Part shown: piece after piece, positions 1 through 64,000 of the stretch
Numbering within the stretch: position 1 is the stretch's first letter
Layout: every line of letters begins with the position of its first letter
Translations under genes and position numbers: made by a program
From: Thiomicrorhabdus cannonii
GTDB taxonomy: Bacteria; Pseudomonadota; Gammaproteobacteria; Thiomicrospirales; Thiomicrospiraceae
Assembly: GCF_013391695.1 (NCBI RefSeq)
Contig: NZ_JACBGH010000005.1
Span: forward strand, 1 to 64,000
Direction: 5' to 3'
Length of the DNA: 64,000 nt
Notes under the pieces: generated by a model
Databases searched by the model: none
Told to the model about the DNA's origin: nothing
Seen by the model: the letters and a program-made list of their open reading frames with translations, nothing else

Positions 1-82
1 GTGTTGAGAGAGCGGTAGAATTTTCGCCCTGAAGATAGCGCTTTGCTATGGTGACTTTTGTATTGCGACTGTATTTGGACAT
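1..82 (-). CDS. IS3-family transposase OrfA, N-terminal fragment (runs off window)
   Basis: Reading the minus strand from the ATG at 82-80 gives an open frame of 27 codons that runs off the left edge. It begins MSKYSRNTKVTIAKRYLQG, which resembles the start of the helix-turn-helix OrfA of IS3-family elements (a basic start followed by an A-K-R-Y-L-Q-G-E helix). A candidate terminal repeat lies just upstream at about 83-126. The rest of the element, including any OrfB with the DDE catalytic residues, is outside the window, so intactness cannot be judged. The assignment rests on short N-terminal resemblance plus the end sequence. Confidence 0.6.
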   Translation of the reverse strand, partial: MSKYSRNTKVTIAKRYLQGENSTALST

Positions 83-126
83 GAAAAACCCCCAAAGTTG
101 GTGTCCAACATTTGGGGGTCACTTCA
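83..126 (-). mobile_element. Terminal inverted-repeat region of an IS3-family element
   Basis: On the minus strand the sequence starts TGAAGTGACCCCCAAATGTT at 126 and continues into GGACACC, typical of IS3-family ends (terminal TG followed by a C-rich block). It also folds: ACCCCCAAA at 89-97 faces TTTGGGGGT at 111-119. The element would extend left from 126 and out of the window. No target duplication can be checked because the other end is missing. Confidence 0.55.
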
Positions 127-188
127 TAAAAGCGGTTTTTTTATTGTCACTACTTTTGAAAGGGTTCAAAAGAGGCGTTGAAAATCTC

Positions 189-200
189 AACAGGCCGGGT
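189..200 (+). repeat. Uptake-sequence-like 12-mer, copy 1
   Basis: Exact AACAGGCCGGGT, preceded by AAAATCTC. It lies between the IS end and the 3' end of phnA, in non-coding DNA. It is unpaired. Confidence 0.85.
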
Positions 201-226
201 AGTGATATCCAGACGGAATTGTCGGC

Positions 227-799
227 TTATGCCTTCTTGAGGTAGGCTGCGACCAGTACGATATCCGTACCGTTAACCTTGCCTTCAATGTGCAATGGAT
301 TATCGGTCAGACGGATGTTTTTGACCAGCGTTCCCCGTTTCGCCGTAAAGCCAGCGCCTTTCACATCCAGATCCTTAATCAAAGTCACGCTGTCGCCGGC
401 CAGTAGTTCTGTGCCATTGCTGTCAACGGTCTTAGGCGAGTCATCCTGACTCTCGGCAGGCAGCCCCGATTCTGCCCAGGCGCGAGTGTCATCTTCCATA
501 TACATCATGTCCAACAGTTCCTGTGGCCAGCCTTCGCCACGCAGACGGTGCAGCATACGATACGCCATCACTTGAACAGCCGGCACCGCTGACCACATGC
601 TGTCGTTAAGGCAGCGCCAGTGATTGGAATCGGTCTGCTCAGGATGTTCGATTTGGGTTTTGCAGGTTTCGCATACTAGGATGGATTGTTCGGCACTGCC
701 ATCGCTAGGCGCTACTTCCAGCACGCTTAAGTGCTCGGTGGCACCGCATAGTTCGCATTTGGAACCGCTACGTTCCATCAATGTTTGTTCAATACTCAT
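227..799 (-). CDS. phnA: PhnA family zinc-ribbon protein
   Basis: This 190-residue protein matches the PhnA/YjdM family. The N-terminal zinc ribbon has two CxxC pairs (C15/C18 and C43/C46). The C-terminal SH3-like PhnA domain contains GDSVTLIKDLDVKG and ends in IVLVAAYLKKA. The E. coli homologue lies beside the phosphonate operon, but it is not a phosphonoacetate hydrolase and its role is unclear. No phosphonate genes lie nearby. The gene stands alone and is transcribed toward the IS end, with a motif copy beyond its stop codon. Family assignment is firm; function is not known. Confidence 0.85.
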   Translation of the reverse strand: MSIEQTLMERSGSKCELCGATEHLSVLEVAPSDGSAEQSILVCETCKTQIEHPEQTDSNHWRCLNDSMWSAVPAVQVMAYRMLHRLRGEGWPQELLDMMYMEDDTRAWAESGLPAESQDDSPKTVDSNGTELLAGDSVTLIKDLDVKGAGFTAKRGTLVKNIRLTDNPLHIEGKVNGTDIVLVAAYLKKA

Positions 800-1141
800 T
801 TTCTTACCTCTAAAACGTCAAATTACATTTAATTTGAGCGGGTATTATCACCGATATGCAGCGTGCATAGGGAGAATTTGGGTAAAAACCATCCTACTGT
901 GTTGAATTGCGGCGAATTCCGTCTTGTTAGCGTATTTTGTCCTGTTGCAGGCAAGGCCGTAAAAATGCTTAAAGTGTGCGGCACCGTGCTTTTTTTTTGA
1001 AAGCCTTGCCGTTAGAATAAACGTAATCGATTTGCGTTTATTTTGGGTATTTTGTTACTCTATTGCAGATCGGCCGATTGCCAACGATGGCCAATTTATC
1101 CGCTTCGATTAACGCATCCAATGGATCATGATATAGTTTGA
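800..1141. other. Intergenic region between divergent phnA and cbpA-like gene
   Basis: This 342-bp stretch must hold both divergent promoters. I see no convincing gene. It contains GCAGGCAAGGC (947-957), GGCACCGTGC (980-989) and GCCGTTAGAATA (1008-1019). All three also occur upstream of dnaE at 9590-9663, in a different order. GCAAGGC near 951 and GCCTTGC near 1003 form a loose inverted repeat. Confidence 0.5.
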
Positions 1142-1957
1142 ATGGCCTTTTGTAACTGTCCGTACGACCCGAGTGTCGATTATTTTGCCGTATTGGGTGT
1201 GCACCAGCAAGCGTGTTCACAGACGGTCAAGCAGGCCTATCGCAGACTGGCACGGCGTTACCATCCTGATGTTTCCAAAATCCATGATGCGCAGCGCAAG
1301 TTCCAGGAGATTGCTGAAGCTTATGAAATTCTCAGCAAATACCGCGATGCGTATTGGCGTGATTTCCAAACTTCGCAAACACCCTATGCCTACAAGGCAC
1401 ACACCAAGCGTTCTCATGATAACGCCGAGGCGCCGGCAGCTAAAGAGACTGCTTCCGAACACAACTCCTCCTTCTACTCCAATACTTACCGACATCAAAA
1501 GCCGATCGACGGCAAGGACCGTGTGATTACCTATCCGCTGACGCTGCGTTATGCGATCCGACTGCTGCGTTTGGGTTCGTTCTATATCCCCGGTTTGAAA
1601 GTACGCATGAAATTCACCCGCGAAGCGCTGATGGGCAAAACCTTCCGTCTTGCGGGCAAGGGCTATAGCGGCCTGTTCGGCGGCAAGCCCGGCGATTTTC
1701 TGGTGCGTTTCAATATCAAGCAGGAAAGTCTTAAATGGCAGCTGAAAGGTGCCGATCTGTACGGCGTTTTTCAGGTCGCCAGACCGCTGCTGGTCGCGGG
1801 CAAACAGATCCGCCTGGAAGCGCCAAGCGGTTCCTGTATGGTGGAGGTGCCGGCCAATTATTCGCCGGACGATTTTATCCGTATTGAAAATATGGGACTG
1901 CCACCGGATGAACAGGCGCAGGCCGGGCACCTTTACGCGCGCCTGATCGCAGCGTGA
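1142..1957 (+). CDS. cbpA: DnaJ-domain co-chaperone, CbpA-like
   Basis: An N-terminal J domain (about residues 12-75) carries the HPD tripeptide at 41-43, needed to stimulate DnaK ATPase. A basic linker follows. The C-terminal part (about 120-271) looks like the DnaJ substrate-binding domain; there is no cysteine-rich zinc domain, which makes it a class B (CbpA-type) J protein. At 271 residues it is slightly shorter than E. coli CbpA (306), and the N-terminal cysteines (MAFCNC) are unusual. The start has only a weak ribosome-binding site. No cbpM modulator gene follows; clpS is next. Confidence 0.8.
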   Translation: MAFCNCPYDPSVDYFAVLGVHQQACSQTVKQAYRRLARRYHPDVSKIHDAQRKFQEIAEAYEILSKYRDAYWRDFQTSQTPYAYKAHTKRSHDNAEAPAAKETASEHNSSFYSNTYRHQKPIDGKDRVITYPLTLRYAIRLLRLGSFYIPGLKVRMKFTREALMGKTFRLAGKGYSGLFGGKPGDFLVRFNIKQESLKWQLKGADLYGVFQVARPLLVAGKQIRLEAPSGSCMVEVPANYSPDDFIRIENMGLPPDEQAQAGHLYARLIAA

Positions 1958-2092
1958 TGCCAGCCTGGCGGCCAGTAAAGCGTCTATTGGCGTTTCTCCG
2001 TTGCGTGTATTGTTTTCCCGTCCTATCTTGAAAAGGCTACAATAGCCCATATCAAAGTATCGTTTATTAAGTGAATTAAAAAAGATTGAACT

Positions 2093-2410
2093 ATGCCGCA
2101 CAGTCAGGATTTTGATGACGGTAACCTATTGCTGGATACCGCTAAACCCAAAGTGAAACCACCCAAGCGCTATCAGGTGGTGCTGTTGAATGATGATTAC
2201 ACACCTATGGATTTTGTAGTGGAGGTGCTCATGCATTTCTTCGGCATGGACGAAGCCAAAGCCAATACGGTCATGCTGGCTGTCCACCATCAGGGAAAAG
2301 GCGTGTGCGGCGTTTACAGTCGCGAAGTGGCGGAAATGAAGGTCTATCAGGTTAACCGTTATTCGCGCGAACATAAATACCCGCTGATGTGTCAGCTAGA
2401 GGTGGTCTAA
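2093..2410 (+). CDS. clpS: ATP-dependent Clp protease adaptor ClpS
   Basis: 105 residues, the usual ClpS length. The conserved core LLNDDYTPMDFVVEVL and the later VHHQGKGVCGVYSREVAE segment form the N-degron pocket. ClpS delivers substrates with bulky hydrophobic or leucine/phenylalanine N-termini to ClpAP. The gene lies directly upstream of clpA with essentially no gap, the standard order. The N-end-rule transferase gene aat lies 4 kb further on, so substrate tagging and recognition functions are close together. Confidence 0.95.
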   Translation: MPHSQDFDDGNLLLDTAKPKVKPPKRYQVVLLNDDYTPMDFVVEVLMHFFGMDEAKANTVMLAVHHQGKGVCGVYSREVAEMKVYQVNRYSREHKYPLMCQLEVV

Positions 2411-2411
2411 G

Positions 2412-4652
2412 GTGTTAAGTAAAGAATTGCAAATGACGTTGAGCAACGCCTTCAGCGTGGCTCACGAATATGAACACGAGTTTGTGACCTTGGAGCACTT
2501 GCTGTTGGAGCTGCTGGCGTTGCCCGATGTGCAGGATGTGCTGCGTGCCTGCGGCGCCAGCGTCGAAAAAATCGAAGAGGGGCTGGAGAAGTTTCTGGAA
2601 ACCGAAATGGTCAGTCGCCGTCCTGACGAGTTACAGCCGACCATGAGTTTTCAGCGCGTGATTGAGCGTGCCATTTATCTGGTGCAATCCAATGGCTATC
2701 CGGAAGTGACCGGTCTGCATGTATTGGCGTCATTGTTTTCAGAGCAGGATTCGCAGGCCGTTTATCTGCTTGAGAGTAACGGCGTGGATCGCGTCGATGT
2801 GCTGAGTTATATCTCGCATGGCGTTACGGCGAGCGACAGCAGCGACTTTCTGCCCGGCGCGCAAAGCGGTGCCAATGAAGAGAGTGAAAAAGGCGAAGGC
2901 TCGGAGAAGAAAAGCGCGCTGGAATCCTATGCGCATAATCTCAATTTGGCGGTCAAAGAGGGCAAGATCGACCCGATTATCGGGCGCGATTGGGAGTTGC
3001 AGCGTGTCTTGGAGATTCTGAGCCGCCGTCGCAAGAACAATCCCTTACTGGTCGGTGAACCGGGCGTGGGCAAAACCGCCGTGGCCGAAGGTTTGGCTTA
3101 CCGCATCGTGCATCATGATGTGCCGGAGCAGTTGGAAAATGCCGTGGTGTTCAGTTTGGATATGGGCGCTCTGCTTGCCGGTACGCGTTACCGGGGAGAT
3201 TTCGAAAAGCGTTTCAAAGCGTTGCTGAACGAGCTGGAACAGCACGAACATGCCATTCTGTTTATCGACGAGATTCATACCATTATCGGCGCCGGGGCGG
3301 TGCAGGGCGGGGCGATGGATGCCTCCAACCTGATGAAGCCGGCCTTGGCTTCCGGCAAATTGCGTTGCATGGGCGCGACCACTTATGAAGAGCATCGCGG
3401 CATTTTTGAAAAAGACCGCGCCTTGGCGCGCCGTTTTCAAAAAGTCGATGTTAAAGAGCCGAGCATTCAGGACGCCTATGAGATTCTCAAAGGCCTGAAA
3501 GATAAGTATGAAGAACATCATCATGTCAAATACACGCTGCCGGCATTAAAAGAGGCGGTGGCGTTGTCGGCGCGTTATATCACCGACCGTCATCTGCCCG
3601 ACAAGGCGATTGATGTGATTGACGAGGCCGGCGCCAAACAGGCGCTTTTGCCGGCCAGCAAACGCAAAAAGCAGATCGGTACGGCGGAGATTCAAGCGGT
3701 GGTGGCGAGTATTGCCCGTATTCCGGTGTCGCAGATCACCCAGAAAGAGCGGGATACGCTACAGGATTTGGCGGGCAGTTTGAAACGTGTAGTGTTCGGG
3801 CAGGATCATGCCGTCGAACAGCTGGTCTCGGCAATCAAGCTGGCGCGTTCCGGCTTGAGCGATCCGAACAAGCCGAGTGCGAGCTTCTTGTTCGCCGGGC
3901 CGACCGGTGTTGGTAAAACCGAGCTGACGCAGCAGTTGGCGAAGCACCTTGGCGTGGAGATGATCCGTTTCGATATGTCCGAATACATGGAGCGTCATAC
4001 GGTGTCGCGTCTGATCGGCGCACCGCCGGGCTATGTCGGGTTTGATCAGGGCGGCTTGTTGACAGAGGCCGTCAACAAGCAACCGCACGCGGTGCTGCTG
4101 CTCGATGAAATCGAAAAAGCCCACCCGGACGTATTCAATTTGCTGTTGCAGGTGATGGATCACGGCACCTTGACCGACAATAACGGCCGTAAAGCGGATT
4201 TCAGAAATGTCGTGCTGATTATGACCTCCAATGTGGGGGCCGAACAGATGGCGCGTGCCAGTATGGGCTTTACCTTGCAGGATCATACGCTGGATTTTGA
4301 AGCGGAACTGAAAAAGGTGTTTACGCCGGAGTTCCGCAACCGTCTGGACGGCATTATCCAGTTTAACCGTTTGTCGGAGGCCTCGATGGTCTCGGTGGTG
4401 AATAAGTTTATCTATGCGCTGGAGCAGACTCTGCTGGAGAAAAAGGTGGCGTTGACGGTGACCGATGCGGCGCGTGAATGGCTGGCCAAACACGGTTACG
4501 ATCCGTTGATGGGCGCGCGTCCGATGGCGCGTCTGATTCAGAATAAGGTCAAGCAGCCGTTAGCCGACAAGCTGTTGTTCGGCGAGTTGCAGCATGGCGG
4601 TCATATCGAAATCGATTGCCGCGAGGATGCGTTGGTTTTTAATCTGGTCTGA
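2412..4652 (+). CDS. clpA: ATP-dependent Clp protease ATP-binding subunit ClpA
   Basis: 746 residues, typical for ClpA. Two Clp-N repeats (1-145) are followed by AAA+ module D1, with Walker A GEPGVGKT near 215-222 and Walker B LFIDEIH, and module D2, with Walker [10 protein letters not shown] near 496 and Walker [13 protein letters not shown]. It unfolds substrates and feeds them to ClpP, which is not in this window. GTG is the likely start, one base after the clpS stop, indicating translational coupling. A rho-independent terminator follows immediately. Confidence 0.96.
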
Positions 4653-4653
4653 T

Positions 4654-4681
4654 AAAGAAGCCCTCGATTGAGGGCTTTTTT
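4654..4681 (+). terminator. Terminator after clpA
   Basis: The stem AGCCCTC / GAGGGCT closes a GATT loop and is followed by a run of T. Confidence 0.9.
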
Positions 4682-4737
4682 ATGCGGATATCATCCCTAA
4701 AAATCATCCCTAAAAACCATCTCAAAAATCGTTCATA

Positions 4738-4766
4738 AAAAAACCGCCAGAAGGCGGTTTTTTTTA
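4738..4766 (-). terminator. Terminator of infA (bidirectional)
   Basis: AAAAACCGCC, loop AGAA, GGCGGTTTTT, with A and T runs on either side, so it can work on both strands between convergent clpA and infA. Confidence 0.9.
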
Positions 4767-4797
4767 ACTTACGGCAATAATAAATAAACCGAGTGGA

Positions 4798-5016
4798 TTA
4801 TTTACCACGGTAGGTGATACGGCCTTTTGTCAGGTCGTATGGTGTCAATTCCACTTTAACCGGGTCACCCGCCAAAATGCGGATGTAGTTTTTACGCATA
4901 CGTCCGGAAATGTGCGCCAAAATGGTGTGACCATTTTCCAACTCTACTTTGAACATGGTGTTGGGCAGGGTTTCAACGACCACACCATCAAATTCAATTA
5001 CGTCTTGTTTTGCCAT
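4798..5016 (-). CDS. infA: Translation initiation factor IF-1
   Basis: The 72-residue protein [20 protein letters not shown] to the end ITYRGK is a classic single OB-fold S1-like IF-1. It occupies the 30S A site during initiation together with IF-2, which is encoded at 23.5 kb. It is convergent with clpA, sharing the terminator region. In E. coli infA sits between clpA and aat; here the sdh operon has come in between infA and aat. Confidence 0.97.
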
Positions 5017-5059
5017 AGGTTTAGGATAATCCTTAAAAATTTGCGCGGATTATACCAAT

Positions 5060-5332
5060 TTATTGGTTATGTATCAAATAATTGTTGCGTATCGCCGAAA
5101 TTAACGCGCGGTAGTGCGACGGAATCACCGGGTTGGCTTCGCTATGGCGGCTGGCCAGCAACCAGGCAAATAAACGGTCTTCCGGTTCTGCCAGCAATTG
5201 TCTGAACAGCGAACGGGCGGTCTCATCCTCGGTCGCAGCGCGCGGGGCATAGGCCGAGAGCAGGAGCTCGCATTCCAGATTGCCGCGCTTGCACAGAAAC
5301 AGCGTTTGTTTCAACCAGATCGTTGCTTGCAT
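5060..5332 (-). CDS. sdhE: FAD assembly factor SdhE
   Basis: A 90-residue protein of the SdhE/YgfY family, recognisable by the RGNLE segment within KRGNLECELLL, equivalent to the RGxxE flavinylation motif. It promotes covalent attachment of FAD to SdhA. It lies 11 bp after sdhB as the last gene of the sdhCDAB-E operon, which supports the call despite divergence. The family usually has RGMLELD; the Asn in place of Met is a minor variation. Confidence 0.85.
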   Translation of the reverse strand: MQATIWLKQTLFLCKRGNLECELLLSAYAPRAATEDETARSLFRQLLAEPEDRLFAWLLASRHSEANPVIPSHYRALISAIRNNYLIHNQ

Positions 5333-5343
5333 GGCGACCTGCC

Positions 5344-6048
5344 TTAATGTTCTTTAGCGATGCTGGCTTTCAAGGCCTGTATCGCCCGGCTGGGGTTCAA
5401 GCCTTTGGGACAGGCCGCAGTACAGTTTTGAATATGACGGCAGCGGAAGGTTTTCATCGGGTCGTCCAGCGACTGCAGACGTTCGCGGGTTTGAATGTCG
5501 CGCGAGTCGATCACAAAGCGCTGTGCGGCCATCAATGCGGCGGGGCCGAGGAATTGGTCCGGATTCCACCAGAACGAGGGGCAGCTGGTGGTGCAGCAGG
5601 CGCAGAGCACGCACTCATACAGGCCGTCGAGCTGCGCCCGTTCCGCCGGCGTTTGCAGATGTTCGTGTGCTTCACTGGGCGGCTTGGCCTGTAAAAAAGG
5701 CTGCGCCTCGGCATAGTGTTTATAGAAAAGCGTCATGTCGACAATCAGGTCTTTGATAATGGGCAGGCCGGGTAGCGGCTTGATGACAATCGGCGATTTG
5801 AGCGAAGCCAAAGGGGTGATGCAGCTCAAGCAGTTTTGGCCGTTGACGTTCATGCCGTCCGAACCGCACACGCCTTCCTGGCAGGAGGAGCGGAATGCCA
5901 GAGTGGGGTCTTGTTCGCGCAGTTTCAGCAGCGCATCCAGCAGCATGGTGCCGCCGTCCAGCTCCTGTTGATGCAGACGGTAGTGGCGGTCATGCGGTGC
6001 CGTGTCGGTTTCCGGATTGTAGCGGCTGATAATAAATTCCATGGTCAC
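5344..6048 (-). CDS. sdhB: Succinate dehydrogenase iron-sulfur subunit
   Basis: 234 residues with the complete cluster ligand set. SSCQEGVCGSDG plus NCLSC hold the [2Fe-2S] cluster. CVLCACCTTSCP and CRHIQNCTAACPKG hold the [4Fe-4S] and [3Fe-4S] clusters. It passes electrons from SdhA FAD to quinone in the membrane part. It follows sdhA closely and precedes sdhE. A degenerate copy of the window-wide motif (CAGGCCGGGT) overlaps the codons for PLPGLP, but this may be chance. Confidence 0.96.
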   Translation of the reverse strand: MTMEFIISRYNPETDTAPHDRHYRLHQQELDGGTMLLDALLKLREQDPTLAFRSSCQEGVCGSDGMNVNGQNCLSCITPLASLKSPIVIKPLPGLPIIKDLIVDMTLFYKHYAEAQPFLQAKPPSEAHEHLQTPAERAQLDGLYECVLCACCTTSCPSFWWNPDQFLGPAALMAAQRFVIDSRDIQTRERLQSLDDPMKTFRCRHIQNCTAACPKGLNPSRAIQALKASIAKEH

Positions 6049-6056
6049 TCCGAGAC

Positions 6057-7883
6057 TCAGTAGGTTCGTGCTGTGGGCGCAAAAGCGGCGTGATGTTTGG
6101 GGTGGAGGTTGACGGGTTTGTAATCCAAGCGATGTCCGGCGCTGAAATACAGGGTATGTCTGAGCCAGGCCGAATCATCGCGCTGCGGGTAATCGACACG
6201 GCTGTGGGCGCCGCGGCTTTCTGTGCGGTTGAGCGCGCTGTGCACCGTGGCAAAGGCGACGGCCAGCAGGTTCTCGAGCTCGTAAGCCGCCAATCTCTGC
6301 AGATTGAAAACCTGACTGTGGTCACTTAATGTGACTTGCTCAAGGCGCTGCTGCAACAGCAACAGTTGCTGCAAAGCGTGCTGCATGCTTGCCTGATTGC
6401 GGAACACGCCGCAGCCCATCTCCATGGTGTGTTGCAGCGCCTTGCGGATGGCAGCAAGTGTATCCGTGGAAGGGGCGGGATTTTGCCAGCGCGCAATGCG
6501 CTGTCTGACCGCATCCAGGCAGAGTGCGGTTTCCGGTGACCCGGCCTGTTGAGTTTTTTCGCGGCGATTTTGGTGCAGTTCGTGGCTGATGGTTTTAGCC
6601 GCTTCGCGCCCGAAAACCACAATATCCAGCAGCGAATTGCCCCCCAAACGATTCGCGCCGTGCACCGAGACACAGGCGCATTCGCCCACCGCGTAGAGCC
6701 CTTTGACAATCTGCTGCTCGCCATTTTCGTCGGGGGTCACGACGCGGCCGTGAATATCGGTCGGGATACCGCCCATCATATAGTGGCAGGTCGGAAAGAC
6801 CGGCATGGGTTCAACCGCGGGGTCAACGCCCAGAAACGTCAGGCTGATGTCGCGTATGCCGGGCAGGCGCTGTTTGATGGTGGCGTCATCCAGATGGGTC
6901 AGGTCGAGCAGCACATAATCTTTGTTGGGGCCGCAACCGCGACCTTCCTTGACTTCGATGGCGATGGCGCGCGCTACCACATCGCGCGAGGCGAGGTCTT
7001 TGGCGTGCGGCGCGTAGCGTTGCATAAAATCTTCGCCAAGGCTGTTTTTAAGCACGCCGCCTTCACCGCGTACCGCTTCGGAGATCAACATGCCTTTGCC
7101 GGCCACGCCGGTAGGGTGGAATTGCCAGAATTCCATATCTTGCAGCGGCAGGCCGGCACGCAACACCATGCCCAGACCGTCGCCGGTATTGATGCTGGCA
7201 TTGGTGTTGTTGCGGAAAACCTGTCCGGCGCCGCCGGTGGCAATCAAAATATGACGGCTTTGCAAAACGTGATAACGGCCGTCATGGATATTCATGACCA
7301 TCAAACCGCCGATGTTGCCGTGCGTGTCTTTTAGCAGATCCAACGCATAGTATTCGTCAAAAAAACGCGTGCCGGCGTGCAGGTTCTGCTGGTAGAGCGA
7401 ATGCAGAATGGCGTGCCCGGTACGGTCGGCGGCCGCGCAGGTGCGATGCGCCTGCTCCTGACCAAAATTGAGGTTCTGTCCGCCAAAGGCGCGCTGGTAG
7501 ATTTTGCCGTTTTCCAGACGGGAGAAGGGCACGCCGAAATGTTCGAGTTCGCGCACAATGTCGGCGGCTTCGCGGCACATGAACTCGATGGCGTCCTGAT
7601 CTCCGAGGAAATCGCTGCCCTTGATGGTGTCGTACATGTGCCATTCCCAGTTGTCTTCGGTGATATTACCGAGTGCGGCATTGATGCCGCCCTGCGCCGC
7701 TACGGTATGCGAGCGGGTGGGAAAGACCTTGGACACCACGGCGACCTGATGGCCGGCCAGGGTTAAAGCCAGTGCACTGCGCAAGCCCGCACCGCCGCCG
7801 CCCAGTATCAGGGCATCGAACGTATGGGTGTCCAGTTTCAGGTCGGTCAATGGAGAGGCGTGTTTCATAGCAGTATCCATCAT
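6057..7883 (-). CDS. sdhA: Succinate dehydrogenase flavoprotein subunit
   Basis: About 608 residues. It has the FAD-binding ALILGGGGAGLRSALAL at the N-terminus, the covalent flavin region RSHTVAAQGGINAAL with its histidine, and the active-site region GANRLGGNSLLD. It oxidises succinate to fumarate. The start is ambiguous: a 15-bp tandem duplication at the sdhD-sdhA junction creates in-frame ATGs at 7883, 7880 and 7868. The 7868 start (MKHASPL) may be the ancestral one. Codons near residue 443 contain an exact uptake-like motif encoding KTQQAG, in the loop after the active-site domain. Confidence 0.96.
   Translation of the reverse strand: MMDTAMKHASPLTDLKLDTHTFDALILGGGGAGLRSALALTLAGHQVAVVSKVFPTRSHTVAAQGGINAALGNITEDNWEWHMYDTIKGSDFLGDQDAIEFMCREAADIVRELEHFGVPFSRLENGKIYQRAFGGQNLNFGQEQAHRTCAAADRTGHAILHSLYQQNLHAGTRFFDEYYALDLLKDTHGNIGGLMVMNIHDGRYHVLQSRHILIATGGAGQVFRNNTNASINTGDGLGMVLRAGLPLQDMEFWQFHPTGVAGKGMLISEAVRGEGGVLKNSLGEDFMQRYAPHAKDLASRDVVARAIAIEVKEGRGCGPNKDYVLLDLTHLDDATIKQRLPGIRDISLTFLGVDPAVEPMPVFPTCHYMMGGIPTDIHGRVVTPDENGEQQIVKGLYAVGECACVSVHGANRLGGNSLLDIVVFGREAAKTISHELHQNRREKTQQAGSPETALCLDAVRQRIARWQNPAPSTDTLAAIRKALQHTMEMGCGVFRNQASMQHALQQLLLLQQRLEQVTLSDHSQVFNLQRLAAYELENLLAVAFATVHSALNRTESRGAHSRVDYPQRDDSAWLRHTLYFSAGHRLDYKPVNLHPKHHAAFAPTARTY
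6539..6550 (-). repeat. Uptake-sequence-like 12-mer inside sdhA
   Basis: An exact copy on the sense strand of sdhA, extended as AAAAAACTCAACAGGCCGGG, encoding K-T-Q-Q-A-G. Confidence 0.85.
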
Positions 7884-7892
7884 AGCAGTATC
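7863..7892. repeat. 15-bp tandem duplication at the sdhD/sdhA junction
   Basis: On the sense strand TGGATACTGCTATGA occurs twice in a row. The first copy contains the sdhD stop overlapping an sdhA ATG (ATGA). The second gives another in-frame ATG. Fifteen bases preserve the frame. Confidence 0.85.
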
Positions 7893-8221
7893 CAGTAGAG
7901 CAAGAGCGCCAGATTGAGCATGACGGCAATCAGTAACCAGCGCAGGGCCTCGAGCCAGAGCGGGGTGCGTTGGCGCGGCGTGTAATCCAGAGTGATATCA
8001 CGCAGGCCGACCCAGGCGTGGGTAATGACCAATAAAAGCGCGAGCAGATTCGGTATCACCCACCACGTCGTTGTTAAAGAGGCGATTAAGTTGTCGGCGG
8101 TGGTGGCGTGCGGCGTCAGCGTAATCCACAAGGCCAGAAGCGGCGTGTACAACAGCAGGTAAAAGGCGCTGATGCGTTGCCATCTGAAAGCGCGGTTGCC
8201 GGAAAGGCGGTGCAGCTGCAT
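7880..8221 (-). CDS. sdhD: Succinate dehydrogenase membrane anchor subunit SdhD
   Basis: 113 residues from the ATG at 8221, which overlaps the sdhC stop in an ATGA arrangement. Three membrane helices are visible. The second contains LVITHAWVGLRDI, whose histidine is the likely haem b axial ligand. With SdhC it anchors the dehydrogenase and forms the quinone site. The stop overlaps the sdhA start region. A longer upstream frame exists but would run inside sdhC. Confidence 0.9.
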   Translation of the reverse strand: MQLHRLSGNRAFRWQRISAFYLLLYTPLLALWITLTPHATTADNLIASLTTTWWVIPNLLALLLVITHAWVGLRDITLDYTPRQRTPLWLEALRWLLIAVMLNLALLLYWILL

Positions 8222-8616
8222 CAGACACCTCCCCAAACGGCATAGCAACTCAACAGGCTCAAAGCACTCCACACAACAAGCATGATGCGGCTAACGGTTT
8301 TACTGTTGATGGCAGCATAGTGTGCCGCTTGGGTGAAGTGTTCCGCCAACAGGTGGCGCAGTCCGGCCAGCCAGTGATAGCTGAGGCTGATCCAAAAGGT
8401 AGTGTGCAGACATTGCAGAATCCAGTGATCGCGGATCGCCTCCAGCGTTACCAGAGGGTGAAAGGTCAGCAGGTTCAGCAGCATCAGATAGCCGATCAGG
8501 CAGATCACCAGCAGCAAACCGGTAATGCGATGCAGTGCAGAGAGCCAGGCATTCAGCGGAAAATGAAAGCGCCGCAAACTCAGGTAAACGGGTCGGTTGC
8601 CGGGAAATTGATACAT
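8221..8616 (-). CDS. sdhC: Succinate dehydrogenase cytochrome b556 subunit SdhC
   Basis: 131 residues beginning MYQFPGNRPVYLSLRRFHFP, with the family feature NAWLSALHRITGLLL and three transmembrane helices. Histidines in LSYHWLAGLRHLLAEH are haem b ligand candidates. It is the first gene of sdhCDAB-E, so the operon promoter should lie in the 113 bp between its start and the end of aat. I could not pick a convincing -35/-10 pair there. Confidence 0.93.
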   Translation of the reverse strand: MYQFPGNRPVYLSLRRFHFPLNAWLSALHRITGLLLVICLIGYLMLLNLLTFHPLVTLEAIRDHWILQCLHTTFWISLSYHWLAGLRHLLAEHFTQAAHYAAINSKTVSRIMLVVWSALSLLSCYAVWGGV

Positions 8617-8729
8617 CAGCCCCTCATTGGAAATTCAGCGGTGGATGTTTCTCATTTTTACTGAAATGGCCGGACAGGTAAAGGGGCACAGACGAATTAA
8701 AGTCACGCAGCGCGGCCATTTGCCGGGGA

Positions 8730-9524
8730 TTATTTGCCGGGGATGGGGCGCTTTGAGGTATTGCGCAGGGCTTGCTGGTAATAGCTGTGCGCAATGGCGG
8801 CTTCAACCCAGTCGATATCAAACTGCCATTTTCCCGGAGGAAGCGGCTGCTGAATTTGGTTTTGCAACAACCCCTCGAACAGTTGGCGCGAGATCAGTGT
8901 TGCGCCCATGCTTTTGAGGTGGGCGGTTTCGACCTGAGTGTCGATCAGTTTGAAGCCCCACGCCTTGAGCTGCATGGCGATGGCCACCAGCCCGATTTTG
9001 GAGGCATCCGCCTGATGGGAGAACATGGATTCGCCATAGAACATTTTGCCGATGGCCGTGCCGTAAAGGCCGCCGACGAGTTCACCTTGATGCCAGACTT
9101 CGACGGAGTGGGCATGGCCGGCCTGATGCAGCTGCGTGTAGGCTTTGATCATCGGGTCGCTGATCCAGGTGCCGTCCTGATCCTTGCGCTCGATTTGCGA
9201 GCAGTTTTGCATGACTTCGGTAAAGGCCTGGTCGAGCGTCACCTGATAATCCGCATCGGCGGCAATCTGCTTGATGGTTTTGCGCAGACTGCGGCGGATT
9301 TTAAGCTCGTCAATAAACAGCACGCAGCGCGGGTTGGGGGTCCACCACAAAATCGGTTCATCCGGATTGAACCACGGAAAAATGCCTTTGGAGTATGCCT
9401 GCAACAGCCATTCCTGTGTCAGATCGCCGCCAATCGCGAGCAAGCCGTCAGGTTCGTCAAGCGCCAGATCGCTGGGCGGGAAAAGAACGGGTTTGGGATC
9501 AAGCCAAAAAGGCATTTTTTTCAT
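8730..9524 (-). CDS. aat: Leucyl/phenylalanyl-tRNA-protein transferase
   Basis: Family features: PDGLLAIGGDL, YSKGIFPWF and ILWWTPNPRCVL near the N-terminus, then VEVWHQGELVGGLYG and the FYGESMFSH region. It transfers Leu or Phe from tRNA to proteins with N-terminal Lys or Arg, making them ClpS-ClpAP substrates. The start at 9524 (MKKMPFWLD) fits family length (264 residues). An in-frame ATG at 9566 would add 14 unrelated residues. Neither start has a strong ribosome-binding site. Confidence 0.93.
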   Translation of the reverse strand: MKKMPFWLDPKPVLFPPSDLALDEPDGLLAIGGDLTQEWLLQAYSKGIFPWFNPDEPILWWTPNPRCVLFIDELKIRRSLRKTIKQIAADADYQVTLDQAFTEVMQNCSQIERKDQDGTWISDPMIKAYTQLHQAGHAHSVEVWHQGELVGGLYGTAIGKMFYGESMFSHQADASKIGLVAIAMQLKAWGFKLIDTQVETAHLKSMGATLISRQLFEGLLQNQIQQPLPPGKWQFDIDWVEAAIAHSYYQQALRNTSKRPIPGK

Positions 9525-9693
9525 AGTGTTGCAGGAACTTGTTTGTGGGGCGGTTAAAAGTGGCATAAAGTTTATGGCATCTTTTCAACGCAGGCAAGGC
9601 GTAAGCCGTTAGAATATCTCAATTCGTTTGGATGCCGGTCATTATGGATAGCTGGCACCGTGCAGTTTGATTTCAGGATGGTTTTTTAGCAGT

Positions 9694-12600
9694 ATGACCG
9701 CATTTGTTCATCTTCATGTTCATTCCGAATACTCCGTGGTTGACGGTACGCTTGGCATCAAGCCGCTGGTGGGTTTGGCGGGTAAAAATCAGCAGCCCGC
9801 ACTGGCGTTGACCGACCGCAGCAATCTGTTTGCACTGGTCAAGTTCTACGGCGCGGCGATGGGCGCCGGCATCAAGCCGATTATCGGTTCCGAGGTGTGG
9901 CTGGAGGATGCGGATGGCTTGGTGTCGAAACTGGTGTTGCTGTGCCAGAATGAACAGGGTTATCTGAACCTTTCTCATCTGATTTCAATGAGTTATCTAA
10001 AAAACCAGAAGCTGCATGAGAACACCCTGTGCGCGATGATCAAGCGCGAGTGGCTGGTGGAGTTCAACGAGGGCTTGATTGTTTTATCCGCCGGACGTGA
10101 AGGCGATGTGGGCATGGCGATTCTGGCGCAGAAGCCCAATCTGGTCGCCAAACGCGCCCAGTGGTGGATGACGCATTTCAAAGACCGTTATTACCTGGAG
10201 CTCATCCGAACAGGCCGGCCTAATGAGGAAGCCTATATTGCCGGCGCGGTCGAAGTCGCGCAGCGTTACGAGATTCCGGTGGTGGCCACCAATGACGTGC
10301 GTTTTGCCGTGCCGGAGGATTTTGAGGCGCATGAGGTGCGCGTCTGTATTCACGACGGTTATGTGCTGGATGACCCGAACCGCCCCAAGCGTTATTCCGA
10401 AGAGCAGTATTTCCGCTCCAGCGAGGAGATGATTGCGCTGTTCGATGACATTCCCGAGGCCATCGAGAACACGGTCGAGATTGCCAAACGCTGTTCGTTG
10501 AGCCTGACACTCGGCACCTACTTCCTGCCGGATTTCCCGGTGCCGGAGGGCATGACCATCGACGAGTTCTTCGTCAAGGAAAGCCACAAGGGCTTGGATG
10601 AGCGTTTGCAGTTTTTGTTCGGCCACTTGGATGCCGCCGCCTTTGCAGAAAAACGCCAGTTCTATTACGAGCGTATTCAGTTCGAGCTCGACATCATTTT
10701 GCAGATGGGGTTCCCCGGTTACTTCCTGATCGTTGCCGACTTTATCCAGTGGGCCAAGAATCACCAGATTCCGGTAGGCCCCGGGCGTGGTTCGGGGGCG
10801 GGCTCGCTGGTGGCCTACGCGTTGAAAATCACCGATCTCGACCCGATTGAATACGACCTGCTGTTCGAACGTTTCCTGAACCCCGAACGTGTCTCCATGC
10901 CCGACTTTGACGTCGACTTCTGTATGGACCGCCGCGACGAGGTCATCGACTATGTGTCGCGCCATTACGGCCGCGATCATGTGTCGCAGATTGTGACCTT
11001 TGGTACTATGGCGGCCAAGGCGGTGGTGCGCGACGTCGGCCGTGTATTGGGTCTGGGCTACGGCGTGGTGGACGGCATCGCCAAACTGATTCCGAACGAG
11101 TTGGGCATCAAATTGAAAGATGCCATCGAAAAAGAAGAGGATCTGCAGGCCAAACGCGACAACGACGAGGATGCGCGCCAGTTGCTCGAATTGGCGCTGA
11201 AACTCGAAGGCACGGTGCGTAATACCGGCAAGCACGCCGGGGGCGTGGTCATCGGCCCGAAACCGTTGGATCACTTCTGTCCGGTATTGTCCGAAGCCGA
11301 CGGTTCCAGCGTGGTGACGCAGCTCGACAAAAACGACGTGGAATATGCCGGCCTGGTCAAATTCGACTTCCTGGGACTGCGAACGCTCACCATTATCGAC
11401 TGGGCGCTGCAGTCGATTAACGGCAATAAAAAACCGAATGAAGAGGGCTTTGTCGATATCGCCCGCATTCCGTTGGACGATCAGGCCACCTTTGAGCTTA
11501 TCAAAACCGGTAAGACCACCGGCGTATTCCAGCTGGAATCGAGCGGTATGCAGAGTCTGATCGTGCGTCTGCGCCCCGACTGTTTCGAAGATATTATCGC
11601 GTTGGTGGCGCTGTTCCGCCCCGGTCCGCTGGAGTCGGGCATGGTGGACAACTTTATCGCGCGTAAGCACGGTCGTGAAAAAGTTTCCTATCCGGACGCG
11701 CAGTATCAGCACGAATCGCTGCAACCGATTCTGGAACCGACCTACGGGGTTATTCTCTATCAGGAACAGGTCATGCAGATCGCGCAGGTGCTGTCTGGTT
11801 ATACCCTGGGTGGTGCCGACATGCTGCGCCGTGCGATGGGTAAAAAGAAACCCGAAGAGATGGCCAAAGAGCGCGGCAAGTTCGAGCAGGGCGCCATCAA
11901 TAACGGCATTGACGGCAATTTGGCGATGAAAATCTTCGACCTGGTGGAGAAGTTCGCGGGGTACGGTTTCAACAAGTCGCACTCGGCCGCCTACGCCTTG
12001 GTTTCCTATCAGTCGGCGTGGCTCAAAACCCATTATCCGTCGGAATTTATGGCGGCGCAGATTTCCTCCGACATGGACAACACCGACAAGGTGGTGCACA
12101 TGGTCAACGAATGTTACGCCATGGGGCTGGAGGTGCTGGCGCCGAATATCAACGCCGGTGAAATCCATTTCAAACCGGCCGGCAAGCGCACCATCAAATA
12201 CGGCTTGGGGGCCATCAAAGGCGTGGGTGCGGCCGCGTTGGAAGGGGTGATTGAAGATCGCCGCGCCAACGGCCCATTTAGAGATCTGTTTGACTTTACC
12301 CTGCGCGTGGGCAAAAAAATCAACCGCCGTGTGCTCGAAGCGTTGATTCGCAGCGGCGCGCTGGATTGTCTGCACACCAACCGCAACGCCATGCTCGAAA
12401 GCGTGCCGATGGCCATGAAGCAGGCCGAACAGCAGCAAAAGAACGAAGATTTGGGGCAGACCGATCTGTTCGGCGACATGCTGTCGGTGGAAGAAACCGG
12501 TTCGTCGCAGTTGCTGGATGTGGCCGAAATGCCGCAAAAACAGCGCCTCAAAGGCGAAAAAGAGACGCTCGGTCTGTATATGACCGGTCATCCGATCGAT

Positions 12601-13170
12601 ATTTACCGTAAAGAGCTGGACCAGCTCGTCGGCACCACTTTGGCGAGTTTGCGACCCGAGAAGTGGAGCAAAAAATGGGTCGCCGGTCTGGTAGTGGGGC
12701 TGCGCGCCAAAATCACCAAGCGCGGGGATCGCATGGGCTTTATGGCGATTGACGACAAGACAGCGCGCCTGGAGGTCGTCATGCGTCCGGCGGTTTACGA
12801 GGCGATTCGCGAACAGATCAAGGAAGACATGGTGGTCATGGTGCACGGCGAAGTCAGTGAAGACACCTTTAATGGCGGCATCAAGCTGGATGCCGAACAA
12901 GTCGTGACATTGGCCGAAGCGCGCATTGAAAAAGCCCGCGCGCTCAAGCTGTTTGCCAATGCAGAAGAGCTTGACCAGCAGCGTCTGTATGATCTGAAAG
13001 TGTTGCTCGGCGCTTACCGTCGTGCGCAAGGTTTGCCGGTGGTGGTGGACTACCAGAATGACGTGGCGCATGTGCAGCTCAAGACCGGCGAAGGGCAATT
13101 CTATTTCCCCGAGGACGAACTGATTGAAGTCCTGCAAGCCCAAGGCTGGAAGCCGCAAGTGGTGATTTAG
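9694..13170 (+). CDS. dnaE: DNA polymerase III alpha subunit
   Basis: 1158 residues from the ATG at 9694 (MTAFVHLHVHSEYS). The PHP domain comes first (HLHVHSEYSVVDG), then the C-family polymerase core with GPGRGSGAGSLVAY and the catalytic aspartates in PDFDVDF. A helix-hairpin-helix, an OB fold and the tau-binding C-terminus follow. It is the replicative polymerase. An in-frame TTG at 9667 is possible but gives an atypical N-terminus. A terminator made of two opposed copies of the window motif follows the gene. Confidence 0.97.
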   Translation: MTAFVHLHVHSEYSVVDGTLGIKPLVGLAGKNQQPALALTDRSNLFALVKFYGAAMGAGIKPIIGSEVWLEDADGLVSKLVLLCQNEQGYLNLSHLISMSYLKNQKLHENTLCAMIKREWLVEFNEGLIVLSAGREGDVGMAILAQKPNLVAKRAQWWMTHFKDRYYLELIRTGRPNEEAYIAGAVEVAQRYEIPVVATNDVRFAVPEDFEAHEVRVCIHDGYVLDDPNRPKRYSEEQYFRSSEEMIALFDDIPEAIENTVEIAKRCSLSLTLGTYFLPDFPVPEGMTIDEFFVKESHKGLDERLQFLFGHLDAAAFAEKRQFYYERIQFELDIILQMGFPGYFLIVADFIQWAKNHQIPVGPGRGSGAGSLVAYALKITDLDPIEYDLLFERFLNPERVSMPDFDVDFCMDRRDEVIDYVSRHYGRDHVSQIVTFGTMAAKAVVRDVGRVLGLGYGVVDGIAKLIPNELGIKLKDAIEKEEDLQAKRDNDEDARQLLELALKLEGTVRNTGKHAGGVVIGPKPLDHFCPVLSEADGSSVVTQLDKNDVEYAGLVKFDFLGLRTLTIIDWALQSINGNKKPNEEGFVDIARIPLDDQATFELIKTGKTTGVFQLESSGMQSLIVRLRPDCFEDIIALVALFRPGPLESGMVDNFIARKHGREKVSYPDAQYQHESLQPILEPTYGVILYQEQVMQIAQVLSGYTLGGADMLRRAMGKKKPEEMAKERGKFEQGAINNGIDGNLAMKIFDLVEKFAGYGFNKSHSAAYALVSYQSAWLKTHYPSEFMAAQISSDMDNTDKVVHMVNECYAMGLEVLAPNINAGEIHFKPAGKRTIKYGLGAIKGVGAAALEGVIEDRRANGPFRDLFDFTLRVGKKINRRVLEALIRSGALDCLHTNRNAMLESVPMAMKQAEQQQKNEDLGQTDLFGDMLSVEETGSSQLLDVAEMPQKQRLKGEKETLGLYMTGHPIDIYRKELDQLVGTTLASLRPEKWSKKWVAGLVVGLRAKITKRGDRMGFMAIDDKTARLEVVMRPAVYEAIREQIKEDMVVMVHGEVSEDTFNGGIKLDAEQVVTLAEARIEKARALKLFANAEELDQQRLYDLKVLLGAYRRAQGLPVVVDYQNDVAHVQLKTGEGQFYFPEDELIEVLQAQGWKPQVVI

Positions 13171-13197
13171 CGGTTTCGTTTAAAAATCGCCAAAAAT

Positions 13198-13245
13198 TCT
13201 CAACAGGCCGGGTCAGAAGAACTTTTTACCCGGCCTGTTGAGTTT
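13198..13245 (+). terminator. Terminator after dnaE built from an inverted pair of the 12-mer motif
   Basis: AACAGGCCGGGT at 13202-13213 and its reverse complement at 13228-13239 form a 15-bp stem, CTCAACAGGCCGGGT with ACCCGGCCTGTTGAG, around a 14-nt loop, followed by TTTTT. It lies between convergent dnaE and thpR, so it can serve both. Confidence 0.88.
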
Positions 13246-13258
13246 TTATGCGGCGTTT

Positions 13259-13825
13259 TTAGTCGTAGGTTTCCAGCAGACACTCTGCCAGCGGCGTGTA
13301 GATGGGGGAGTTATCCGTCAGTTCGCTTTGGTAGAGAGTGATGCGGTCGACATTGAGCCGGATATCGTCGAGATGTTTGAAGGCGGAAGGTACGCTGATC
13401 GGATTGAGAACGAGCGGAATCCGCCCCAGACTGATATGCGGGCGGAAGGCTTGTTGCGAGGCGGTGAAGCCGAGCGGTTTGACCTGTTCTTCAATTTCGC
13501 GCACGAGATATTGCAGCATAATGGTGGTTTCGACCTTGGCGATCAGGGTGTGCGCCTTCGCGGTCGTGGGGAAGGCTTCGATTTTCCTGATTTCGGCCTC
13601 GAAATAACTCATGCCTTCGGCAAACCAGTTTTTCATGGAATCCGCCACCGCGCGGATGCGTTCGGCTTCGACCTTGCCGCCCAGAAAATGCAGGGTGAGA
13701 TGATAGTTTTCCGGCGGAAACCAGACAATGCGTTCGCCCCAGTCGGTCTGTTTGAGCTGGGCAACCAACGCGCTTAACTGTCGGGTGGTGTGCGGGTCAA
13801 TGGGGATGGCTAGAAAGGCACGCAT
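13259..13825 (-). CDS. thpR: RNA 2',3'-cyclic phosphodiesterase (2H family)
   Basis: 188 residues with two 2H-phosphoesterase motifs: H42-L-T-L and H130-I-S-L. It starts MRAFLAIPI, the typical strand of the LigT/ThpR fold. The enzyme opens 2',3'-cyclic phosphates to 2'-phosphates and was first found as an in vitro RNA ligase. Its cellular substrate is not settled. It is convergent with dnaE and appears monocistronic. Confidence 0.88.
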   Translation of the reverse strand: MRAFLAIPIDPHTTRQLSALVAQLKQTDWGERIVWFPPENYHLTLHFLGGKVEAERIRAVADSMKNWFAEGMSYFEAEIRKIEAFPTTAKAHTLIAKVETTIMLQYLVREIEEQVKPLGFTASQQAFRPHISLGRIPLVLNPISVPSAFKHLDDIRLNVDRITLYQSELTDNSPIYTPLAECLLETYD

Positions 13826-14068
13826 GTATTGGTCTTTGTTGCTGGTGTGGATGACGCCATTTTAGCGTGAATGTTGCGTTTGACCAATGGCGGGAATGGA
13901 AGTGATTCAACGCAAGAAAATCGTGGTTTTTGCTTTAACTTTGCGGTTTGGCAGGGTAAACTGCTGTCACATTAACGGCCGGGTTGTGTAGCCCTTATTT
14001 TTGCCGGTTTAAAAGCGGAGAATGAGGTTTTACTATTCTCCCGAATGCTAACAAGAGAGAGTGAATCC

Positions 14069-16027
14069 ATGTCAAATATCGAATCGATCCTATCGGAAAA
14101 TCGCGTTTTTGAAGCCAGTGATGCGATCAAGCAATCTGTTGCGATTAATGAAGCCAAACTGAAATCCATGCGAGAAGAAGCTGCCGCGGATTATGTGGGT
14201 TTCTGGTCTAAGTTAGCAAAAGAAAAACTGGTGTGGAACACGCCTTTCACGGTCGGTCTGGATGATTCGAATGCCCCGCATTACAAATGGTTTGACGACG
14301 GCGAGTTGAACGTTTCCTACAACTGTATCGACCGCCATCTGGCAACCAAGAGCGACAAGCTGGCGATTATTTTTGAAGGCGACCAGGGCGATGTCGAGCA
14401 CTACACCTATAAAGAGTTGCACGACCAGGTTTGCCGTTTTGCGAACACGCTGACTGCCCAAGGTGTCCAGAAGGGCGACCGCGTTATTATCTATATGCCG
14501 ATGATTCCGCAGGCGGTGATTGCGATGCAGGCGTGTGCGCGTATCGGTGCGATTCACTCGGTGGTGTTCGGCGGTTTCTCGGCCGAAGCCTTGCGCGACC
14601 GTATTATGGATGCCGGCGCCAAGCTGGTGATTACCACCAATGCTTCAAAGCGCGGCGGCAAGTCGATTCCGTTGAAATCGGCGGTGGACAAGGCGCTGGA
14701 TCACGGTTGCGAGCACGTTAAAAAAGTGATCGTCTACCAGCGTACCGATGATGTGGTGCCGATGAAAGAAGGTCGCGATATCGACTGGATGGACGCTGAG
14801 GCGGGCATGAGCAACTACCACGATGCGGTGCCGGTCAATGCGGAGCACCCGCTGTTTCTGTTGTATACGTCGGGTTCGACCGGTAAGCCGAAAGGCGTGC
14901 AGCACAGCTCGGGCGGTTATCTGCTGAACGCGCATCTGACCAATGAATGGATGTTCGACCTGAACGACAAAGACGTTTTCTGGTGTACGGCCGACGTAGG
15001 CTGGATTACCGGCCACTCCTATGTGGCTTACGGCCCGCTGTCGGTAGGCGCGACTATGGTGATGTTTGAAGGCGTGCCGACCTATCCGGATGCCGGGCGT
15101 TTCTGGAAGGTGTGTCAGGATCACGGCGTGACGGTTTTCTATACCGCGCCGACGGCGATTCGCGCCCTGATGAAGTTCGGTGCCGATCTGCCTAGCCAGT
15201 ATGATCTTTCAAAACTGCGCATTTTGGGGACGGTGGGCGAGCCGATCAACCCGGAAGCGTGGATGTGGTATTACGAAGTCATCGGCCAGAGCCGCTGCCC
15301 GATTATCGATACCTGGTGGCAGACCGAAACCGGTGCGCACATGATCGCACCTTTCCCGGTCACTCCTTTGAAACCGGGTTCCTGCACGCAGCCTTTGCCG
15401 GGCATTGATGCCGCCATTCTGGATGAGGAAGGCCACGAGTTGCAAAACAACGACGGCGGTCTGCTGGTGATTAAAAAGCCGTGGCCGTCGATGATCCGCA
15501 CCATCTGGGGTGACGATCAGCGCTACAAAGATACTTATTTCCCGTTAAAAGGCGATAAAAACCAACACTATTACGTGGTGGGCGACAGCGCGCATAAGGA
15601 TGCAGACGGCTATTTCTGGATTCTGGGGCGTGTTGACGATGTCTTGAACGTTTCCGGCCACCGTTTGGGGACAATGGAGATCGAATCGGCGCTGGTATCG
15701 CATCCTAAAGTCGCGGAAGCCGCGGTGGTTGGCCGTCCGCACGACGTCAAAGGCGAGGCGGTTGCGGCGTTTGTGGTGTTGAACGTCGATATTCCGCAGG
15801 GTGACGAGCGTAATGCGCTGGTGCAGGAGCTGCGTAACTGGGTGTCCGAAGAGATCGGGCCGATCGCCAAGCCGGATGATATCCGTTTCGGCACTAACCT
15901 GCCGAAAACGCGTTCAGGCAAGATCATGCGCCGCCTGCTGCGCACCATCGCCAAGGGCGAGGAGATTACGCAGGATACCTCGACTTTGGAGGATCCGACC
16001 ATTCTGGAACAGTTTCAGAATAAATAA
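14069..16027 (+). CDS. acs: Acetyl-CoA synthetase
   Basis: 652 residues, the same length as E. coli Acs, from the ATG at 14069 preceded by a purine-rich AGAGAGAG site. The adenylate-forming signature [13 protein letters not shown] and the DTWWQTETG motif are present. The C-terminal [11 protein letters not shown] contains the lysine that is reversibly acetylated in this family. It activates acetate to acetyl-CoA through acetyl-AMP. It starts the acetate module; actP and its companions follow after a terminator. Confidence 0.97.
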
Positions 16028-16050
16028 GCCGCTTAAGTCGGCTTGAAGAG

Positions 16051-16088
16051 AAAACCCGGATCGGCTCTTGTCGATTCGGGTTTTTTTA
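16051..16088 (+). terminator. Terminator after acs
   Basis: AAACCCGGATCG pairs with CGATTCGGGTTT (one G-U), followed by seven T. Confidence 0.88.
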
Positions 16089-16115
16089 TGGCTGGCGGAG
16101 CGCTACAGTGAACTT

Positions 16116-16201
16116 CCATACAAAGGGTAATAAGTATTTATGTTTAGAATAGAAGCAAGATTTCAAGTCGGATAAAGAATTCTTATTGTAAGTTTGTATG
16201 G
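16116..16201. promoter_or_regulatory. Imperfect inverted repeat and promoter region before the DUF485-actP genes
   Basis: CCATACAAA...AATAAG (16116-16134) is mirrored by CTTATT...TTTGTATGG (16182-16201) with about 47 nt between the arms. A possible promoter (TTGTAA at 16186, CATAAT at 16210, spacing 18) overlaps the right arm. This layout would suit an operator, but no regulator is identified. Confidence 0.4.
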
Positions 16202-16279
16202 GGAGCCGACATAATAGGGACGTTTGCCGATTCCAGGGCAAAGACTACTAAAAATATGACCTTTGAGAGGAGAATCACA

Positions 16280-16585
16280 TTGGATCAGACTAAGATTGAG
16301 AAGATTAAAAGTCTTCCGCAGTATCATCAGCTCGTGAAAGAGCGTACAAGCCTGGCTTGGAAGCTTTCGATTGCGATGTTGATTGTCTATTACGGCTATA
16401 TTCTGCTGCTGGCGTTCGACCCGGCTTTCTTTACAACCATCGTGGCGGGTAACTACATTTCTATCGGCTTCCCGTTGGGTGTGGGGATTATTATTTTTGC
16501 GTTTTTGTTGACGGGTTACTACGTCAGAAAAGCCAATGCGGATTTTGACGAGCTGACGGCTCAAATCAAGAAAGAGGTTGAATAA
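16280..16585 (+). CDS. yjcH: DUF485 membrane protein (YjcH-like)
   Basis: A small inner-membrane protein of about 101 residues with two hydrophobic helices, matching DUF485/YjcH, which is encoded next to the acetate symporter in many proteobacteria. The TTG at 16280 is preferred because AGGAG lies 7 bases upstream and the resulting [19 protein letters not shown] matches the family start. An ATG at 16256 gives eight more residues without a good ribosome-binding site. Its stop overlaps the actP start (TAATG). Its role is probably accessory to ActP, unproven. Confidence 0.85.
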
Positions 16586-18240
16586 TGGGTACGATGATGA
16601 AAGCCTTATTTGGCCTGGCAGCCATGGCGGTAGCGCCGATGGTCTATGCGGCGGGCGTGGATGTAGCGGCACCGGCGGAGAAGGTCACCAACTGGTCGGC
16701 AATCGCCATGTTTGTAATGTTTGTTGGTTTGACGCTGTATATCACCTACTGGGCGGCACAGCGCACCAAGTCTGCTAAAGACTTCTATGCGGCCGGCGGC
16801 GGGATTACCGGTTTCCAGAACGGTTTGGCGATTGCCGGTGACTATATGTCTGCGGCGTCTTTCCTGGGGATTACCGGGATGGTGTACCTGAAAGGTTACG
16901 ATGGTTTGATTTTTGCCATCGGCTTCTTGGTAGGCTGGCCGATTATCCTGTTCCTGATGTCTGAACGTCTGCGTAACCTGGGTAAATACACCTTTGCCGA
17001 CGTGGCGGCTTACCGCTTCAAGCAAACGCCGATCCGTGTGTTGGCGGCGTTTGGCGGTATTGCAGTGGTTATCCTGTACCTGATCGCACAGATGGTCGGT
17101 GCCGGTAAGCTGATTGAATTGTTGTTCGGTCTGGACTTCAACTATGCCGTGGTATTGGTGGGTGTGCTGATTATCGCTTACGTGTCTTTCGGCGGGATGT
17201 TGGCGACGACTTGGGTGCAGATCATCAAAGCGGTGCTGTTGCTTTCCGGTTCGACGTTCATTGCGATTGCGGTTATGTACCAGATGGGCTTCTCGTTCGA
17301 AACTCTGTTCAAAACAGCGGTTGAAAACCGCGGCAACAACATGGATATCCTGTATTCAGGCGGTTTCGTATCCGACCCGATCAACGCGATTTCTCTGGGT
17401 ATTGCCTTGATGTTCGGTACAGCCGGTCTGCCACACATCCTGATGCGATTCTTCACGGTACCGGATGCCAAAGAAGCACGTAAATCGGTATTCTACGCAA
17501 CCGGTTTCATCGGTTACTTCTACATCCTGGCGTTCATTATCGGTTTCGGTGCGATCGCGTTGGTTGTGTCTGCCGAGTATATGGACGGTGCGAAGTTGAT
17601 CGGCGGTAACAACATGGCGGCGATCCACTTGTCTCATGTTGTGGGTGGTGACTTCTTCCTGGGCTTTATCTCTGCCGTGGCGTTTGCAACGATTTTGGCG
17701 GTTGTTTCTGGTCTGACTTTGGCGGGTGCGTCTGCGTTGTCACACGACATCTATGCTAACGTCATCAACCCGAATGCGACTGAACAGCAAGAAACCAAAA
17801 TCGCTAAAATGGCAACTTTGGTGATCGGCGGTTTGGCGATCCTGTTCGGTATCGGCTTTAAAGACCAGAACATCGCGTTCGTGGTGGCTTTGGCGTTCAC
17901 GATTGCGGCATCGGCTAACTTCCCGGTATTGATCATGTCCATGTTCTGGAGTGGTATGACCACACGCGGTGCGGTCATCGGCGGCTGGTTGGGTCTGATC
18001 TCTGCGGTGGTGATGGTTGTGCTTGGTCCGGTTGTTTGGACGCAAATCCTGCAAATGGGCGAAGCGATCGTTCCTTATAAGTTCCCGGCGTTGTTCACGG
18101 TTATCATTGCATTCGTGGGTATCTGGTTCTTCTCGATCACCGACAAATCTGCCCGTGCTAAAGAAGACAAAGAAGGCTTTGAAGCACAGTTTATCCGTTC
18201 ACAAACGGGTATCGGTGCGGAAGGTGCCTCTAGCCACTAA
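16585..18240 (+). CDS. actP: Cation/acetate symporter ActP
   Basis: 551 residues, a member of the sodium:solute symporter family with about 13 membrane segments. The signature region [20 protein letters not shown] is followed by [14 protein letters not shown]. The N-terminus looks like a cleavable signal ([13 protein letters not shown]), as in E. coli ActP. It takes up acetate for Acs. It overlaps the DUF485 gene by one base, so the two are translationally coupled. Two hairpins follow the gene, the second with a T tract. Confidence 0.94.
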
Positions 18241-18292
18241 GTGGCAATGGTTTCCAAACTGACGTTTTAGCGAAAGTTTGGCGCCAAAAAAA

Positions 18293-18321
18293 CTGAACAG
18301 GCCGGGTTGCGGTCTGTTCAG
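18293..18321 (+). repeat. Motif copy forming a hairpin after actP
   Basis: Exact AACAGGCCGGGT at 18296-18307 within CTGAACAGGCC, pairing with GGTCTGTTCAG through one G-U. The second arm is a decayed motif copy. No T tract follows directly. Confidence 0.8.
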
Positions 18322-18332
18322 CAAATGAAAAG

Positions 18333-18358
18333 AAAGGGCTTTTAAGCCCTTTTTTTAT
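18333..18358 (+). terminator. Terminator after actP
   Basis: AAAGGGCT, loop TTTA, AGCCCT and seven T. Confidence 0.9.
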
Positions 18359-18391
18359 CGCTAATGAAGCTATTTCAATAAAGAGACCGCT

Positions 18392-20281
18392 ATGGCAATA
18401 GAACAGCAACAGCAGTTTTTGCAACAGATTGCACCTTTCAATGAGCTGGACGACAAGGCGTTACGATCATTGGCGCAGCAGTTGGATGTAGTGTATTTTC
18501 CGGTGAATGCACGGTTTTCGGTGGATTCAGGGGAAAATGCATTTGTCTATTTTGTTATCAAGGGGCATATCGCGGAGTTGGCCGACGAGTTGCCTGCAGA
18601 CCTTGAGCACACGCAAAACAAGACGTGGCGCGCGCACTATGCAGTCCGCAGCTTTCTGGGAGAGCAGGCGGTTTTAAACCGCAAGCTCGGCGCGCAACAC
18701 TTCAGTGTGCAGGAGGAGGCGATTCTCTACCGGCTGCCGGCATCAGCGTTTGCCGAGGCGTTGCAGCGTTATGCGGTGCTTAAGCAGTTTTTTGAGGCGA
18801 GTCTGGTTGAGCGTTTGAATGCCATGCATGCCAGCGCGCAAATGACGGCGTCCACCGAAGTGATGATGGATACGGTCTGTTCCGCACCGATACGCGCTCT
18901 GGTGGAAGTGGATGGGCAATGCACGCTGCAGGCCGCCGCGCAGCAGATGGTGGCGGCGCAAAGCGATGCCTGTGTGGTACGTTTGCCGGAAGAGTGCGAA
19001 GAGCGATTGGGAATCGTCACCTCCACCGATCTTTTGCGTGCCCTGGCATCAACCGAATTCGATCCGCAGACAGCGGTGTGGAAGCTGGCGAACTGGCCAT
19101 TGGTCAGCGTGCATGAGTTCGATTACCTCTTTAATGCGCTCTTGAAAATCACCCGTCATCGGATCGACCGTCTGGTGGTACGTTCCGATAACGGTTTGCG
19201 CGGGTTTTTGACCCAGAAAGACCTGATGGGCCTGTTTGCCAACCAGTCTGGCTTGGCGCTGTTGAAAATTGAACAGGCCGGCTCCATTGCCGATTTCAAA
19301 GTCGTGGCCCAACAGATTGACGAACTGGTGGTGAATCTGCACCGCAAAGGCATTAAAACCCATTATATTGCCAAGCTGGTCAACGAACTGCATCGCAAAC
19401 TGCTCGAAAAATTATGCGCGATGTTGTTGCCGGAAGACTTGCAGGATCGGGTGGCTTTGCTGGTGATGGGCAGCGAAGGCCGCTCCGAACAGGTGTTGCG
19501 TACCGATCAGGATAATGCGCTGATTTTTGACAGTGTGGACGACGCCGAGGTGGCTGCGCTGCAAGCCAGTATGCAACGCTTTACCGACGCCTTGGTGGAG
19601 ATTGGCTTTCCGCCTTGTCCCGGCAAGATTATGGTGTCCAATCCAGTGTGGTGCCAGTCGGTTGAGGGTTTTAAAAACCAGCTTAAAACCTGGTTTGACC
19701 GGCCGACCGAAGAGGGGTTTATGCATTTGGCGATTTTTTACGATGCGCAGGTGGCCTTTGGGCAGTCTGGCTATCTGGAGCGTCTGCGCCAGCTGCTGTT
19801 TTCACGTTTGCACGACAATCCGATGTTTTTGCGCCATTTTGCCAAGTCGGCTTTGCAGTTTGACACCCCGATCGGCTTTTTCGGCGGGTTGAAGACCGAT
19901 AATCAAGACGGTCATGCCCGTTTGGATTTGAAAAAGGGGGCCATTTTCCCGATCGTGCACGGAGTGCGGTGTTTGGCGATGGAGGCGGAGCTGGTGCAGA
20001 CCAATACCCATTGGCGCATCAAGGCGTTGATGGACAAGGGCGTCTTGACCGAGGCGTTTGGCATCGAGCTGGGCGAAGCCTTGAACTATTTCAATGCGTT
20101 AAGATTGGAATCCATGTTGTACGCCAAGTCTCAGGGAGTCGAGTATGCAGCGTTGGATAATTCGCTGGATGTGCAGCGCTTGTCGCATTTGCAGCAGGAT
20201 TTGCTGAAGCAGGCATTGTCGGTGGTGGAGCGTTTCAAGAAATTGCTGCAACGCCATTTTAAATTGCATGAGGTGATGTAG
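18392..20281 (+). CDS. cNMP-binding / CBS / DUF294 nucleotidyltransferase-like protein
   Basis: 629 residues in four parts. The N-terminal cyclic-nucleotide-binding-like domain spans about 15-130. Two CBS domains follow (about 155-275), then DUF294, a nucleotidyltransferase-like domain with GSEGRSEQVLRTDQDNALIF (about 345-375), and a C-terminal helical DUF294 domain. The family resembles the uridylyltransferase part of GlnD. Proteins of this architecture often sit with actP and a DnaQ-like exonuclease, as here, suggesting a role in sensing energy or acetate state; this is inference. The stop overlaps the next gene by one base. A 10-base match to the motif encodes EQAG at 19272. Confidence 0.85.
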   Translation: MAIEQQQQFLQQIAPFNELDDKALRSLAQQLDVVYFPVNARFSVDSGENAFVYFVIKGHIAELADELPADLEHTQNKTWRAHYAVRSFLGEQAVLNRKLGAQHFSVQEEAILYRLPASAFAEALQRYAVLKQFFEASLVERLNAMHASAQMTASTEVMMDTVCSAPIRALVEVDGQCTLQAAAQQMVAAQSDACVVRLPEECEERLGIVTSTDLLRALASTEFDPQTAVWKLANWPLVSVHEFDYLFNALLKITRHRIDRLVVRSDNGLRGFLTQKDLMGLFANQSGLALLKIEQAGSIADFKVVAQQIDELVVNLHRKGIKTHYIAKLVNELHRKLLEKLCAMLLPEDLQDRVALLVMGSEGRSEQVLRTDQDNALIFDSVDDAEVAALQASMQRFTDALVEIGFPPCPGKIMVSNPVWCQSVEGFKNQLKTWFDRPTEEGFMHLAIFYDAQVAFGQSGYLERLRQLLFSRLHDNPMFLRHFAKSALQFDTPIGFFGGLKTDNQDGHARLDLKKGAIFPIVHGVRCLAMEAELVQTNTHWRIKALMDKGVLTEAFGIELGEALNYFNALRLESMLYAKSQGVEYAALDNSLDVQRLSHLQQDLLKQALSVVERFKKLLQRHFKLHEVM

Positions 20282-20973
20282 TGGCGCGGTGGCTGGACGA
20301 TTTGGCCGGTGTTTTAAGCGCTTGGCGCAAGAAGCGTCAGTTTAAACGCCTGCGCGATCCGCGCTATGCGTTTCTGTTTACCGGAGAGGCGGAGACTGAT
20401 ACCTACATCTGTTTCGATTGCGAAACCACCGGGTTGAATCCCAAGGAGGATCGCATTGTCAGCCTCAGTGCCATCAAGATACGCGGCAATCAAGTGCTGA
20501 CAAGCGAGGCGCTGAATCTGTTGATACCGCAAGACGCGGCGATCAGTGCGGAAAGTATCGTGGTGCATCGCATTCGCAATGCCGATTTGCACTCAGCAGC
20601 GCTAGGTGACGAAGAGGGCAATGTGGAGGTTTTGCCGGAGCGCGAAGCGATCGGGCGTTTTTTGGAGTTTATCGGCGCCCATCCGTTGGTGGGTTATTAT
20701 CTCGAGTTTGATGTGGCGATGGTCAATCAGGTGGTGAAGCCGTGGCTGGGGGTGGAATTGCCTAATCGACGCATAGAGGTTTCCGAATTGTATTATCGCC
20801 AGCGTTTGAGCGAGTTGGAGCATGGTTTGGCGATGCCGAATATCGATCTGAAATTTGAAACGATTCTGCAGCGTCTGCAAATTCCCAATATCGGGCAGCA
20901 TGATGCGTTTAGCGATGCCTTGATGACAGCATTGATTTTTCTTAAATTACAATCGCTTGTAAAATCTTCTTGA
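20281..20973 (+). CDS. DnaQ-like 3'-5' exonuclease
   Basis: 230 residues with the DEDD exonuclease set: FDCETTGLNPKEDRIVSLSAI (ExoI), YYLEFDVAMVNQ (ExoII) and HDAFSDALMTALIF (ExoIII, with His, so DEDDh). It is not the polymerase III epsilon subunit as such, since it lacks the usual clamp and alpha-binding tail. The GTG start overlaps the DUF294 stop, so the two form an operon. It probably acts on DNA or RNA 3' ends; its connection to acetate metabolism is unexplained. Confidence 0.85.
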   Translation: MARWLDDLAGVLSAWRKKRQFKRLRDPRYAFLFTGEAETDTYICFDCETTGLNPKEDRIVSLSAIKIRGNQVLTSEALNLLIPQDAAISAESIVVHRIRNADLHSAALGDEEGNVEVLPEREAIGRFLEFIGAHPLVGYYLEFDVAMVNQVVKPWLGVELPNRRIEVSELYYRQRLSELEHGLAMPNIDLKFETILQRLQIPNIGQHDAFSDALMTALIFLKLQSLVKSS

Positions 20974-20980
20974 AGGCCGT

Positions 20981-20992
20981 ACCCGGCCTGTT
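20981..20992 (-). repeat. Uptake-sequence-like 12-mer after the exonuclease gene
   Basis: An exact copy in the minus orientation, extended to AAACTGAACAGGCCGGGT. GAAGGCCG just upstream could pair weakly with it as a decayed partner. Confidence 0.85.
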
Positions 20993-21018
20993 CAGTTTGA
21001 AAATAACGCAGATTAACC

Positions 21019-21047
21019 TTGACAAAACAGGTTGTTTTGGTTAGAGT
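21019..21047 (+). promoter_or_regulatory. Sigma-70 promoter of the rimP-nusA-infB operon
   Basis: TTGACA at 21019-21024 and TAGAGT at 21042-21047 with 17 bases between, about 170 bp upstream of rimP. Confidence 0.75.
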
Positions 21048-21102
21048 TTGCGCAGATTTTTTAAAAGTTTTGCTTAAGGCGTTTAAATCTTCACTGCAAA
21101 GT

Positions 21103-21153
21103 GGGTTTTGGGGGCCTTAAATTTTAAAAAACCCCGTTTTTACGGGGTTTTTT
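21103..21153 (+). terminator. Terminator/attenuator in the rimP leader
   Basis: AAAAAACCCCG, loop TTTTTA, CGGGGTTTTTT at 21126-21153 lies between the promoter and rimP. An upstream GGGTTTT at 21103-21109 could pair with the 5' arm and act as antiterminator. Either transcription is attenuated here, or a short RNA of about 100 nt is made. Confidence 0.65.
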
Positions 21154-21219
21154 GTTATTTAAAGATTGTTTTTACGCAAGATAATATCAATTTAGAGTTC
21201 AAGTTAAGCGGATCACAGC

Positions 21220-21672
21220 GTGCTATTAGAGAAAAAGTTAGAAGATTTGCTAGGGCCGACCATTGAAAGCATGGGGTTTGAGTTGTGGGCGGTGGAGTAT
21301 GTACCGGCCGGCCGTCATTCTACCCTGCGCGTCTATGCCGACAAGGAAGGCGGCATTACGGTCGATGATTGTGCCGACATCAGTTATCAGATCGGATCGG
21401 TATTGGACGTGGAAGACCCGATTCAAGGGGCTTACCATCTGGAAGTTTCCTCCCCCGGACTGGATCGTGTGTTGAACAAGCCGTCGCATTTCCAGCGTTA
21501 TATCGGTAAAGACGTACGCGTGCGTACGGCGGTTGCGGTGCTGGGCAGAAAACGTATTAACGGCACCATGACGCAGGCCAATGACGAAGGCATCGTGGTC
21601 GAGGTCGACGGCGAGTCTTTCGAGATTCCATACGATTTGATTGAAAAAGCCAACTTGGTCGTTGAGATTTAA
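21220..21672 (+). CDS. rimP: Ribosome maturation factor RimP
   Basis: 150 residues with a GTG start (MLLEKKLEDLLGPTIESMGF). The family features VDDCADISYQIGSVLD and YHLEVSSPGLDRVL are present. RimP helps 30S assembly. It is the first gene of the rimP-nusA-infB-rbfA-truB cluster. A 271-bp MITE-like element abuts its stop codon and separates it from nusA. Confidence 0.94.
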   Translation: MLLEKKLEDLLGPTIESMGFELWAVEYVPAGRHSTLRVYADKEGGITVDDCADISYQIGSVLDVEDPIQGAYHLEVSSPGLDRVLNKPSHFQRYIGKDVRVRTAVAVLGRKRINGTMTQANDEGIVVEVDGESFEIPYDLIEKANLVVEI

Positions 21673-21943
21673 GGAATCTCTGATTAATTCATGCAGGGTC
21701 GCGACGGCGGCGATTTGGAGCGCAGCACGCGACGTGGCGAACGTGGCATAACCTTGCTATGCGAGTGAGCCACAACAAAGGGATGCGCCAAAATTGCCCC
21801 GTCCCTTCGGGTTGTGGCTCGGAAGCGGCATCTGCCGTGTTGCGCTGTTTGACCATGGCTGGCCATGGTCTGCTCACCGCGCCTTGCATCTGCCGCTTGC
21901 GCGCCAGCAACGCGAGCACATGCATGATTTAATCAGAGATTCC
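21673..21943. mobile_element. MITE-like element with 15-bp perfect terminal inverted repeats
   Basis: GGAATCTCTGATTAA at 21673-21687 is repeated inverted at 21929-21943. The similarity extends further in (TTCATGCA against ATCATGCA). A nested inverted repeat GAGCCACAAC (21767-21776) / GTTGTGGCTC (21811-21820) lies inside. It has no long open frame. It sits inside an operon, so it is probably transcribed and folds. No clear target duplication is visible. The parent element is not in the window. Confidence 0.7.
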
Positions 21944-21980
21944 ATAACTGACATCCAAATTTATTTAGAGCGAGTGAATA

Positions 21981-23468
21981 ATGAGCAAAGAAGTTTTAGC
22001 CGTTGTTGAAATCATGGCAAATGAAAAAGGTGTAGAGAAAGAGATTATTTTTGACGCAATCGAAACTGCGTTGGCGACTGCTACACGTCGCAGCCATGAC
22101 GATGAATTGGATGCGCGCGTCGAAATCGACCGCCACACGGGTGATTACAAAACCTTCCGTCGCTGGGAAGTCATTCCTGACGATGTGATGATCGAAGATC
22201 ACGTGGGTTGGTATATCCGTGAGATGGATGCGGTGGATGTCGATCCGCATATCGAAATCGGTCAATACATCGAAGAAGAGATCGACTCGATCGATTTCGG
22301 CCGTATCGGTGCGCAAACCGCCAAACAGGTCATTATTCAGAAAGTACGCGAAGCCGAGCGCAAGAAGATCGTTGACGAATACAGCAAACGCGTGGGTGAG
22401 ATTCTGACAGGCCAGGTCAAGCGTATCGACCGCGGCGACGTCATTCTGGATATGGGCGACAACGTCGATGCCATTATTCCGCGCAGCGAGTTGATCAATC
22501 GCGAAACATTCCGCATCGGTGACCGTGTTCGCGCCTATTTGCAGGAAGTGACTTACCGTCCACGTGGCCCACAGCTGTTTATGTCGCGTGCCTGCAAAGC
22601 GATGCTGATGGAACTGTTCAAGATCGAAGTGCCAGAAATCAGCGATGACCTGATCGACATTATGAGCGCGGCGCGCGACGTCGGTTTCCGTGCCAAGGTG
22701 GCGGTACGCGCCAATGATCCGCGTCTGGATCCGATCGGTGCGTGCGTCGGTATGCGCGGCGGCCGTGTGCAGGCGGTGACTAACGAATTGAACGGTGAGC
22801 GTATTGACATCGTCTTGTGGGATGCCAACGATGCGCAGTTTGTTATCAACGCGATGGCGCCGGCCGAAATCAGCTCGATCATGGTGGACGAAGACCGTCA
22901 TACCATGGATTTGGCGGTGGCGGACGAGCAGCTTTCGCAGGCGATCGGCAAGAACGGTCAGAACGTGCGTTTGGCGTCCGAACTGACCGGCTGGGAATTG
23001 AACGTTATGAGCCAGTCGGCGATGGCGGACAAACATGAAACCGAATCACGCGATCAGATCGACACCTTTGTGAACGCACTGGATGTCGACGAAGAGTTGG
23101 CAGGAGTGCTGGTGGCCGAAGGCTTTACCACACTGGAAGAAGTGGCTTACGTTCCGGCGGCGGAAATGCTGGATATCGAAGGGTTTGACGAAGACATCGT
23201 GGCGGAGTTGAAACAGCGCGCCAAAGATGCGCTGTTGACGCAAGCGATCGCCGACGAAGAGAAAGCGGCCTTGGCTGAGCCGGCGGAAGACCTGCTGGCA
23301 CTGGAAGGCATGACCCCTGAAATAGCCAAACAATTGGCTTCCAAAGGCGTAATCACGCAGGAAGACTTGGCTGAGTTGGGTGTAGATGAACTATTGGAAT
23401 ACGTCGGATTGGATGAAGCTGCTGCAGGCGAGTTGATTTTGAAAGCGCGTGCACCATGGTTTGAATAA
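21981..23468 (+). CDS. nusA: Transcription termination/antitermination factor NusA
   Basis: 495 residues, full length. The RNA polymerase-binding N-terminal domain (1-130) is followed by S1 (about 135-200), two KH domains including GACVGMRGGRVQAV and QAIGKNGQNVRLAS, and two C-terminal acidic helix-hairpin-helix repeats starting near ELAGVLVAEG and EIAKQLASKG. It modulates pausing, termination and antitermination. It lies downstream of the MITE-like element and upstream of infB. Confidence 0.97.
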   Translation: MSKEVLAVVEIMANEKGVEKEIIFDAIETALATATRRSHDDELDARVEIDRHTGDYKTFRRWEVIPDDVMIEDHVGWYIREMDAVDVDPHIEIGQYIEEEIDSIDFGRIGAQTAKQVIIQKVREAERKKIVDEYSKRVGEILTGQVKRIDRGDVILDMGDNVDAIIPRSELINRETFRIGDRVRAYLQEVTYRPRGPQLFMSRACKAMLMELFKIEVPEISDDLIDIMSAARDVGFRAKVAVRANDPRLDPIGACVGMRGGRVQAVTNELNGERIDIVLWDANDAQFVINAMAPAEISSIMVDEDRHTMDLAVADEQLSQAIGKNGQNVRLASELTGWELNVMSQSAMADKHETESRDQIDTFVNALDVDEELAGVLVAEGFTTLEEVAYVPAAEMLDIEGFDEDIVAELKQRAKDALLTQAIADEEKAALAEPAEDLLALEGMTPEIAKQLASKGVITQEDLAELGVDELLEYVGLDEAAAGELILKARAPWFE

Positions 23469-23489
23469 GAATTTAAAGGGAGAGTTTCA

Positions 23490-25955
23490 ATGGCAGAAGT
23501 ATCAATAAAACAGTTTTCGGAAACACTCAACCTTTCTGTAGAAAAATTGCTTTCACAACTGCAGGCTTCTGGAATCAAAGGCAAAAAAGCCGATTCCACC
23601 ATCAACGAAGAAGAAAAACGCACACTGTTGGCTTACTTGAAAAGCCTGCATGGCGAAACCGCCGAAGATGTGCCGCAAAAGGTCACGCTGCGCCGTAAAC
23701 AGACGCTTAACCTTTCTACCGGTTCGGGCTCAAGCAAGCGTACGGTGAATGTTGAGGTTCGTAAAAAGCGCACTTACGTGAAGAAATCGGAAGCGGAACA
23801 GGCTGAAGAAGTGGTAACCGAGGTTGAAGAGCCTATGGAAACCACTGCAGAGACAGCAGAAACGCCTGTGGTCGAAACGGTTGCTGCGGCTGAAGCGGCA
23901 CCAAAAGAAGCCGTCGCAACCGCCGGAGCGGCGCAGGATGAGGTAGCGGTAATGCCGCCGCCGGCCGCTAAAGAAGATCACTCCAAAGCGAAGAAGGGCA
24001 AGAAAACCCGTCATGTCGAGAAAGTGGCGGAAGACGGGGAAGAGGGGCCAAAAGGCAAAAAAGGCAACCTCAAAGAGAAAAAAGCCACTACCTTGAGCGA
24101 AGACAATCTGCGTCGTTTGAAAAAACGTAAGAGCATGCAGGCTACAGAGAAAAAACCTGCGCAGAATGAACATGGTTTCCAGAAGCCGACGGCTCCGGTG
24201 ATCAAGGAAGTGAAAATTCCTGAAAGTATCACCCTGGCCGAACTGGCGGATCAAATGTCGGTCAAGGCCGGTGAAGTCATCAAATATATGATGCTTAACC
24301 TTGGCACCATGGCGACGATCAACCAGGTATTGGATCAGGAAACTGCCATGCTGATCGTTGAAGAGATGGGGCATAAGCCGGTCGCTTACAACGAAGTCAC
24401 GGTTGAAGACGAAGTTATCGGCTCGGTTTACCAGGGCAAGACGGTGCACCGTTCACCGGTGGTCACCATCATGGGTCACGTTGACCACGGTAAGACCTCG
24501 CTGCTGGATTACATCCGTAAAGCCAAAGTGGCACACGGCGAAGCCGGTGGCATTACCCAGCACATCGGTGCTTACCATGTGGATACCGACAAGGGTGGCG
24601 TTACCTTTATCGATACCCCGGGTCACGCGGCCTTTACGGCCATGCGTGCGCGTGGTGCCAAGGTCACTGACGTGGTCGTTATCGTAGTCGCCGCCGACGA
24701 CGGCGTGATGCCGCAGACCAAAGAAGCCATTCAGCACGCCAAGGCGTCTGGTGTGGGCATGGTGGTGGCCGTCAACAAGATGGATAAAGAAACCGCCAAC
24801 ATGGATCGCGTCATGCAGGAAATGACCAATGAAGAAGTCATTCCGGAAGCGTGGGGCGGTAACGTCCAGTTTGTGCCGGTTTCGGCCAAGACCGGTCTGG
24901 GGATCGATAACCTGCTGGATGCGATCTCTCTTGAAGCGGAAATGCTGGAGCTGGAAGCGCCGGTAGAAGGGCATGCCAAAGGTGTGGTCATCGAATCGCG
25001 TCTGGATAAGGGCCGCGGCCCGGTTGCGACCGTGCTGGTTCAGTCTGGTACGCTGAAAAAAGGCGACATCGCGCTGTGCGGTATGGAATACGGCCGTGTG
25101 CGTGCGTTGGTGAGCGATTCCGGCGAGCTGGTGGATGAAGCCGGTCCGTCGATTCCGGTTGAGATTCTGGGTCTGTCCGGTGTTCCGGCGGCGGGCGACG
25201 AGATGATTACCGTCGATAGCGAGCGTAAGGCGCGTGAAGTGGCGACCTTCCGTCAAGGCAAGTTCAAGGAATTGAAGATTGCACGTCAGCAGAAAGCCAA
25301 GCTGGACAATATGTTCAACAAGATGGCGGAAGGCGATGTGCAGAACATCAACATCATCCTGAAAGCCGACGTACAAGGTTCGATCGAAGCGATTACCGAT
25401 GCGCTGGTGAAACTGTCCACCGACGAAGTTAAGGTGCAGGTCATCTCCAGCGGTGTGGGCGGTATTTCCGAAACCGACGCCAACCTGGCGATCGCCTCGG
25501 ATGCGTTGATTGTCGGCTTCAACGTGCGTGCTGACGGCTCGGCCAAGCGTATCATCGACAATGAAGGTATTGCGCTGAAATACTACAGCATCATCTATGA
25601 AATCGTGGACGATGTGAAGCAGGCGATCGAAGGTAAGTTGGCACCGGAGTTCCGCGAAGATATCGTGGGTGTGGCTGAGGTGCGTGAAGTCTTCAAAGCG
25701 CCTAAGATCGGCTTGATTGCGGGCTGTATCATCTCTGAAGGTGTGGTGAAACGTAACAATCCGATTCGTGTACTGCGCAACAACGTGGTGATTTACGAAG
25801 GTGTATTGGAATCGTTGCGCCGCTTCAAGGACGACGTTAATGAAGTTAAGAGCGGTATCGAATGCGGTATCGGCGTTAAAGACTACAATGACGTGCGTGT
25901 GGGCGACCAGATCGAGTGTTACGAGCGCGTCGAAGTCAAACGCAGTCTGGATTAA
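23490..25955 (+). CDS. infB: Translation initiation factor IF-2
   Basis: 821 residues. Two IF2_N modules flank a low-complexity charged linker (about 75-230, rich in Glu, Ala and Lys). The G domain carries [24 protein letters not shown] and NKMD, followed by the domains that bind initiator tRNA. The start has a clear AAGGGAGAG ribosome-binding site. Internal starts giving shorter forms, as in E. coli, cannot be decided from sequence. Terminator-like hairpins follow. Confidence 0.97.
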
Positions 25956-25991
25956 GATGCGGTTTGCTTCGCCAAAAAATCGTTCAAAAAA

Positions 25992-26026
25992 CTCAACAGG
26001 CCGGGTGTTAAGCCCGGGCTGTTGAG
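25992..26026 (+). repeat. Motif copy with decayed inverted partner after infB
   Basis: Exact AACAGGCCGGGT at 25995-26006 within CTCAACAGGCCGGG, pairing with CCCGGGCTGTTGAG at 26013-26026 with one mismatch. No T tract follows. Confidence 0.8.
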
Positions 26027-26038
26027 ATCAAGAATGTC

Positions 26039-26062
26039 AAAATGCTCCGTTTGGGGCATTTT
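26039..26062 (+). terminator. Terminator-like hairpin between infB and rbfA
   Basis: AAAATGCTCC, loop GTTT, GGGGCATTTT. The tract is short, so read-through into rbfA is likely. Confidence 0.6.
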
Positions 26063-26115
26063 CACTTTTTGCGCGAGTCATTTTGCGCAAAATAAATGAA
26101 GGAATTCAAAAGATT

Positions 26116-26481
26116 ATGAGTCAACAAGGTGTCAGTCGCCCGACCAGGGTGGCACAAGAGATTAAAAAGACCTTGGCCGATCTGTTATTGCGTGAGGCCA
26201 AAGACCCGCGTTTCCAGAAAATGAGCTTGACCGAGTGCAAGATCAGCAAGGATTTGAGTATCGCCACCATCCACTTTGCGTTGATGGGACACAATCAGGA
26301 CGATCCGGAAGTGCAGAACGTGCTGCAAGCGCTAGATAAGGCCAAAGGCTTTCTGCGTACCGAACTGGGCAGCCGTTTGCGCTTGCGCATTGTGCCGGAT
26401 TTGCGCTTCCATTACGATTCGGTGCCGGAGCACGTCGCCTATATCGAAGACCTGATCAACCGCGCGCTGAACAAAAAGTAA
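26116..26481 (+). CDS. rbfA: Ribosome-binding factor A
   Basis: 121 residues from the ATG at 26116 (MSQQGVSRPTRVAQEIKKTL). The single KH-like fold ends in VPEHVAYIEDLINRAL. It binds the 30S subunit during late 16S rRNA maturation and cold adaptation. A TTG at 26083 would add 11 atypical residues. It is followed closely by truB. Confidence 0.94.
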   Translation: MSQQGVSRPTRVAQEIKKTLADLLLREAKDPRFQKMSLTECKISKDLSIATIHFALMGHNQDDPEVQNVLQALDKAKGFLRTELGSRLRLRIVPDLRFHYDSVPEHVAYIEDLINRALNKK

Positions 26482-26494
26482 TGGTCAAGACGTA

Positions 26495-27445
26495 ATGGCC
26501 AAGCAAACCAAACCTCAATTCCGCCGTCCGCCGCGCGAAAACGTTCACGGCATCATTTTGCTGAACAAGCCGGTGGGCGTCTCCTCCAACGGCATTTTGC
26601 AGCAGGTGGTGCGCCTCTTCAACGCCAAAAAGGGCGGGCATACCGGCGCGCTGGATCCGTTTGCGAGCGGGCTTTTGCCGATCTGCCTGGGTGAAGCGAC
26701 CAAAGTCTCCGGCTTGCTGCTGGAGGCCGACAAACGCTATACCGCGACCTTGAAACTCGGCGAAGCCACCGATACCGGCGATACCGAGGGTGAGGTGGTG
26801 GAAACGCAAGCGGTGCCGGCGCTGACGACCGAAAAAATCGAGCAGGTCTTAACGCAATTTATGGGCGAAAGCGAGCAGGTGCCGCCGATGTATTCGGCCC
26901 TTAAACATCAGGGTAAACCGCTTTACCATTACGCACGCCAAGGCATCGAGATTGAACGTCCGGCAAGAAAAATCACCATTAGTGCGCTCAATTTGATTTC
27001 GTTTGAACCGCAGCAGATCGTGTTTGATGTGCTTTGCTCCAAGGGTACTTATGTACGCACCTTGGGGGAGGATATCGCCAAGGCATTGGGAACGGTCGGC
27101 CATCTGACGGCGCTGCATCGCACGCAGACCGGCAGCCTGAAGGGCGATGCCATGCTGTCCATCGAAGAGATCGAGGCGCAAGGCAAGGCGTGCCTGTTGC
27201 CGTTGGATATTGCCTTGCAGCACTTGCAGCGCATTGATCTGACTGCCGATGAAACCGCCGCGGTGAAAATGGGGCAAAAGGTGGATCGTCCGCAACCGCA
27301 CACCGATTTGGTGCGTTTTTACGATGAACACGGCACCTTTTTTGCGGTGGGTGAATGGTTAGATGATGTTCGGATTCTAAAACCCAAGCGTGTTTTTAAT
27401 CTGGATGAACCAGAGGTGGATAGCGCAGTGGCGGAGCAAGCTTGA
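26495..27445 (+). CDS. truB: tRNA pseudouridine-55 synthase TruB
   Basis: 316 residues. The catalytic segment GHTGALDPFASGLLP contains the active-site Asp, and the KRYTATLKLGEATDTGD region follows. It makes pseudouridine 55 in the T loop of tRNAs. The C-terminal part holds the PUA-like region. The stop TGA overlaps the ATG of the next gene (TGATG), which ties the methyltransferase gene to this operon. Confidence 0.96.
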   Translation: MAKQTKPQFRRPPRENVHGIILLNKPVGVSSNGILQQVVRLFNAKKGGHTGALDPFASGLLPICLGEATKVSGLLLEADKRYTATLKLGEATDTGDTEGEVVETQAVPALTTEKIEQVLTQFMGESEQVPPMYSALKHQGKPLYHYARQGIEIERPARKITISALNLISFEPQQIVFDVLCSKGTYVRTLGEDIAKALGTVGHLTALHRTQTGSLKGDAMLSIEEIEAQGKACLLPLDIALQHLQRIDLTADETAAVKMGQKVDRPQPHTDLVRFYDEHGTFFAVGEWLDDVRILKPKRVFNLDEPEVDSAVAEQA

Positions 27446-28281
27446 TGTTGTTGTCAAAAGCCGACGGTATTTTGGATTTGCGCACCTGGGAGGATTACAA
27501 AGCGGCGCATATCGTCGATTCCACCTGGATGCCGTGGGATGAGTTGGGCGAAGCCTTGAATGAATTGCCCGCTGCGCCAGCTACATTCTTTCTGGTGGGC
27601 GCGTTTGAGGCGATTGAGCTGAGTTCGGTCTTGCTGGATGCCAAGGGCTATAAAGTCAGCGGTTCTTTGATTGTGAACCAGCAAGAAGATCTGCAAGCCT
27701 GGGGCGCCAAGCTACCCGGCCTGTTGACTTCCGGAAACGACTCGAAACGCCTTTGGTCGCCCAATCCTCTATTGCAGGAGTTTGTGGCTAAGCATCCCGT
27801 TGATGCGTTTGCGCAACGCCCGCAGGCGCTGGATTTGGGCTGCGGCGGCGGCCGCGATGCGGTGTTTCTGGCCAAGGCGGGCTGGCAGGTTATTGGCATT
27901 GACGATCAGGCGCGTGTGCTGAAACGCGCCAAGCAGCTGGCGCAACGCAATGGTGCATCGGTCAAGTTCAAGTGTTGCGACCTCAAAAAAGCCGGCTGTC
28001 TGCCGCAAGGGACGTTTGATCTGGTGATGATGGTGCGATTTTTGAACCGCGAATTGTTCGCTGCGCTTCGAGAGTTGGTGGCGCCGGGCGGCTTCGTCAT
28101 GGTGCATACCTTTGCCGAAGGGGCGGACGCGTTCGGATCGCCCAAAAATCCCGAACACCTGCTGAAAGCCGCAGAGTTGGCGGAAGTTTTTGCGGATTTC
28201 AGCGTGATTGTTGATAAAATAGACACACTGGCTGACGGGCGTCCCGTGGCTTCTTTTATTGCACAGAAGCCCGCCGAATAA
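27445..28281 (+). CDS. Rhodanese-like plus SAM methyltransferase fusion
   Basis: 278 residues. The first 95 resemble a rhodanese domain (DLRTWEDYKAAHIVDSTWMPW), but the position of the catalytic cysteine appears to be Val in FFLVGAF, so it is probably inactive. Residues about 125-275 are a class I methyltransferase with motif I ALDLGCGGGRDAVFLAKAG, similar to TehB-like proteins. The substrate is unknown. It is translationally coupled to truB and inserted in the otherwise conserved truB-rpsO interval. A motif copy in reverse orientation encodes PGLL between the two domains. Confidence 0.75.
   Translation: MLLSKADGILDLRTWEDYKAAHIVDSTWMPWDELGEALNELPAAPATFFLVGAFEAIELSSVLLDAKGYKVSGSLIVNQQEDLQAWGAKLPGLLTSGNDSKRLWSPNPLLQEFVAKHPVDAFAQRPQALDLGCGGGRDAVFLAKAGWQVIGIDDQARVLKRAKQLAQRNGASVKFKCCDLKKAGCLPQGTFDLVMMVRFLNRELFAALRELVAPGGFVMVHTFAEGADAFGSPKNPEHLLKAAELAEVFADFSVIVDKIDTLADGRPVASFIAQKPAE
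27714..27725 (-). repeat. Uptake-sequence-like 12-mer inside the rhodanese-methyltransferase gene
   Basis: An exact copy, antisense to the gene, placed in the linker between the two domains and encoding P-G-L-L. Confidence 0.85.
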
Positions 28282-28323
28282 ACCAAAGTTGCCCGCAGCG
28301 TTAAGGAAATTGATGGAGCGATT

Positions 28324-28815
28324 ATGATTGGCATGACCACTAAAGAACTGTTTAACTACTTTCAAGACAACCTGATCTGTGAGTCGCTCACGTTGGCGGA
28401 TGTTGAAAAGTTAAGCGCCTATCTGCAACTTAAAAATTTCGACAGCAATACCATTATTTCCGATATGGGTGAAGTCGGCGAATTTCTGGCCTTTATTATC
28501 GAAGGCAAGGTCAAGTTCACCAGCGGCTCCGGTTCGGAAGAGGCTGAAGTGGGCAAGCAAGGTCCCGGCAACCTGATCGGCGAAATGTCGTTCTTCGACC
28601 GTAAGCCACGCGCATTGCGCATGGCCGCCTGCAAAAAGGGTGTTAAGTTGTTGATTCTGACTCGTGCCATGTACGACCGCATTAAAGTCGAAGAACCTTA
28701 TATTGCGGTAAATATTTTGGAAAACGCGATTGTCAGCCTGGATCATCTGGTGCGCCATATGGGTGAGGATATTAACGCGCTCGAAAACTACGTGCACGGT
28801 TTCGGTAAACGCTGA
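28324..28815 (+). CDS. Cyclic nucleotide-binding-domain protein
   Basis: 163 residues with one cNMP-binding fold (about 20-135), seen in FLAFIIEGKVKFTSGSGSEE and GNLIGEMSFFDRKPRALRM. The last segment resembles the phosphate-binding cassette but has Lys-Pro-Arg where cAMP binders have Arg-Ser-Ala. No DNA-binding domain follows, so it is not a Crp-type regulator. It may bind a partner or nucleotide. It lies in the truB-rpsO interval with the preceding methyltransferase. Confidence 0.75.
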   Translation: MIGMTTKELFNYFQDNLICESLTLADVEKLSAYLQLKNFDSNTIISDMGEVGEFLAFIIEGKVKFTSGSGSEEAEVGKQGPGNLIGEMSFFDRKPRALRMAACKKGVKLLILTRAMYDRIKVEEPYIAVNILENAIVSLDHLVRHMGEDINALENYVHGFGKR

Positions 28816-28845
28816 GCCGAATCCACGTTAAGTGATTGATAAGGC

Positions 28846-28873
28846 TTGCAGTGTCTGCATAAATCCGTAAAAT
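28846..28873 (+). promoter_or_regulatory. Probable rpsO promoter
   Basis: TTGCAG at 28846-28851 and TAAAAT at 28868-28873, spacing 16, about 70 bp before rpsO. Confidence 0.55.
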
Positions 28874-28945
28874 ACGCGGTTCAACTTCTGTCATCGGTTG
28901 CGGAGGTCGAATTTTTTGTTAAAACCGATCTAATGGAGAAATGTT

Positions 28946-29212
28946 ATGTTTAACGCTGAAGTAAAAGCGCAAATCGTTGCTGAATACGCTACTAAAGAGG
29001 GCGACACGGGTTCACCTGAAGTTCAAGTGGCTTTGTTGACTCACCGTATCAAGCACCTGACTGAGCACTTCAAAGAGCACAAACAAGACAACCACTCTCG
29101 CGTTGGTCTACTGCGTTTGGTAAGCCGTCGTCGTAAGTTGCTAGACTATTTGCACCACAAAGATGGTCAAAGATACCTAGATTTGATCCAACGTCTGGGT
29201 CTGCGTAAGTAA
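28946..29212 (+). CDS. rpsO: 30S ribosomal protein S15
   Basis: 88 residues, a typical four-helix S15 with [17 protein letters not shown] and the rRNA-binding [15 protein letters not shown]. It binds the central domain of 16S rRNA early in assembly. It is followed by a strong terminator and then pnp, the conserved order. S15 often represses its own mRNA; I did not find a definite pseudoknot. Confidence 0.97.
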
Positions 29213-29229
29213 TCCAAGACGTTCGTCAG

Positions 29230-29259
29230 AAAAACCCTGCTCCGGCGGGGTTTTTTTTT
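29230..29259 (+). terminator. Terminator after rpsO
   Basis: AAAACCCTGC, loop TCCG, GCGGGGTTTT and a long T run, with one G-U pair. Confidence 0.88.
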
Positions 29260-29397
29260 GGCGTTTTTTGGTGCTGTGGCGATAAAAATTGTTCTGTCTC
29301 GCAATGCAAACGGGTTAGAATGGCAAGGTTTAGCGCCGTCAGAACTTGTTAAAACGGCATTTTGAGTAGTTATTGGCAGTCAACTGTAAACCCACAG

Positions 29398-29461
29398 CCT
29401 GAATCCCTAAACGTTTGTGTTATAGATTGTGTTCTCTGGCACGAATGCTTAGTGATTCAGG
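29398..29461 (+). promoter_or_regulatory. Long leader hairpin upstream of pnp
   Basis: The 22-nt arms at 29398-29419 (starting CCTGAATCCCTAA) and 29440-29461 (ending TTAGTGATTCAGG) pair nearly fully, with two mismatches and two G-U pairs, around a 20-nt loop. It lies 42 bp before the pnp start. In E. coli a comparable pnp leader stem is cut by RNase III, and PNPase then represses its own mRNA. Confidence 0.7.
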
Positions 29462-29503
29462 TTTCCGGTTGGTGCCTCCTGTAAAAGGTAAAAAGGTTAT
29501 TAC

Positions 29504-31594
29504 ATGGCTAAGATCACCAAGTCATTTCAGTATGGTAAGCACCAGGTTACGCTAGAAACGGGTGAAATCGCCCGTCAGGCGGACGGTGCCGTCATGATCG
29601 GTATGGGCGATACCCGCGTGTTGGTCACGGTAGTGGCTTCCAAAACGGTTAAAGAAGGTCAGGATTTCTTCCCGTTGACCGTCAACTATCAGGAAAAAGC
29701 CTATGCTGCAGGCCGTATTCCCGGCGGTTTCCTGAAGCGCGAAGGCCGTCCTTCAGAAGGCGAAACCCTGACCTCGCGTCTGATTGACCGTCCGATTCGC
29801 CCGTTGTTCCCGAAAGGGTTCCTGAACGAAGTGCAAGTGATTGCGACTGTGGTTGCATTGGATCCGGAAGTCGGCACCGAAGTGCCTTCCATGCTGGGTA
29901 CCTCGGCTGCTTTGGCGATTTCCGGCGTGCCGTTCAATGGCCCGATCGGTGCCGCGATTGTCGGTTACATCAATGATGCGTTTGTGTTGAACCCCAGCAA
30001 AGAACAGCTTGAAGAGTCTGATCTGGAGTTGAGTGTCGCCGGTACGGCCGAAGCGGTATTGATGGTGGAATCCGAAGCCTCCGAGCTGACGGAAGAGATC
30101 ATGCTGGGTGCGGTGATGTTCGGTCACGAACAGATGCAGGTGGCGATTAAAGCGATTGAAGAGTTTGCCCAGCAGGTCAGCAAGCCGGTGATGGAATGGC
30201 AGCCGGCGCCTGAAAATACCGCCTTGAAAGAAGCGGTATTCGGTCTGATTCGCAGCGATGTCGAAGCCGCTTACTCTATCGCCGACAAGATGGCGCGTTA
30301 TGCCGCGCTGGACGCCGCCAAAGCCAAAGCAATGGAGCATCTGGTAGTCAGCGAAATCAATCCGAACGGTTTTGACGCAGGCGACATCGACGGCATGTTC
30401 GGCAAACTGCAAAAAGATATCGTACGTGGCCGAATCATTGCCGGTGAGCCGCGTATCGACGGCCGCGATACCAAAACGGTGCGTCCGATCACCTGTAAAG
30501 TCGGCGTGTTGCCGAAAGTGCACGGTTCGGCCTTGTTTACGCGCGGTGAAACGCAGGCCTTGGTGGTCACGACTCTGGGAACTGAAAAAGACGCCAAAAT
30601 CGTTGACGAATTGACCGGCTCTTACAATGACCGTTTTATGCTGCACTACAACTTCCCGCCGTTTTCGGTAGGTGAGTGCGGGCGTATCGGTTCACCAGGA
30701 CGTCGTGAAATCGGTCACGGCATGCTGGCGCGTCGCGGTGTAGCGGCCTTGTTGCCAACAGCGGACGAATTCCCGTACACCATTCGCGTGGTGTCTGAAA
30801 TCACCGAGTCGAACGGTTCCAGCTCGATGGCGTCGGTGTGCGGCACCTCGATGTCGTTGATGCACGCCGGTGTGCCGATTGCAGCACCCATTGCCGGTAT
30901 CGCCATGGGCTTGATCAAGGAAGACAGCGGCTTTGCGGTATTGTCCGACATTCTGGGTGACGAAGACCACCTGGGCGACATGGACTTTAAAGTGGCCGGT
31001 ACCGAACAAGGTGTGACGGCACTGCAGATGGACATCAAGATCAACGGCATCACCGAAGAGATCATGCGCATTGCGTTGCAACAGGCAAAAGAAGGGCGCG
31101 TGCATATTCTGGGTGAAATGGCCAAGGCGATCGATCACTCCAATGCGGATATCGCGAGCACGGCACCACGTTTCTTTATGGTAAAAGTGAAGCCTGAGAA
31201 GGTGCGTGAAATCATCGGTAAAGGCGGCGCGACCATCCGTAGCATCACCGAGCAGAGCGGTTGTACAATTGAAATCGACGACGACGGCAATGTGAAGATT
31301 GCGGCTGTGGATGAAGACGCAGCCAATGTGGCCAAAGCGATGATCAATGACATCGTCGCCGAGCCGGAAATCGGCAAAACTTACGATGCCGTGGTCAAGA
31401 AGATCGTCGATTTCGGCGCGTTTGTGGCGTATATGCCGGGCCGTGAAGGGCTGGTACACGTATCGCAAATCGCGCAGGAGCGTGTCGAGAACGTGGCTGA
31501 CTATCTGAAAGAAGGTCAGCAAGTTCGCGTGAAACTGACCGAAATCGACAAGCAAGGTCGCGTTAAACTGTCCATCAAGGATGCGGATGCTTAA
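29504..31594 (+). CDS. pnp: Polyribonucleotide nucleotidyltransferase (PNPase)
   Basis: 696 residues. It has two RNase PH-like domains ([20 protein letters not shown] at the start; the second around 320-550), a KH domain with [15 protein letters not shown], and a C-terminal S1 domain ([14 protein letters not shown]). It degrades RNA 3'-5' by phosphorolysis as part of the degradosome. The upstream hairpin suggests RNase III-dependent autoregulation. A terminator follows. Confidence 0.97.
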
Positions 31595-31623
31595 GTCTGT
31601 TAGGCATTAACTTCCGCTTGATG

Positions 31624-31658
31624 AAGCCGCTACGGAGTGATCCTGGGCGGCTTTTTTG
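31624..31658 (+). terminator. Terminator after pnp
   Basis: AAGCCGC at 31624-31630 pairs with GCGGCTT at 31647-31653, followed by T residues. The loop is 16 nt. Confidence 0.75.
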
Positions 31659-31705
31659 CATATAAAATTATCGACATTACAAAAATTAAAGGGTTTGGAA
31701 ATCAT

Positions 31706-34636
31706 ATGACACAACCGATTGCAAAGGCCCATCCTGCATTTGACTATCTTGGCACCCATTTTATTGAAAGTCTGAATCTGACGGTTGAGCACTACCAGCA
31801 CAAACTGACCGGGGCGGTGCACTACCATATGGCGGCGGACGATGCCCAGAACGTGTTTCTGGTGGCGTTGCGCACCGTGCCGATGGATTCGACCGGTGTG
31901 GCGCATATTCTGGAGCATACCGTGCTGTGCGGCAGCGAGCGCTATCCGGTGCGCGATCCGTTCTTCATGATGATCCGCCGTTCCTTGAACACCTTTATGA
32001 ACGCCTTCACCTCCAGCGATTGGACGGCCTATCCGTTTGCAACAGAAAATAGAAAGGACTTTCAAAACCTGTTGCAAGTCTATATGGACGCAGTGTTTTT
32101 TCCGATTTTAGATCCGTTGGATTTTGCCCAGGAAGGGCATCGCTTCGAGTTCGAAGAGATGGATAATCCGCAGTCGCCTTTGACCTATAAAGGTGTGGTG
32201 TTCAACGAGATGAAAGGGGCGATGAGCTCGCCGGTATCGCGTTTGTGGCAAAGCCTGACGTCGGCCATCTACCCGACTAATACCTACCACTACAACAGTG
32301 GCGGCGAGCCGACCGCGATTCCCGAATTGAGCTATGAAGAGCTGGTGGCGTTTCACAAAGCGCATTACCATCCGTCGAATGCGGTGTTTATGACCTATGG
32401 CGATATTTCCGCGCTGGAGCATCAAACCCAGTTCGAAGAACTCGGTTTGAAGCGTTTCACCTCGCCGGTGCCGCAAGTGCATGTGGGCTTGGAACAGCGT
32501 TTTGATGCACCACAGATTGCGGAAGACGTCTATGCGTTGGACGAAGAAGATACCAGCAAGAAAACCCATATTGTGTTGGGTTGGTTGCTGGGGCTGAATC
32601 AGGACCCGATGGAGGTGTTGAAAGGCCAGCTACTGGCAGCGGTGTTGTTGGACAACAGCGCCTCGCCGCTTCGCAAAGTATTGGAAGAGACCGAGTTGGC
32701 CGAAGCGCCTTCGCCGTTATGCGGGCTAGAAGAGTCCAACAAAGAGATGGTCTTCGCGGTCGGCGTGCAGGGTTCGGAAGCCGAACACAGCGAAGCGATT
32801 GAAGCGCTGATTCTGGATGAATTGCAGCGCATTGCCAAAGAGGGCGTCGATCAGGCGCAGGTGGAGGCGATGCTGCATCAGTTGGAACTGTCGCAGCGTG
32901 AAGTCGGCGGCGACAGCTACCCTTACGGTTTGCAGCTGATATTGCATGCTTTGCCGGGCGCCTTGCATGACGGTGATCCGATCGCCTTGCTGGATATTGA
33001 TGCGGCCTTGCTGGAATTGGCCGAAGCGATTAAAGACCCGCAATTCATACCCGGCCTGGTGAAAACCTGGTTGCTGGATAATCCGCATCGTGTGCGTTTG
33101 ACTTTGAAGCCGGATACGGAATTGGCGGCGCGTGAAGCGGAGGCCGAAAAAGCCAAACTGGAAGCGATTCAGGCGAGTTTGAGCGAGGCGCAAAAACAGG
33201 CGATTGTCGACCAGGCGTTGGCGTTGGAAGTCCGTCAGGAACAGATCGACGATCCGACGATTCTGCCGGAGGTGACCAAGGCGGATATCCCGGCAGACAT
33301 TAAAACCGTGGCCGGCAGCCGTGCGACAGTCGGCGATTTGAGCGTGAGCACTTACCAGTGCGGCACCAACGGCCTGGTGTATGAACAAGTGTTGATTGAC
33401 CTGCCGGATTTGACTGACCACGAAAAAGCCATTCTGCCGCTGTTTAACAGCTGTTTGACCGAAGTGGGTTCCGGCGGGCGCGATTATGTCGCCACCCAGG
33501 CGCATCAGGCGGCGGTGTGCGGCAGCTTGTCGGCGCGTTCGTCGCTGCATAGCAAAATCGGCGACACGCAGGATTTCCATAGCCATTTCATAGTGTCATC
33601 CAAGGCGTTGAACCGTCATCAGGGTGAGATGGCGCAGTTGATTGAAGATACGCTTTACAGCGCGCGTTTTGACGAGATGGCGCGTCTGAAAGATCTGGTC
33701 GGGCAAATCCGTGCGAGTGTCGATCATGGCATTACCGGCAACGGTCACGGTCTGGCGATGATGGCGGCGGCACAGCAGTTTACGCCGATTGCCAAATGGA
33801 AATTCGAGCGCAGCGGCTTTGCCGGCATTCAGTTCATCAAGCAGTTTTATGACAAGCTCAAAGAACCCACCGCCTTGGAAGAGTTTGCCGACCAGTTGAC
33901 GGGCATTCGCCAGAAACTGCAAAACGGCGCCAAGCAGGCGCTGTTGGTGGTTGATGAAGCCGGTTTCGATGCCGCACTGGGCGGCATGGCATCCCGTTGG
34001 GGCAAAATGCAGCAAGCCGGGGAGGCGGCTGGCCGTTTCCATCTGGAGGCGTCGCAATCGACGGTCAAGCAGGCCTGGGTCACCAGCACGCAGGTCAACT
34101 TCTGCGCGCAGGCTTTCCCGGCGGTAAGTGCCGATCATGCCGATGCGCCGAAGCTCGCGGTATTGGGCGCATGCCTGCGTAACGGCTTTTTGCATTCGGC
34201 CATCCGCGAGAAAGGCGGTGCTTACGGCGGCGGCGCGAGTTTCAATGCCGAATCGGCGGCGTTTATGTTCTACTCCTACCGCGACCCGCGTTTGCTGGAA
34301 ACCTATGCCGATTTTGCCAAGGCCAAGGAGTGGCTGATGAGCAATGACGCTACGCAGGCCAAGGTGGACGAGGCGATTTTGAATGTCATCAGCGCCATGG
34401 ATAAACCAGGCTCACCCGCCGGCGAGGCCAAAAAGGCGTTCTATCAGCAGCTTTACGGGCGTACGCATGATGTTCGCATGGCGTATCGTCAAGGCGTGGT
34501 TTCAACCAGTTTGCAGGAGCTGCGAGAGGTGGCAGAGCGCTATCTGGATCCGGCCAAAGCCTCGGTTGCGGTATTGACGCACAGCGGTATGAGTGACATT
34601 GTCAAAGAGCATGGTTTTGAGGTCAAAACGCTTTAA
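31706..34636 (+). CDS. M16C metallopeptidase, PreP-like
   Basis: 976 residues from the ATG at 31706 (MTQPIAKAHPAFDYL). The inverted zinc motif HxxEH is in VAHILEHTVLCGSERYPVRD near residue 67, as in presequence protease and CymI-type M16C enzymes. Two catalytic and two non-catalytic halves are expected at this length, with SAIREKGGAYGGGA in the C-terminal half. It degrades peptides inside a closed chamber; targets here are unknown. No signal peptide is seen, so it is probably cytoplasmic. A GTG at 31637 would start inside the pnp terminator, making it unlikely. Confidence 0.88.
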   Translation: MTQPIAKAHPAFDYLGTHFIESLNLTVEHYQHKLTGAVHYHMAADDAQNVFLVALRTVPMDSTGVAHILEHTVLCGSERYPVRDPFFMMIRRSLNTFMNAFTSSDWTAYPFATENRKDFQNLLQVYMDAVFFPILDPLDFAQEGHRFEFEEMDNPQSPLTYKGVVFNEMKGAMSSPVSRLWQSLTSAIYPTNTYHYNSGGEPTAIPELSYEELVAFHKAHYHPSNAVFMTYGDISALEHQTQFEELGLKRFTSPVPQVHVGLEQRFDAPQIAEDVYALDEEDTSKKTHIVLGWLLGLNQDPMEVLKGQLLAAVLLDNSASPLRKVLEETELAEAPSPLCGLEESNKEMVFAVGVQGSEAEHSEAIEALILDELQRIAKEGVDQAQVEAMLHQLELSQREVGGDSYPYGLQLILHALPGALHDGDPIALLDIDAALLELAEAIKDPQFIPGLVKTWLLDNPHRVRLTLKPDTELAAREAEAEKAKLEAIQASLSEAQKQAIVDQALALEVRQEQIDDPTILPEVTKADIPADIKTVAGSRATVGDLSVSTYQCGTNGLVYEQVLIDLPDLTDHEKAILPLFNSCLTEVGSGGRDYVATQAHQAAVCGSLSARSSLHSKIGDTQDFHSHFIVSSKALNRHQGEMAQLIEDTLYSARFDEMARLKDLVGQIRASVDHGITGNGHGLAMMAAAQQFTPIAKWKFERSGFAGIQFIKQFYDKLKEPTALEEFADQLTGIRQKLQNGAKQALLVVDEAGFDAALGGMASRWGKMQQAGEAAGRFHLEASQSTVKQAWVTSTQVNFCAQAFPAVSADHADAPKLAVLGACLRNGFLHSAIREKGGAYGGGASFNAESAAFMFYSYRDPRLLETYADFAKAKEWLMSNDATQAKVDEAILNVISAMDKPGSPAGEAKKAFYQQLYGRTHDVRMAYRQGVVSTSLQELREVAERYLDPAKASVAVLTHSGMSDIVKEHGFEVKTL

Positions 34637-34658
34637 TTCCAAGTTTGAGGCATTCTTA

Positions 34659-34680
34659 ACGCCCCGCAAGGGGCGTTTTT
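34659..34680 (+). terminator. Terminator after the M16 peptidase gene
   Basis: AACGCCCC, loop GCAA, GGGGCGTT and TTT. Confidence 0.88.
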
Positions 34681-34702
34681 GTAGGTGAGAGAATGGATAA
34701 AA

Positions 34703-35893
34703 ATGACTTCAAAAAAAACTGAACAGGCCGGGTCTTGGGATATCTTCTGCCGCGTGGTCGATAATTTCGGCGATGCCGGGGTGACCTGGCGTTTGGCCAG
34801 GCTGCTGGTGCAAAAACAAGGCCTGCATGTGCGTTTATGGATTGATGATCTGGCCGCCCTGCAAACACTGGTGCCCGAATTGGATTTGGCCTCTGCCAAA
34901 CAGTCTTTGGAAGCCGGACGTTTAGAGGTACTTGTGTGGTGCGACGATTTGACCTCCGTGGATTTTGAACCGTTGCCGCAGGTGGTGATTGAAGCCTTTG
35001 GCTGCGATTTGCCACAAGCCTATCTGCAGATGATGCAGACACAACTGCAGCGCGCCAAGCTGCAAGTCAAGCAGGCTGCCGATGCCGTCAAACCGACCTT
35101 CTGGATTAATCTGGAATATCTTTCGGCCGAGTCCTGGGTGGTGGGATGTCACGGTTTGGGCTCGTTGCAATCCAATGGCTTGACGCGTCATTTCTTTTTT
35201 CCGGGATTGGTCGAAGGCACCGGCGGTTTGATGTTGGAGTCCGATTATGAAGACCGTCGTCAGGCTTTTCAAAATATTGAAATTCAGCAGGCCTGGTGTC
35301 GCCAATGGCGGCTACCGTGGGCGGACAGCAACACGCTGAAGGTGTCGCTGTTTGCCTATGAAAACCCCGCTTTACCGAGTTTGATTGAACAATGGCAACA
35401 ACTCAACAGGCCGGTATTGGCCTATCTGCCGGAAGGCAAATTGCTGGCGGAATTCAATCGGCAAAGCAGTCTGAATTTACAAGCTGGCGAATCCTGGCAG
35501 CAAGAGAATGTGACCCTAGTGGTCATGCCGTTTCTGCCGCAAAGCGCCTATGACGAGCTGTTGTGGTTATGCGATGTGAATTTTGTACGCGGCGAGGAGT
35601 CTTTCGTTCGCGCCCAATGGGCGGGCAAGCCGTTTGTGTGGCATATTTATCCGACCGAGGATGCGGCGCATTGGGATAAACTCGAAGCCTTTCTGGAAGT
35701 TTACCAGCCGCCGGAATCCTTAAAAGCGCTGATGATTCAATGGAATAGCGGAAAGTTGCAGACGGATGTGTGGCACAAGGTCATGTCCGATCGCGTTGCA
35801 TTGGAGTGGCATGCAGACGCCTGGCGCCAGCATTTAAAAAATTTAGGCGAATTAAGCACAAATTTAGTTCGTTTTGTTAAAAAAACACTATAA
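34703..35893 (+). CDS. earP: Elongation factor P arginine rhamnosyltransferase EarP
   Basis: 396 residues matching EarP (formerly DUF2331). Near the start is WDIFCRVVDNFGDAGVTWRLARLL and later VRGEESFVRAQWAGKPFVWHIYPTED, the nucleotide-sugar site. It transfers rhamnose from dTDP-rhamnose to Arg32 of EF-P, and efp is directly downstream with Arg at 32. The start is at 34703 (MTSKKTEQAG). The residues KKTEQAG are encoded by an exact motif copy right after the start codon, and a second partial copy lies at 35405. The dTDP-rhamnose genes are not in the window. Confidence 0.93.
   Translation: MTSKKTEQAGSWDIFCRVVDNFGDAGVTWRLARLLVQKQGLHVRLWIDDLAALQTLVPELDLASAKQSLEAGRLEVLVWCDDLTSVDFEPLPQVVIEAFGCDLPQAYLQMMQTQLQRAKLQVKQAADAVKPTFWINLEYLSAESWVVGCHGLGSLQSNGLTRHFFFPGLVEGTGGLMLESDYEDRRQAFQNIEIQQAWCRQWRLPWADSNTLKVSLFAYENPALPSLIEQWQQLNRPVLAYLPEGKLLAEFNRQSSLNLQAGESWQQENVTLVVMPFLPQSAYDELLWLCDVNFVRGEESFVRAQWAGKPFVWHIYPTEDAAHWDKLEAFLEVYQPPESLKALMIQWNSGKLQTDVWHKVMSDRVALEWHADAWRQHLKNLGELSTNLVRFVKKTL
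34722..34733 (+). repeat. Uptake-sequence-like 12-mer at the 5' end of earP
   Basis: An exact copy extended as AAAAAACTGAACAGGCCGGG, encoding K-T-E-Q-A-G at residues 5-10, before the conserved fold begins. Confidence 0.85.
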
Positions 35894-35928
35894 TTCGCCA
35901 GACAATTTAATTTCTCAGGATTTATTCA

Positions 35929-36489
35929 ATGAAAACAGCACAAGAACTTAAACCAGGTAACGTATTTATGATGGGTGACGCGCCTATGGTCATCCTCAAA
36001 GCGGAATTTAACAAATCAGGCCGTAACGCCGCCGTGGTTAAAATGAAGCTGAAAAACGTGCTGACCGGTCAAGGTACAGAAACCGTTTACAAAGCCGACG
36101 ACAAGCTAGATGACATCATTCTTGAAAAGAAAGAGTGTACTTACAGCTATTTCGCCGATCCATTGTTTGTCTTTATGGATGAAGAGTACAACCAATACGA
36201 AATCGAAAAAGACGATTTGGGTGATTCAGCCAACTATATCGAAGACGGCATGCAGGACGTGTGTGAAGTGACTTTCTACAACGGTCGTCCAATCTCTGTT
36301 GAGATGCCGACTATCATCGTGCGTGAAGTGGCTTATACCGAACCGGCTGTGCGCGGCGATACGTCTGGTAAAGTGATGAAAACAGCACGTTTGACCAACG
36401 GCGCTGAGTTGAGCGTTGCCAGCTACATCGAAATCGGCGAAAAAATCGAAATCGATACGCGTACCGGTGAATTCCGTAAGCGTGCTTAA
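35929..36489 (+). CDS. efp: Translation elongation factor P
   Basis: 186 residues, three beta-barrel domains. The modification loop reads [11 protein letters not shown] with Arg at position 32, the residue rhamnosylated by EarP; EF-Ps modified by EpmA have Lys there. It relieves stalling at polyproline. Only 35 bp separate it from earP, so the two probably share a transcript. A strong terminator follows. Confidence 0.97.
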
Positions 36490-36544
36490 TCGTTGAATGC
36501 TGGCGTTGATACGCGAGCGCCAACGATAATTGTGATTGCTGCTC

Positions 36545-36580
36545 AAACCCCGTTATGAGTTCTCATAGCGGGGTTTTTTT
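36545..36580 (+). terminator. Terminator after efp
   Basis: AACCCCGTTATGAG pairs with CTCATAGCGGGGTT (one G-U), with a short loop, then seven T. Confidence 0.9.
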
Positions 36581-36719
36581 ATGGGCTAATTTGGGTGTAA
36601 ACAAACCTATCCGGTGCCGGCAATGCTCGGCGTTCATGTTTACGGCCTGTTTGTCTTAAATTGTGTGGTTGATATAAAGTATTCCAGAGCAATCCAAAAT
36701 AAAAAGAGGAATTAAGCAT

Positions 36720-37376
36720 ATGCCGTTATTGAAGGTGCCGCGATACCGCCTGTTTTTGATGCTCACCTTTGTCCTCGTATGGATTTGGGCTGCTATTGAT
36801 CCTGTCTACCCGGATGACTGGCTGCTGGAGAATTACCTGATCTTTCTCTTTGTACCGATTATTTTGCTCATCAGCCGCGCCTTCCGCCTGTCGGATCTTT
36901 CCTATACCTTGATTACGCTGTTCCTGTGTATGCACGTGATCGGTTCGCATTACACCTATTCGGAGGTGCCGTTCGGTTTTACCTTGCAGGCGTGGTTCGG
37001 ATCAGATCGCAATATGTATGACCGCTTGGTGCACTTTGGCTTCGGGCTTTTGCTTGCCTATCCTATCCGCGAAGCATTTTATCGTGTGGCGGATGCTCGC
37101 AGTTATTGGGGGGATGCGTTTCCTGCGGTGATGGTGATGGCGTGTTCGGCCTCGTATGAAATTCTGGAATGGCTGACTGCGACGAATGTGGATCCGTCCG
37201 CCGGGCTGGCTTTTCTGGGCGCGCAGGGCGATGTGTGGGATGGTCAAAAAGATATGTTTTTGGCGGGGTTAGGTGCCGTTCTAGCCATGTTGGTCGTGGT
37301 GCTGATGCGTTGGATGAAAGAGCTGAGTATTCGGCATGGCTGGCGTAAGCACGGCAATCAAAGCGATAAAGTGTAG
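36720..37376 (+). CDS. DUF2238 inner-membrane protein (YjdF-like)
   Basis: 218 residues with about six hydrophobic helices. Conserved family features include MHVIGSHYTYSEVPFG, MYDRLVHFGFGLLLAYPIRE, ASYEILEWL and GDVWDGQKDM. It belongs to DUF2238/YjdF, a widespread membrane family of unknown function. The conserved acidic and histidine residues suggest a membrane-embedded site, perhaps for metal, but this is speculation. It stands alone and is convergent with the roxA-like gene, sharing a hairpin terminator. Confidence 0.8.
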   Translation: MPLLKVPRYRLFLMLTFVLVWIWAAIDPVYPDDWLLENYLIFLFVPIILLISRAFRLSDLSYTLITLFLCMHVIGSHYTYSEVPFGFTLQAWFGSDRNMYDRLVHFGFGLLLAYPIREAFYRVADARSYWGDAFPAVMVMACSASYEILEWLTATNVDPSAGLAFLGAQGDVWDGQKDMFLAGLGAVLAMLVVVLMRWMKELSIRHGWRKHGNQSDKV

Positions 37377-37403
37377 CGTGCGCAATGCATAAGCCCAAGA
37401 GAT

Positions 37404-37436
37404 AAAAAACTGACCCGGCCTGGTCAGTTTTTTATT
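37404..37436 (+). terminator. Bidirectional terminator carrying a variant motif
   Basis: AAAAAACTGACC, CGGCCT, GGTCAGTTTTTT. The sequence ACCCGGCCTGGT is an 11 of 12 match to the motif in minus orientation, altered so that one copy folds on itself. Confidence 0.85.
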
Positions 37437-37465
37437 TGTGAAGGTTTTGCTTAATAAAGCATGCT

Positions 37466-38644
37466 TTATTCAATAAACACCAGATACTGCAGTTTCCACA
37501 AATCATACAGCAGGGCGTGGTTGGCTTCTTCTTGCAGTTGCTCGGCTGCCAGCCAGGGTTGGTTGCACAGAGCATGGACGAAGTTGTCGGAAGCGCCTTG
37601 TTTGTCCCAGATGGCGCCGTTGATATAGAGTGCGGTTTCACCTTCTGGAGTGCAGGAGGAAGCGACGTTATCCGCATAGGCGAAGCGGCAGACGGGGTCT
37701 TTTTCCATGCCTTCGCAAGCGGACAGGGCGTCCACAAATTCGCTGAATTCGGCAGTTTCTTCTTCGCTTAAAGGTTCCGGCAGTTGCTGCGCAGCACCTT
37801 GATCCAACTGGGTGGCAAAACGTCCAAACCAAGTTTTTAGCAGTGCTTTGTCCTGCATAATGCTGCTTAGCAAGGCTTGCGCTTGTTCGATCGCGGCGTC
37901 GGTGACTTCGCCCGGATTTAATTCAACAGGCCAGGTCGGGTCTTGGTAGAGTTGGCGGAAGGCGGCCATTTCGGAGAGGTGATCGCCAAAGCTGTCCCAC
38001 AGTTCTTGACCGCGATAGGTGCGGTAGCCGATGGAGTAGGTCATGCACTCGTCGTCGAGGGCCACGCCGTGATGTCCCCATTTTGGCGGTAGGTACAGAA
38101 TATCGCCTGCTTCAAACACTTCGTCCTGCTCGACTTTGAAGGTTTTCATCAAGCGTAGATCAACGCCTTCGATATAGTTGGATTCAACACAATCTTGCGA
38201 TGTTAGCATCCAACGGCGTTTGCCGGCAGCTTGTAGCAGGAAAACGTCATAGTGATCGAAGTGCGGACCGACATTGCCGCCGGTGGTAGCGTAGCTGACC
38301 ATAATGTCGTCTATGCGCCAGCGCGGCAGAAAGTCGAATTGGTCCAATACGGCGGTGACTTCGGGAATCAGACGATCCATGCCTTGAACCAATAGCGTCC
38401 AGTTCTGTTCTGGAAGACTGGCATAAGTATCTTCGTCGAAAGGTCCTTTTTTGAGTTCGTAATCCTGCTCGCCGTGTTGGATAACGATACGGCTTTCGAC
38501 TTCGTCTTCCAGTGACAGACCGGCTAGTTCATCCGGTGCAACAGGCGATTGAAAACCGGGTAGGGCGTTGCGGATAATCAGCGGTTTTTTCTGCCAGTAA
38601 TCTTTTAGAAAAGTCTGTAAATCAATGTGTTGTAGCTGGATCAT
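37466..38644 (-). CDS. roxA: JmjC/cupin ribosomal oxygenase, RoxA-like (L16 arginine hydroxylase)
   Basis: 392 residues. The cupin/JmjC fold has the iron ligands H and D in GPHFDHYDVFLLQ and a distal His in LPPKWGHHGVAL. The 2-oxoglutarate region and the long helical C-terminal dimerisation domain fit RoxA/YcfD, which hydroxylates an arginine of ribosomal protein L16. It is downstream of purB on the same strand but separated by a palindromic terminator. A variant motif copy (AACAGGCCAGGT) lies at 37925. Confidence 0.87.
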   Translation of the reverse strand: MIQLQHIDLQTFLKDYWQKKPLIIRNALPGFQSPVAPDELAGLSLEDEVESRIVIQHGEQDYELKKGPFDEDTYASLPEQNWTLLVQGMDRLIPEVTAVLDQFDFLPRWRIDDIMVSYATTGGNVGPHFDHYDVFLLQAAGKRRWMLTSQDCVESNYIEGVDLRLMKTFKVEQDEVFEAGDILYLPPKWGHHGVALDDECMTYSIGYRTYRGQELWDSFGDHLSEMAAFRQLYQDPTWPVELNPGEVTDAAIEQAQALLSSIMQDKALLKTWFGRFATQLDQGAAQQLPEPLSEEETAEFSEFVDALSACEGMEKDPVCRFAYADNVASSCTPEGETALYINGAIWDKQGASDNFVHALCNQPWLAAEQLQEEANHALLYDLWKLQYLVFIE

Positions 38645-38693
38645 AATGTGTACTCACAAAAGTGTCGGTCGATCTGTTTTGTTTGTTTCAATA

Positions 38694-38721
38694 AAAAACC
38701 CACCAGGCCTGGTGGGTTTTT
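38694..38721 (-). terminator. Palindromic terminator after purB
   Basis: AAAAACCCACCAGG and CCTGGTGGGTTTTT form a perfect palindrome with A/T runs. Confidence 0.88.
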
Positions 38722-38745
38722 AAAAGGGTTTAATTGGCGGTTTGA

Positions 38746-40327
<1,582 letters not shown>

Positions 40328-40408
40328 GTTGTAAATTTGTCTGTAAATAATGGTGTGGTATTATAGCGCAATTCATTTCTTATTCTTAGCTTTTAGGAGA
40401 CTTCATCT

Positions 40409-42982
40409 ATGTTAGAAGCCTATCGTAACCACGTTGCCGAGCGTGCTGCTGAAGGGATTCCACCTTTACCACTCAATGCAGAACAGACCGCGCAATTGGT
40501 TGAACTGATCAAAAACCCACCGGCGGGCGAAGAGGCGTTTGTTTTGGATTTGTTGAGCAACCGCGTACCGCCTGGGGTCGACGAGGCTTCTTACGTTAAA
40601 GCGAGTTTTTTGGCGGATGTGGCCAAAGAGAGCATCGAGGTGGCGTTGATTGCACCGGAACAGGCGACTTTCCTGTTGGGCACCATGCTGGGTGGTTACA
40701 ACGTCCAGCCGTTGATCGACCTGCTCGACAGCAGCAATGCGGCCGTCGCCGAAGCGGCGGTTGAAGCGCTGTCAAAAACCCTGCTGGTTTACGATAACTA
40801 CCATGATGTGGCAGACAAAGCCAAAACCAATGCTTATGCGCAAAAGGTCATGCAATCGTGGGCAAACGCCGAGTGGTTCCTGAACAAGCCGGCTATGCCT
40901 GAAAGCATTACCGTTACAGTTTTTAAAGTAGATGGCGAAACCAACACCGACGATCTGTCTCCAGCCACAGCGGCCTGGTCGCGTCCGGATATTCCATTGC
41001 ACGCCAAGGAGATGCTGGCAGCACGTATGGATGATGTGCAAGGCACGATTGAACAGTTGAAAGCCAAGGGCCATCCGGTTGCTTATGTGGGCGACGTGGT
41101 CGGTACCGGTTCTTCGCGTAAATCGGCGATGAACTCGGTCATGTGGTTCTTCGGGGATGACATTCCGTTTGTGCCGAACAAGCGCCAGGGCGGTGTGGTA
41201 CTGGGCGGCAAGATCGCGCCAATCTTCTTTAACACGGCAGAAGACTCCGGTTCTTTGCCGATCGAATGTGATGTGTCTGCGATGAATATGGGGGACGTGA
41301 TTACCATTCACCCCTACGCCGGTAAGATTACCAATGCCGCGGGCGAAACCATTTCTACGTTTGAATTGGCGCCGGACACCATGCCGGACGAAGTGCGCGC
41401 CGGCGGGCGTGTGCCGTTGATTATCGGCCGCGGTTTGACCGACAAGGCGCGTAAATCCCTGGGGATGGAACCGTCCGATGTCTTTATCCGTCCGCAGGAC
41501 AAGTCGCAGGCGGATCACGGTTATACCTTGGCGCAGAAGATGGTCGGCAAGGCGTGTGGCATTGAAGGCGTGCGCCCTGGCATGTATTGCGAACCGCACA
41601 TGACGACGGTCGGTTCTCAGGACACCACCGGCGCGATGACGCGCGATGAGATGAAGGAACTGGCCTGTCTGGGCTTCTCTGCCGATCTGGTGATGCAGTC
41701 TTTCTGCCATACGGCGGCTTATCCAAAACCAGTTGATATTAAACTGCAACACTCGCTGCCGGAGTTTATGACGAGCCGTGGCGGTGTGGCGTTGCGTCCG
41801 GGTGACGGGGTTATCCACTCCTGGTTGAACCGCCTGTTGTTGCCGGACACGGTGGGGACCGGCGGTGACTCGCACACGCGTTTCCCGATTGGTATTTCCT
41901 TCCCTGCGGGTTCGGGTCTGGTGGCGTTTGCGGCGACCTTGGGCGTGATGCCGTTGAATATGCCGGAGTCGGTATTGGTGCGCTTTAAAGGCAAAATGCA
42001 ACCGGGCATCACACTGCGTGATCTGGTGAATGCGATTCCTTACGCGGCGATTCAGAAAGGGCTGTTGACGGTCGAGAAGAAAGGCAAGAAAAACGTTTTT
42101 AACGGCCGCGTGTTGGAAATCGAAGGTCTGGAGCATTTGAAAGTTGAGCAAGCGTTTGAATTGTCGGATGCGTCTGCGGAACGTTCCGCCAACGGTTGTG
42201 TGGTCAAATTGGGCAAAGAGCCGATTATCGAATACCTGAAGTCGAACATGGCGTTGATCGACTGGATGGTGGAGAACGGTTATCAGGATGCACGTACACT
42301 GTTGCGCCGCCGAGACGAGATGCAGAAGTGGATCGATAATCCACAACTGCTCGAAGCGGATGCGGACGCCCAGTATGCTGAAGTGATTGAAATCGATCTG
42401 GCGGACATCAAAGAGCCGATTGTGGCCTGCCCGAACGATCCGGATGACGTCAAACTGTTGTCGGAGGTCGCCGGCGACAAGATCGATGAGGTCTTTATCG
42501 GCTCATGTATGACCAACATCGGTCACTACCGCGCCGCCGGCAAGGTCATGGAAGGCATGAGCAATGTGCCGACCCGTCTGTGGATTGCGCCGCCAACTAA
42601 AATGGACGAGCGTCAGTTGATCGAAGAGGGCTATTACAGTATCTTCGGTAAGGTCGGTGCGCGTACCGAGATGCCAGGCTGTTCATTGTGCATGGGTAAC
42701 CAGGCGCGTGTGGCGGACGGCGCCACGGTGTTCTCGACCTCAACGCGTAACTTCCCGAACCGTTTGGGTAACGGCGCTAACGTGTATCTGGGTTCTGCCG
42801 AACTGGCGGCGGTGTGTGCTGCGGTCGGCAAGATTCCGACCGTGGCTGAATACATGCAAGCGGTGGCCAAGCTGGATACGATGACCGGTGATGTTTACCG
42901 TTACCTGCAATTCGACGAGATGGCGGATTACGAAGTGGTGTCGCCCAAGAAGTTGTCGGATATCGGTGTGGCCGTTGCCTGA
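40409..42982 (+). CDS. acnB: Aconitate hydratase B
   Basis: 857 residues, the AcnB domain order: N-terminal HEAT-like domain, swivel domain, then the cluster domains. The [4Fe-4S] ligands are in [14 protein letters not shown] and [14 protein letters not shown], with a further Cys in [12 protein letters not shown]. It interconverts citrate and isocitrate in the TCA cycle and may bind its own mRNA as the apo form. It is transcribed divergently from purB across the repeat. Confidence 0.97.
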
Positions 42983-42995
42983 TTAGCGGCCAATT

Positions 42996-43033
42996 AAACT
43001 GAACAGGCCGGGTACCCGGCCTGTTCAGTTTTT
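42996..43033 (+). terminator. Perfect 36-bp palindrome of two opposed motif copies after acnB
   Basis: AAACTGAACAGGCCGGGT is followed immediately by its exact reverse complement, then TT. The 12-mers lie at 43002-43013 and 43014-43025. It is the cleanest motif-pair terminator in the window. Confidence 0.9.
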
Positions 43034-43051
43034 ACAGACACTAAAAAGCAC

Positions 43052-43091
43052 AAAGCCCGCTTGAGTTTATGGACTCAAGCGGGCTTTTTTG
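43052..43091 (+). terminator. Second terminator after acnB (bidirectional)
   Basis: AAAGCCCGCTTGAGT, loop TTATGG, ACTCAAGCGGGCTTT and T residues. It lies between convergent acnB and the diguanylate cyclase gene. Confidence 0.9.
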
Positions 43092-43155
43092 TAGCCGTTA
43101 CGACACCTTTATGATTTTTTATCATGACTTTTATCGCTTTGCGGCGATGGCTTTT

Positions 43156-44799
43156 TTAGGTATGCGCGGTGATACAGTTGCGGCCAAGGCGTTTTGAATC
43201 GTATAGCAGCTGGTCGGCACGTTGCAGCAGGCTTTCAGTGGAGTCATCATCGCGTAGGCTGGTGACGCCGAAGCTGGAGGTGATGGTGAAGCTAAAATGC
43301 TGTTGCAGTTCGATGCGTTTGCGCAGGCGTTCGGCAATGGTTTGCGCCACGGTGAAAGAGGTGTTGGGTAGCAGAATCACAAACTCTTCACCGCCCCAAC
43401 GCGCAAAGATGTCGTTATGGGTGATGCCGTCACGGATCAGCAGGGTGAGGTATTTGAGCACTTCATCACCCATTAAATGACCGTGGTTGTCATTGATTGA
43501 TTTGAAGTGGTCGATGTCGAAGAAGATGACGCTCAAGGGGTTGTTGTGCGCACGATTTTTGGCCATGTTTTCATGCAGGGCCTTTTTAAAAGCGTGGCGG
43601 TTGAGTACGCCGGTGAGCGAGTCGATATTGGCCAGACGTTTTAGGGTTTGCTGCTGCGACATGAGGCTGCGGGCATAGAAGAAAATCAGCCCGCTGATAA
43701 GCAGTAACAGCACTTCGTTGACGGCCAGCACTTCGAGATAACTTTTATTGAGCGTACCCAAGGCCGGCTCTTCATGGTAGTTGACGATATAGCCGATTTT
43801 TTGACCGGTAAAGTCCTGCAGGCTGTATAGGTGGGTGAGGTAGTGTTTGGCGCCTATCTGGGTGACAAAGCTGCAGCGTTCGCAGTTGCGCTGAAATTGC
43901 GGGCGAATGGCGGCATTAATCTGCTGTAGCGTGTTTTCGTCCAGCGTGGCGGTGCCGGCGTGAAATCCCTTGATTTTTTTGTCGCGCAGCAGGTCGTCAT
44001 CGATGGTTGAAGCCTCGTAATTGGAGAGTTCATCGGCAAAGACTTTTTGTTCGATAGCCTTGCGCTTGAGCAATATGGCGCTGTATTCGACATGGTTGTG
44101 GAGCACGAGTTCGAAGATGGAGTCGACCGAGAAGGAGATTTCAACGGTGCCGACGAATTCGTTTTTGTAGCGAATGGGATAGACGTGTCTAAAGCCGTTG
44201 TAGATGCGGCCTTCTTCAAAGCCGGTGACCGGTTCGCGGGTTTGATTGACCGCCATAATGGTCGGACGTACGCCGGAGAGATCGTCGCCGAATTTATCCG
44301 GGCGGTGAAAACGTAGAAAACTCACCGCATTGGGCAGGTGAAAGTGCAGTTGGCGCAGATTTTCATTGCGCAGCATCTGGTAGGTTGGATAGAGCTTGAG
44401 GTAGAGTTCGCGGCGTACAGCGTCACGTGTGGCTTGGTCGCCATGATAGGCCTCGGCCATGAGTTTAAAAATCTCGTCCTTGAAAATGGCGCTGATGAAG
44501 ATGCTGCGTGCCGTCAGTGACAGCGCCTCTTTGCTGGAGTTGAAGCTGTTTTGACTCAGGGAGGCGGAGTAGTTGATGAGGCGTTGTTTTTGCGCCTGAT
44601 AGTTTTGGTAAATGATGGTCAGGCTGATTAGGCTGAGAACCACAAACGCCCCGATGGCGACCAGCTTGGCAAAATGCCGTGCTAGAAACTGCTTGAGCGG
44701 CGATGTGTTCTGAAAGTGTGCAATAGGCATTGGCGTGTTAGCGAACCTTGTTACCTGAATGTCGTTGTTAAGCCGGGTGTTGCCGTGATGTTCAGTCAT
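43156..44799 (-). CDS. Membrane sensor diguanylate cyclase
   Basis: 547 residues. A transmembrane helix near 45-65 and another near 355-375 flank a periplasmic sensor region of about 285 residues. Its features (EISFSVDSIFELV, a CxxC-like NCERCSF) suggest a Cache-like fold. The GGDEF domain is complete: FFDIDHFKSINDNHGHLMGD and RWGGEEFVILLP. The inhibitory RxxD site before GGEEF is absent (THND), so feedback inhibition by c-di-GMP may be missing. The ligand is unknown. Confidence 0.87.
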   Translation of the reverse strand: MTEHHGNTRLNNDIQVTRFANTPMPIAHFQNTSPLKQFLARHFAKLVAIGAFVVLSLISLTIIYQNYQAQKQRLINYSASLSQNSFNSSKEALSLTARSIFISAIFKDEIFKLMAEAYHGDQATRDAVRRELYLKLYPTYQMLRNENLRQLHFHLPNAVSFLRFHRPDKFGDDLSGVRPTIMAVNQTREPVTGFEEGRIYNGFRHVYPIRYKNEFVGTVEISFSVDSIFELVLHNHVEYSAILLKRKAIEQKVFADELSNYEASTIDDDLLRDKKIKGFHAGTATLDENTLQQINAAIRPQFQRNCERCSFVTQIGAKHYLTHLYSLQDFTGQKIGYIVNYHEEPALGTLNKSYLEVLAVNEVLLLLISGLIFFYARSLMSQQQTLKRLANIDSLTGVLNRHAFKKALHENMAKNRAHNNPLSVIFFDIDHFKSINDNHGHLMGDEVLKYLTLLIRDGITHNDIFARWGGEEFVILLPNTSFTVAQTIAERLRKRIELQQHFSFTITSSFGVTSLRDDDSTESLLQRADQLLYDSKRLGRNCITAHT

Positions 44800-44948
44800 T
44801 AAAGCGTGAGTAAGGCGCCGTAAAATGGCGTAAGCCGCTGAAAATCATGGTTAAAATACTGGGTATTATAGCCGATAAGTTGCGTAAAGGTCGGTTTATG
44901 CGCGTTTTAATCAAGGTATGGAAAGGAATAACGGCGCTCGGCCTGCGA

Positions 44949-44995
44949 TGTTGCAAGTGCGCCAGCTCCAAAGAACGGTGTGGCGCGCTTGCGAC
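44949..44995. other. Hairpin in the intergenic region between the diguanylate cyclase and sppA genes
   Basis: GCAAGTGCGCCA faces TGGCGCGCTTGC (one G-U) within the 250-bp stretch 44800-45049. There is no T tract, so it is not an intrinsic terminator. I see no gene in this stretch. Confidence 0.35.
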
Positions 44996-45049
44996 GGCTA
45001 AGCATAGGGCTTAAGAGGGGGTAAGCTCCGGCCGTTTTGGTGTGGTTGG

Positions 45050-46018
45050 TTATTTTAGCGTGTACAGATAGCTGCCCAGGCGGGTGGCGGTTTCCGCGCC
45101 CAGATCGCCCATCAGCTGCTCAAACAGGGTTTTTTCCGATTCATAAAGACGGCTATGGTCAACGCCGACAATATCGCGTTGTACCGAACCCATGTCCCCC
45201 AAACCGTCGATCAGGCCGTTTTGCACGGCTTCATCGCCGAGCCAAACCAAGCCGGTAAAGGTCTGTTTGTTTTCTTTAAGACGCTCGCCGCGGCCGTCAC
45301 GTACCGCCTGGATGAACTGCTGATGGGTGCGTTCCAAAATGCGTTCTTGGAAGAATTTGCGGCCCTCTTCGTCTTTTTCGGCAAACGGATTGATAAAGGT
45401 TTTGTGTTCGCCGGCGTGCATCGAACGGTTTTCGATACCCATTTTTTCCATCAGGCCGGTAAAGCCGAAGCTGTCCATGCGCACGCCGATAGAGCCGACA
45501 ATGGAACCCTTATTGGCGTAGATGGCGTCAGCCGCCACGGCGATGTAGTAGCAGCCCGACGCGCACAGGTCTTCAACCACGACATAAACCGGTTTTTGGT
45601 AAAGGGTTTTCAGGCGGGTGATTTCGTCATTGATGAGGGCCGACTGTACCGGGCTGCCGCCGGGTGAATTGGCCTGAATAATGACCGCTTTGCTGGAGGG
45701 ATTGGAGAACGCTTTTTCCAGCAGCGGGTTGATCATTTCGGCACTGGTCAGTGTTCCGGGCATAATCGGGCCGTCGAGTTTGATAATGGCGGCATGTTCC
45801 TTGCCGTCGGCCAAAGACTCCAGGTCTTCGAGATTGTTCATGTTTTCAATGGCGATAAAAATGAAAAACAGGATGTAGGCGGCCACCGCCAGTTTGAGGA
45901 AGTTGGCGACCCGGCGCGTCCAGCGTTCCTGTTTGACCAGTGATTCCACGGCAGAGGCAAGACGTTTGAAACCTTGCGGATCTTGCTGAGAGGTGTCGTT
46001 TTGAGGGCCAGTTTCCAT
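45050..46018 (-). CDS. sppA: S49 family signal peptide peptidase, SppA-like
   Basis: 322 residues, the short (36K-type) form. A single N-terminal membrane helix (about 40-62, LKLAVAAYILFFIFIA) anchors a periplasmic domain. The catalytic serine is in EDLCASGCYYIA; the general-base lysine is probably in AGEHKTF. It degrades signal peptides left in the membrane. It is divergent from uvrC with only 66 bp between the starts, so the promoters overlap. Confidence 0.9.
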   Translation of the reverse strand: METGPQNDTSQQDPQGFKRLASAVESLVKQERWTRRVANFLKLAVAAYILFFIFIAIENMNNLEDLESLADGKEHAAIIKLDGPIMPGTLTSAEMINPLLEKAFSNPSSKAVIIQANSPGGSPVQSALINDEITRLKTLYQKPVYVVVEDLCASGCYYIAVAADAIYANKGSIVGSIGVRMDSFGFTGLMEKMGIENRSMHAGEHKTFINPFAEKDEEGRKFFQERILERTHQQFIQAVRDGRGERLKENKQTFTGLVWLGDEAVQNGLIDGLGDMGSVQRDIVGVDHSRLYESEKTLFEQLMGDLGAETATRLGSYLYTLK

Positions 46019-46084
46019 GTTTTATCCTTTATAATACAGGTCGTTGATTGTATAGCTTTGCGCCATTTTACCCTGATAAATCTT

Positions 46085-48037
46085 ATGACCCAACCATCCG
46101 ACAAAAAAATGCTGGTAGACGATGCGGCCGAACCCGGCCTGTTGAGTTTTTCCGACGACGAAAACACGGAAGAAGCCAACTGTGATGCAGATGACAAAGT
46201 CTATGAAGATTTTAATATCGAGGCTTTTCTCAAGCAGTTGACAGAGCGGCCCGGCGTCTATCGTATGCTCAATGCGGCGGGCAAGATTATCTATGTGGGC
46301 AAGGCTAAAAATCTCAAGCGCCGCGTATCCAGTTATTTCAAGAAGTCGCACGACGAAATCAAAACCGCACGTATGGTCAAGCAGGTGGCCGCCATCGAGG
46401 TAACGGTGACCGATACCGAAAGCGAGGCCTTGATTCTTGAGAACACGCTGATCAAACGTCATAAACCCAAATACAACATTCTGTTTCGCGATGACAAGTC
46501 GTATCCGTATATCTATGTTTCGACTGGCAAGGCTTTTCCTTCATTAAGCTATCATCGTGGCGCCAAACGCCGGGTAGGGGAATACTTTGGCCCGTTCCCG
46601 AATGCGGCCGCGGTGCATCAAACCTTGCAGGCACTGCAAAAGATTTTTCCGGTGCGCCAGTGCGCCGAAAGTGTCTTCAACCATCGTTCGCGGCCGTGTC
46701 TGCAATACCAGATCAAACGCTGTTCCGGCCCTTGTGTGGAAGGGCTGGTCACGCAACAGGAATATGCGCAGGATGTGCGTCATACCCTGATGTTTTTGCA
46801 GGGAAAAAGCTTTGATGTGATTGAGGAATTGGGCAAGCAGATGGAGCAGGCCGCCGAGGCCTTGGCGTTTGAGCAGGCCGCCCGCTTGCGCGACAAGATT
46901 TCCGCGCTGCGTGCCGTCCAGAGCCAGCATCTGATTAATCAGCCGGGCAACCGCGATATGGATGTGATTGCGTTGAGTGAAGCGGCGGGGCAGGTTTGCG
47001 TCTGTTTAATGATGTATCGCGGCGGCAATCTGTGGGGCAGCGAACATTTTTACCCCAAACAGCTGGAATTTGCGGAAACCGGAGTTGACCGTGATGCGGT
47101 TTTGAGCGCCTTTATCAGTCAGCATTACGAGGCGCATCCGGTGCCGGCACAGCTATTGGTGCCGGAGAAATTGACGGAGCAGAAAGTGCTAGAGGCGTGG
47201 CTGAGCGAGAAACGCGGTCAAAAAGTCAAGTTACAGTTGCCCGCGCAGCAGACCGCCAAAGGCCTGATGCAGTTGGCTCAAACCAATGCAACCAGCGGTT
47301 TGAAACAGCATTTGAGCCAGAAAGCGTCGCAGTTTGAACGGGTGCGGGCCTTGCAGGAAGCGCTGGCGTTGCCTAAAGCGCCGAATTACATGGAGTGTTT
47401 TGACATCAGCCACACCCAAGGCGCGCAGACGGTGGCCAGTTGTGTGGTGTTTAAAGACGGCGTGCCGAGTAGCCGCGATTACCGCAAATTCAATATCGAA
47501 GGCATTCAGGGCGGCGATGATTATGCAGCCATGCACCAGGCGTTGCAGCGGCGCTATAGCCGTTTGGCCAAAGAGGGCGCGGTGCTGCCCGACCTGATTG
47601 TGGTGGACGGCGGTAAAGGCCAGCTCAATCAGGCGATTGATGTGTTGAAAGGGCTGGAGCTCGAGATGATTCCGCTGGTTTCGGTGGCCAAGGGCGAAGG
47701 GCGCAAAGCGGGGCTGGAAATACTCTACACTCCTTATAATGAGGAGGGTATCGATTTGGAGGCGGATGATGTGGCGCTGCATCTGATTAACCACATCCGC
47801 GACGAAGCGCACCGTTTCGCCATCACCTCGCACCGCGCCAAACGCACCAAATTACAGACCCACTCCGCGCTGGAGGACATCGAGGGGATCGGTCCTAAAA
47901 CGCGCAAGGCCCTGCTGCTGCATTTCGGCGGTCTGGCGGAGGTCAAAAACGCCTCGGTGCAGGAGTTGCGCAAGGTCAAGGGGATCAGTCTGGATAAGGC
48001 GCAGCGCATCTATGACTTTTTTCATGGCGCACTGTGA
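46085..48037 (+). CDS. uvrC: Excinuclease ABC subunit C
   Basis: 650 residues. The GIY-YIG domain (GVYRMLNAAGKIIYVGKAKN) begins near residue 56, then UVR, the RNase H-like endonuclease domain (ECFDISHTQG, LPDLIVVDGGKGQLNQA) and a C-terminal (HhH)2. It makes both incisions in nucleotide excision repair. About 45 acidic residues precede the usual start, and an exact motif copy there encodes EPGLLSF. A later start would shorten this; the ATG at 46085 has a weak ribosome-binding site. It is followed by pgsA. Confidence 0.95.
   Translation: MTQPSDKKMLVDDAAEPGLLSFSDDENTEEANCDADDKVYEDFNIEAFLKQLTERPGVYRMLNAAGKIIYVGKAKNLKRRVSSYFKKSHDEIKTARMVKQVAAIEVTVTDTESEALILENTLIKRHKPKYNILFRDDKSYPYIYVSTGKAFPSLSYHRGAKRRVGEYFGPFPNAAAVHQTLQALQKIFPVRQCAESVFNHRSRPCLQYQIKRCSGPCVEGLVTQQEYAQDVRHTLMFLQGKSFDVIEELGKQMEQAAEALAFEQAARLRDKISALRAVQSQHLINQPGNRDMDVIALSEAAGQVCVCLMMYRGGNLWGSEHFYPKQLEFAETGVDRDAVLSAFISQHYEAHPVPAQLLVPEKLTEQKVLEAWLSEKRGQKVKLQLPAQQTAKGLMQLAQTNATSGLKQHLSQKASQFERVRALQEALALPKAPNYMECFDISHTQGAQTVASCVVFKDGVPSSRDYRKFNIEGIQGGDDYAAMHQALQRRYSRLAKEGAVLPDLIVVDGGKGQLNQAIDVLKGLELEMIPLVSVAKGEGRKAGLEILYTPYNEEGIDLEADDVALHLINHIRDEAHRFAITSHRAKRTKLQTHSALEDIEGIGPKTRKALLLHFGGLAEVKNASVQELRKVKGISLDKAQRIYDFFHGAL
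46132..46143 (-). repeat. Uptake-sequence-like 12-mer in the 5' end of uvrC
   Basis: An exact copy, antisense to the gene, in the non-conserved N-terminal extension, encoding P-G-L-L. Confidence 0.85.
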
Positions 48038-48155
48038 ATCGCGCTGAATTTGTCCGCGCGCAACAAACGATTTAATTTTTATTGACAACGGTATGCGTTA
48101 ACCCGCCTTTAACGTACAATGCCCACTACTAGTGTTTAAGGACGTTTTTCTTTCC

Positions 48156-48734
48156 ATGAATCTGCAATCCCTTCCCATGATGATGACGTGGTCGCGCGTC
48201 GTTTTGATTCCGGTTTTTCTGATCTGTTATTACGCACCGATTGAAGACGCGCGTTTTTGGGCCGGTCTGGCGTTTATGATCGCGGCGATTACCGACTGGT
48301 TTGACGGGTTTCTGGCCAGAAAACTCGGCTCTGACAGCAAGCTGGGCGCGTTTCTGGATCCGGTGGCCGACAAGTTGATTGTGGGCGCGGCGCTGGTGGT
48401 GGTAGCGGCAGAGTACCATGACAACTTATTGGTGATTCTCTCGGCCATCATCATTCTGATGCGTGAAATCGGCATTTCCGCGCTGCGCGAATGGATGGCG
48501 GAAAACAACGCCCGTGAAGTCGTGGCTGTTTCAAAATTGGGTAAAATCAAAACCGCCTCGCAGTTGGCGGCTTTGACCTGGCTGCTTTACGGCGGCGAGT
48601 TATGGGGCGTCAACTGGGGCGAGCTGGGTTTTCCGATGCTCTATTTTGCGGCCGTCCTGACGCTGATTACCTGGGTGCAATATATGCGTGCCGCCTTGCC
48701 TGAAATCCTGCGTTCAACAGAATCAAAGAGTTAG
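48156..48734 (+). CDS. pgsA: Phosphatidylglycerophosphate synthase
   Basis: 192 residues and several membrane helices. The CDP-alcohol phosphatidyltransferase motif is complete: DWFDGFLARKLG followed by SKLGAFLDPVADK. It makes phosphatidylglycerol phosphate from CDP-diacylglycerol and glycerol 3-phosphate. The start is set at 48156 (MNLQSLPMMMTWSR). The order uvrC-pgsA-tRNA-Gly-Cys-Leu is the same as in E. coli. Confidence 0.95.
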   Translation: MNLQSLPMMMTWSRVVLIPVFLICYYAPIEDARFWAGLAFMIAAITDWFDGFLARKLGSDSKLGAFLDPVADKLIVGAALVVVAAEYHDNLLVILSAIIILMREIGISALREWMAENNAREVVAVSKLGKIKTASQLAALTWLLYGGELWGVNWGELGFPMLYFAAVLTLITWVQYMRAALPEILRSTESKS

Positions 48735-48739
48735 AAACA

Positions 48740-48769
48740 ACCCGGCCTGTTGGCTTTTCGGCAGGCCGG
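48740..48769. repeat. Motif copy with a partial inverted partner after pgsA
   Basis: An exact 12-mer (minus orientation) at 48740-48751. CCGGCCTG pairs with CAGGCCGG at 48762-48769, 8 bp, without a T tract. Confidence 0.8.
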
Positions 48770-48821
48770 ATCGGACGCAAAAACGCCTCCAGAAAATTAC
48801 AGTTTCTTGACACAAATCCCT

Positions 48822-48849
48822 TGACGTTAAGCAATAAACCCCTATAATA
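48822..48849 (+). promoter_or_regulatory. Promoter of the tRNA operon
   Basis: TTGACG at 48822-48827 and TATAAT at 48844-48849, spacing 16, 13 bp before tRNA-Gly. Confidence 0.8.
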
Positions 48850-48862
48850 CGCCAACATCAAG

Positions 48863-48938
<76 letters not shown>

Positions 48939-48944
48939 AATATG

Positions 48945-49017
48945 GCGGAATAGCAAAGTGGCTATGCAGTGGATTGCAAATCCATCTACCTCGGTTCGAT
49001 TCCGGGTTCCGCCTCCA
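48945..49017 (+). tRNA. cysT: tRNA-Cys (GCA)
   Basis: About 73 nt with encoded CCA. Acceptor GGCGGAA/TTCCGCC, anticodon loop TTGCAAA (anticodon GCA), T-loop TTCGATT. It starts six bases after tRNA-Gly. Confidence 0.96.
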
Positions 49018-49063
49018 TTTTCCTTCGATTGCTCTGTATCTGGCACCTTGGTGCTTATGTCAT

Positions 49064-49150
49064 GCCCAGGTGGCGAAATAGGTAGACGCAAGGGACTTAA
49101 AATCCCTCGGTGGAAACACCGTGCCGGTTCGACCCCGGCCCTGGGCACCA
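49064..49150 (+). tRNA. leuZ: tRNA-Leu (TAA)
   Basis: 87 nt, class II with a long variable arm (CGGTGGAAACACCG). Acceptor GCCCAGG/CTGGGC, anticodon TAA in the loop CTTAAAA, CCA encoded. Last of the tRNA operon. Confidence 0.96.
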
Positions 49151-49268
49151 TTTCTCGTCTTTACACTTGATTTCCCCGATAGACTTCTCTTAATTAAATC
49201 TCTATAGACTTCAAACCGTTGCGTTTGGCGTTATCGCTTTTTTGGTGGCCGAATTTTTCAATCCGCTG

Positions 49269-50297
49269 CTAATCATTGACGGTTTGTACGTTATTGCGGC
49301 TGTTTTCCTTAGCCAGGTAGAGTGCGCGGTCAACGCGGTTGAAGAGGTTGTCCAGTGAGTCTCCGGCTTGGTAAGTGGTCACACCGAAACTACAGGTCAG
49401 TTTGAGGTTTGGAAGTAATTCCGCATCGGCGATTTCCCGGCGCAGTCTTTCGGCATCGCGTAGCGCTGCAGACAGGTCGGTATTGGGCAGAATGATAATG
49501 AATTCTTCGCCTCCCCAGCGTGCGGGAAAATCATTGCTGCGGGTATGTGCGTTCAGCAGTTGCGCGAGCTTTTGCAGGGCCAAATCGCCGGTTTTGTGGC
49601 CAAGACGGTCGTTGATCAGCTTGAAGTAATCAATGTCAAGCAGCATCAGGCTGAGGGGCTGCTGATAGCGTTGGGTTCGCTGGATTTCAATTTCGAGTTG
49701 TTCTTCAAAGCGGCGGCGGTTGAACAGGCCGGTCAGCATATCGTGGTTAGCGTTGTATTCGGCTGTTTGGACTTTTTGTTCAAGCTGCTGATTGAGATGC
49801 TGCAGTTTGCTGGTATGGTTTTTGGTTAGAGCCTTGAGTTTGGCATTGTCACTGCTGAGCAGCTGGTTTTTCTCTTCCAGTTCGATGAGCGCGGTTTTGA
49901 GGTCATGAATATTGCTGTGGGCACCGATCATGCGCATCACCTTGCCGGTGGTTGAGCGTTCGACGATTTTGCCGCTGTCTTCAACCCATAGATAATCGCC
50001 GTCGGATTTTTTACAGCGGTACTGGATGCGGTAGACGTCGCAGCGTCCTTCAAGGTAGTCTTCAAAGTGCGCCATGACCCGTTGATAGTCTTCGGGATGG
50101 ATGATGTTTTCCCAGGTGATGACGTCTTCGGGCAGTTCGCCGATGGGATAGCCGAGCATACGGAACCACCCGGCGCTGCGGATGACTTTGCCGTTTTTGG
50201 CATTCCAGTCCCAGATGCCTTCATTGATGATATCGAGTATGAAGTAGAGGGTCTTTTCAGCCTGTTCAAGGGTTGTGTGTGAATAATGATTCGACAT
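49269..50297 (-). CDS. PAS-domain diguanylate cyclase
   Basis: 342 residues from the ATG at 50297, which has an AAGGGA site upstream. One PAS/PAC unit (about 10-135: ILDIINEGIWDWNAKNGKVI to RMIGAHSNIHD) is followed by a coiled-coil linker (about 140-185) and a GGDEF domain with LLDIDYFKLINDRLGHKTGD and RWGGEEFIIILP. An RSND (RxxD) inhibitory site precedes the active site, so feedback control by c-di-GMP is likely. There is no membrane segment, so the sensor is cytoplasmic. The longer start at 50324 lacks support. Confidence 0.88.
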   Translation of the reverse strand: MSNHYSHTTLEQAEKTLYFILDIINEGIWDWNAKNGKVIRSAGWFRMLGYPIGELPEDVITWENIIHPEDYQRVMAHFEDYLEGRCDVYRIQYRCKKSDGDYLWVEDSGKIVERSTTGKVMRMIGAHSNIHDLKTALIELEEKNQLLSSDNAKLKALTKNHTSKLQHLNQQLEQKVQTAEYNANHDMLTGLFNRRRFEEQLEIEIQRTQRYQQPLSLMLLDIDYFKLINDRLGHKTGDLALQKLAQLLNAHTRSNDFPARWGGEEFIIILPNTDLSAALRDAERLRREIADAELLPNLKLTCSFGVTTYQAGDSLDNLFNRVDRALYLAKENSRNNVQTVND

Positions 50298-50542
50298 GAC
50301 GATCCCTTTACCGGTGAGTTGCAAAACTATGCACTTATCTTCCTATACTAATGATTGTTTACGCTTTAGTCTAAATTTTTTGCAGAACGCCTCCTTGTAT
50401 CCTGATACTGCAAAGCACGCAATCACGTGCATTGACAGGCCTTGAAGGCTCCAGTAAACTCCACCCTTCAGTTGGGGGTGCACTGCGCCTGCGGCGTGTC
50501 TTCCGCTCTGTTTTGTCCATATAACAACATAGTCATCACATC

Positions 50543-51241
50543 ATGAATAAAGTTATTGACCTGAAAGGGTCTATCCTCTCGCTCACCGTTCTTAAAATTT
50601 ACAGCAATGATATGGACGCGCTCAAAGAGGCGCTCAATAAAAAAGTCTCGCAAGCACCGGATTTTTTTGTGGGAATCCCCGTCGTTCTGGAACCTCAGGT
50701 TGAAAAGCTAGAACCGATGCTGCTGGCGTTGCTGGTGGAGTTTTTGCATCAGAAGGGAATGGTACCGATCGGCATCCGCACGCAGGACGAGGCCATCAAG
50801 GAACAGGCCAAATATGCCGGCCTGGCGATTTTCAACGAAGAAGTAAAGGCCAAGAAGCGCCCGCAGGAGGAATCCAAACCCGCCGCCGCGCAAACTGAAC
50901 AGGCCGGGTTGAAGACGGCGTTGGTGGTGAATCATGCAGTGCGTTCCGGCCAGCAGATTTATGCCAAAGACCGCGATTTGATTGTGCTGGGCTCGGTCAA
51001 TCCGGGTGCGGAAATTATCGCGGACGGTAATGTGCATGTCTACGGCACCATCCGCGGCAAGGTATTTGCCGGTTCGCAGGGTGAAACCGGTGCGCGGATT
51101 TTCGCCCAGAAAATCGACCCCGAACTGGTGTGTATTGCCGGGCTGTATCAGTTGGCGGAAGACATCGCCCCCGCACACAAAAATGGTTTTGTCGAAATCG
51201 CATTATTGAATGACCAACTGCAATTCAAAATGTTAAGCTAA
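50543..51241 (+). CDS. minC: Septum site-determining protein MinC
   Basis: 232 residues. The N-terminal domain (1-100) blocks FtsZ; the C-terminal beta-helix (about 130-232, LIVLGSVNPGAEIIADGNVH) dimerises and binds MinD. The linker (about 108-125, EESKPAAAQTEQAG) includes an exact motif copy. First gene of minCDE. The 245-bp upstream stretch shared with the PAS-GGDEF gene contains a CACCC/GGGTG hairpin near 50465-50480 and presumably the promoter. Confidence 0.95.
   Translation: MNKVIDLKGSILSLTVLKIYSNDMDALKEALNKKVSQAPDFFVGIPVVLEPQVEKLEPMLLALLVEFLHQKGMVPIGIRTQDEAIKEQAKYAGLAIFNEEVKAKKRPQEESKPAAAQTEQAGLKTALVVNHAVRSGQQIYAKDRDLIVLGSVNPGAEIIADGNVHVYGTIRGKVFAGSQGETGARIFAQKIDPELVCIAGLYQLAEDIAPAHKNGFVEIALLNDQLQFKMLS
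50898..50909 (+). repeat. Uptake-sequence-like 12-mer inside minC
   Basis: An exact copy extended as CAAACTGAACAGGCCGGGT, encoding T-E-Q-A-G in the interdomain linker. Confidence 0.85.
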
Positions 51242-51322
51242 TACGTCGAATTTATAAGATGGAAAGGCGGGCACGCTGAAAGATGCCCGCCGTTTCAAAG
51301 CAGAAAATAGAAAGGAGTCAGA

Positions 51323-52135
51323 GTGTCTCGCGTTGTTGTTGTTACCTCCGGTAAAGGAGGGGTGGGTAAAACCACAACCAGTGCCAGTTTTTCTACCGGT
51401 TTGGCCCTTAAAGGCTACAAGGTGGCGGTCATCGATTTTGACGTGGGTCTGCGTAATCTGGATTTGATTATGGGGTGTGAGCGCCGCGTGGTCTACGATT
51501 TCGTCAACGTGGTGCAGGGCGAAGCCTCTTTGCAGCAGGCGTTGATCAAAGACAAGCGCATTCCCAACCTTTATATCCTGGCGGCGTCGCAAACGCGTGA
51601 TAAGGATGCGTTGACCCAGGAAGGCGTTGAGCGTGTTATCGAGCAGCTTAAAGAAGCCGGGTTTGACTACATTATCTGCGACTCGCCGGCCGGGATCGAA
51701 AAGGGCGCGCAGCTTGCTCTGTATTTTGCCGATGAAGCCTTGATTGTGACCAACCCCGAAGTTTCTTCGGTGCGTGACTCCGACCGTATCCTGGGCATCT
51801 TGCAGGCCAAATCGCGCCGTGCCGAAAAAGGCGAAGCGCCGATTGTAGAACACCTGGTATTGACGCGTTACAACCCAAGCCGGGTTGAGGCGGGCGAAAT
51901 GCTGTCGGTGGATGACGTGATTGATCTGTTGAGTGTGAAGCTGCTCGGCGCGGTACCGGAGTCGGAAGACGTCCTGAATGCCTCCAACTCGGGGATGCCG
52001 GTGATTATGGAAGACAAATCGGCCGCTTCGCAGGCTTATAAGGATATTGTCGAGCGTTTCTTGGGTGAAGAGATTGAACATCGTTTCTTGACCGCTGAAA
52101 AGAAAGGGCTGTTCAAAAAGCTCTTTGGAAAATAA
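51323..52135 (+). CDS. minD: Septum site-determining protein MinD
   Basis: 270 residues, a deviant Walker A ATPase (GKGGVGKTTTSA at about 11-22, with the signature lysine). A C-terminal amphipathic tail (FLTAEKKGLFKKLFGK) binds the membrane. MinD recruits MinC and is released by MinE. The start is GTG, preceded by an AAAGGAG site. minE follows after 20 bp. Confidence 0.97.
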   Translation: MSRVVVVTSGKGGVGKTTTSASFSTGLALKGYKVAVIDFDVGLRNLDLIMGCERRVVYDFVNVVQGEASLQQALIKDKRIPNLYILAASQTRDKDALTQEGVERVIEQLKEAGFDYIICDSPAGIEKGAQLALYFADEALIVTNPEVSSVRDSDRILGILQAKSRRAEKGEAPIVEHLVLTRYNPSRVEAGEMLSVDDVIDLLSVKLLGAVPESEDVLNASNSGMPVIMEDKSAASQAYKDIVERFLGEEIEHRFLTAEKKGLFKKLFGK

Positions 52136-52155
52136 GCAAGTAATAGGAGGAAACC

Positions 52156-52416
52156 ATGGCGCTACTCGATTACCTGCTGGGACAGCGTAAGAAAAAATCC
52201 GCAAATCTGGCCAAAGACCGTTTACAGATTCTATTGGCGCATGAGCGTTCCGAGCGCAATGCGCCGGATTATCTGCCGAAAATGCGCGAAGAGATTTTGG
52301 CGGTGATTGCCAAGTATGTCGACATCGACGACGAAAAACTGCAGATTTCAGTGGACGAAGCCAACGGCTTTGAAGTGCTGGAACTGAATCTGGTGTTGCC
52401 GGAACACAACCGTTAA
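52156..52416 (+). CDS. minE: Cell division topological specificity factor MinE
   Basis: 86 residues: membrane-targeting N-terminus (MALLDYLLGQRKKKSA), anti-MinCD region (AKDRLQILLAHERS) and dimerisation domain. It stimulates MinD ATPase and drives oscillation. An AGGAGG ribosome-binding site precedes the start. A terminator follows. Confidence 0.96.
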   Translation: MALLDYLLGQRKKKSANLAKDRLQILLAHERSERNAPDYLPKMREEILAVIAKYVDIDDEKLQISVDEANGFEVLELNLVLPEHNR

Positions 52417-52443
52417 CACCGCGATGCGTTGTATGTGCATTTA

Positions 52444-52468
52444 AGACCCGGTTTATCCGGGTTTTTTA
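52444..52468 (+). terminator. Terminator after minE
   Basis: AAGACCCGG, loop TTTAT, CCGGGTTTTTT. It overlaps the 3' end of the convergent acetyltransferase-like gene. Confidence 0.88.
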
Positions 52469-53644
52469 TTGGCTGTCGGCCGCTCCATTTGCATAAGGGG
52501 AGTGCGTCAGGCATTCCGCGTAATAGCGCCTAATCATGTGTTCTTCTTCGCTTAAGAAGTGTTCGATGCCTTCCGGGAAAGGGTTGAATCGCAGCCAATG
52601 TGCCGATTGGGTGATCACCGGTACAAAGCCGCGGGCAATCTTGTGTTCGCCGCCGGCGCCCGGCTCAAACTGTTCCAGTCCATGTTGAATGGCATACTCG
52701 ATGCCCTGGTAGTAACAGGCCTCAAAGTGCAGGAATTTGATCTCCTCCTTGCAGCCCCAATGGCGGCCGTAGAGAACCTGGTCGCTGCGGTACATTAAAG
52801 CGCCGCCCACGCATTCTCCGGCGGCAGTGTCGGCCAATACCAGCAAAACCTGGTCGGGCAGGGCTTGCGCCACCGCCTTGAAAAAGGCGGCATTAAAAGT
52901 GGCCAGACTCATCTTTTCGCTGAAGGTTTTATGGTAAAAATAGGCGAAATTTTCCCAGTCCTCGTCGCTGGCGCTGTGGCCGTCCAGTTGTCTTAATCTT
53001 ATGCCGATTTTGGCAAGATGCGCACGTTCCTGGCGGATGTTCTTGCGTTTTTTGGGGGTGAGCGCCTGTAGAAAATCGTTAAAGTCGCTGTAATGCCGGT
53101 TAAACCAGTGAAAATGGCAGTCGTGGCGCAATAGCATGTCGCTACGCGTCGCCAACCCGGCCTGTTGAGTTTTTTCGGCAAACAAAATGTGCCAGCCGCT
53201 CAGGTTATGTTGCTGCACGAACTGCTGGATTTTTTCGATGCAGAAAGCGGTTAAGGTTGATTTTTGTGGCTCGGATAACTCGGGGGCCAATAAAAAACGC
53301 GGCCCGGTCACAGGACTGTAAGGCACCGCCGTGACCAATTTGGGAAAATAGGGCAAACCAACCTGTTGCCAGGCTTGCGCCCAGCTGTGGTCGAAGACGA
53401 ATTCGCCGTAGGAGTTGGTTTTGATGTATAAGGGAACGGCGGCGACCAGACGTTGGTGTTGATGCACGCTGAGATGACAGGGCAGCCAGCCGTAGCGTTC
53501 GCCCACGCAACCGTGCTGCTCCATCGCGTTGAGAAAGTGGTGGTTTACAAACGGATTGCCGTCAGCGATCAGGCGATTCCATGCATCGGCAGGCAGTTCG
53601 GCCAATCGTTGGTGAAAACGGTATTCAAAAGAGGCATCCGACAC
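52466..53644 (-). CDS. FemAB/GNAT-like protein (DUF482, COG3146)
   Basis: 392 residues with the features of the DUF482 family: NPFVNHHFLNAMEQHGCVG, SPVTGPRFLLAP, LTPKKRKNIRQERAHL, and HWGCKEEIKFLHFEACYYQGIEYAI. These proteins have a tandem GNAT fold related to FemAB and are named peptidogalycan biosynthesis/recognition proteins, but the reaction is not established. A motif copy in the sense direction encodes KTQQAG near residue 161, before ATRSDMLLRHD. It is convergent with minE. Confidence 0.83.
   Translation of the reverse strand: MSDASFEYRFHQRLAELPADAWNRLIADGNPFVNHHFLNAMEQHGCVGERYGWLPCHLSVHQHQRLVAAVPLYIKTNSYGEFVFDHSWAQAWQQVGLPYFPKLVTAVPYSPVTGPRFLLAPELSEPQKSTLTAFCIEKIQQFVQQHNLSGWHILFAEKTQQAGLATRSDMLLRHDCHFHWFNRHYSDFNDFLQALTPKKRKNIRQERAHLAKIGIRLRQLDGHSASDEDWENFAYFYHKTFSEKMSLATFNAAFFKAVAQALPDQVLLVLADTAAGECVGGALMYRSDQVLYGRHWGCKEEIKFLHFEACYYQGIEYAIQHGLEQFEPGAGGEHKIARGFVPVITQSAHWLRFNPFPEGIEHFLSEEEHMIRRYYAECLTHSPYANGAADSQ
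53155..53166 (-). repeat. Uptake-sequence-like 12-mer inside the DUF482 gene
   Basis: An exact copy on the sense strand, extended as AAAAAACTCAACAGGCCGGG, encoding K-T-Q-Q-A-G as in sdhA. Confidence 0.85.
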
Positions 53645-53742
53645 GGTAAAACCCTAAGTTAAGCGCTTTAAGCGCTGAAATCCTTGCGTGGACTTGAATT
53701 TATAGGGTAAATCCAAGTCCGATTCAAGTGCTTTTAAAAGTG

Positions 53743-53754
53743 AACAGGCCGGGT
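53743..53754 (+). repeat. Uptake-sequence-like 12-mer downstream of the helical protein gene
   Basis: An exact copy, 11 bp beyond the stop of the gene at 53765, in non-coding DNA. Confidence 0.85.
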
Positions 53755-53764
53755 GTCGGGCAAA

Positions 53765-54205
53765 TCAATGCAGGTTATCGGCTTCAAAAAGCGAACCCTG
53801 GCCCAGCAGCAGGTCGCGTTCCTGCGGTTCCAGAGGTTCATGTGCCGCTTGGGATTGCAGCGCGCTCGGCAACTCAAAATGGACGCTTTTCAAGGTGTTT
53901 TGGTTGAGCGTATTAACAAAGTGGTACATCGAGCTCATCACTTCGCGATTGAGGTCCAGATTTTCCTGCTGCTGGATCAAGTCATGCAGCTGATTGACCC
54001 AGTTCATCTGGGTCTTGCGTACCCGTTCCAGATGCTGCGCCAGATCGCCGTGACGCAGCGCATCCGGATACGCTTTGGTAAGCTGTTTGATGTCTTCGAT
54101 AATCATCTCTGCGATACGAAAGGTCTGTTCCGGGCCTTTTTCAAGGCGCTGGTCGATAAACTCCAAACAGGTTTGCAGGTTCTGCTGAGTGTTGGTGTAA
54201 GCCAT
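53765..54205 (-). CDS. Uncharacterised helical protein
   Basis: 146 residues from the ATG at 54205, chosen because AAGGAG lies just upstream. The protein is almost entirely alpha-helical and charged, with no membrane segment, signal peptide or cysteine pair. Internal segments such as TFRIAEMIIEDIKQLTKAYP and MNWVNQLHDLIQQQENLDLN look like amphipathic or coiled-coil helices; the C-terminus is acidic. I do not recognise the family. A longer in-frame start at 54454 would overlap the divergent repair gene and has an implausible composition. Confidence 0.65.
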   Translation of the reverse strand: MAYTNTQQNLQTCLEFIDQRLEKGPEQTFRIAEMIIEDIKQLTKAYPDALRHGDLAQHLERVRKTQMNWVNQLHDLIQQQENLDLNREVMSSMYHFVNTLNQNTLKSVHFELPSALQSQAAHEPLEPQERDLLLGQGSLFEADNLH

Positions 54206-54353
54206 GCGGTGCTCCTTGGCTGCGGGGTTTTTGAGTGTCAACTTTTTGACGTTACAAGACAAAAGTTCACGGTTTATACTGGGTGTTATCAAGCTGCGTG
54301 CCAAGTTGTAAGAATATTGTAAAAACGCATTTAACCTATTGTTTATAAAGTAA

Positions 54354-55472
54354 ATGATAAAAATATTGAAAGAACAATTTAACCCGCAGAGCGTCGGAAT
54401 GCTGGCACAGGCCCTGCAACGCCAGGTGGTGGATTTTCCGGTAACGGACTTCACGCAAAGTGTGTTCGATAGCCAATGGCACGAAAGAAGTCTGCTGCAA
54501 CGCGTCGCGCATATAAGCGAGATGATGCAGCGCCATCTTGCTATGCCTTATGGCGACGGGCTGCAGCAACTAAAGCCGGTTTCGCAGGAGTTCGGCGGGT
54601 TGTTTCATCTGATCTTTCCCGACTATGTGGCGCGCTATGGGCTGCACGATCCGGCGCGCTCATTTGCGGCACTCGGTTTTTTTACCCGGGGATCAACCTC
54701 CGAATATGCGATTAGAGCTTTCTTGCAGTATTATCCGCAACAAACCCTTGAGCAGATGCAGCGCTGGGCGCTCAGCGACGACGAACACCAGCGGCGCTTG
54801 GCCAGTGAGGGCGTGCGACCGCGTTTGCCCTGGGCGGCGAATTTGCCGTGGGTCGAGGCGCAGCCGAAATTGGTTGAACCGATCATCGAACATTTAAAAG
54901 CCGACAGCAGTGGTTATGTGCGCAAAAGCGTTGCCAATTTACTGAATGATTTTTCCAAAGGCCAGGCCGAATGGGTGCTCGATACCTTGAGTCGCTGGCT
55001 GCAGACGGATGAGCGCGTGCCGGCGGCGACGCAATGGATTGCCAAGCACGCTTTGCGCACATTGCTCAAACAGGGCGAGCCACGCGCCCTGTCTTTGATA
55101 GGCTATCCCGCCGTGCCGTTTGATTGGGTGCATGACTGGCGGTGCGATTCGACGGTCACGCCGACAGGTCAGCTTAACTTCTCGTTTGTATTACAGAGTA
55201 AAGACCGACCGCTCGGGCTGCTGCGCCTGGAATATGCGATCGATTTCGCGTCCTCTCCCGCGAGCCGGCCGCGCTCAAGGCGCAAGGTATTTAAGATCGC
55301 CGAAGGCCGCTATGCCGATACGCAAAAGCGTTTTGACTGCCGGCATGTCTTTAAGAACCTGATCACCCGGCGGCACTATCCGGGGGCGCATAGCATCGAA
55401 TTGATTGTCAACGGCAAGGTGCTGGCGGCGGCCGAGTTCGAGCTGCTTGCCGACAACTCGCCACCGACTTGA
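54354..55472 (+). CDS. DNA alkylation repair protein (HEAT-like, AlkC/AlkD superfamily)
   Basis: 372 residues of HEAT-like repeats. The motifs SEYAIRAFLQYYP, RRLASEGVRPRLPWA and VRKSVANLLNDFSK are typical of this superfamily, whose members bind DNA and excise 3- or 7-alkylpurines. The last 100 residues form a beta-rich extension (FSFVLQSKDRPLGLLRLEYAIDF), seen in AlkC-like proteins. Whether it is an active glycosylase cannot be told. It is divergent from the helical protein gene. Confidence 0.8.
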   Translation: MIKILKEQFNPQSVGMLAQALQRQVVDFPVTDFTQSVFDSQWHERSLLQRVAHISEMMQRHLAMPYGDGLQQLKPVSQEFGGLFHLIFPDYVARYGLHDPARSFAALGFFTRGSTSEYAIRAFLQYYPQQTLEQMQRWALSDDEHQRRLASEGVRPRLPWAANLPWVEAQPKLVEPIIEHLKADSSGYVRKSVANLLNDFSKGQAEWVLDTLSRWLQTDERVPAATQWIAKHALRTLLKQGEPRALSLIGYPAVPFDWVHDWRCDSTVTPTGQLNFSFVLQSKDRPLGLLRLEYAIDFASSPASRPRSRRKVFKIAEGRYADTQKRFDCRHVFKNLITRRHYPGAHSIELIVNGKVLAAAEFELLADNSPPT

Positions 55473-55519
55473 CAGGCGTGCGATAATAACCGTTTAGTCA
55501 ATTTTGCGTTTGTTGTGCT

Positions 55520-56194
55520 ATGCAGATTCCCGTTATCTTTGAACATCCGGATTTTATCGTGGTGCATAAGCCGCCGGGCATCGGCATGCATTCCGAAGAG
55601 GAAGCCGGTCTGGTGGTGCAATTGCAGGCGCAGTGGCCCGATAAAACGCTATTTCCGGTGCATCGCCTCGACAAGATGACCTCGGGACTGCTGCTGTTGG
55701 CCACCCATAAGGAAGCCGCACGGGAGTTTCAGCGCTTGTTTGAGTCGCAGCAGATTGAAAAATACTATGTGGCGCTCGCCAACCACAAGCCTAAGAAAAA
55801 GCAGGGCTGGATCAAAGGGGATATGCAGCCGGCGCGGCGCGGCAGTTGGAAACTGAGTCAGAGCATGGATAATCCGGCGATTACACGTTTTATCAGCGCT
55901 GCCGTGGAGCCGGGCTGGCGGTTGTTTTTGCTGAAGCCTTTGACGGGACGGACGCATCAGTTGCGTGTGGCGCTGAAAAGTCTGGGATCGCCCATTTGCG
56001 GGGATAAGCGTTACGCCCCGCTGGAAGAAGCGCGCCACGAAGACAGGGGATATCTGCACGCCTATGCGCTGCGTTTTGTCTGGCAGGGTGAGGAGCAGGT
56101 TTTTGTGCAGTTGCCGTTAAGCGGTGCGCGGTTTTTGTCGCCCTTATGCCAGACGCAATTACAGGCCTGGAGCAGGCCGTGGGAATGTTTTTAA
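55520..56194 (+). CDS. RluA-family pseudouridine synthase (TIGR01621-type)
   Basis: 224 residues without an S4 domain. The catalytic motif HRLDKMTSGLLLLA has the essential Asp, and GRTHQLRVALKSLGSPICGD is the conserved C-terminal motif. It isomerises uridine in tRNA or rRNA; which site cannot be read from the sequence. It starts 47 bp after the repair gene and may share its transcript. Confidence 0.87.
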   Translation: MQIPVIFEHPDFIVVHKPPGIGMHSEEEAGLVVQLQAQWPDKTLFPVHRLDKMTSGLLLLATHKEAAREFQRLFESQQIEKYYVALANHKPKKKQGWIKGDMQPARRGSWKLSQSMDNPAITRFISAAVEPGWRLFLLKPLTGRTHQLRVALKSLGSPICGDKRYAPLEEARHEDRGYLHAYALRFVWQGEEQVFVQLPLSGARFLSPLCQTQLQAWSRPWECF

Positions 56195-56242
56195 TTTTTT
56201 AATTTTTTTAACGGGTTGTAAGCTGATTTGAATGAGAATGTT

Positions 56243-56692
56243 ATGAGTGATGTATCTGCACAGTTGCCGTTTTGGGAAGCGAAAACCCTTGAGGAAATGA
56301 CGCAGCAGGAGTGGGAATCTTTATGCGACGGCTGCGGACTATGCTGTCTGAATAAGCTGCAGGACGAGGAGACCGACGAAATCGTCTACACGCGGGTCAT
56401 CTGCGCTTATTCGGATATTGCCACGGGGCGCTGCAGCGACTACGCCAACCGCTCCACCAATGTTCCGAGCTGTGTGCAGTTGACCAAAGAGCGTGTCGCC
56501 GAATTCGATTGGCTGCCGGATAGTTGCGCCTACCGTTTGATTTATCGCCGTCAACCGCTGCCCGACTGGCATCCGCTGGTCAGCGGCCAGGTCGATTCGG
56601 TCAAACAGGCCAAGCAGGGGATACATGCCATACGGGTGGTGGTGGACAACGGTCGTTTGGATTATGAAGATTTCCTTATCGATAATCCTTAA
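56243..56692 (+). CDS. YcgN-family cysteine-cluster protein
   Basis: 149 residues with the conserved CDGCGLCCLNKLQDEETDE and later cysteines in YTRVICAYSD, GRCSDY, PSCVQL and DSCAYR, a likely metal- or Fe-S-binding cluster. It belongs to the YcgN/UPF0260 (YkgJ-type) family of unknown function. The ATG at 56243 is taken as start; a TTG at 56228 would add five residues. It is near minCDE, as ycgN is in E. coli. Confidence 0.87.
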   Translation: MSDVSAQLPFWEAKTLEEMTQQEWESLCDGCGLCCLNKLQDEETDEIVYTRVICAYSDIATGRCSDYANRSTNVPSCVQLTKERVAEFDWLPDSCAYRLIYRRQPLPDWHPLVSGQVDSVKQAKQGIHAIRVVVDNGRLDYEDFLIDNP

Positions 56693-56777
56693 ATAATTTT
56701 ATGGAATTAAATTGGTAACCGCTTTGCTTTTGATTACCATAGTGCTTGCGTCAAATTACGGATAGTAAGGAATAGAG

Positions 56778-57542
56778 ATGAAAACGGTTACATGGCTGAA
56801 TTTGCCAAGTTTGTCTTTGTCGGTGAGAGCGTTATTCACCGGCTATTTGCTGGTGGCCGGCTTGGGGTTGCTGATGGCCGGCGGGCAGATTATGCTGACG
56901 CACGGCATGGCCGACGGCAAATTCGGCTTGTCGGTGAATGATATTGTCTACAGCTACTACGGTAACCGTACCGGTTCCAAGCTGGAAAGCAAACTCAACG
57001 GCTCCATGAGCGATAAGGCGACCCCCCAGGAGAAGCTGATTTTGATCAAATGGGCGCGTGACGGTGCCCCGGCAGCCGAGTGGGAGCCAACCATCAAGCC
57101 GATTGTGGAAGCCAAGTGCGCGATGTGCCACGCCCATATGCCCGGTCTGCCGAATGTGGCAAAGCTCGAAGTCATGCAGCCGATTGCCGAGGTGGATCAC
57201 GGTGCGGAGGTGGGTTCGCTGACGCGCGTCTCGCATATCCATCTTTTCGGCATTGCCTTCATTTTCTTTTTCATCGGCCTGATTTTCTCGATGGCGGTGG
57301 GCTTCCCTAAATGGGTGAAGGCCCTGCTGATCTTCACGCCGTTTGCGTTTCTGATTGTTGATATCGCCTCCTGGTGGCTTACCAAACTCAATCCCAACTT
57401 CGCCTATCTGGTGATTGTCGGCGGTTTCGGGTACAGCATGGCCTCGGCTGTGATGATGTTCACCTCACTCTATCAGATGTGGGTCATGCCTTGGCGCGGA
57501 CAGGGTTCGGATGAAAACACCTGGACGGATAAGGCGGACTAG
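56778..57542 (+). CDS. Membrane protein with a c-type haem motif
   Basis: 254 residues. One N-terminal helix (about 18-40) is followed by a roughly 110-residue periplasmic part with a single CxxCH (AKCAMCHAHMPGLPNV, near residue 115), a mono-haem c-type site. Three more helices follow, the first containing SHIHLFGIAFIFFFIGLIFS with possible haem b histidines. Similar proteins are in databases under the wrong name elongation factor-1 alpha; none is characterised to my knowledge. It looks like a membrane electron carrier or redox sensor. It is monocistronic and ends at a terminator shared with slyD. Confidence 0.8.
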   Translation: MKTVTWLNLPSLSLSVRALFTGYLLVAGLGLLMAGGQIMLTHGMADGKFGLSVNDIVYSYYGNRTGSKLESKLNGSMSDKATPQEKLILIKWARDGAPAAEWEPTIKPIVEAKCAMCHAHMPGLPNVAKLEVMQPIAEVDHGAEVGSLTRVSHIHLFGIAFIFFFIGLIFSMAVGFPKWVKALLIFTPFAFLIVDIASWWLTKLNPNFAYLVIVGGFGYSMASAVMMFTSLYQMWVMPWRGQGSDENTWTDKAD

Positions 57543-57567
57543 CGCCTTATTTGTCGGAAGAATTAGA

Positions 57568-57602
57568 TGAAAAAAAAGGCATCCATGATGCCCTTTTTTA
57601 TT
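57568..57602. terminator. Bidirectional terminator between the haem-protein gene and slyD
   Basis: AAAAAAAGGCATC and GATGCCCTTTTTT with a short loop. Confidence 0.85.
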
Positions 57603-57621
57603 GTGCAGCTTTGCGTGTGAA

Positions 57622-58101
57622 TCAGTGGTGATGCCCGCCGTCACCGTGCGCATGGCCGTGGTCCAATTCTTCTTCAGTGGCATCGCGCACGCCAACCACT
57701 TCCACTTCAAACGTTAGCGGCATGCCCGCCAGAGGGTGGTTGCCGTCAACCGTGATCTGGTCGCCGTCGATTGCGGTGATTTCTACCGAATGCATGCCTT
57801 GCTCAGACTGGGCTTGAAAACGCATTCCCACTTCCAGTTCGTCCACCCCTTGGAACATGGTGCTTGGAACGGTTTGCACCAACTCAGGGTGACGCTCGCC
57901 GTAGGCTTCGGCGGCAGGAATGGTCGCAGTGAATTTATCACCGACTTTTTTGCCTTCCAGTTCTTTTTCCAAACCAGGAATCAAATTGCCGTAGCCGTGC
58001 AGATAAGCCAATGGTTGGCCTTCCGAAGCATCCAGAGTTTCACCGGCTTCGTTGGTAAGGGTGTATTCGATCAATGCGACCTTGTCGTTTGCAATAGTCA
58101 T
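57622..58101 (-). CDS. slyD: FKBP-type peptidyl-prolyl isomerase SlyD
   Basis: 159 residues. The FKBP domain (YTLTNEAGETLDASEGQPLAYLHG, LIPGLEKELEGKKVGD) contains the inserted-in-flap chaperone domain (AYGERHPELVQTVPSTMF), and the C-terminal tail HGHAHGDGGHHH binds nickel or other metals. It catalyses prolyl isomerisation and may help hydrogenase or metalloenzyme maturation. The 160-bp palindromic repeat lies 20 bp upstream of the start. Confidence 0.94.
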   Translation of the reverse strand: MTIANDKVALIEYTLTNEAGETLDASEGQPLAYLHGYGNLIPGLEKELEGKKVGDKFTATIPAAEAYGERHPELVQTVPSTMFQGVDELEVGMRFQAQSEQGMHSVEITAIDGDQITVDGNHPLAGMPLTFEVEVVGVRDATEEELDHGHAHGDGGHHH

Positions 58102-58120
58102 AATCTATCCTAGTTTGCAT

Positions 58121-58280
58121 GAGAGCTTTGCACGAGTGGGGCGCAAAAGAAAAATGAGGAAAAAATTGTCTGATTGAGGCGAAAAACGCAGCTAATAGCG
58201 AGCTATTGGCAAGTTTTTCAACAAAAATCAGGCGATTTTTAACCATTTTTATTCGCGCAACCACCTCGTGCAAGGCTCTC
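58121..58280. repeat. 160-bp palindromic repeat element, copy B
   Basis: The inverse copy of 40167-40327. Ends: GAGAGCTTTGCACGAGTGGG at the left and CCACCTCGTGCAAGGCTCTC at the right, roughly inverted copies of each other. The central AATAGCGAGCTATT is near-palindromic. Confidence 0.8.
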
Positions 58281-58375
58281 TGATTGTATTAAAAATAATA
58301 AAGCCGTTATCATACAGCTTGTATTGGTAAACTGCGAATTTTTGGCTTAGAGTGACTCGAAGGGAGAGCTTGTTT

Positions 58376-58798
58376 ATGTTGTGGTTAAAAACGTTTCATA
58401 TTCTGTTTATGATGTCGTGGATGGCGGGCATTTTTTATCTGCCGCGTATCTTCGTGCATTTTGTGGAAGGCAAGGAGGCGGGGCAGGATGTGGCGCGCCT
58501 GGCCATTATGGCCAAGAAACTCTACGGTTTCATGACGATAATGATGATGCTGGCGATCGGCAGCGGTTTGTGGTTGTGGCTGGCGTATTTCCCGTTGGCG
58601 GCGGGCATGGGTTGGTTGCATGCCAAGCTGGTGTTTGTGGGACTGATGCTGGCTTACCACCTGTGGACCAAGCGCCGCATGCAGGAGATGCAGGAAGGGC
58701 ATCTGGATCACAGCGGCGTTTATTACCGCTGGGCCAACGAGATTCCGCTGTTGCTGACCATCGTGATTCTGATTCTGGTGGTGGTTAAACCCTTTTAA
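58376..58798 (+). CDS. hemJ: Protoporphyrinogen IX oxidase HemJ
   Basis: 140 residues with four transmembrane helices. It starts MLWLKTFHILFMMSWMAGIFYLP, with the conserved His, and contains WLHAKLVFVGLMLAYH. HemJ oxidises protoporphyrinogen IX to protoporphyrin IX in the haem pathway. The start is set at 58376, after an AAGGGAGAG site. The sialidase-like gene follows after 16 bp. Confidence 0.9.
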   Translation: MLWLKTFHILFMMSWMAGIFYLPRIFVHFVEGKEAGQDVARLAIMAKKLYGFMTIMMMLAIGSGLWLWLAYFPLAAGMGWLHAKLVFVGLMLAYHLWTKRRMQEMQEGHLDHSGVYYRWANEIPLLLTIVILILVVVKPF

Positions 58799-58814
58799 TG
58801 GCTGGGAATAGATA

Positions 58815-59897
58815 ATGCGGATCTGCGTATCTCTGCAACTTGATTTCAGTCTGGCGCCGAAAACCGATGCCCCGGTCTATCTTCATGACCAGGCTGTTCC
58901 TCTAGTCGGTGCGCCGCTCGGGCCTTTTGTGCGCAATGCCAAGGGCGAACTGGTCGGTTTGGATCAAAATGAGGCGTGTATTTCAGCCGATTCAGGCAAA
59001 AGCTGGCGGCGCTATCCGATTTTTCAACAGGCCGGGTTTGAGTGCAGCAATTCGCGTTCATTGCTTTGTCTGCGATCGGGGGTCTTGATTCTGTCGTTTG
59101 CCAATATGGCGCAAAGCCACTTCAATTGGCATCGCAAAACCAATCTGCCGACCAAAAACACCTTTCTGCACCACTGGATCACACGCAGTTTGGATGGCGG
59201 GCGTAGCTGGGAGGCGCCGCAACGGGTGCTGCGCGGTTATGCCGCTGCCATGACCAGCGCAATTCAGTTGCACGACGGCACGGTGCTGCTTTCCAGCCAG
59301 AACCTGGATTATGACAACGGGCGGCATTATGCGTTGACACTGCTGTCCAAGGATGAGGGGCAAACCTGGCAGGCCAGTAACCGCCTGGATATCGGCGGGC
59401 GCGGCCATCACGGCGGGTGTTATGAGGGAACCCTGGCGCAGTTGGCTGATGGCCGGGTTTGGTATTGCATTCGCACCAATCAGGACTGGTTCTGGCATGC
59501 CTATTCGGCGGACAGCGGTTTGACCTGGACGGAAATTCATCCCGGACTGGCCGCCTCGAGTTCGCCGGGGATGCTTACATGCCTCAAATCGGGGCGTTTG
59601 CTGTTGACCTACAATCCGTTGCAATCGCTGCTGGATGAAACACGCAGAGCCGAAAAATTCCGGCGAGGCGGTCTCTTCTCGGAGGTGGCCGCCTCCTGGT
59701 TCAGGGAGGAGCTGGCGATTTGCTATTCGGAAGATGAGGGGCTGAGTTGGTCTTGTCCGGTTGTGATTGCGCAATGCGATAAAGCCTGGCTCAGTTATCC
59801 CTATGTGTGTGAGGTCGAACCCGGCAAGTTATGGATTACCACCATGCAAAGCCAGTTGAAACTGGAGATTGCCGAGAGCGCCATTCTCGGAAAATAA
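58815..59897 (+). CDS. Sialidase-like BNR/Asp-box beta-propeller protein
   Basis: 360 residues with five Asp boxes of the form SxDxGxxW: SADSGKSW, SLDGGRSW, SKDEGQTW, SADSGLTW and SEDEGLSW, so a beta-propeller is likely. It resembles exo-alpha-sialidase-like proteins, but the catalytic Arg triad and Asp/Tyr are not certain and no signal peptide is visible, so the substrate is open. It may share a transcript with hemJ. An exact motif copy encodes FQQAG at residues 71-75, just after the first Asp box. Confidence 0.78.
   Translation: MRICVSLQLDFSLAPKTDAPVYLHDQAVPLVGAPLGPFVRNAKGELVGLDQNEACISADSGKSWRRYPIFQQAGFECSNSRSLLCLRSGVLILSFANMAQSHFNWHRKTNLPTKNTFLHHWITRSLDGGRSWEAPQRVLRGYAAAMTSAIQLHDGTVLLSSQNLDYDNGRHYALTLLSKDEGQTWQASNRLDIGGRGHHGGCYEGTLAQLADGRVWYCIRTNQDWFWHAYSADSGLTWTEIHPGLAASSSPGMLTCLKSGRLLLTYNPLQSLLDETRRAEKFRRGGLFSEVAASWFREELAICYSEDEGLSWSCPVVIAQCDKAWLSYPYVCEVEPGKLWITTMQSQLKLEIAESAILGK
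59026..59037 (+). repeat. Uptake-sequence-like 12-mer inside the sialidase-like gene
   Basis: An exact copy on the sense strand, encoding Q-Q-A-G. Confidence 0.85.
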
Positions 59898-59949
59898 CGC
59901 GGATAACGCCCCGCATGGTGGTGTTGCCGCATCGGCAGAGTGGAACGGG

Positions 59950-60513
59950 TTATTTTGGCAATTTGACTTCAATCTCGATGCCTTGCACTTCGCTGTCCTT
60001 CTCGCCTGCCTTGATTTGCGTTTTGACGGTGACATCATCCTGATGAATGCCGATTGTCACCTTGTGGCTCTCTTCTTCTTTGCCTTCGTAGCCGTAAATG
60101 ACGCCGTTTTCCGAAGGTTTGGAGCGGTCCGGCAACAGGGAGTTTTCGCTTGGTGAATCTGGAAGTTTTGCTGTTTCGGGGCGCTTAGGGCCTTCATGCA
60201 GCGGTATGCTGCGCGCTTTTTCCGGCTGCTGGCTGCCTAAGGGTGCTGACAGATGCTCGAGTTGCAGGTTAAGCGGCTGTGAAGCGGGTTTGGTTGCATT
60301 TGGCAAATCGGTTGGCGTTGCGTCCGTCCCGCTCGGTTTACTGCCAAGGGCGGGTGTTGATGGTGCGGTTTGCGATGATGCCGGAGACACGGCGGCCTTG
60401 TCGGATAGGGCGTTGGAGGCCCGATAGGTATCCAGGTAGAACCAGATCGACCAGCTGAAAACCGCGCCGAAAATAATCAGCAGGCCGGGTTTGCTAAACA
60501 AAAATTTATTCAT
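59950..60513 (-). CDS. Uncharacterised membrane-anchored protein
   Basis: 187 residues: one N-terminal membrane helix (about 10-28, GLLIIFGAVFSWSIWFY), then a Ser/Pro/Ala-rich unstructured stretch to about 135 (TPALGSKPSGTDATPTDLPN) and a short C-terminal beta domain (GVIYGYEGKEEESHKVTIGI). This arrangement suggests a protein anchored in the inner membrane with a small periplasmic domain on a flexible stalk. I do not recognise the family. A variant motif copy encodes KPGLLI in the membrane helix. Confidence 0.65.
   Translation of the reverse strand: MNKFLFSKPGLLIIFGAVFSWSIWFYLDTYRASNALSDKAAVSPASSQTAPSTPALGSKPSGTDATPTDLPNATKPASQPLNLQLEHLSAPLGSQQPEKARSIPLHEGPKRPETAKLPDSPSENSLLPDRSKPSENGVIYGYEGKEEESHKVTIGIHQDDVTVKTQIKAGEKDSEVQGIEIEVKLPK
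60479..60490 (+). repeat. Variant 12-mer in the membrane-anchored protein gene
   Basis: AGCAGGCCGGGT, 11 of 12 bases, antisense to the gene, encoding P-G-L-L. Confidence 0.6.
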
Positions 60514-60707
60514 AATAAAAAGAATGCCGGGTTTAAAGTGAAGAACGATTTGCCTATTATGGGGATAGCGGGCGGCTTTTTAAAGTTATCCGCTTACGAT
60601 TTAGCCGCATGGGATATGGACGCAGACTCCGTCTTTGACGGCATTGATAGTAAAATACGGCTAAACGCATAAATTTTATTTAAAGAGAAGCTTGAGAGGA
60701 GAGAAAG

Positions 60708-61136
60708 GTGACACAGATGGTGGGTTGGCGCGAATGGGTGGCTTTGCCGGAGCTGGGGATAGAAAGGCTGCAGTGCAAGGTCGATACCGGCGCCAAAAAT
60801 TCAGCTCTGCATGCCTTTGAGGTGGATGAGTTTCAACGCGACGGTGAGCGCTGGGTGCGTTTTTACATTCACATCGATGAGGACGACCTAAGCAAAGTGC
60901 AGGTCTGTGAAGCCAAGGTGCAGGATGTGCGTGCCGTGACCGATTCCAGCGGCAATGTCAGCGAAAGATATTTTATCGAGAGTGATGTTCAGATCGGTGA
61001 ACAATGTTTTAAAATTGCCATCTCCTTGACCAGTCGCGACACCATGGCGTTTAAGATGCTTTTGGGACGAACCGCGTTGCGTGAAGGACACTTTGTCGTT
61101 GCACCTCACCAATCTTTTTTACAAGGAAAAAAATAA
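60708..61136 (+). CDS. rimB: Retropepsin-like RimB protease (DUF785)
   Basis: 142 residues. The aspartyl-protease-like motif [14 protein letters not shown] and the later [14 protein letters not shown] place it with RimB/DUF785, found next to rimK and called RimK-associated or ATP-dependent zinc protease. In Pseudomonas RimB cleaves glutamate residues added to ribosomal protein S6 by RimK. GTG is the start, after a GAGAGGAG site. Its stop overlaps the rimK start (TAATG). Confidence 0.88.
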
Positions 61137-62050
61137 TGAAAATCGCCATTCTTTCAAGAGGGCCGAAACTCTATTCCACCCGGCGTTTGGTGGAGGCGGC
61201 GGAATTGCGCGGCCATGAGGTGCAGGTGATTGATGTGTTACGTTGTTATATGAATATCAACTCGGTCAATCCGGAGATTCATTACAAAGGTAAGGTGCTG
61301 GAAGGGTTTGACGCCGTGATTCCGCGAATCGGTGCTTCGGTAACGTTTTACGGTACCGCGGTATTGCGCCAGTTTGAAATGATGAATGTCTTTCCGTTGA
61401 ACGAATCGGTGGCGATCACCCGCTCGCGCGACAAGCTGCGCAGCCTGCAGCTGCTGTCGCGCAAAGGCGTTGGCCTGCCGGTGACAGGGTTTGCACACTC
61501 GCCGGATGATGTCGATGATCTGCTTAAAACGGTCGGCGGCGCGCCGGTGGTTATCAAATTGTTGGAAGGCACGCAGGGCGTGGGGGTGGTATTGGCGGAC
61601 ACCCATTCGGCGGCGACCAGCGTTATTCAGGCGTTTAACGGCCTGAAGGCCAATATTCTGGTGCAGGAATTCATTAAGGAAGCGGGCGGCGCGGATATTC
61701 GCGCGTTTGTGGTCGGCGGCAAGGTGATTGCGGCCATGAAACGCCAGGGCAAGGAGGGCGAGTTCCGCTCTAACCTGCATCAGGGCGGCAGTGCGCATCT
61801 GGTGAAAATCACGGCGGCGGAGCGCGCCACTGCCGTCAATGCGGCGAAGATCATGGGATTGAACGTCTGCGGAGTGGATCTGCTGCGCTCCAATCACGGG
61901 CCGGTGGTCATGGAAGTGAACTCCTCCCCCGGATTGGAAGGCATTGAAGGCGCCACCGGCAAGGATATTGCCGGCATGATTATCGAGTTCATCGAGAAGA
62001 ATGCACAGAAACACCAGCGCAACCGCACGCGCACCAAAGGGCATGGCTGA
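61136..62050 (+). CDS. rimK: Alpha-L-glutamate ligase RimK
   Basis: 304 residues with an N-terminal preATP-grasp domain ([20 protein letters not shown]) and an ATP-grasp fold with [18 protein letters not shown] and [20 protein letters not shown], where the metal-binding Glu and Asn lie. It adds glutamates to the C-terminus of S6 or another protein. It overlaps rimB and the M14 gene by one base each, so the three are one operon. Confidence 0.94.
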
Positions 62051-63114
62051 TGCCTAAGCGCAATGCGCCCATCACCATCGGCGGGGTCACGGTCACCCCC
62101 GGCACGCGCCGCACCATTGATCTGACCATCGGCAAACTCTACACGCATAGTGAGCTGACCATGCCGGTGCAGGTGTGGTGCGGCAAACAATCCGGCCCGG
62201 TGCTGTTTATCAGTGCCGCCATTCACGGCGACGAACTCAACGGGGTGGAGATCATCCGCCGCTTGTTGAAAGTGAAGGCGCTGGAGCGCTTGAAAGGCAC
62301 CTTGATTACCGTGCCGATTGTCAATTTGCACGGTTTTATCAACCACAGCCGCTATCTGCCCGACAGACGCGATTTAAACCGCAGCTTTCCCGGCTCAAGT
62401 TCTGGTTCCATTGCTGGACGCTTGGCGAATATCTTCCTGAATGAAATTGTCAGCAAGTCCACTCACGGCATCGATTTACACACCGGCGCAATCAACCGCA
62501 GCAATCTGCCGCAAATCCGCGCCGATCTGGACGACGACTGCACACGCCGTATGGCGCAGGCGTTTGGTGCGCCTTTGATGCTCAATTCCAACTTGCGTGA
62601 CGGTTCTTTGCGTGCGGCGGCGGTCAAGCGCGGCATACCGATTTTGTTGTATGAGGCGGGCGAAGCCTTGCGGTTTGATGAGGTGTCGATTCGCGCCGGC
62701 GTTCACGGCATTTTGAACGTTATGCGTGAGCTGCAGATGTTGGCGCCGTCGCGCCGCAAACACATAAAACAGATGCAACCGGTGGTGGCGCGCTCCAGTT
62801 TCTGGGTCAGAGCGCCGCACAGCGGTATTTTCCGTTCACTGGTCGGCGACGGCCAGCGCGTACAGGCCAATAAAACCTTGATTGGCGTGGTTTCCGATCC
62901 GTTTGGCGAAACCGAGGTGGAGGTCTATTCACCGTACAGCGGTCTGGTGATCGGCCAGATGAAGATGCCGTTGGTGAATGAGGGCGAGGCGCTGTTTCAC
63001 ATTGCCAAGTTTGCGCGTACCGATATCGCGCTGGGCAAGGTCGAGGAGTTTCACGAGGAGATGTTGGACGAGTCGATTCTGCCTTACCCGACGGATGATA
63101 TTCCGTCGCTGTAA
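62050..63114 (+). CDS. Succinylglutamate desuccinylase/aspartoacylase-family (M14) protein
   Basis: 354 residues. The zinc site is AAIHGDELNGVE with the later GIDLHTG histidine, the catalytic Glu probably in LLYEAGEALRF. A C-terminal beta-barrel follows (about 255-330). It belongs to the COG3608 branch of the M14 family, commonly encoded after rimK. The neighbourhood suggests it removes or trims amide-linked glutamate or another modification, which is inference. It is coupled to rimK (TGATG). Confidence 0.87.
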   Translation: MPKRNAPITIGGVTVTPGTRRTIDLTIGKLYTHSELTMPVQVWCGKQSGPVLFISAAIHGDELNGVEIIRRLLKVKALERLKGTLITVPIVNLHGFINHSRYLPDRRDLNRSFPGSSSGSIAGRLANIFLNEIVSKSTHGIDLHTGAINRSNLPQIRADLDDDCTRRMAQAFGAPLMLNSNLRDGSLRAAAVKRGIPILLYEAGEALRFDEVSIRAGVHGILNVMRELQMLAPSRRKHIKQMQPVVARSSFWVRAPHSGIFRSLVGDGQRVQANKTLIGVVSDPFGETEVEVYSPYSGLVIGQMKMPLVNEGEALFHIAKFARTDIALGKVEEFHEEMLDESILPYPTDDIPSL

Positions 63115-63116
63115 TG

Positions 63117-63128
63117 ACCCGGCCTGTT
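63117..63128 (-). repeat. Uptake-sequence-like 12-mer after the M14 gene
   Basis: An exact copy in the minus orientation, extended as AAACTCAACAGGCCGGGT. It is unpaired and begins 3 bp beyond the stop codon, between convergent genes. Confidence 0.85.
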
Positions 63129-63156
63129 GAGTTTCTGCCGGCGTAAAAAAACCGGG

Positions 63157-63951
63157 TTACAAATCGTACTCTGTCAGTTCATTGTGCTCAATAATCTGGC
63201 TGATGGATTCGATATAGGTTTGTTTTAGCGCCGAATAGGGCTCCAGACCCTGCACCAGAGTCAGGCCGTTAAAGGGCTGCTTTTGCTTGCGCGCCGTCAG
63301 TCTGACGTCACGCAACGGTTTAAAGGCCGGATGACTGTTGAGCATCAGCATATAGCTTTTAACCGATTCGAGCGCATTCGCGAATTTTTTCACTTCATGG
63401 TTATCGCCCGGGCGGCGCTGTTTGGGTACCAGACCGCAACCGGGGGTGAAACACCACTGGCCGAAGAAGTTATTGGCCTGGCGGGCAAAACGCGATGTAC
63501 CCCAGGACGACTCGTTGGCCGCCTGCGCCAGCGCCAGAGATTGCGGGATCACATCAATCTTTTTGAGTAGGGTTTTCTGGGTCTGCGGCGTGATTTCCGT
63601 GTATTTCAAACGGTATTTCTGCACCAGCTCGCTGACTTTAGCGCGCTGTGTGTCGCTGAGTTGTTCAAAATTCAGGGAAGCGATCCAGCGGCGTTCCTTG
63701 AGAATCGCCTCATTGGCATGTTTAATCAGCGGACGCATAAAGGCAAAAAATGCCTGTTTCCGTTCCGATACATTGGGGATTTCGGTAAAGTTGGGCGGCG
63801 ATATCGGCTGCAGCGATGCCGGTCTGGCAGCGGATTGAATGCTCGATAAGGAGAGGTATTCGCTATCGGGAGCGGGTTGTGCGGACAGCACTTCAGCGGT
63901 TAACAGACTGATTAATAACACTAAAATCGCAGCAATGCCTTTTGCAAGCAT
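63157..63951 (-). CDS. Bax-like glucosaminidase-domain protein
   Basis: 264 residues from the ATG at 63951. A hydrophobic signal (MLAKGIAAILVLLISLL) is followed by a linker and a glucosaminidase/lysozyme-like domain with ALAQAANESSWGTSRFARQA, whose Glu is the catalytic candidate, and NNFFGQWCFTPGCGLVPKQR. It resembles Bax of E. coli, predicted to cut peptidoglycan glycan chains in the periplasm. It is convergent with the M14 gene. Confidence 0.85.
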   Translation of the reverse strand: MLAKGIAAILVLLISLLTAEVLSAQPAPDSEYLSLSSIQSAARPASLQPISPPNFTEIPNVSERKQAFFAFMRPLIKHANEAILKERRWIASLNFEQLSDTQRAKVSELVQKYRLKYTEITPQTQKTLLKKIDVIPQSLALAQAANESSWGTSRFARQANNFFGQWCFTPGCGLVPKQRRPGDNHEVKKFANALESVKSYMLMLNSHPAFKPLRDVRLTARKQKQPFNGLTLVQGLEPYSALKQTYIESISQIIEHNELTEYDL

Positions 63952-64000
63952 AACAAAACAGCTCTCACACAAAAACGCGGATTATACCGTTAAATGCCGT

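Follow-up and report, generated by a model that had tools for sequence, protein, structure and literature searches.

We propose that the unit (A-tract)-CTS-AACAGGCCGGGT, which recurs throughout the genome of Thiomicrorhabdus cannonii (G000), is a dispersed recognition signal of the Thiomicrorhabdus/Hydrogenovibrio group, most likely a DNA uptake sequence serving natural transformation, and that pairs of it have been reused as transcription terminators. From the sequence comparisons that follow, we give this reading a probability of about 0.58. A pilus-associated receptor would bind word-bearing DNA and lead to its preferential uptake, and recombination after uptake would spread and maintain the word. 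Copies that lie head-to-head at the 3' end of a gene would combine GC-rich arms with the A/T-tract of the word and so supply an intrinsic terminator ready for use, and in many cases the pair would have been kept for that use. Hairpins in a 64-kb stretch of this genome (64,000 nt, hereafter the window) had been predicted to act as terminators; the uptake reading, if true, accounts for them without termination as their main purpose.

The repeated word and its flanks

The commonest 12-mer of the window is AACAGGCCGGGT, with 18 exact copies. The 2.49-Mb genome holds 482, with no overall strand bias (242 forward, 240 reverse), and the reversed word used as a control occurs once (0 and 1 on the two strands). 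The expectation from an order-2 Markov model is ∼0.01 copies per 40 kb of this genome. A short word far above chance on both strands is also what characterizes the DUS and USS of other bacteria. The full unit, derived from 86 copies in 464 kb, reads (A-tract)-C-T-[CG]-AACAGGCCGGGT, with little conservation downstream of its final T, where the next base is A in 42% of the 86 copies. These 86 exact copies compare with 36 for all one-mismatch forms combined in the same 464 kb.

Pairing and gene context were analysed in 1.2 Mb, 48% of the genome, with genes and gaps assigned approximately by a home-made codon-usage gene caller. This sample contains 242 exact copies, 73 of which (∼30%) lie in genes; 58 belong to head-to-head pairs and 184 lie outside such pairs. 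Copies in genes keep the flank: A is found at −6 with a frequency of 0.86 and T at −2 with a frequency of 0.90 (29 gene copies). The mean A count over the five tract positions is slightly lower in genes, 3.55 against 3.94 and 4.02 elsewhere, and the CT[CG] flank is likewise kept, slightly less. Again as in DUS and USS, copies occur in both genes and gaps with the flank preserved in each. Among the 73 in-gene copies, 42 are on the gene strand in one and the same reading frame; in the window, 5 of the 18 exact copies are inside genes, in open frames (Table 1). On one of four contigs, C2, the copies are spaced more evenly than expected from class-matched chance (0 of 2000); the other three do not show this (C5, 0.067; C3, 0.26; C1, 0.70).

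Table 1. Hairpins and exact copies of the word in the window, by position
Feature	Position	Strand	Description
Solitary intergenic exact copy	189..200	+	
Solitary exact copy in gene	6539..6550	-	
dnaE head-to-head pair	13199..13242		copies 13202-13213 (+) and 13228-13239 (-); 15-bp stem, T5 on + strand
actP pair	18293..18321	+	perfect copy 18296-18307 and decayed inverted copy; 12-bp stem, no T-tract
Ordinary hairpin behind actP	18329..18356	+	T run
Solitary intergenic exact copy	20981..20992	-	
infB pair	25992..26026	+	perfect copy 25995-26006 and decayed inverted copy; 14 pairs, one mismatch; no T-tract
Separate ordinary-looking hairpin behind infB	26039..26062	+	10-bp stem ending TTTT, then CACTTTTT
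Solitary exact copy in gene	27714..27725	-	
Solitary intergenic exact copy	34722..34733	+	
Hybrid self-folding copy after DUF2238-type gene	~37401..37436		arms ACCCGG and relatives' CCTGGT; T6 on both strands
Hairpin AAAAACCCACCAGGCCTGGTGGGTTTTT	38694..38721	-	~25 nt behind purB; contains one of the two ACCAGGCCTGGT copies in the genome
acnB palindrome	42996..43031		perfect 36-bp; two abutting inverted word copies, cores 43002-43013 (+) and 43014-43025 (-)
Ordinary intrinsic-terminator-like hairpin of acnB	43052..43087	+	15-bp perfect arms, T6 tail
Solitary exact copy in gene	46132..46143	-	A-tract flank
Solitary intergenic exact copy	48740..48751	-	
Solitary exact copy in gene	50898..50909	+	
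Solitary exact copy in gene	53155..53166	-	A-tract flank
Solitary intergenic exact copy	53743..53754	+	
Solitary intergenic exact copy	59026..59037	+	
Solitary intergenic exact copy	63117..63128	-	

Inverted pairs at the 3' ends of genes

Neighbouring exact copies separated by up to 30 nt are strongly biased in orientation, with 29 +- pairs in the 1.2 Mb against two -+, one -- and no ++ (binomial p ∼8e-15 against equal orientation). Eighteen of the +- pairs lie between convergent genes and 11 between co-directional genes; none is found between divergent genes or in genes. In a count over the 1.2 Mb of inverted pairs and of their distances from stop codons, a check that the original prediction had proposed genome-wide, 26 of the 29 pairs are no more than 79 nt away from the stop codon assigned by a rough gene caller (the exceptions are at 742, 815 and 3295 nt). 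Inverted +- pairs at terminator positions are a feature of DUS and USS as well, and both the +- bias and a tail-to-tail enrichment have been described for uptake sequences in terminators, in the portions of that study drawn on here (PMC1852404).

The arms of these pairs match beyond the word itself. Spacers, which are mostly 10–14 nt long (25 of 29), add 2.07 bp to the stem on average; with shuffled partners the mean is 1.41 bp, and 0 of 2000 shuffles reach the observed value (27 of the 29 pairs, those with spacers of at least 8 nt). In 20 of 26 informative pairs, the two arms have the same C/G letter before the core (p 0.006). An independent terminator is present in 38 of the 51 convergent gaps of at least 40 nt that lack the word, in 14 of the 30 that have a single copy and in 7 of the 17 that have a pair (for pairs, p 0.018; for any copy, p 0.004); the detector accepts loops of 3–9 nt only, misses most pairs, and was applied to independent terminators only. 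Co-directional gaps show no such deficit, the corresponding counts being 88 of 392, 14 of 58 and 6 of 11. Convergent gaps make up 14.5% of the intergenic length of the 1.2 Mb and hold 68 of the 167 classified intergenic copies.

Judging by these patterns, many exact pairs probably terminate transcription, like inverted uptake sequences of Neisseria and Haemophilus. The T-tail of a pair does not count as separate evidence of this, because the A-tract is part of the word, in genes as well. The prediction that head-to-head pairs serve as terminators is therefore upheld in part, by the orientation bias in 1.2 Mb, the 3'-end siting, the extra complementarity of the arms and the smaller number of ordinary terminators in convergent gaps; it is weakened by the ordinary hairpins that acnB, actP and infB have of their own downstream, and by the lack of a T-tract in the actP and infB pairs. 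The series of perfect and decayed partners, from which different ages of pairing had been suggested, was not borne out. Of 111 unpaired gap copies, 8 have an inverted partner matching at 9 of 12 positions on their head side and 11 have one on the opposite side; half-decayed partners are not in excess at the head.

The individual hairpins had been described accurately. Two copies abut behind acnB as a perfect 36-bp palindrome (42996–43031), two copies behind dnaE make a 15-bp stem followed by T5, a perfect copy is paired with a decayed one behind actP (12-bp stem) and infB (14 pairs, one mismatch), and the variant behind the DUF2238-type gene folds on itself (∼37401–37436). The identities of dnaE, actP, infB and acnB were confirmed by name; acnB ends at 42982 (TIGR00117), and the DUF2238-type gene (36720–37376) matches NF007369 below its cut-off. 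The ordinary hairpins after three of the named sites, the 5 of 18 in-gene copies and the hairpin at 38694–38721 are additions to the earlier description.

The acnB palindrome has arms of 18 nt, 100% complementary with no gap, made of two inverted AAACTSAACAGGCCGGGT copies; the unit repeated within it, in two inverted abutting copies, is AAACTGAACAGGCCGGGT. Its predicted RNA fold has −29.5 kcal/mol (z −9.0), and with T5 behind it the gene is followed by a GC hairpin and T-tract, as in an intrinsic terminator. The ordinary hairpin starts 20 nt past the palindrome. When the 160 nt on the 3' side of acnB were inspected by eye in 29 relatives, nearly all had an ordinary hairpin and none had a palindrome of the G000 type; G011 has a ACCAGGCCTGG word in its place and G038 has no clear hairpin. 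As a putative terminator, the acnB palindrome is thus ambiguous. The dnaE pair sits between dnaE (+) and a convergent gene (−) for an RNA 2',3'-cyclic phosphodiesterase, a gap in which no second hairpin was found; this pair is a good candidate for a terminator, and so is the DUF2238 variant. Behind actP and infB, the pairs fold with −21.2 and −27.3 kcal/mol, respectively, and directly after their stems the next letters are CAAATG and ATCAAG instead of a T-tract, and we regard both as poor candidates. We reject termination as the main role of the word on account of the copies in genes, the unpaired copies and the separate ordinary hairpins.

Dialects among relatives and genes of competence

The source lineage, which we take to be one of sulfur oxidisers, was compared with relatives in 62 genomes of the family of the Thiomicrorhabdus/Hydrogenovibrio group; an order-level search gave the same 62. 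NCBI places Thiomicrorhabdus and Hydrogenovibrio in Piscirickettsiaceae, while GTDB has a family Thiomicrospiraceae, and the named records nearest to the AcnB protein are from a MAG (87%), Hydrogenovibrio sp. SC-1 (87%) and a Thiomicrorhabdus MAG (85%). G039, which belongs to the genus of the window, has an acnB locus identical (100%) to that of Thiomicrorhabdus sp. S012_112, and G012, from a different genus of the family, has that of Hydrogenovibrio sp. SC-1. AACAGGCCGGGT is abundant only in G000 (482) and G036 (275) of the 62; G002 has eight copies and the others at most three. In nine genomes found by way of named acnB loci, the count is 0 to 3; three of these loci (L001–L003) match family members. 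Between G000 and its close relative G036, one site only is shared.

Related words are found in other members of the family. The perfect palindrome ACCAGGCCTGGT has 84–718 sites in 27 of the 62 genomes, and its reversed control has 0 in all 62. The 8-mer CAGGCCTG has 236–1173 sites in 32 genomes (reversed control 0–28) and no more than 74 in each of the remaining 30. Samples yielded further palindromic types, AGCAGGCCTGCT in G041, AACAGGCCTGTT in G047 and G023 (clearest in gaps) and ACCGGCCGGT in G026 (12 in 40 kb). G007, G008 and G013 have an asymmetric word, AAAATCTGCCAGG[CT]TGGG, with the full form AAAATCT[GA]CCAGG[CT]TGGG, which has the same architecture as the G000 word and is not palindromic. 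The three share one such site ∼110–125 nt upstream of acnB, where G008 and G013 have T and G007 has C, matching the other G007 copies; the G007 words were located with the G008 consensus, not de novo. These three genomes (L131–L136, L195, L196, L201) are of a Hydrogenovibrio-type genus and are CAGGCCTG-poor. Regular repeats resembling CRISPR arrays are present in L131 (the first ∼10 kb of G007:C1) and at L135:10–196; in G007, these repeats dominate the over-representation statistics.

All these dialects share the centre C[AC]GG-pyrimidine-pyrimidine-[GT]G, and a conserved inner core combined with dialects specific to lineages is also found in DUS and USS. Because the copies of one genome share one variant, a trans-acting reader is suggested. 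When the relatives' sites were mapped on G000 (blastn), one orthologous coding site was found, at which the G000 form is one mismatch from its own word. Two hairpins of the window carry relative-type copies in this AACAGGCCGGGT-using genome, the hybrid ACCCGG/CCTGGT form at 37401–37436 and the ACCAGGCCTGGT copy in 38694–38721; such hybrid and relative-type copies may possibly be relics of a dialect switch. In 40–45-kb samples of G024, G028, G029, G030, G042, G050 and G051, a de novo search detected no such word; low densities escape a search of this kind, and sampling was inadequate for it in 17 of the 30 CAGGCCTG-poor genomes. Neither ACCAGGCCTGGT nor AACAGGCCGGGT occurs in 75 more distant acnB loci (L006–L080, 478 kb, at most 77% identity), where CAGGCCTG has a density of 63 per Mb, higher than in most of the CAGGCCTG-poor relatives and lower than in the rich genomes.

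Of the genes expected for uptake, comEC is present in 56 of the 62 genomes, comprising 31 of the 32 CAGGCCTG-rich ones (the exception is an 82% complete bin) and 25 of the 30 poor ones. PilT-family matches exceed the cut-off in 52 of the 62, and G000 has two adjacent PilT-family genes. Eight of the 32 rich genomes have no PilT-family match over the cut-off, and five of these (G010, G015, G052, G053 and G060), word-rich and near-complete, are at least 99% complete. We reject the presence of comEC or of PilT as a switch for the word, as neither separates rich from poor genomes. A PilM search in the genus of the window, with a weak model, gave only FtsA-sized PilM_2 matches and one cut at a contig edge, and is thus uninformative there. 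G000 has 12 N_methyl matches, 11 of them over the cut-off, and no ComP homologue or sequence-specific receptor was identified. Two clusters of unusually long prepilin-like proteins (∼260–500 aa) lie at G000:C12:14.2–20 kb and G000:C1:439246–443998, several with N_methyl and some with an LPCPD-type motif; they are possible pilus tips and candidate receptors.

A Mu-like prophage of ∼37 kb, with Mu transposase C-terminal and rve domains, occupies G000:C1:51351–88048 (L083–L085) and carries a D12 adenine methylase at 87167–87967. It splits comEC, as a relative's ComEC matches 89826–88075 and then 51351–50566 of this contig. It is therefore probable that the G000 strain cannot be transformed at present. 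Competence genes carrying mobile elements have been described, comEC of Piscirickettsia salmonis among them (PMC12955456, in whose accessible portion the term 'uptake sequence' is absent), so a lineage that was once competent would fit the split, which proves nothing. The prophage contains 0 copies of the word where 7.4 would be expected from the mean density (p 6e-4, post hoc). This is a hint only, because its 41-kb word-free gap, the longest on C1, is yet within the range of random placement (median longest gap 29 kb, 99% 52 kb). Other long word-free stretches of C1 lie at 98–127, 268–294 and 593–632 kb; two are of low GC (46.5 and 47.7%) and one is a flagellar cluster of normal GC with tandem flagellin-like genes.

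Possible roles of the word and known systems

Taken together, the hundreds of copies on the two strands, the genome-wide variants around a common centre, the occurrence within genes as well as between them, the +- pairs with the position and orientation of terminators and the spacing on C2 form the signature of an uptake sequence, as described in the parts of Kingsford 2007 (PMC1852404) and Frye 2013 (PMC3630211) used here. Counting against the uptake reading, most dialects are palindromic, unlike DUS and USS. That property would suit a highly iterated palindrome resembling HIP1, kept by, or marking sites for, a methylase specific for a GGCC-centred word. Most dialects are indeed palindromes centred on GGCC, and in cyanobacteria HIP1 and the alternate HIPs come with matching methylases (parts of PMC4390886). 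Palindromy fails, however, in AACAGGCCGGGT and in AAAATCTGCCAGG[CT]TGGG, that is, in the dialects of G000/G036 and of G007/G008/G013, which have a one-sided A-tract, whereas it holds for the other dialects found, and HIP extensions, as treated in the same parts of PMC4390886, retain the palindrome. Moreover, 22 of the 32 CAGGCCTG-rich genomes, and also G000, lack a C5-cytosine methylase (PF00145, E <= 1e-10); its presence does not track the word, and we reject it as the cause. We consider a HIP1-like origin unlikely.

The word might instead be primarily a terminator arm, belonging to an intrinsic-terminator family amplified in G000, with solitary copies as remnants. Such an origin would explain the enrichment at 3' ends, with two-fifths of the classified intergenic copies (68/167) in so small a share of the intergenic length, the T-tract, the spacers that strengthen the hairpin and the reduced number of ordinary terminators where a convergent gap has a pair. 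It is nevertheless quite improbable, given that 73 of 242 copies are in genes and 184 of 242 are unpaired with nearly the same flank, that 119 of 228 CAGGCCTG/CCGGCCGG sites in eight sampled motif-bearing relatives are in genes, and that acnB, actP and infB have separate ordinary hairpins. A binding site for a chromosome-organising or recombination protein (Chi-like, macrodomain or nucleoid-protein site) would agree with the even spacing on C2 and the dispersal across genes and gaps, but the equal division between strands does not favour it, and presence or absence together with dialects within one genus would be unusual for the site of a conserved protein; we think this very unlikely. Multiple copies and palindromic pairs could also point to a short mobile repeat (REP or MITE-like) or to chance composition. 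The conserved unit is only ∼18–20 nt with little beyond, exact copies outnumber one-mismatch forms, the Markov expectation is minute and copies lie in open frames inside genes, all of which makes this explanation extremely improbable.

We return to the DNA uptake sequence as our preferred reading. Uptake sequences are otherwise known from two bacterial families only, Neisseriaceae and Pasteurellaceae, which are also the two given in the relevant part of a 2026 terminator survey (PMC13020248). A literature search gave no transformation data for the Thiomicrorhabdus/Hydrogenovibrio group among the matches listed, and in open-licence PMC literature there was no prior report of such words in the group among the matches listed, nor any report of the palindromic word or of 'DNA uptake sequence' with Thiomicrospira. 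If the reading is true, a third family with an uptake-sequence system would be new. We see even odds that the group represents such a family, with independently evolved uptake dialects, some palindromic, as for a symmetric dimeric receptor that would read either orientation, and some asymmetric, and with a switch that can be traced within the family. A free-living chemolithotrophic third family with at least six dialects, several of them palindromic, would bear on how specificity arises and switches, on the constraints upon the form of a receptor and on whether terminator reuse is a general consequence of uptake sequences.

Among known systems, intrinsic (Rho-independent) terminators resemble the head-to-head pairs in having a GC hairpin followed by a T-tract at gene ends; they differ in that most copies here are unpaired or in genes, and in that some pairs are followed by an ordinary hairpin and have no T-tract of their own. 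In cyanobacteria, HIP1 and the alternate HIPs are likewise abundant palindromic words, with alternates in relatives and species with and without them, whereas the group studied here has non-palindromic dialects with a one-sided A-tract and no tracking by a C5-cytosine methylase. The DUS of Neisseriaceae is read by the minor pilin ComP. It shares with the present word a length of ∼12 nt, a copy number in the hundreds, with copies on either strand and both within and between genes, a conserved inner core with lineage dialects, and +- terminator pairs whose A-rich end faces outward. The families are unrelated, and the present unit has 18–19 nt with an A-tract, several fully palindromic dialects and a role in uptake that we infer; overlapping dyads are described in S. 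muelleri (in the portion of PMC3630211 used). For the USS of Pasteurellaceae, the receptor ComN/PpdA is predicted only. Like the present word, the USS combines a core with an A/T tract, has hundreds of copies and two sub-types, and forms inverted pairs in terminators; its core is AAGTGCGGT, whereas in the group described here the A-tract lies upstream of the core, 3 nt away.
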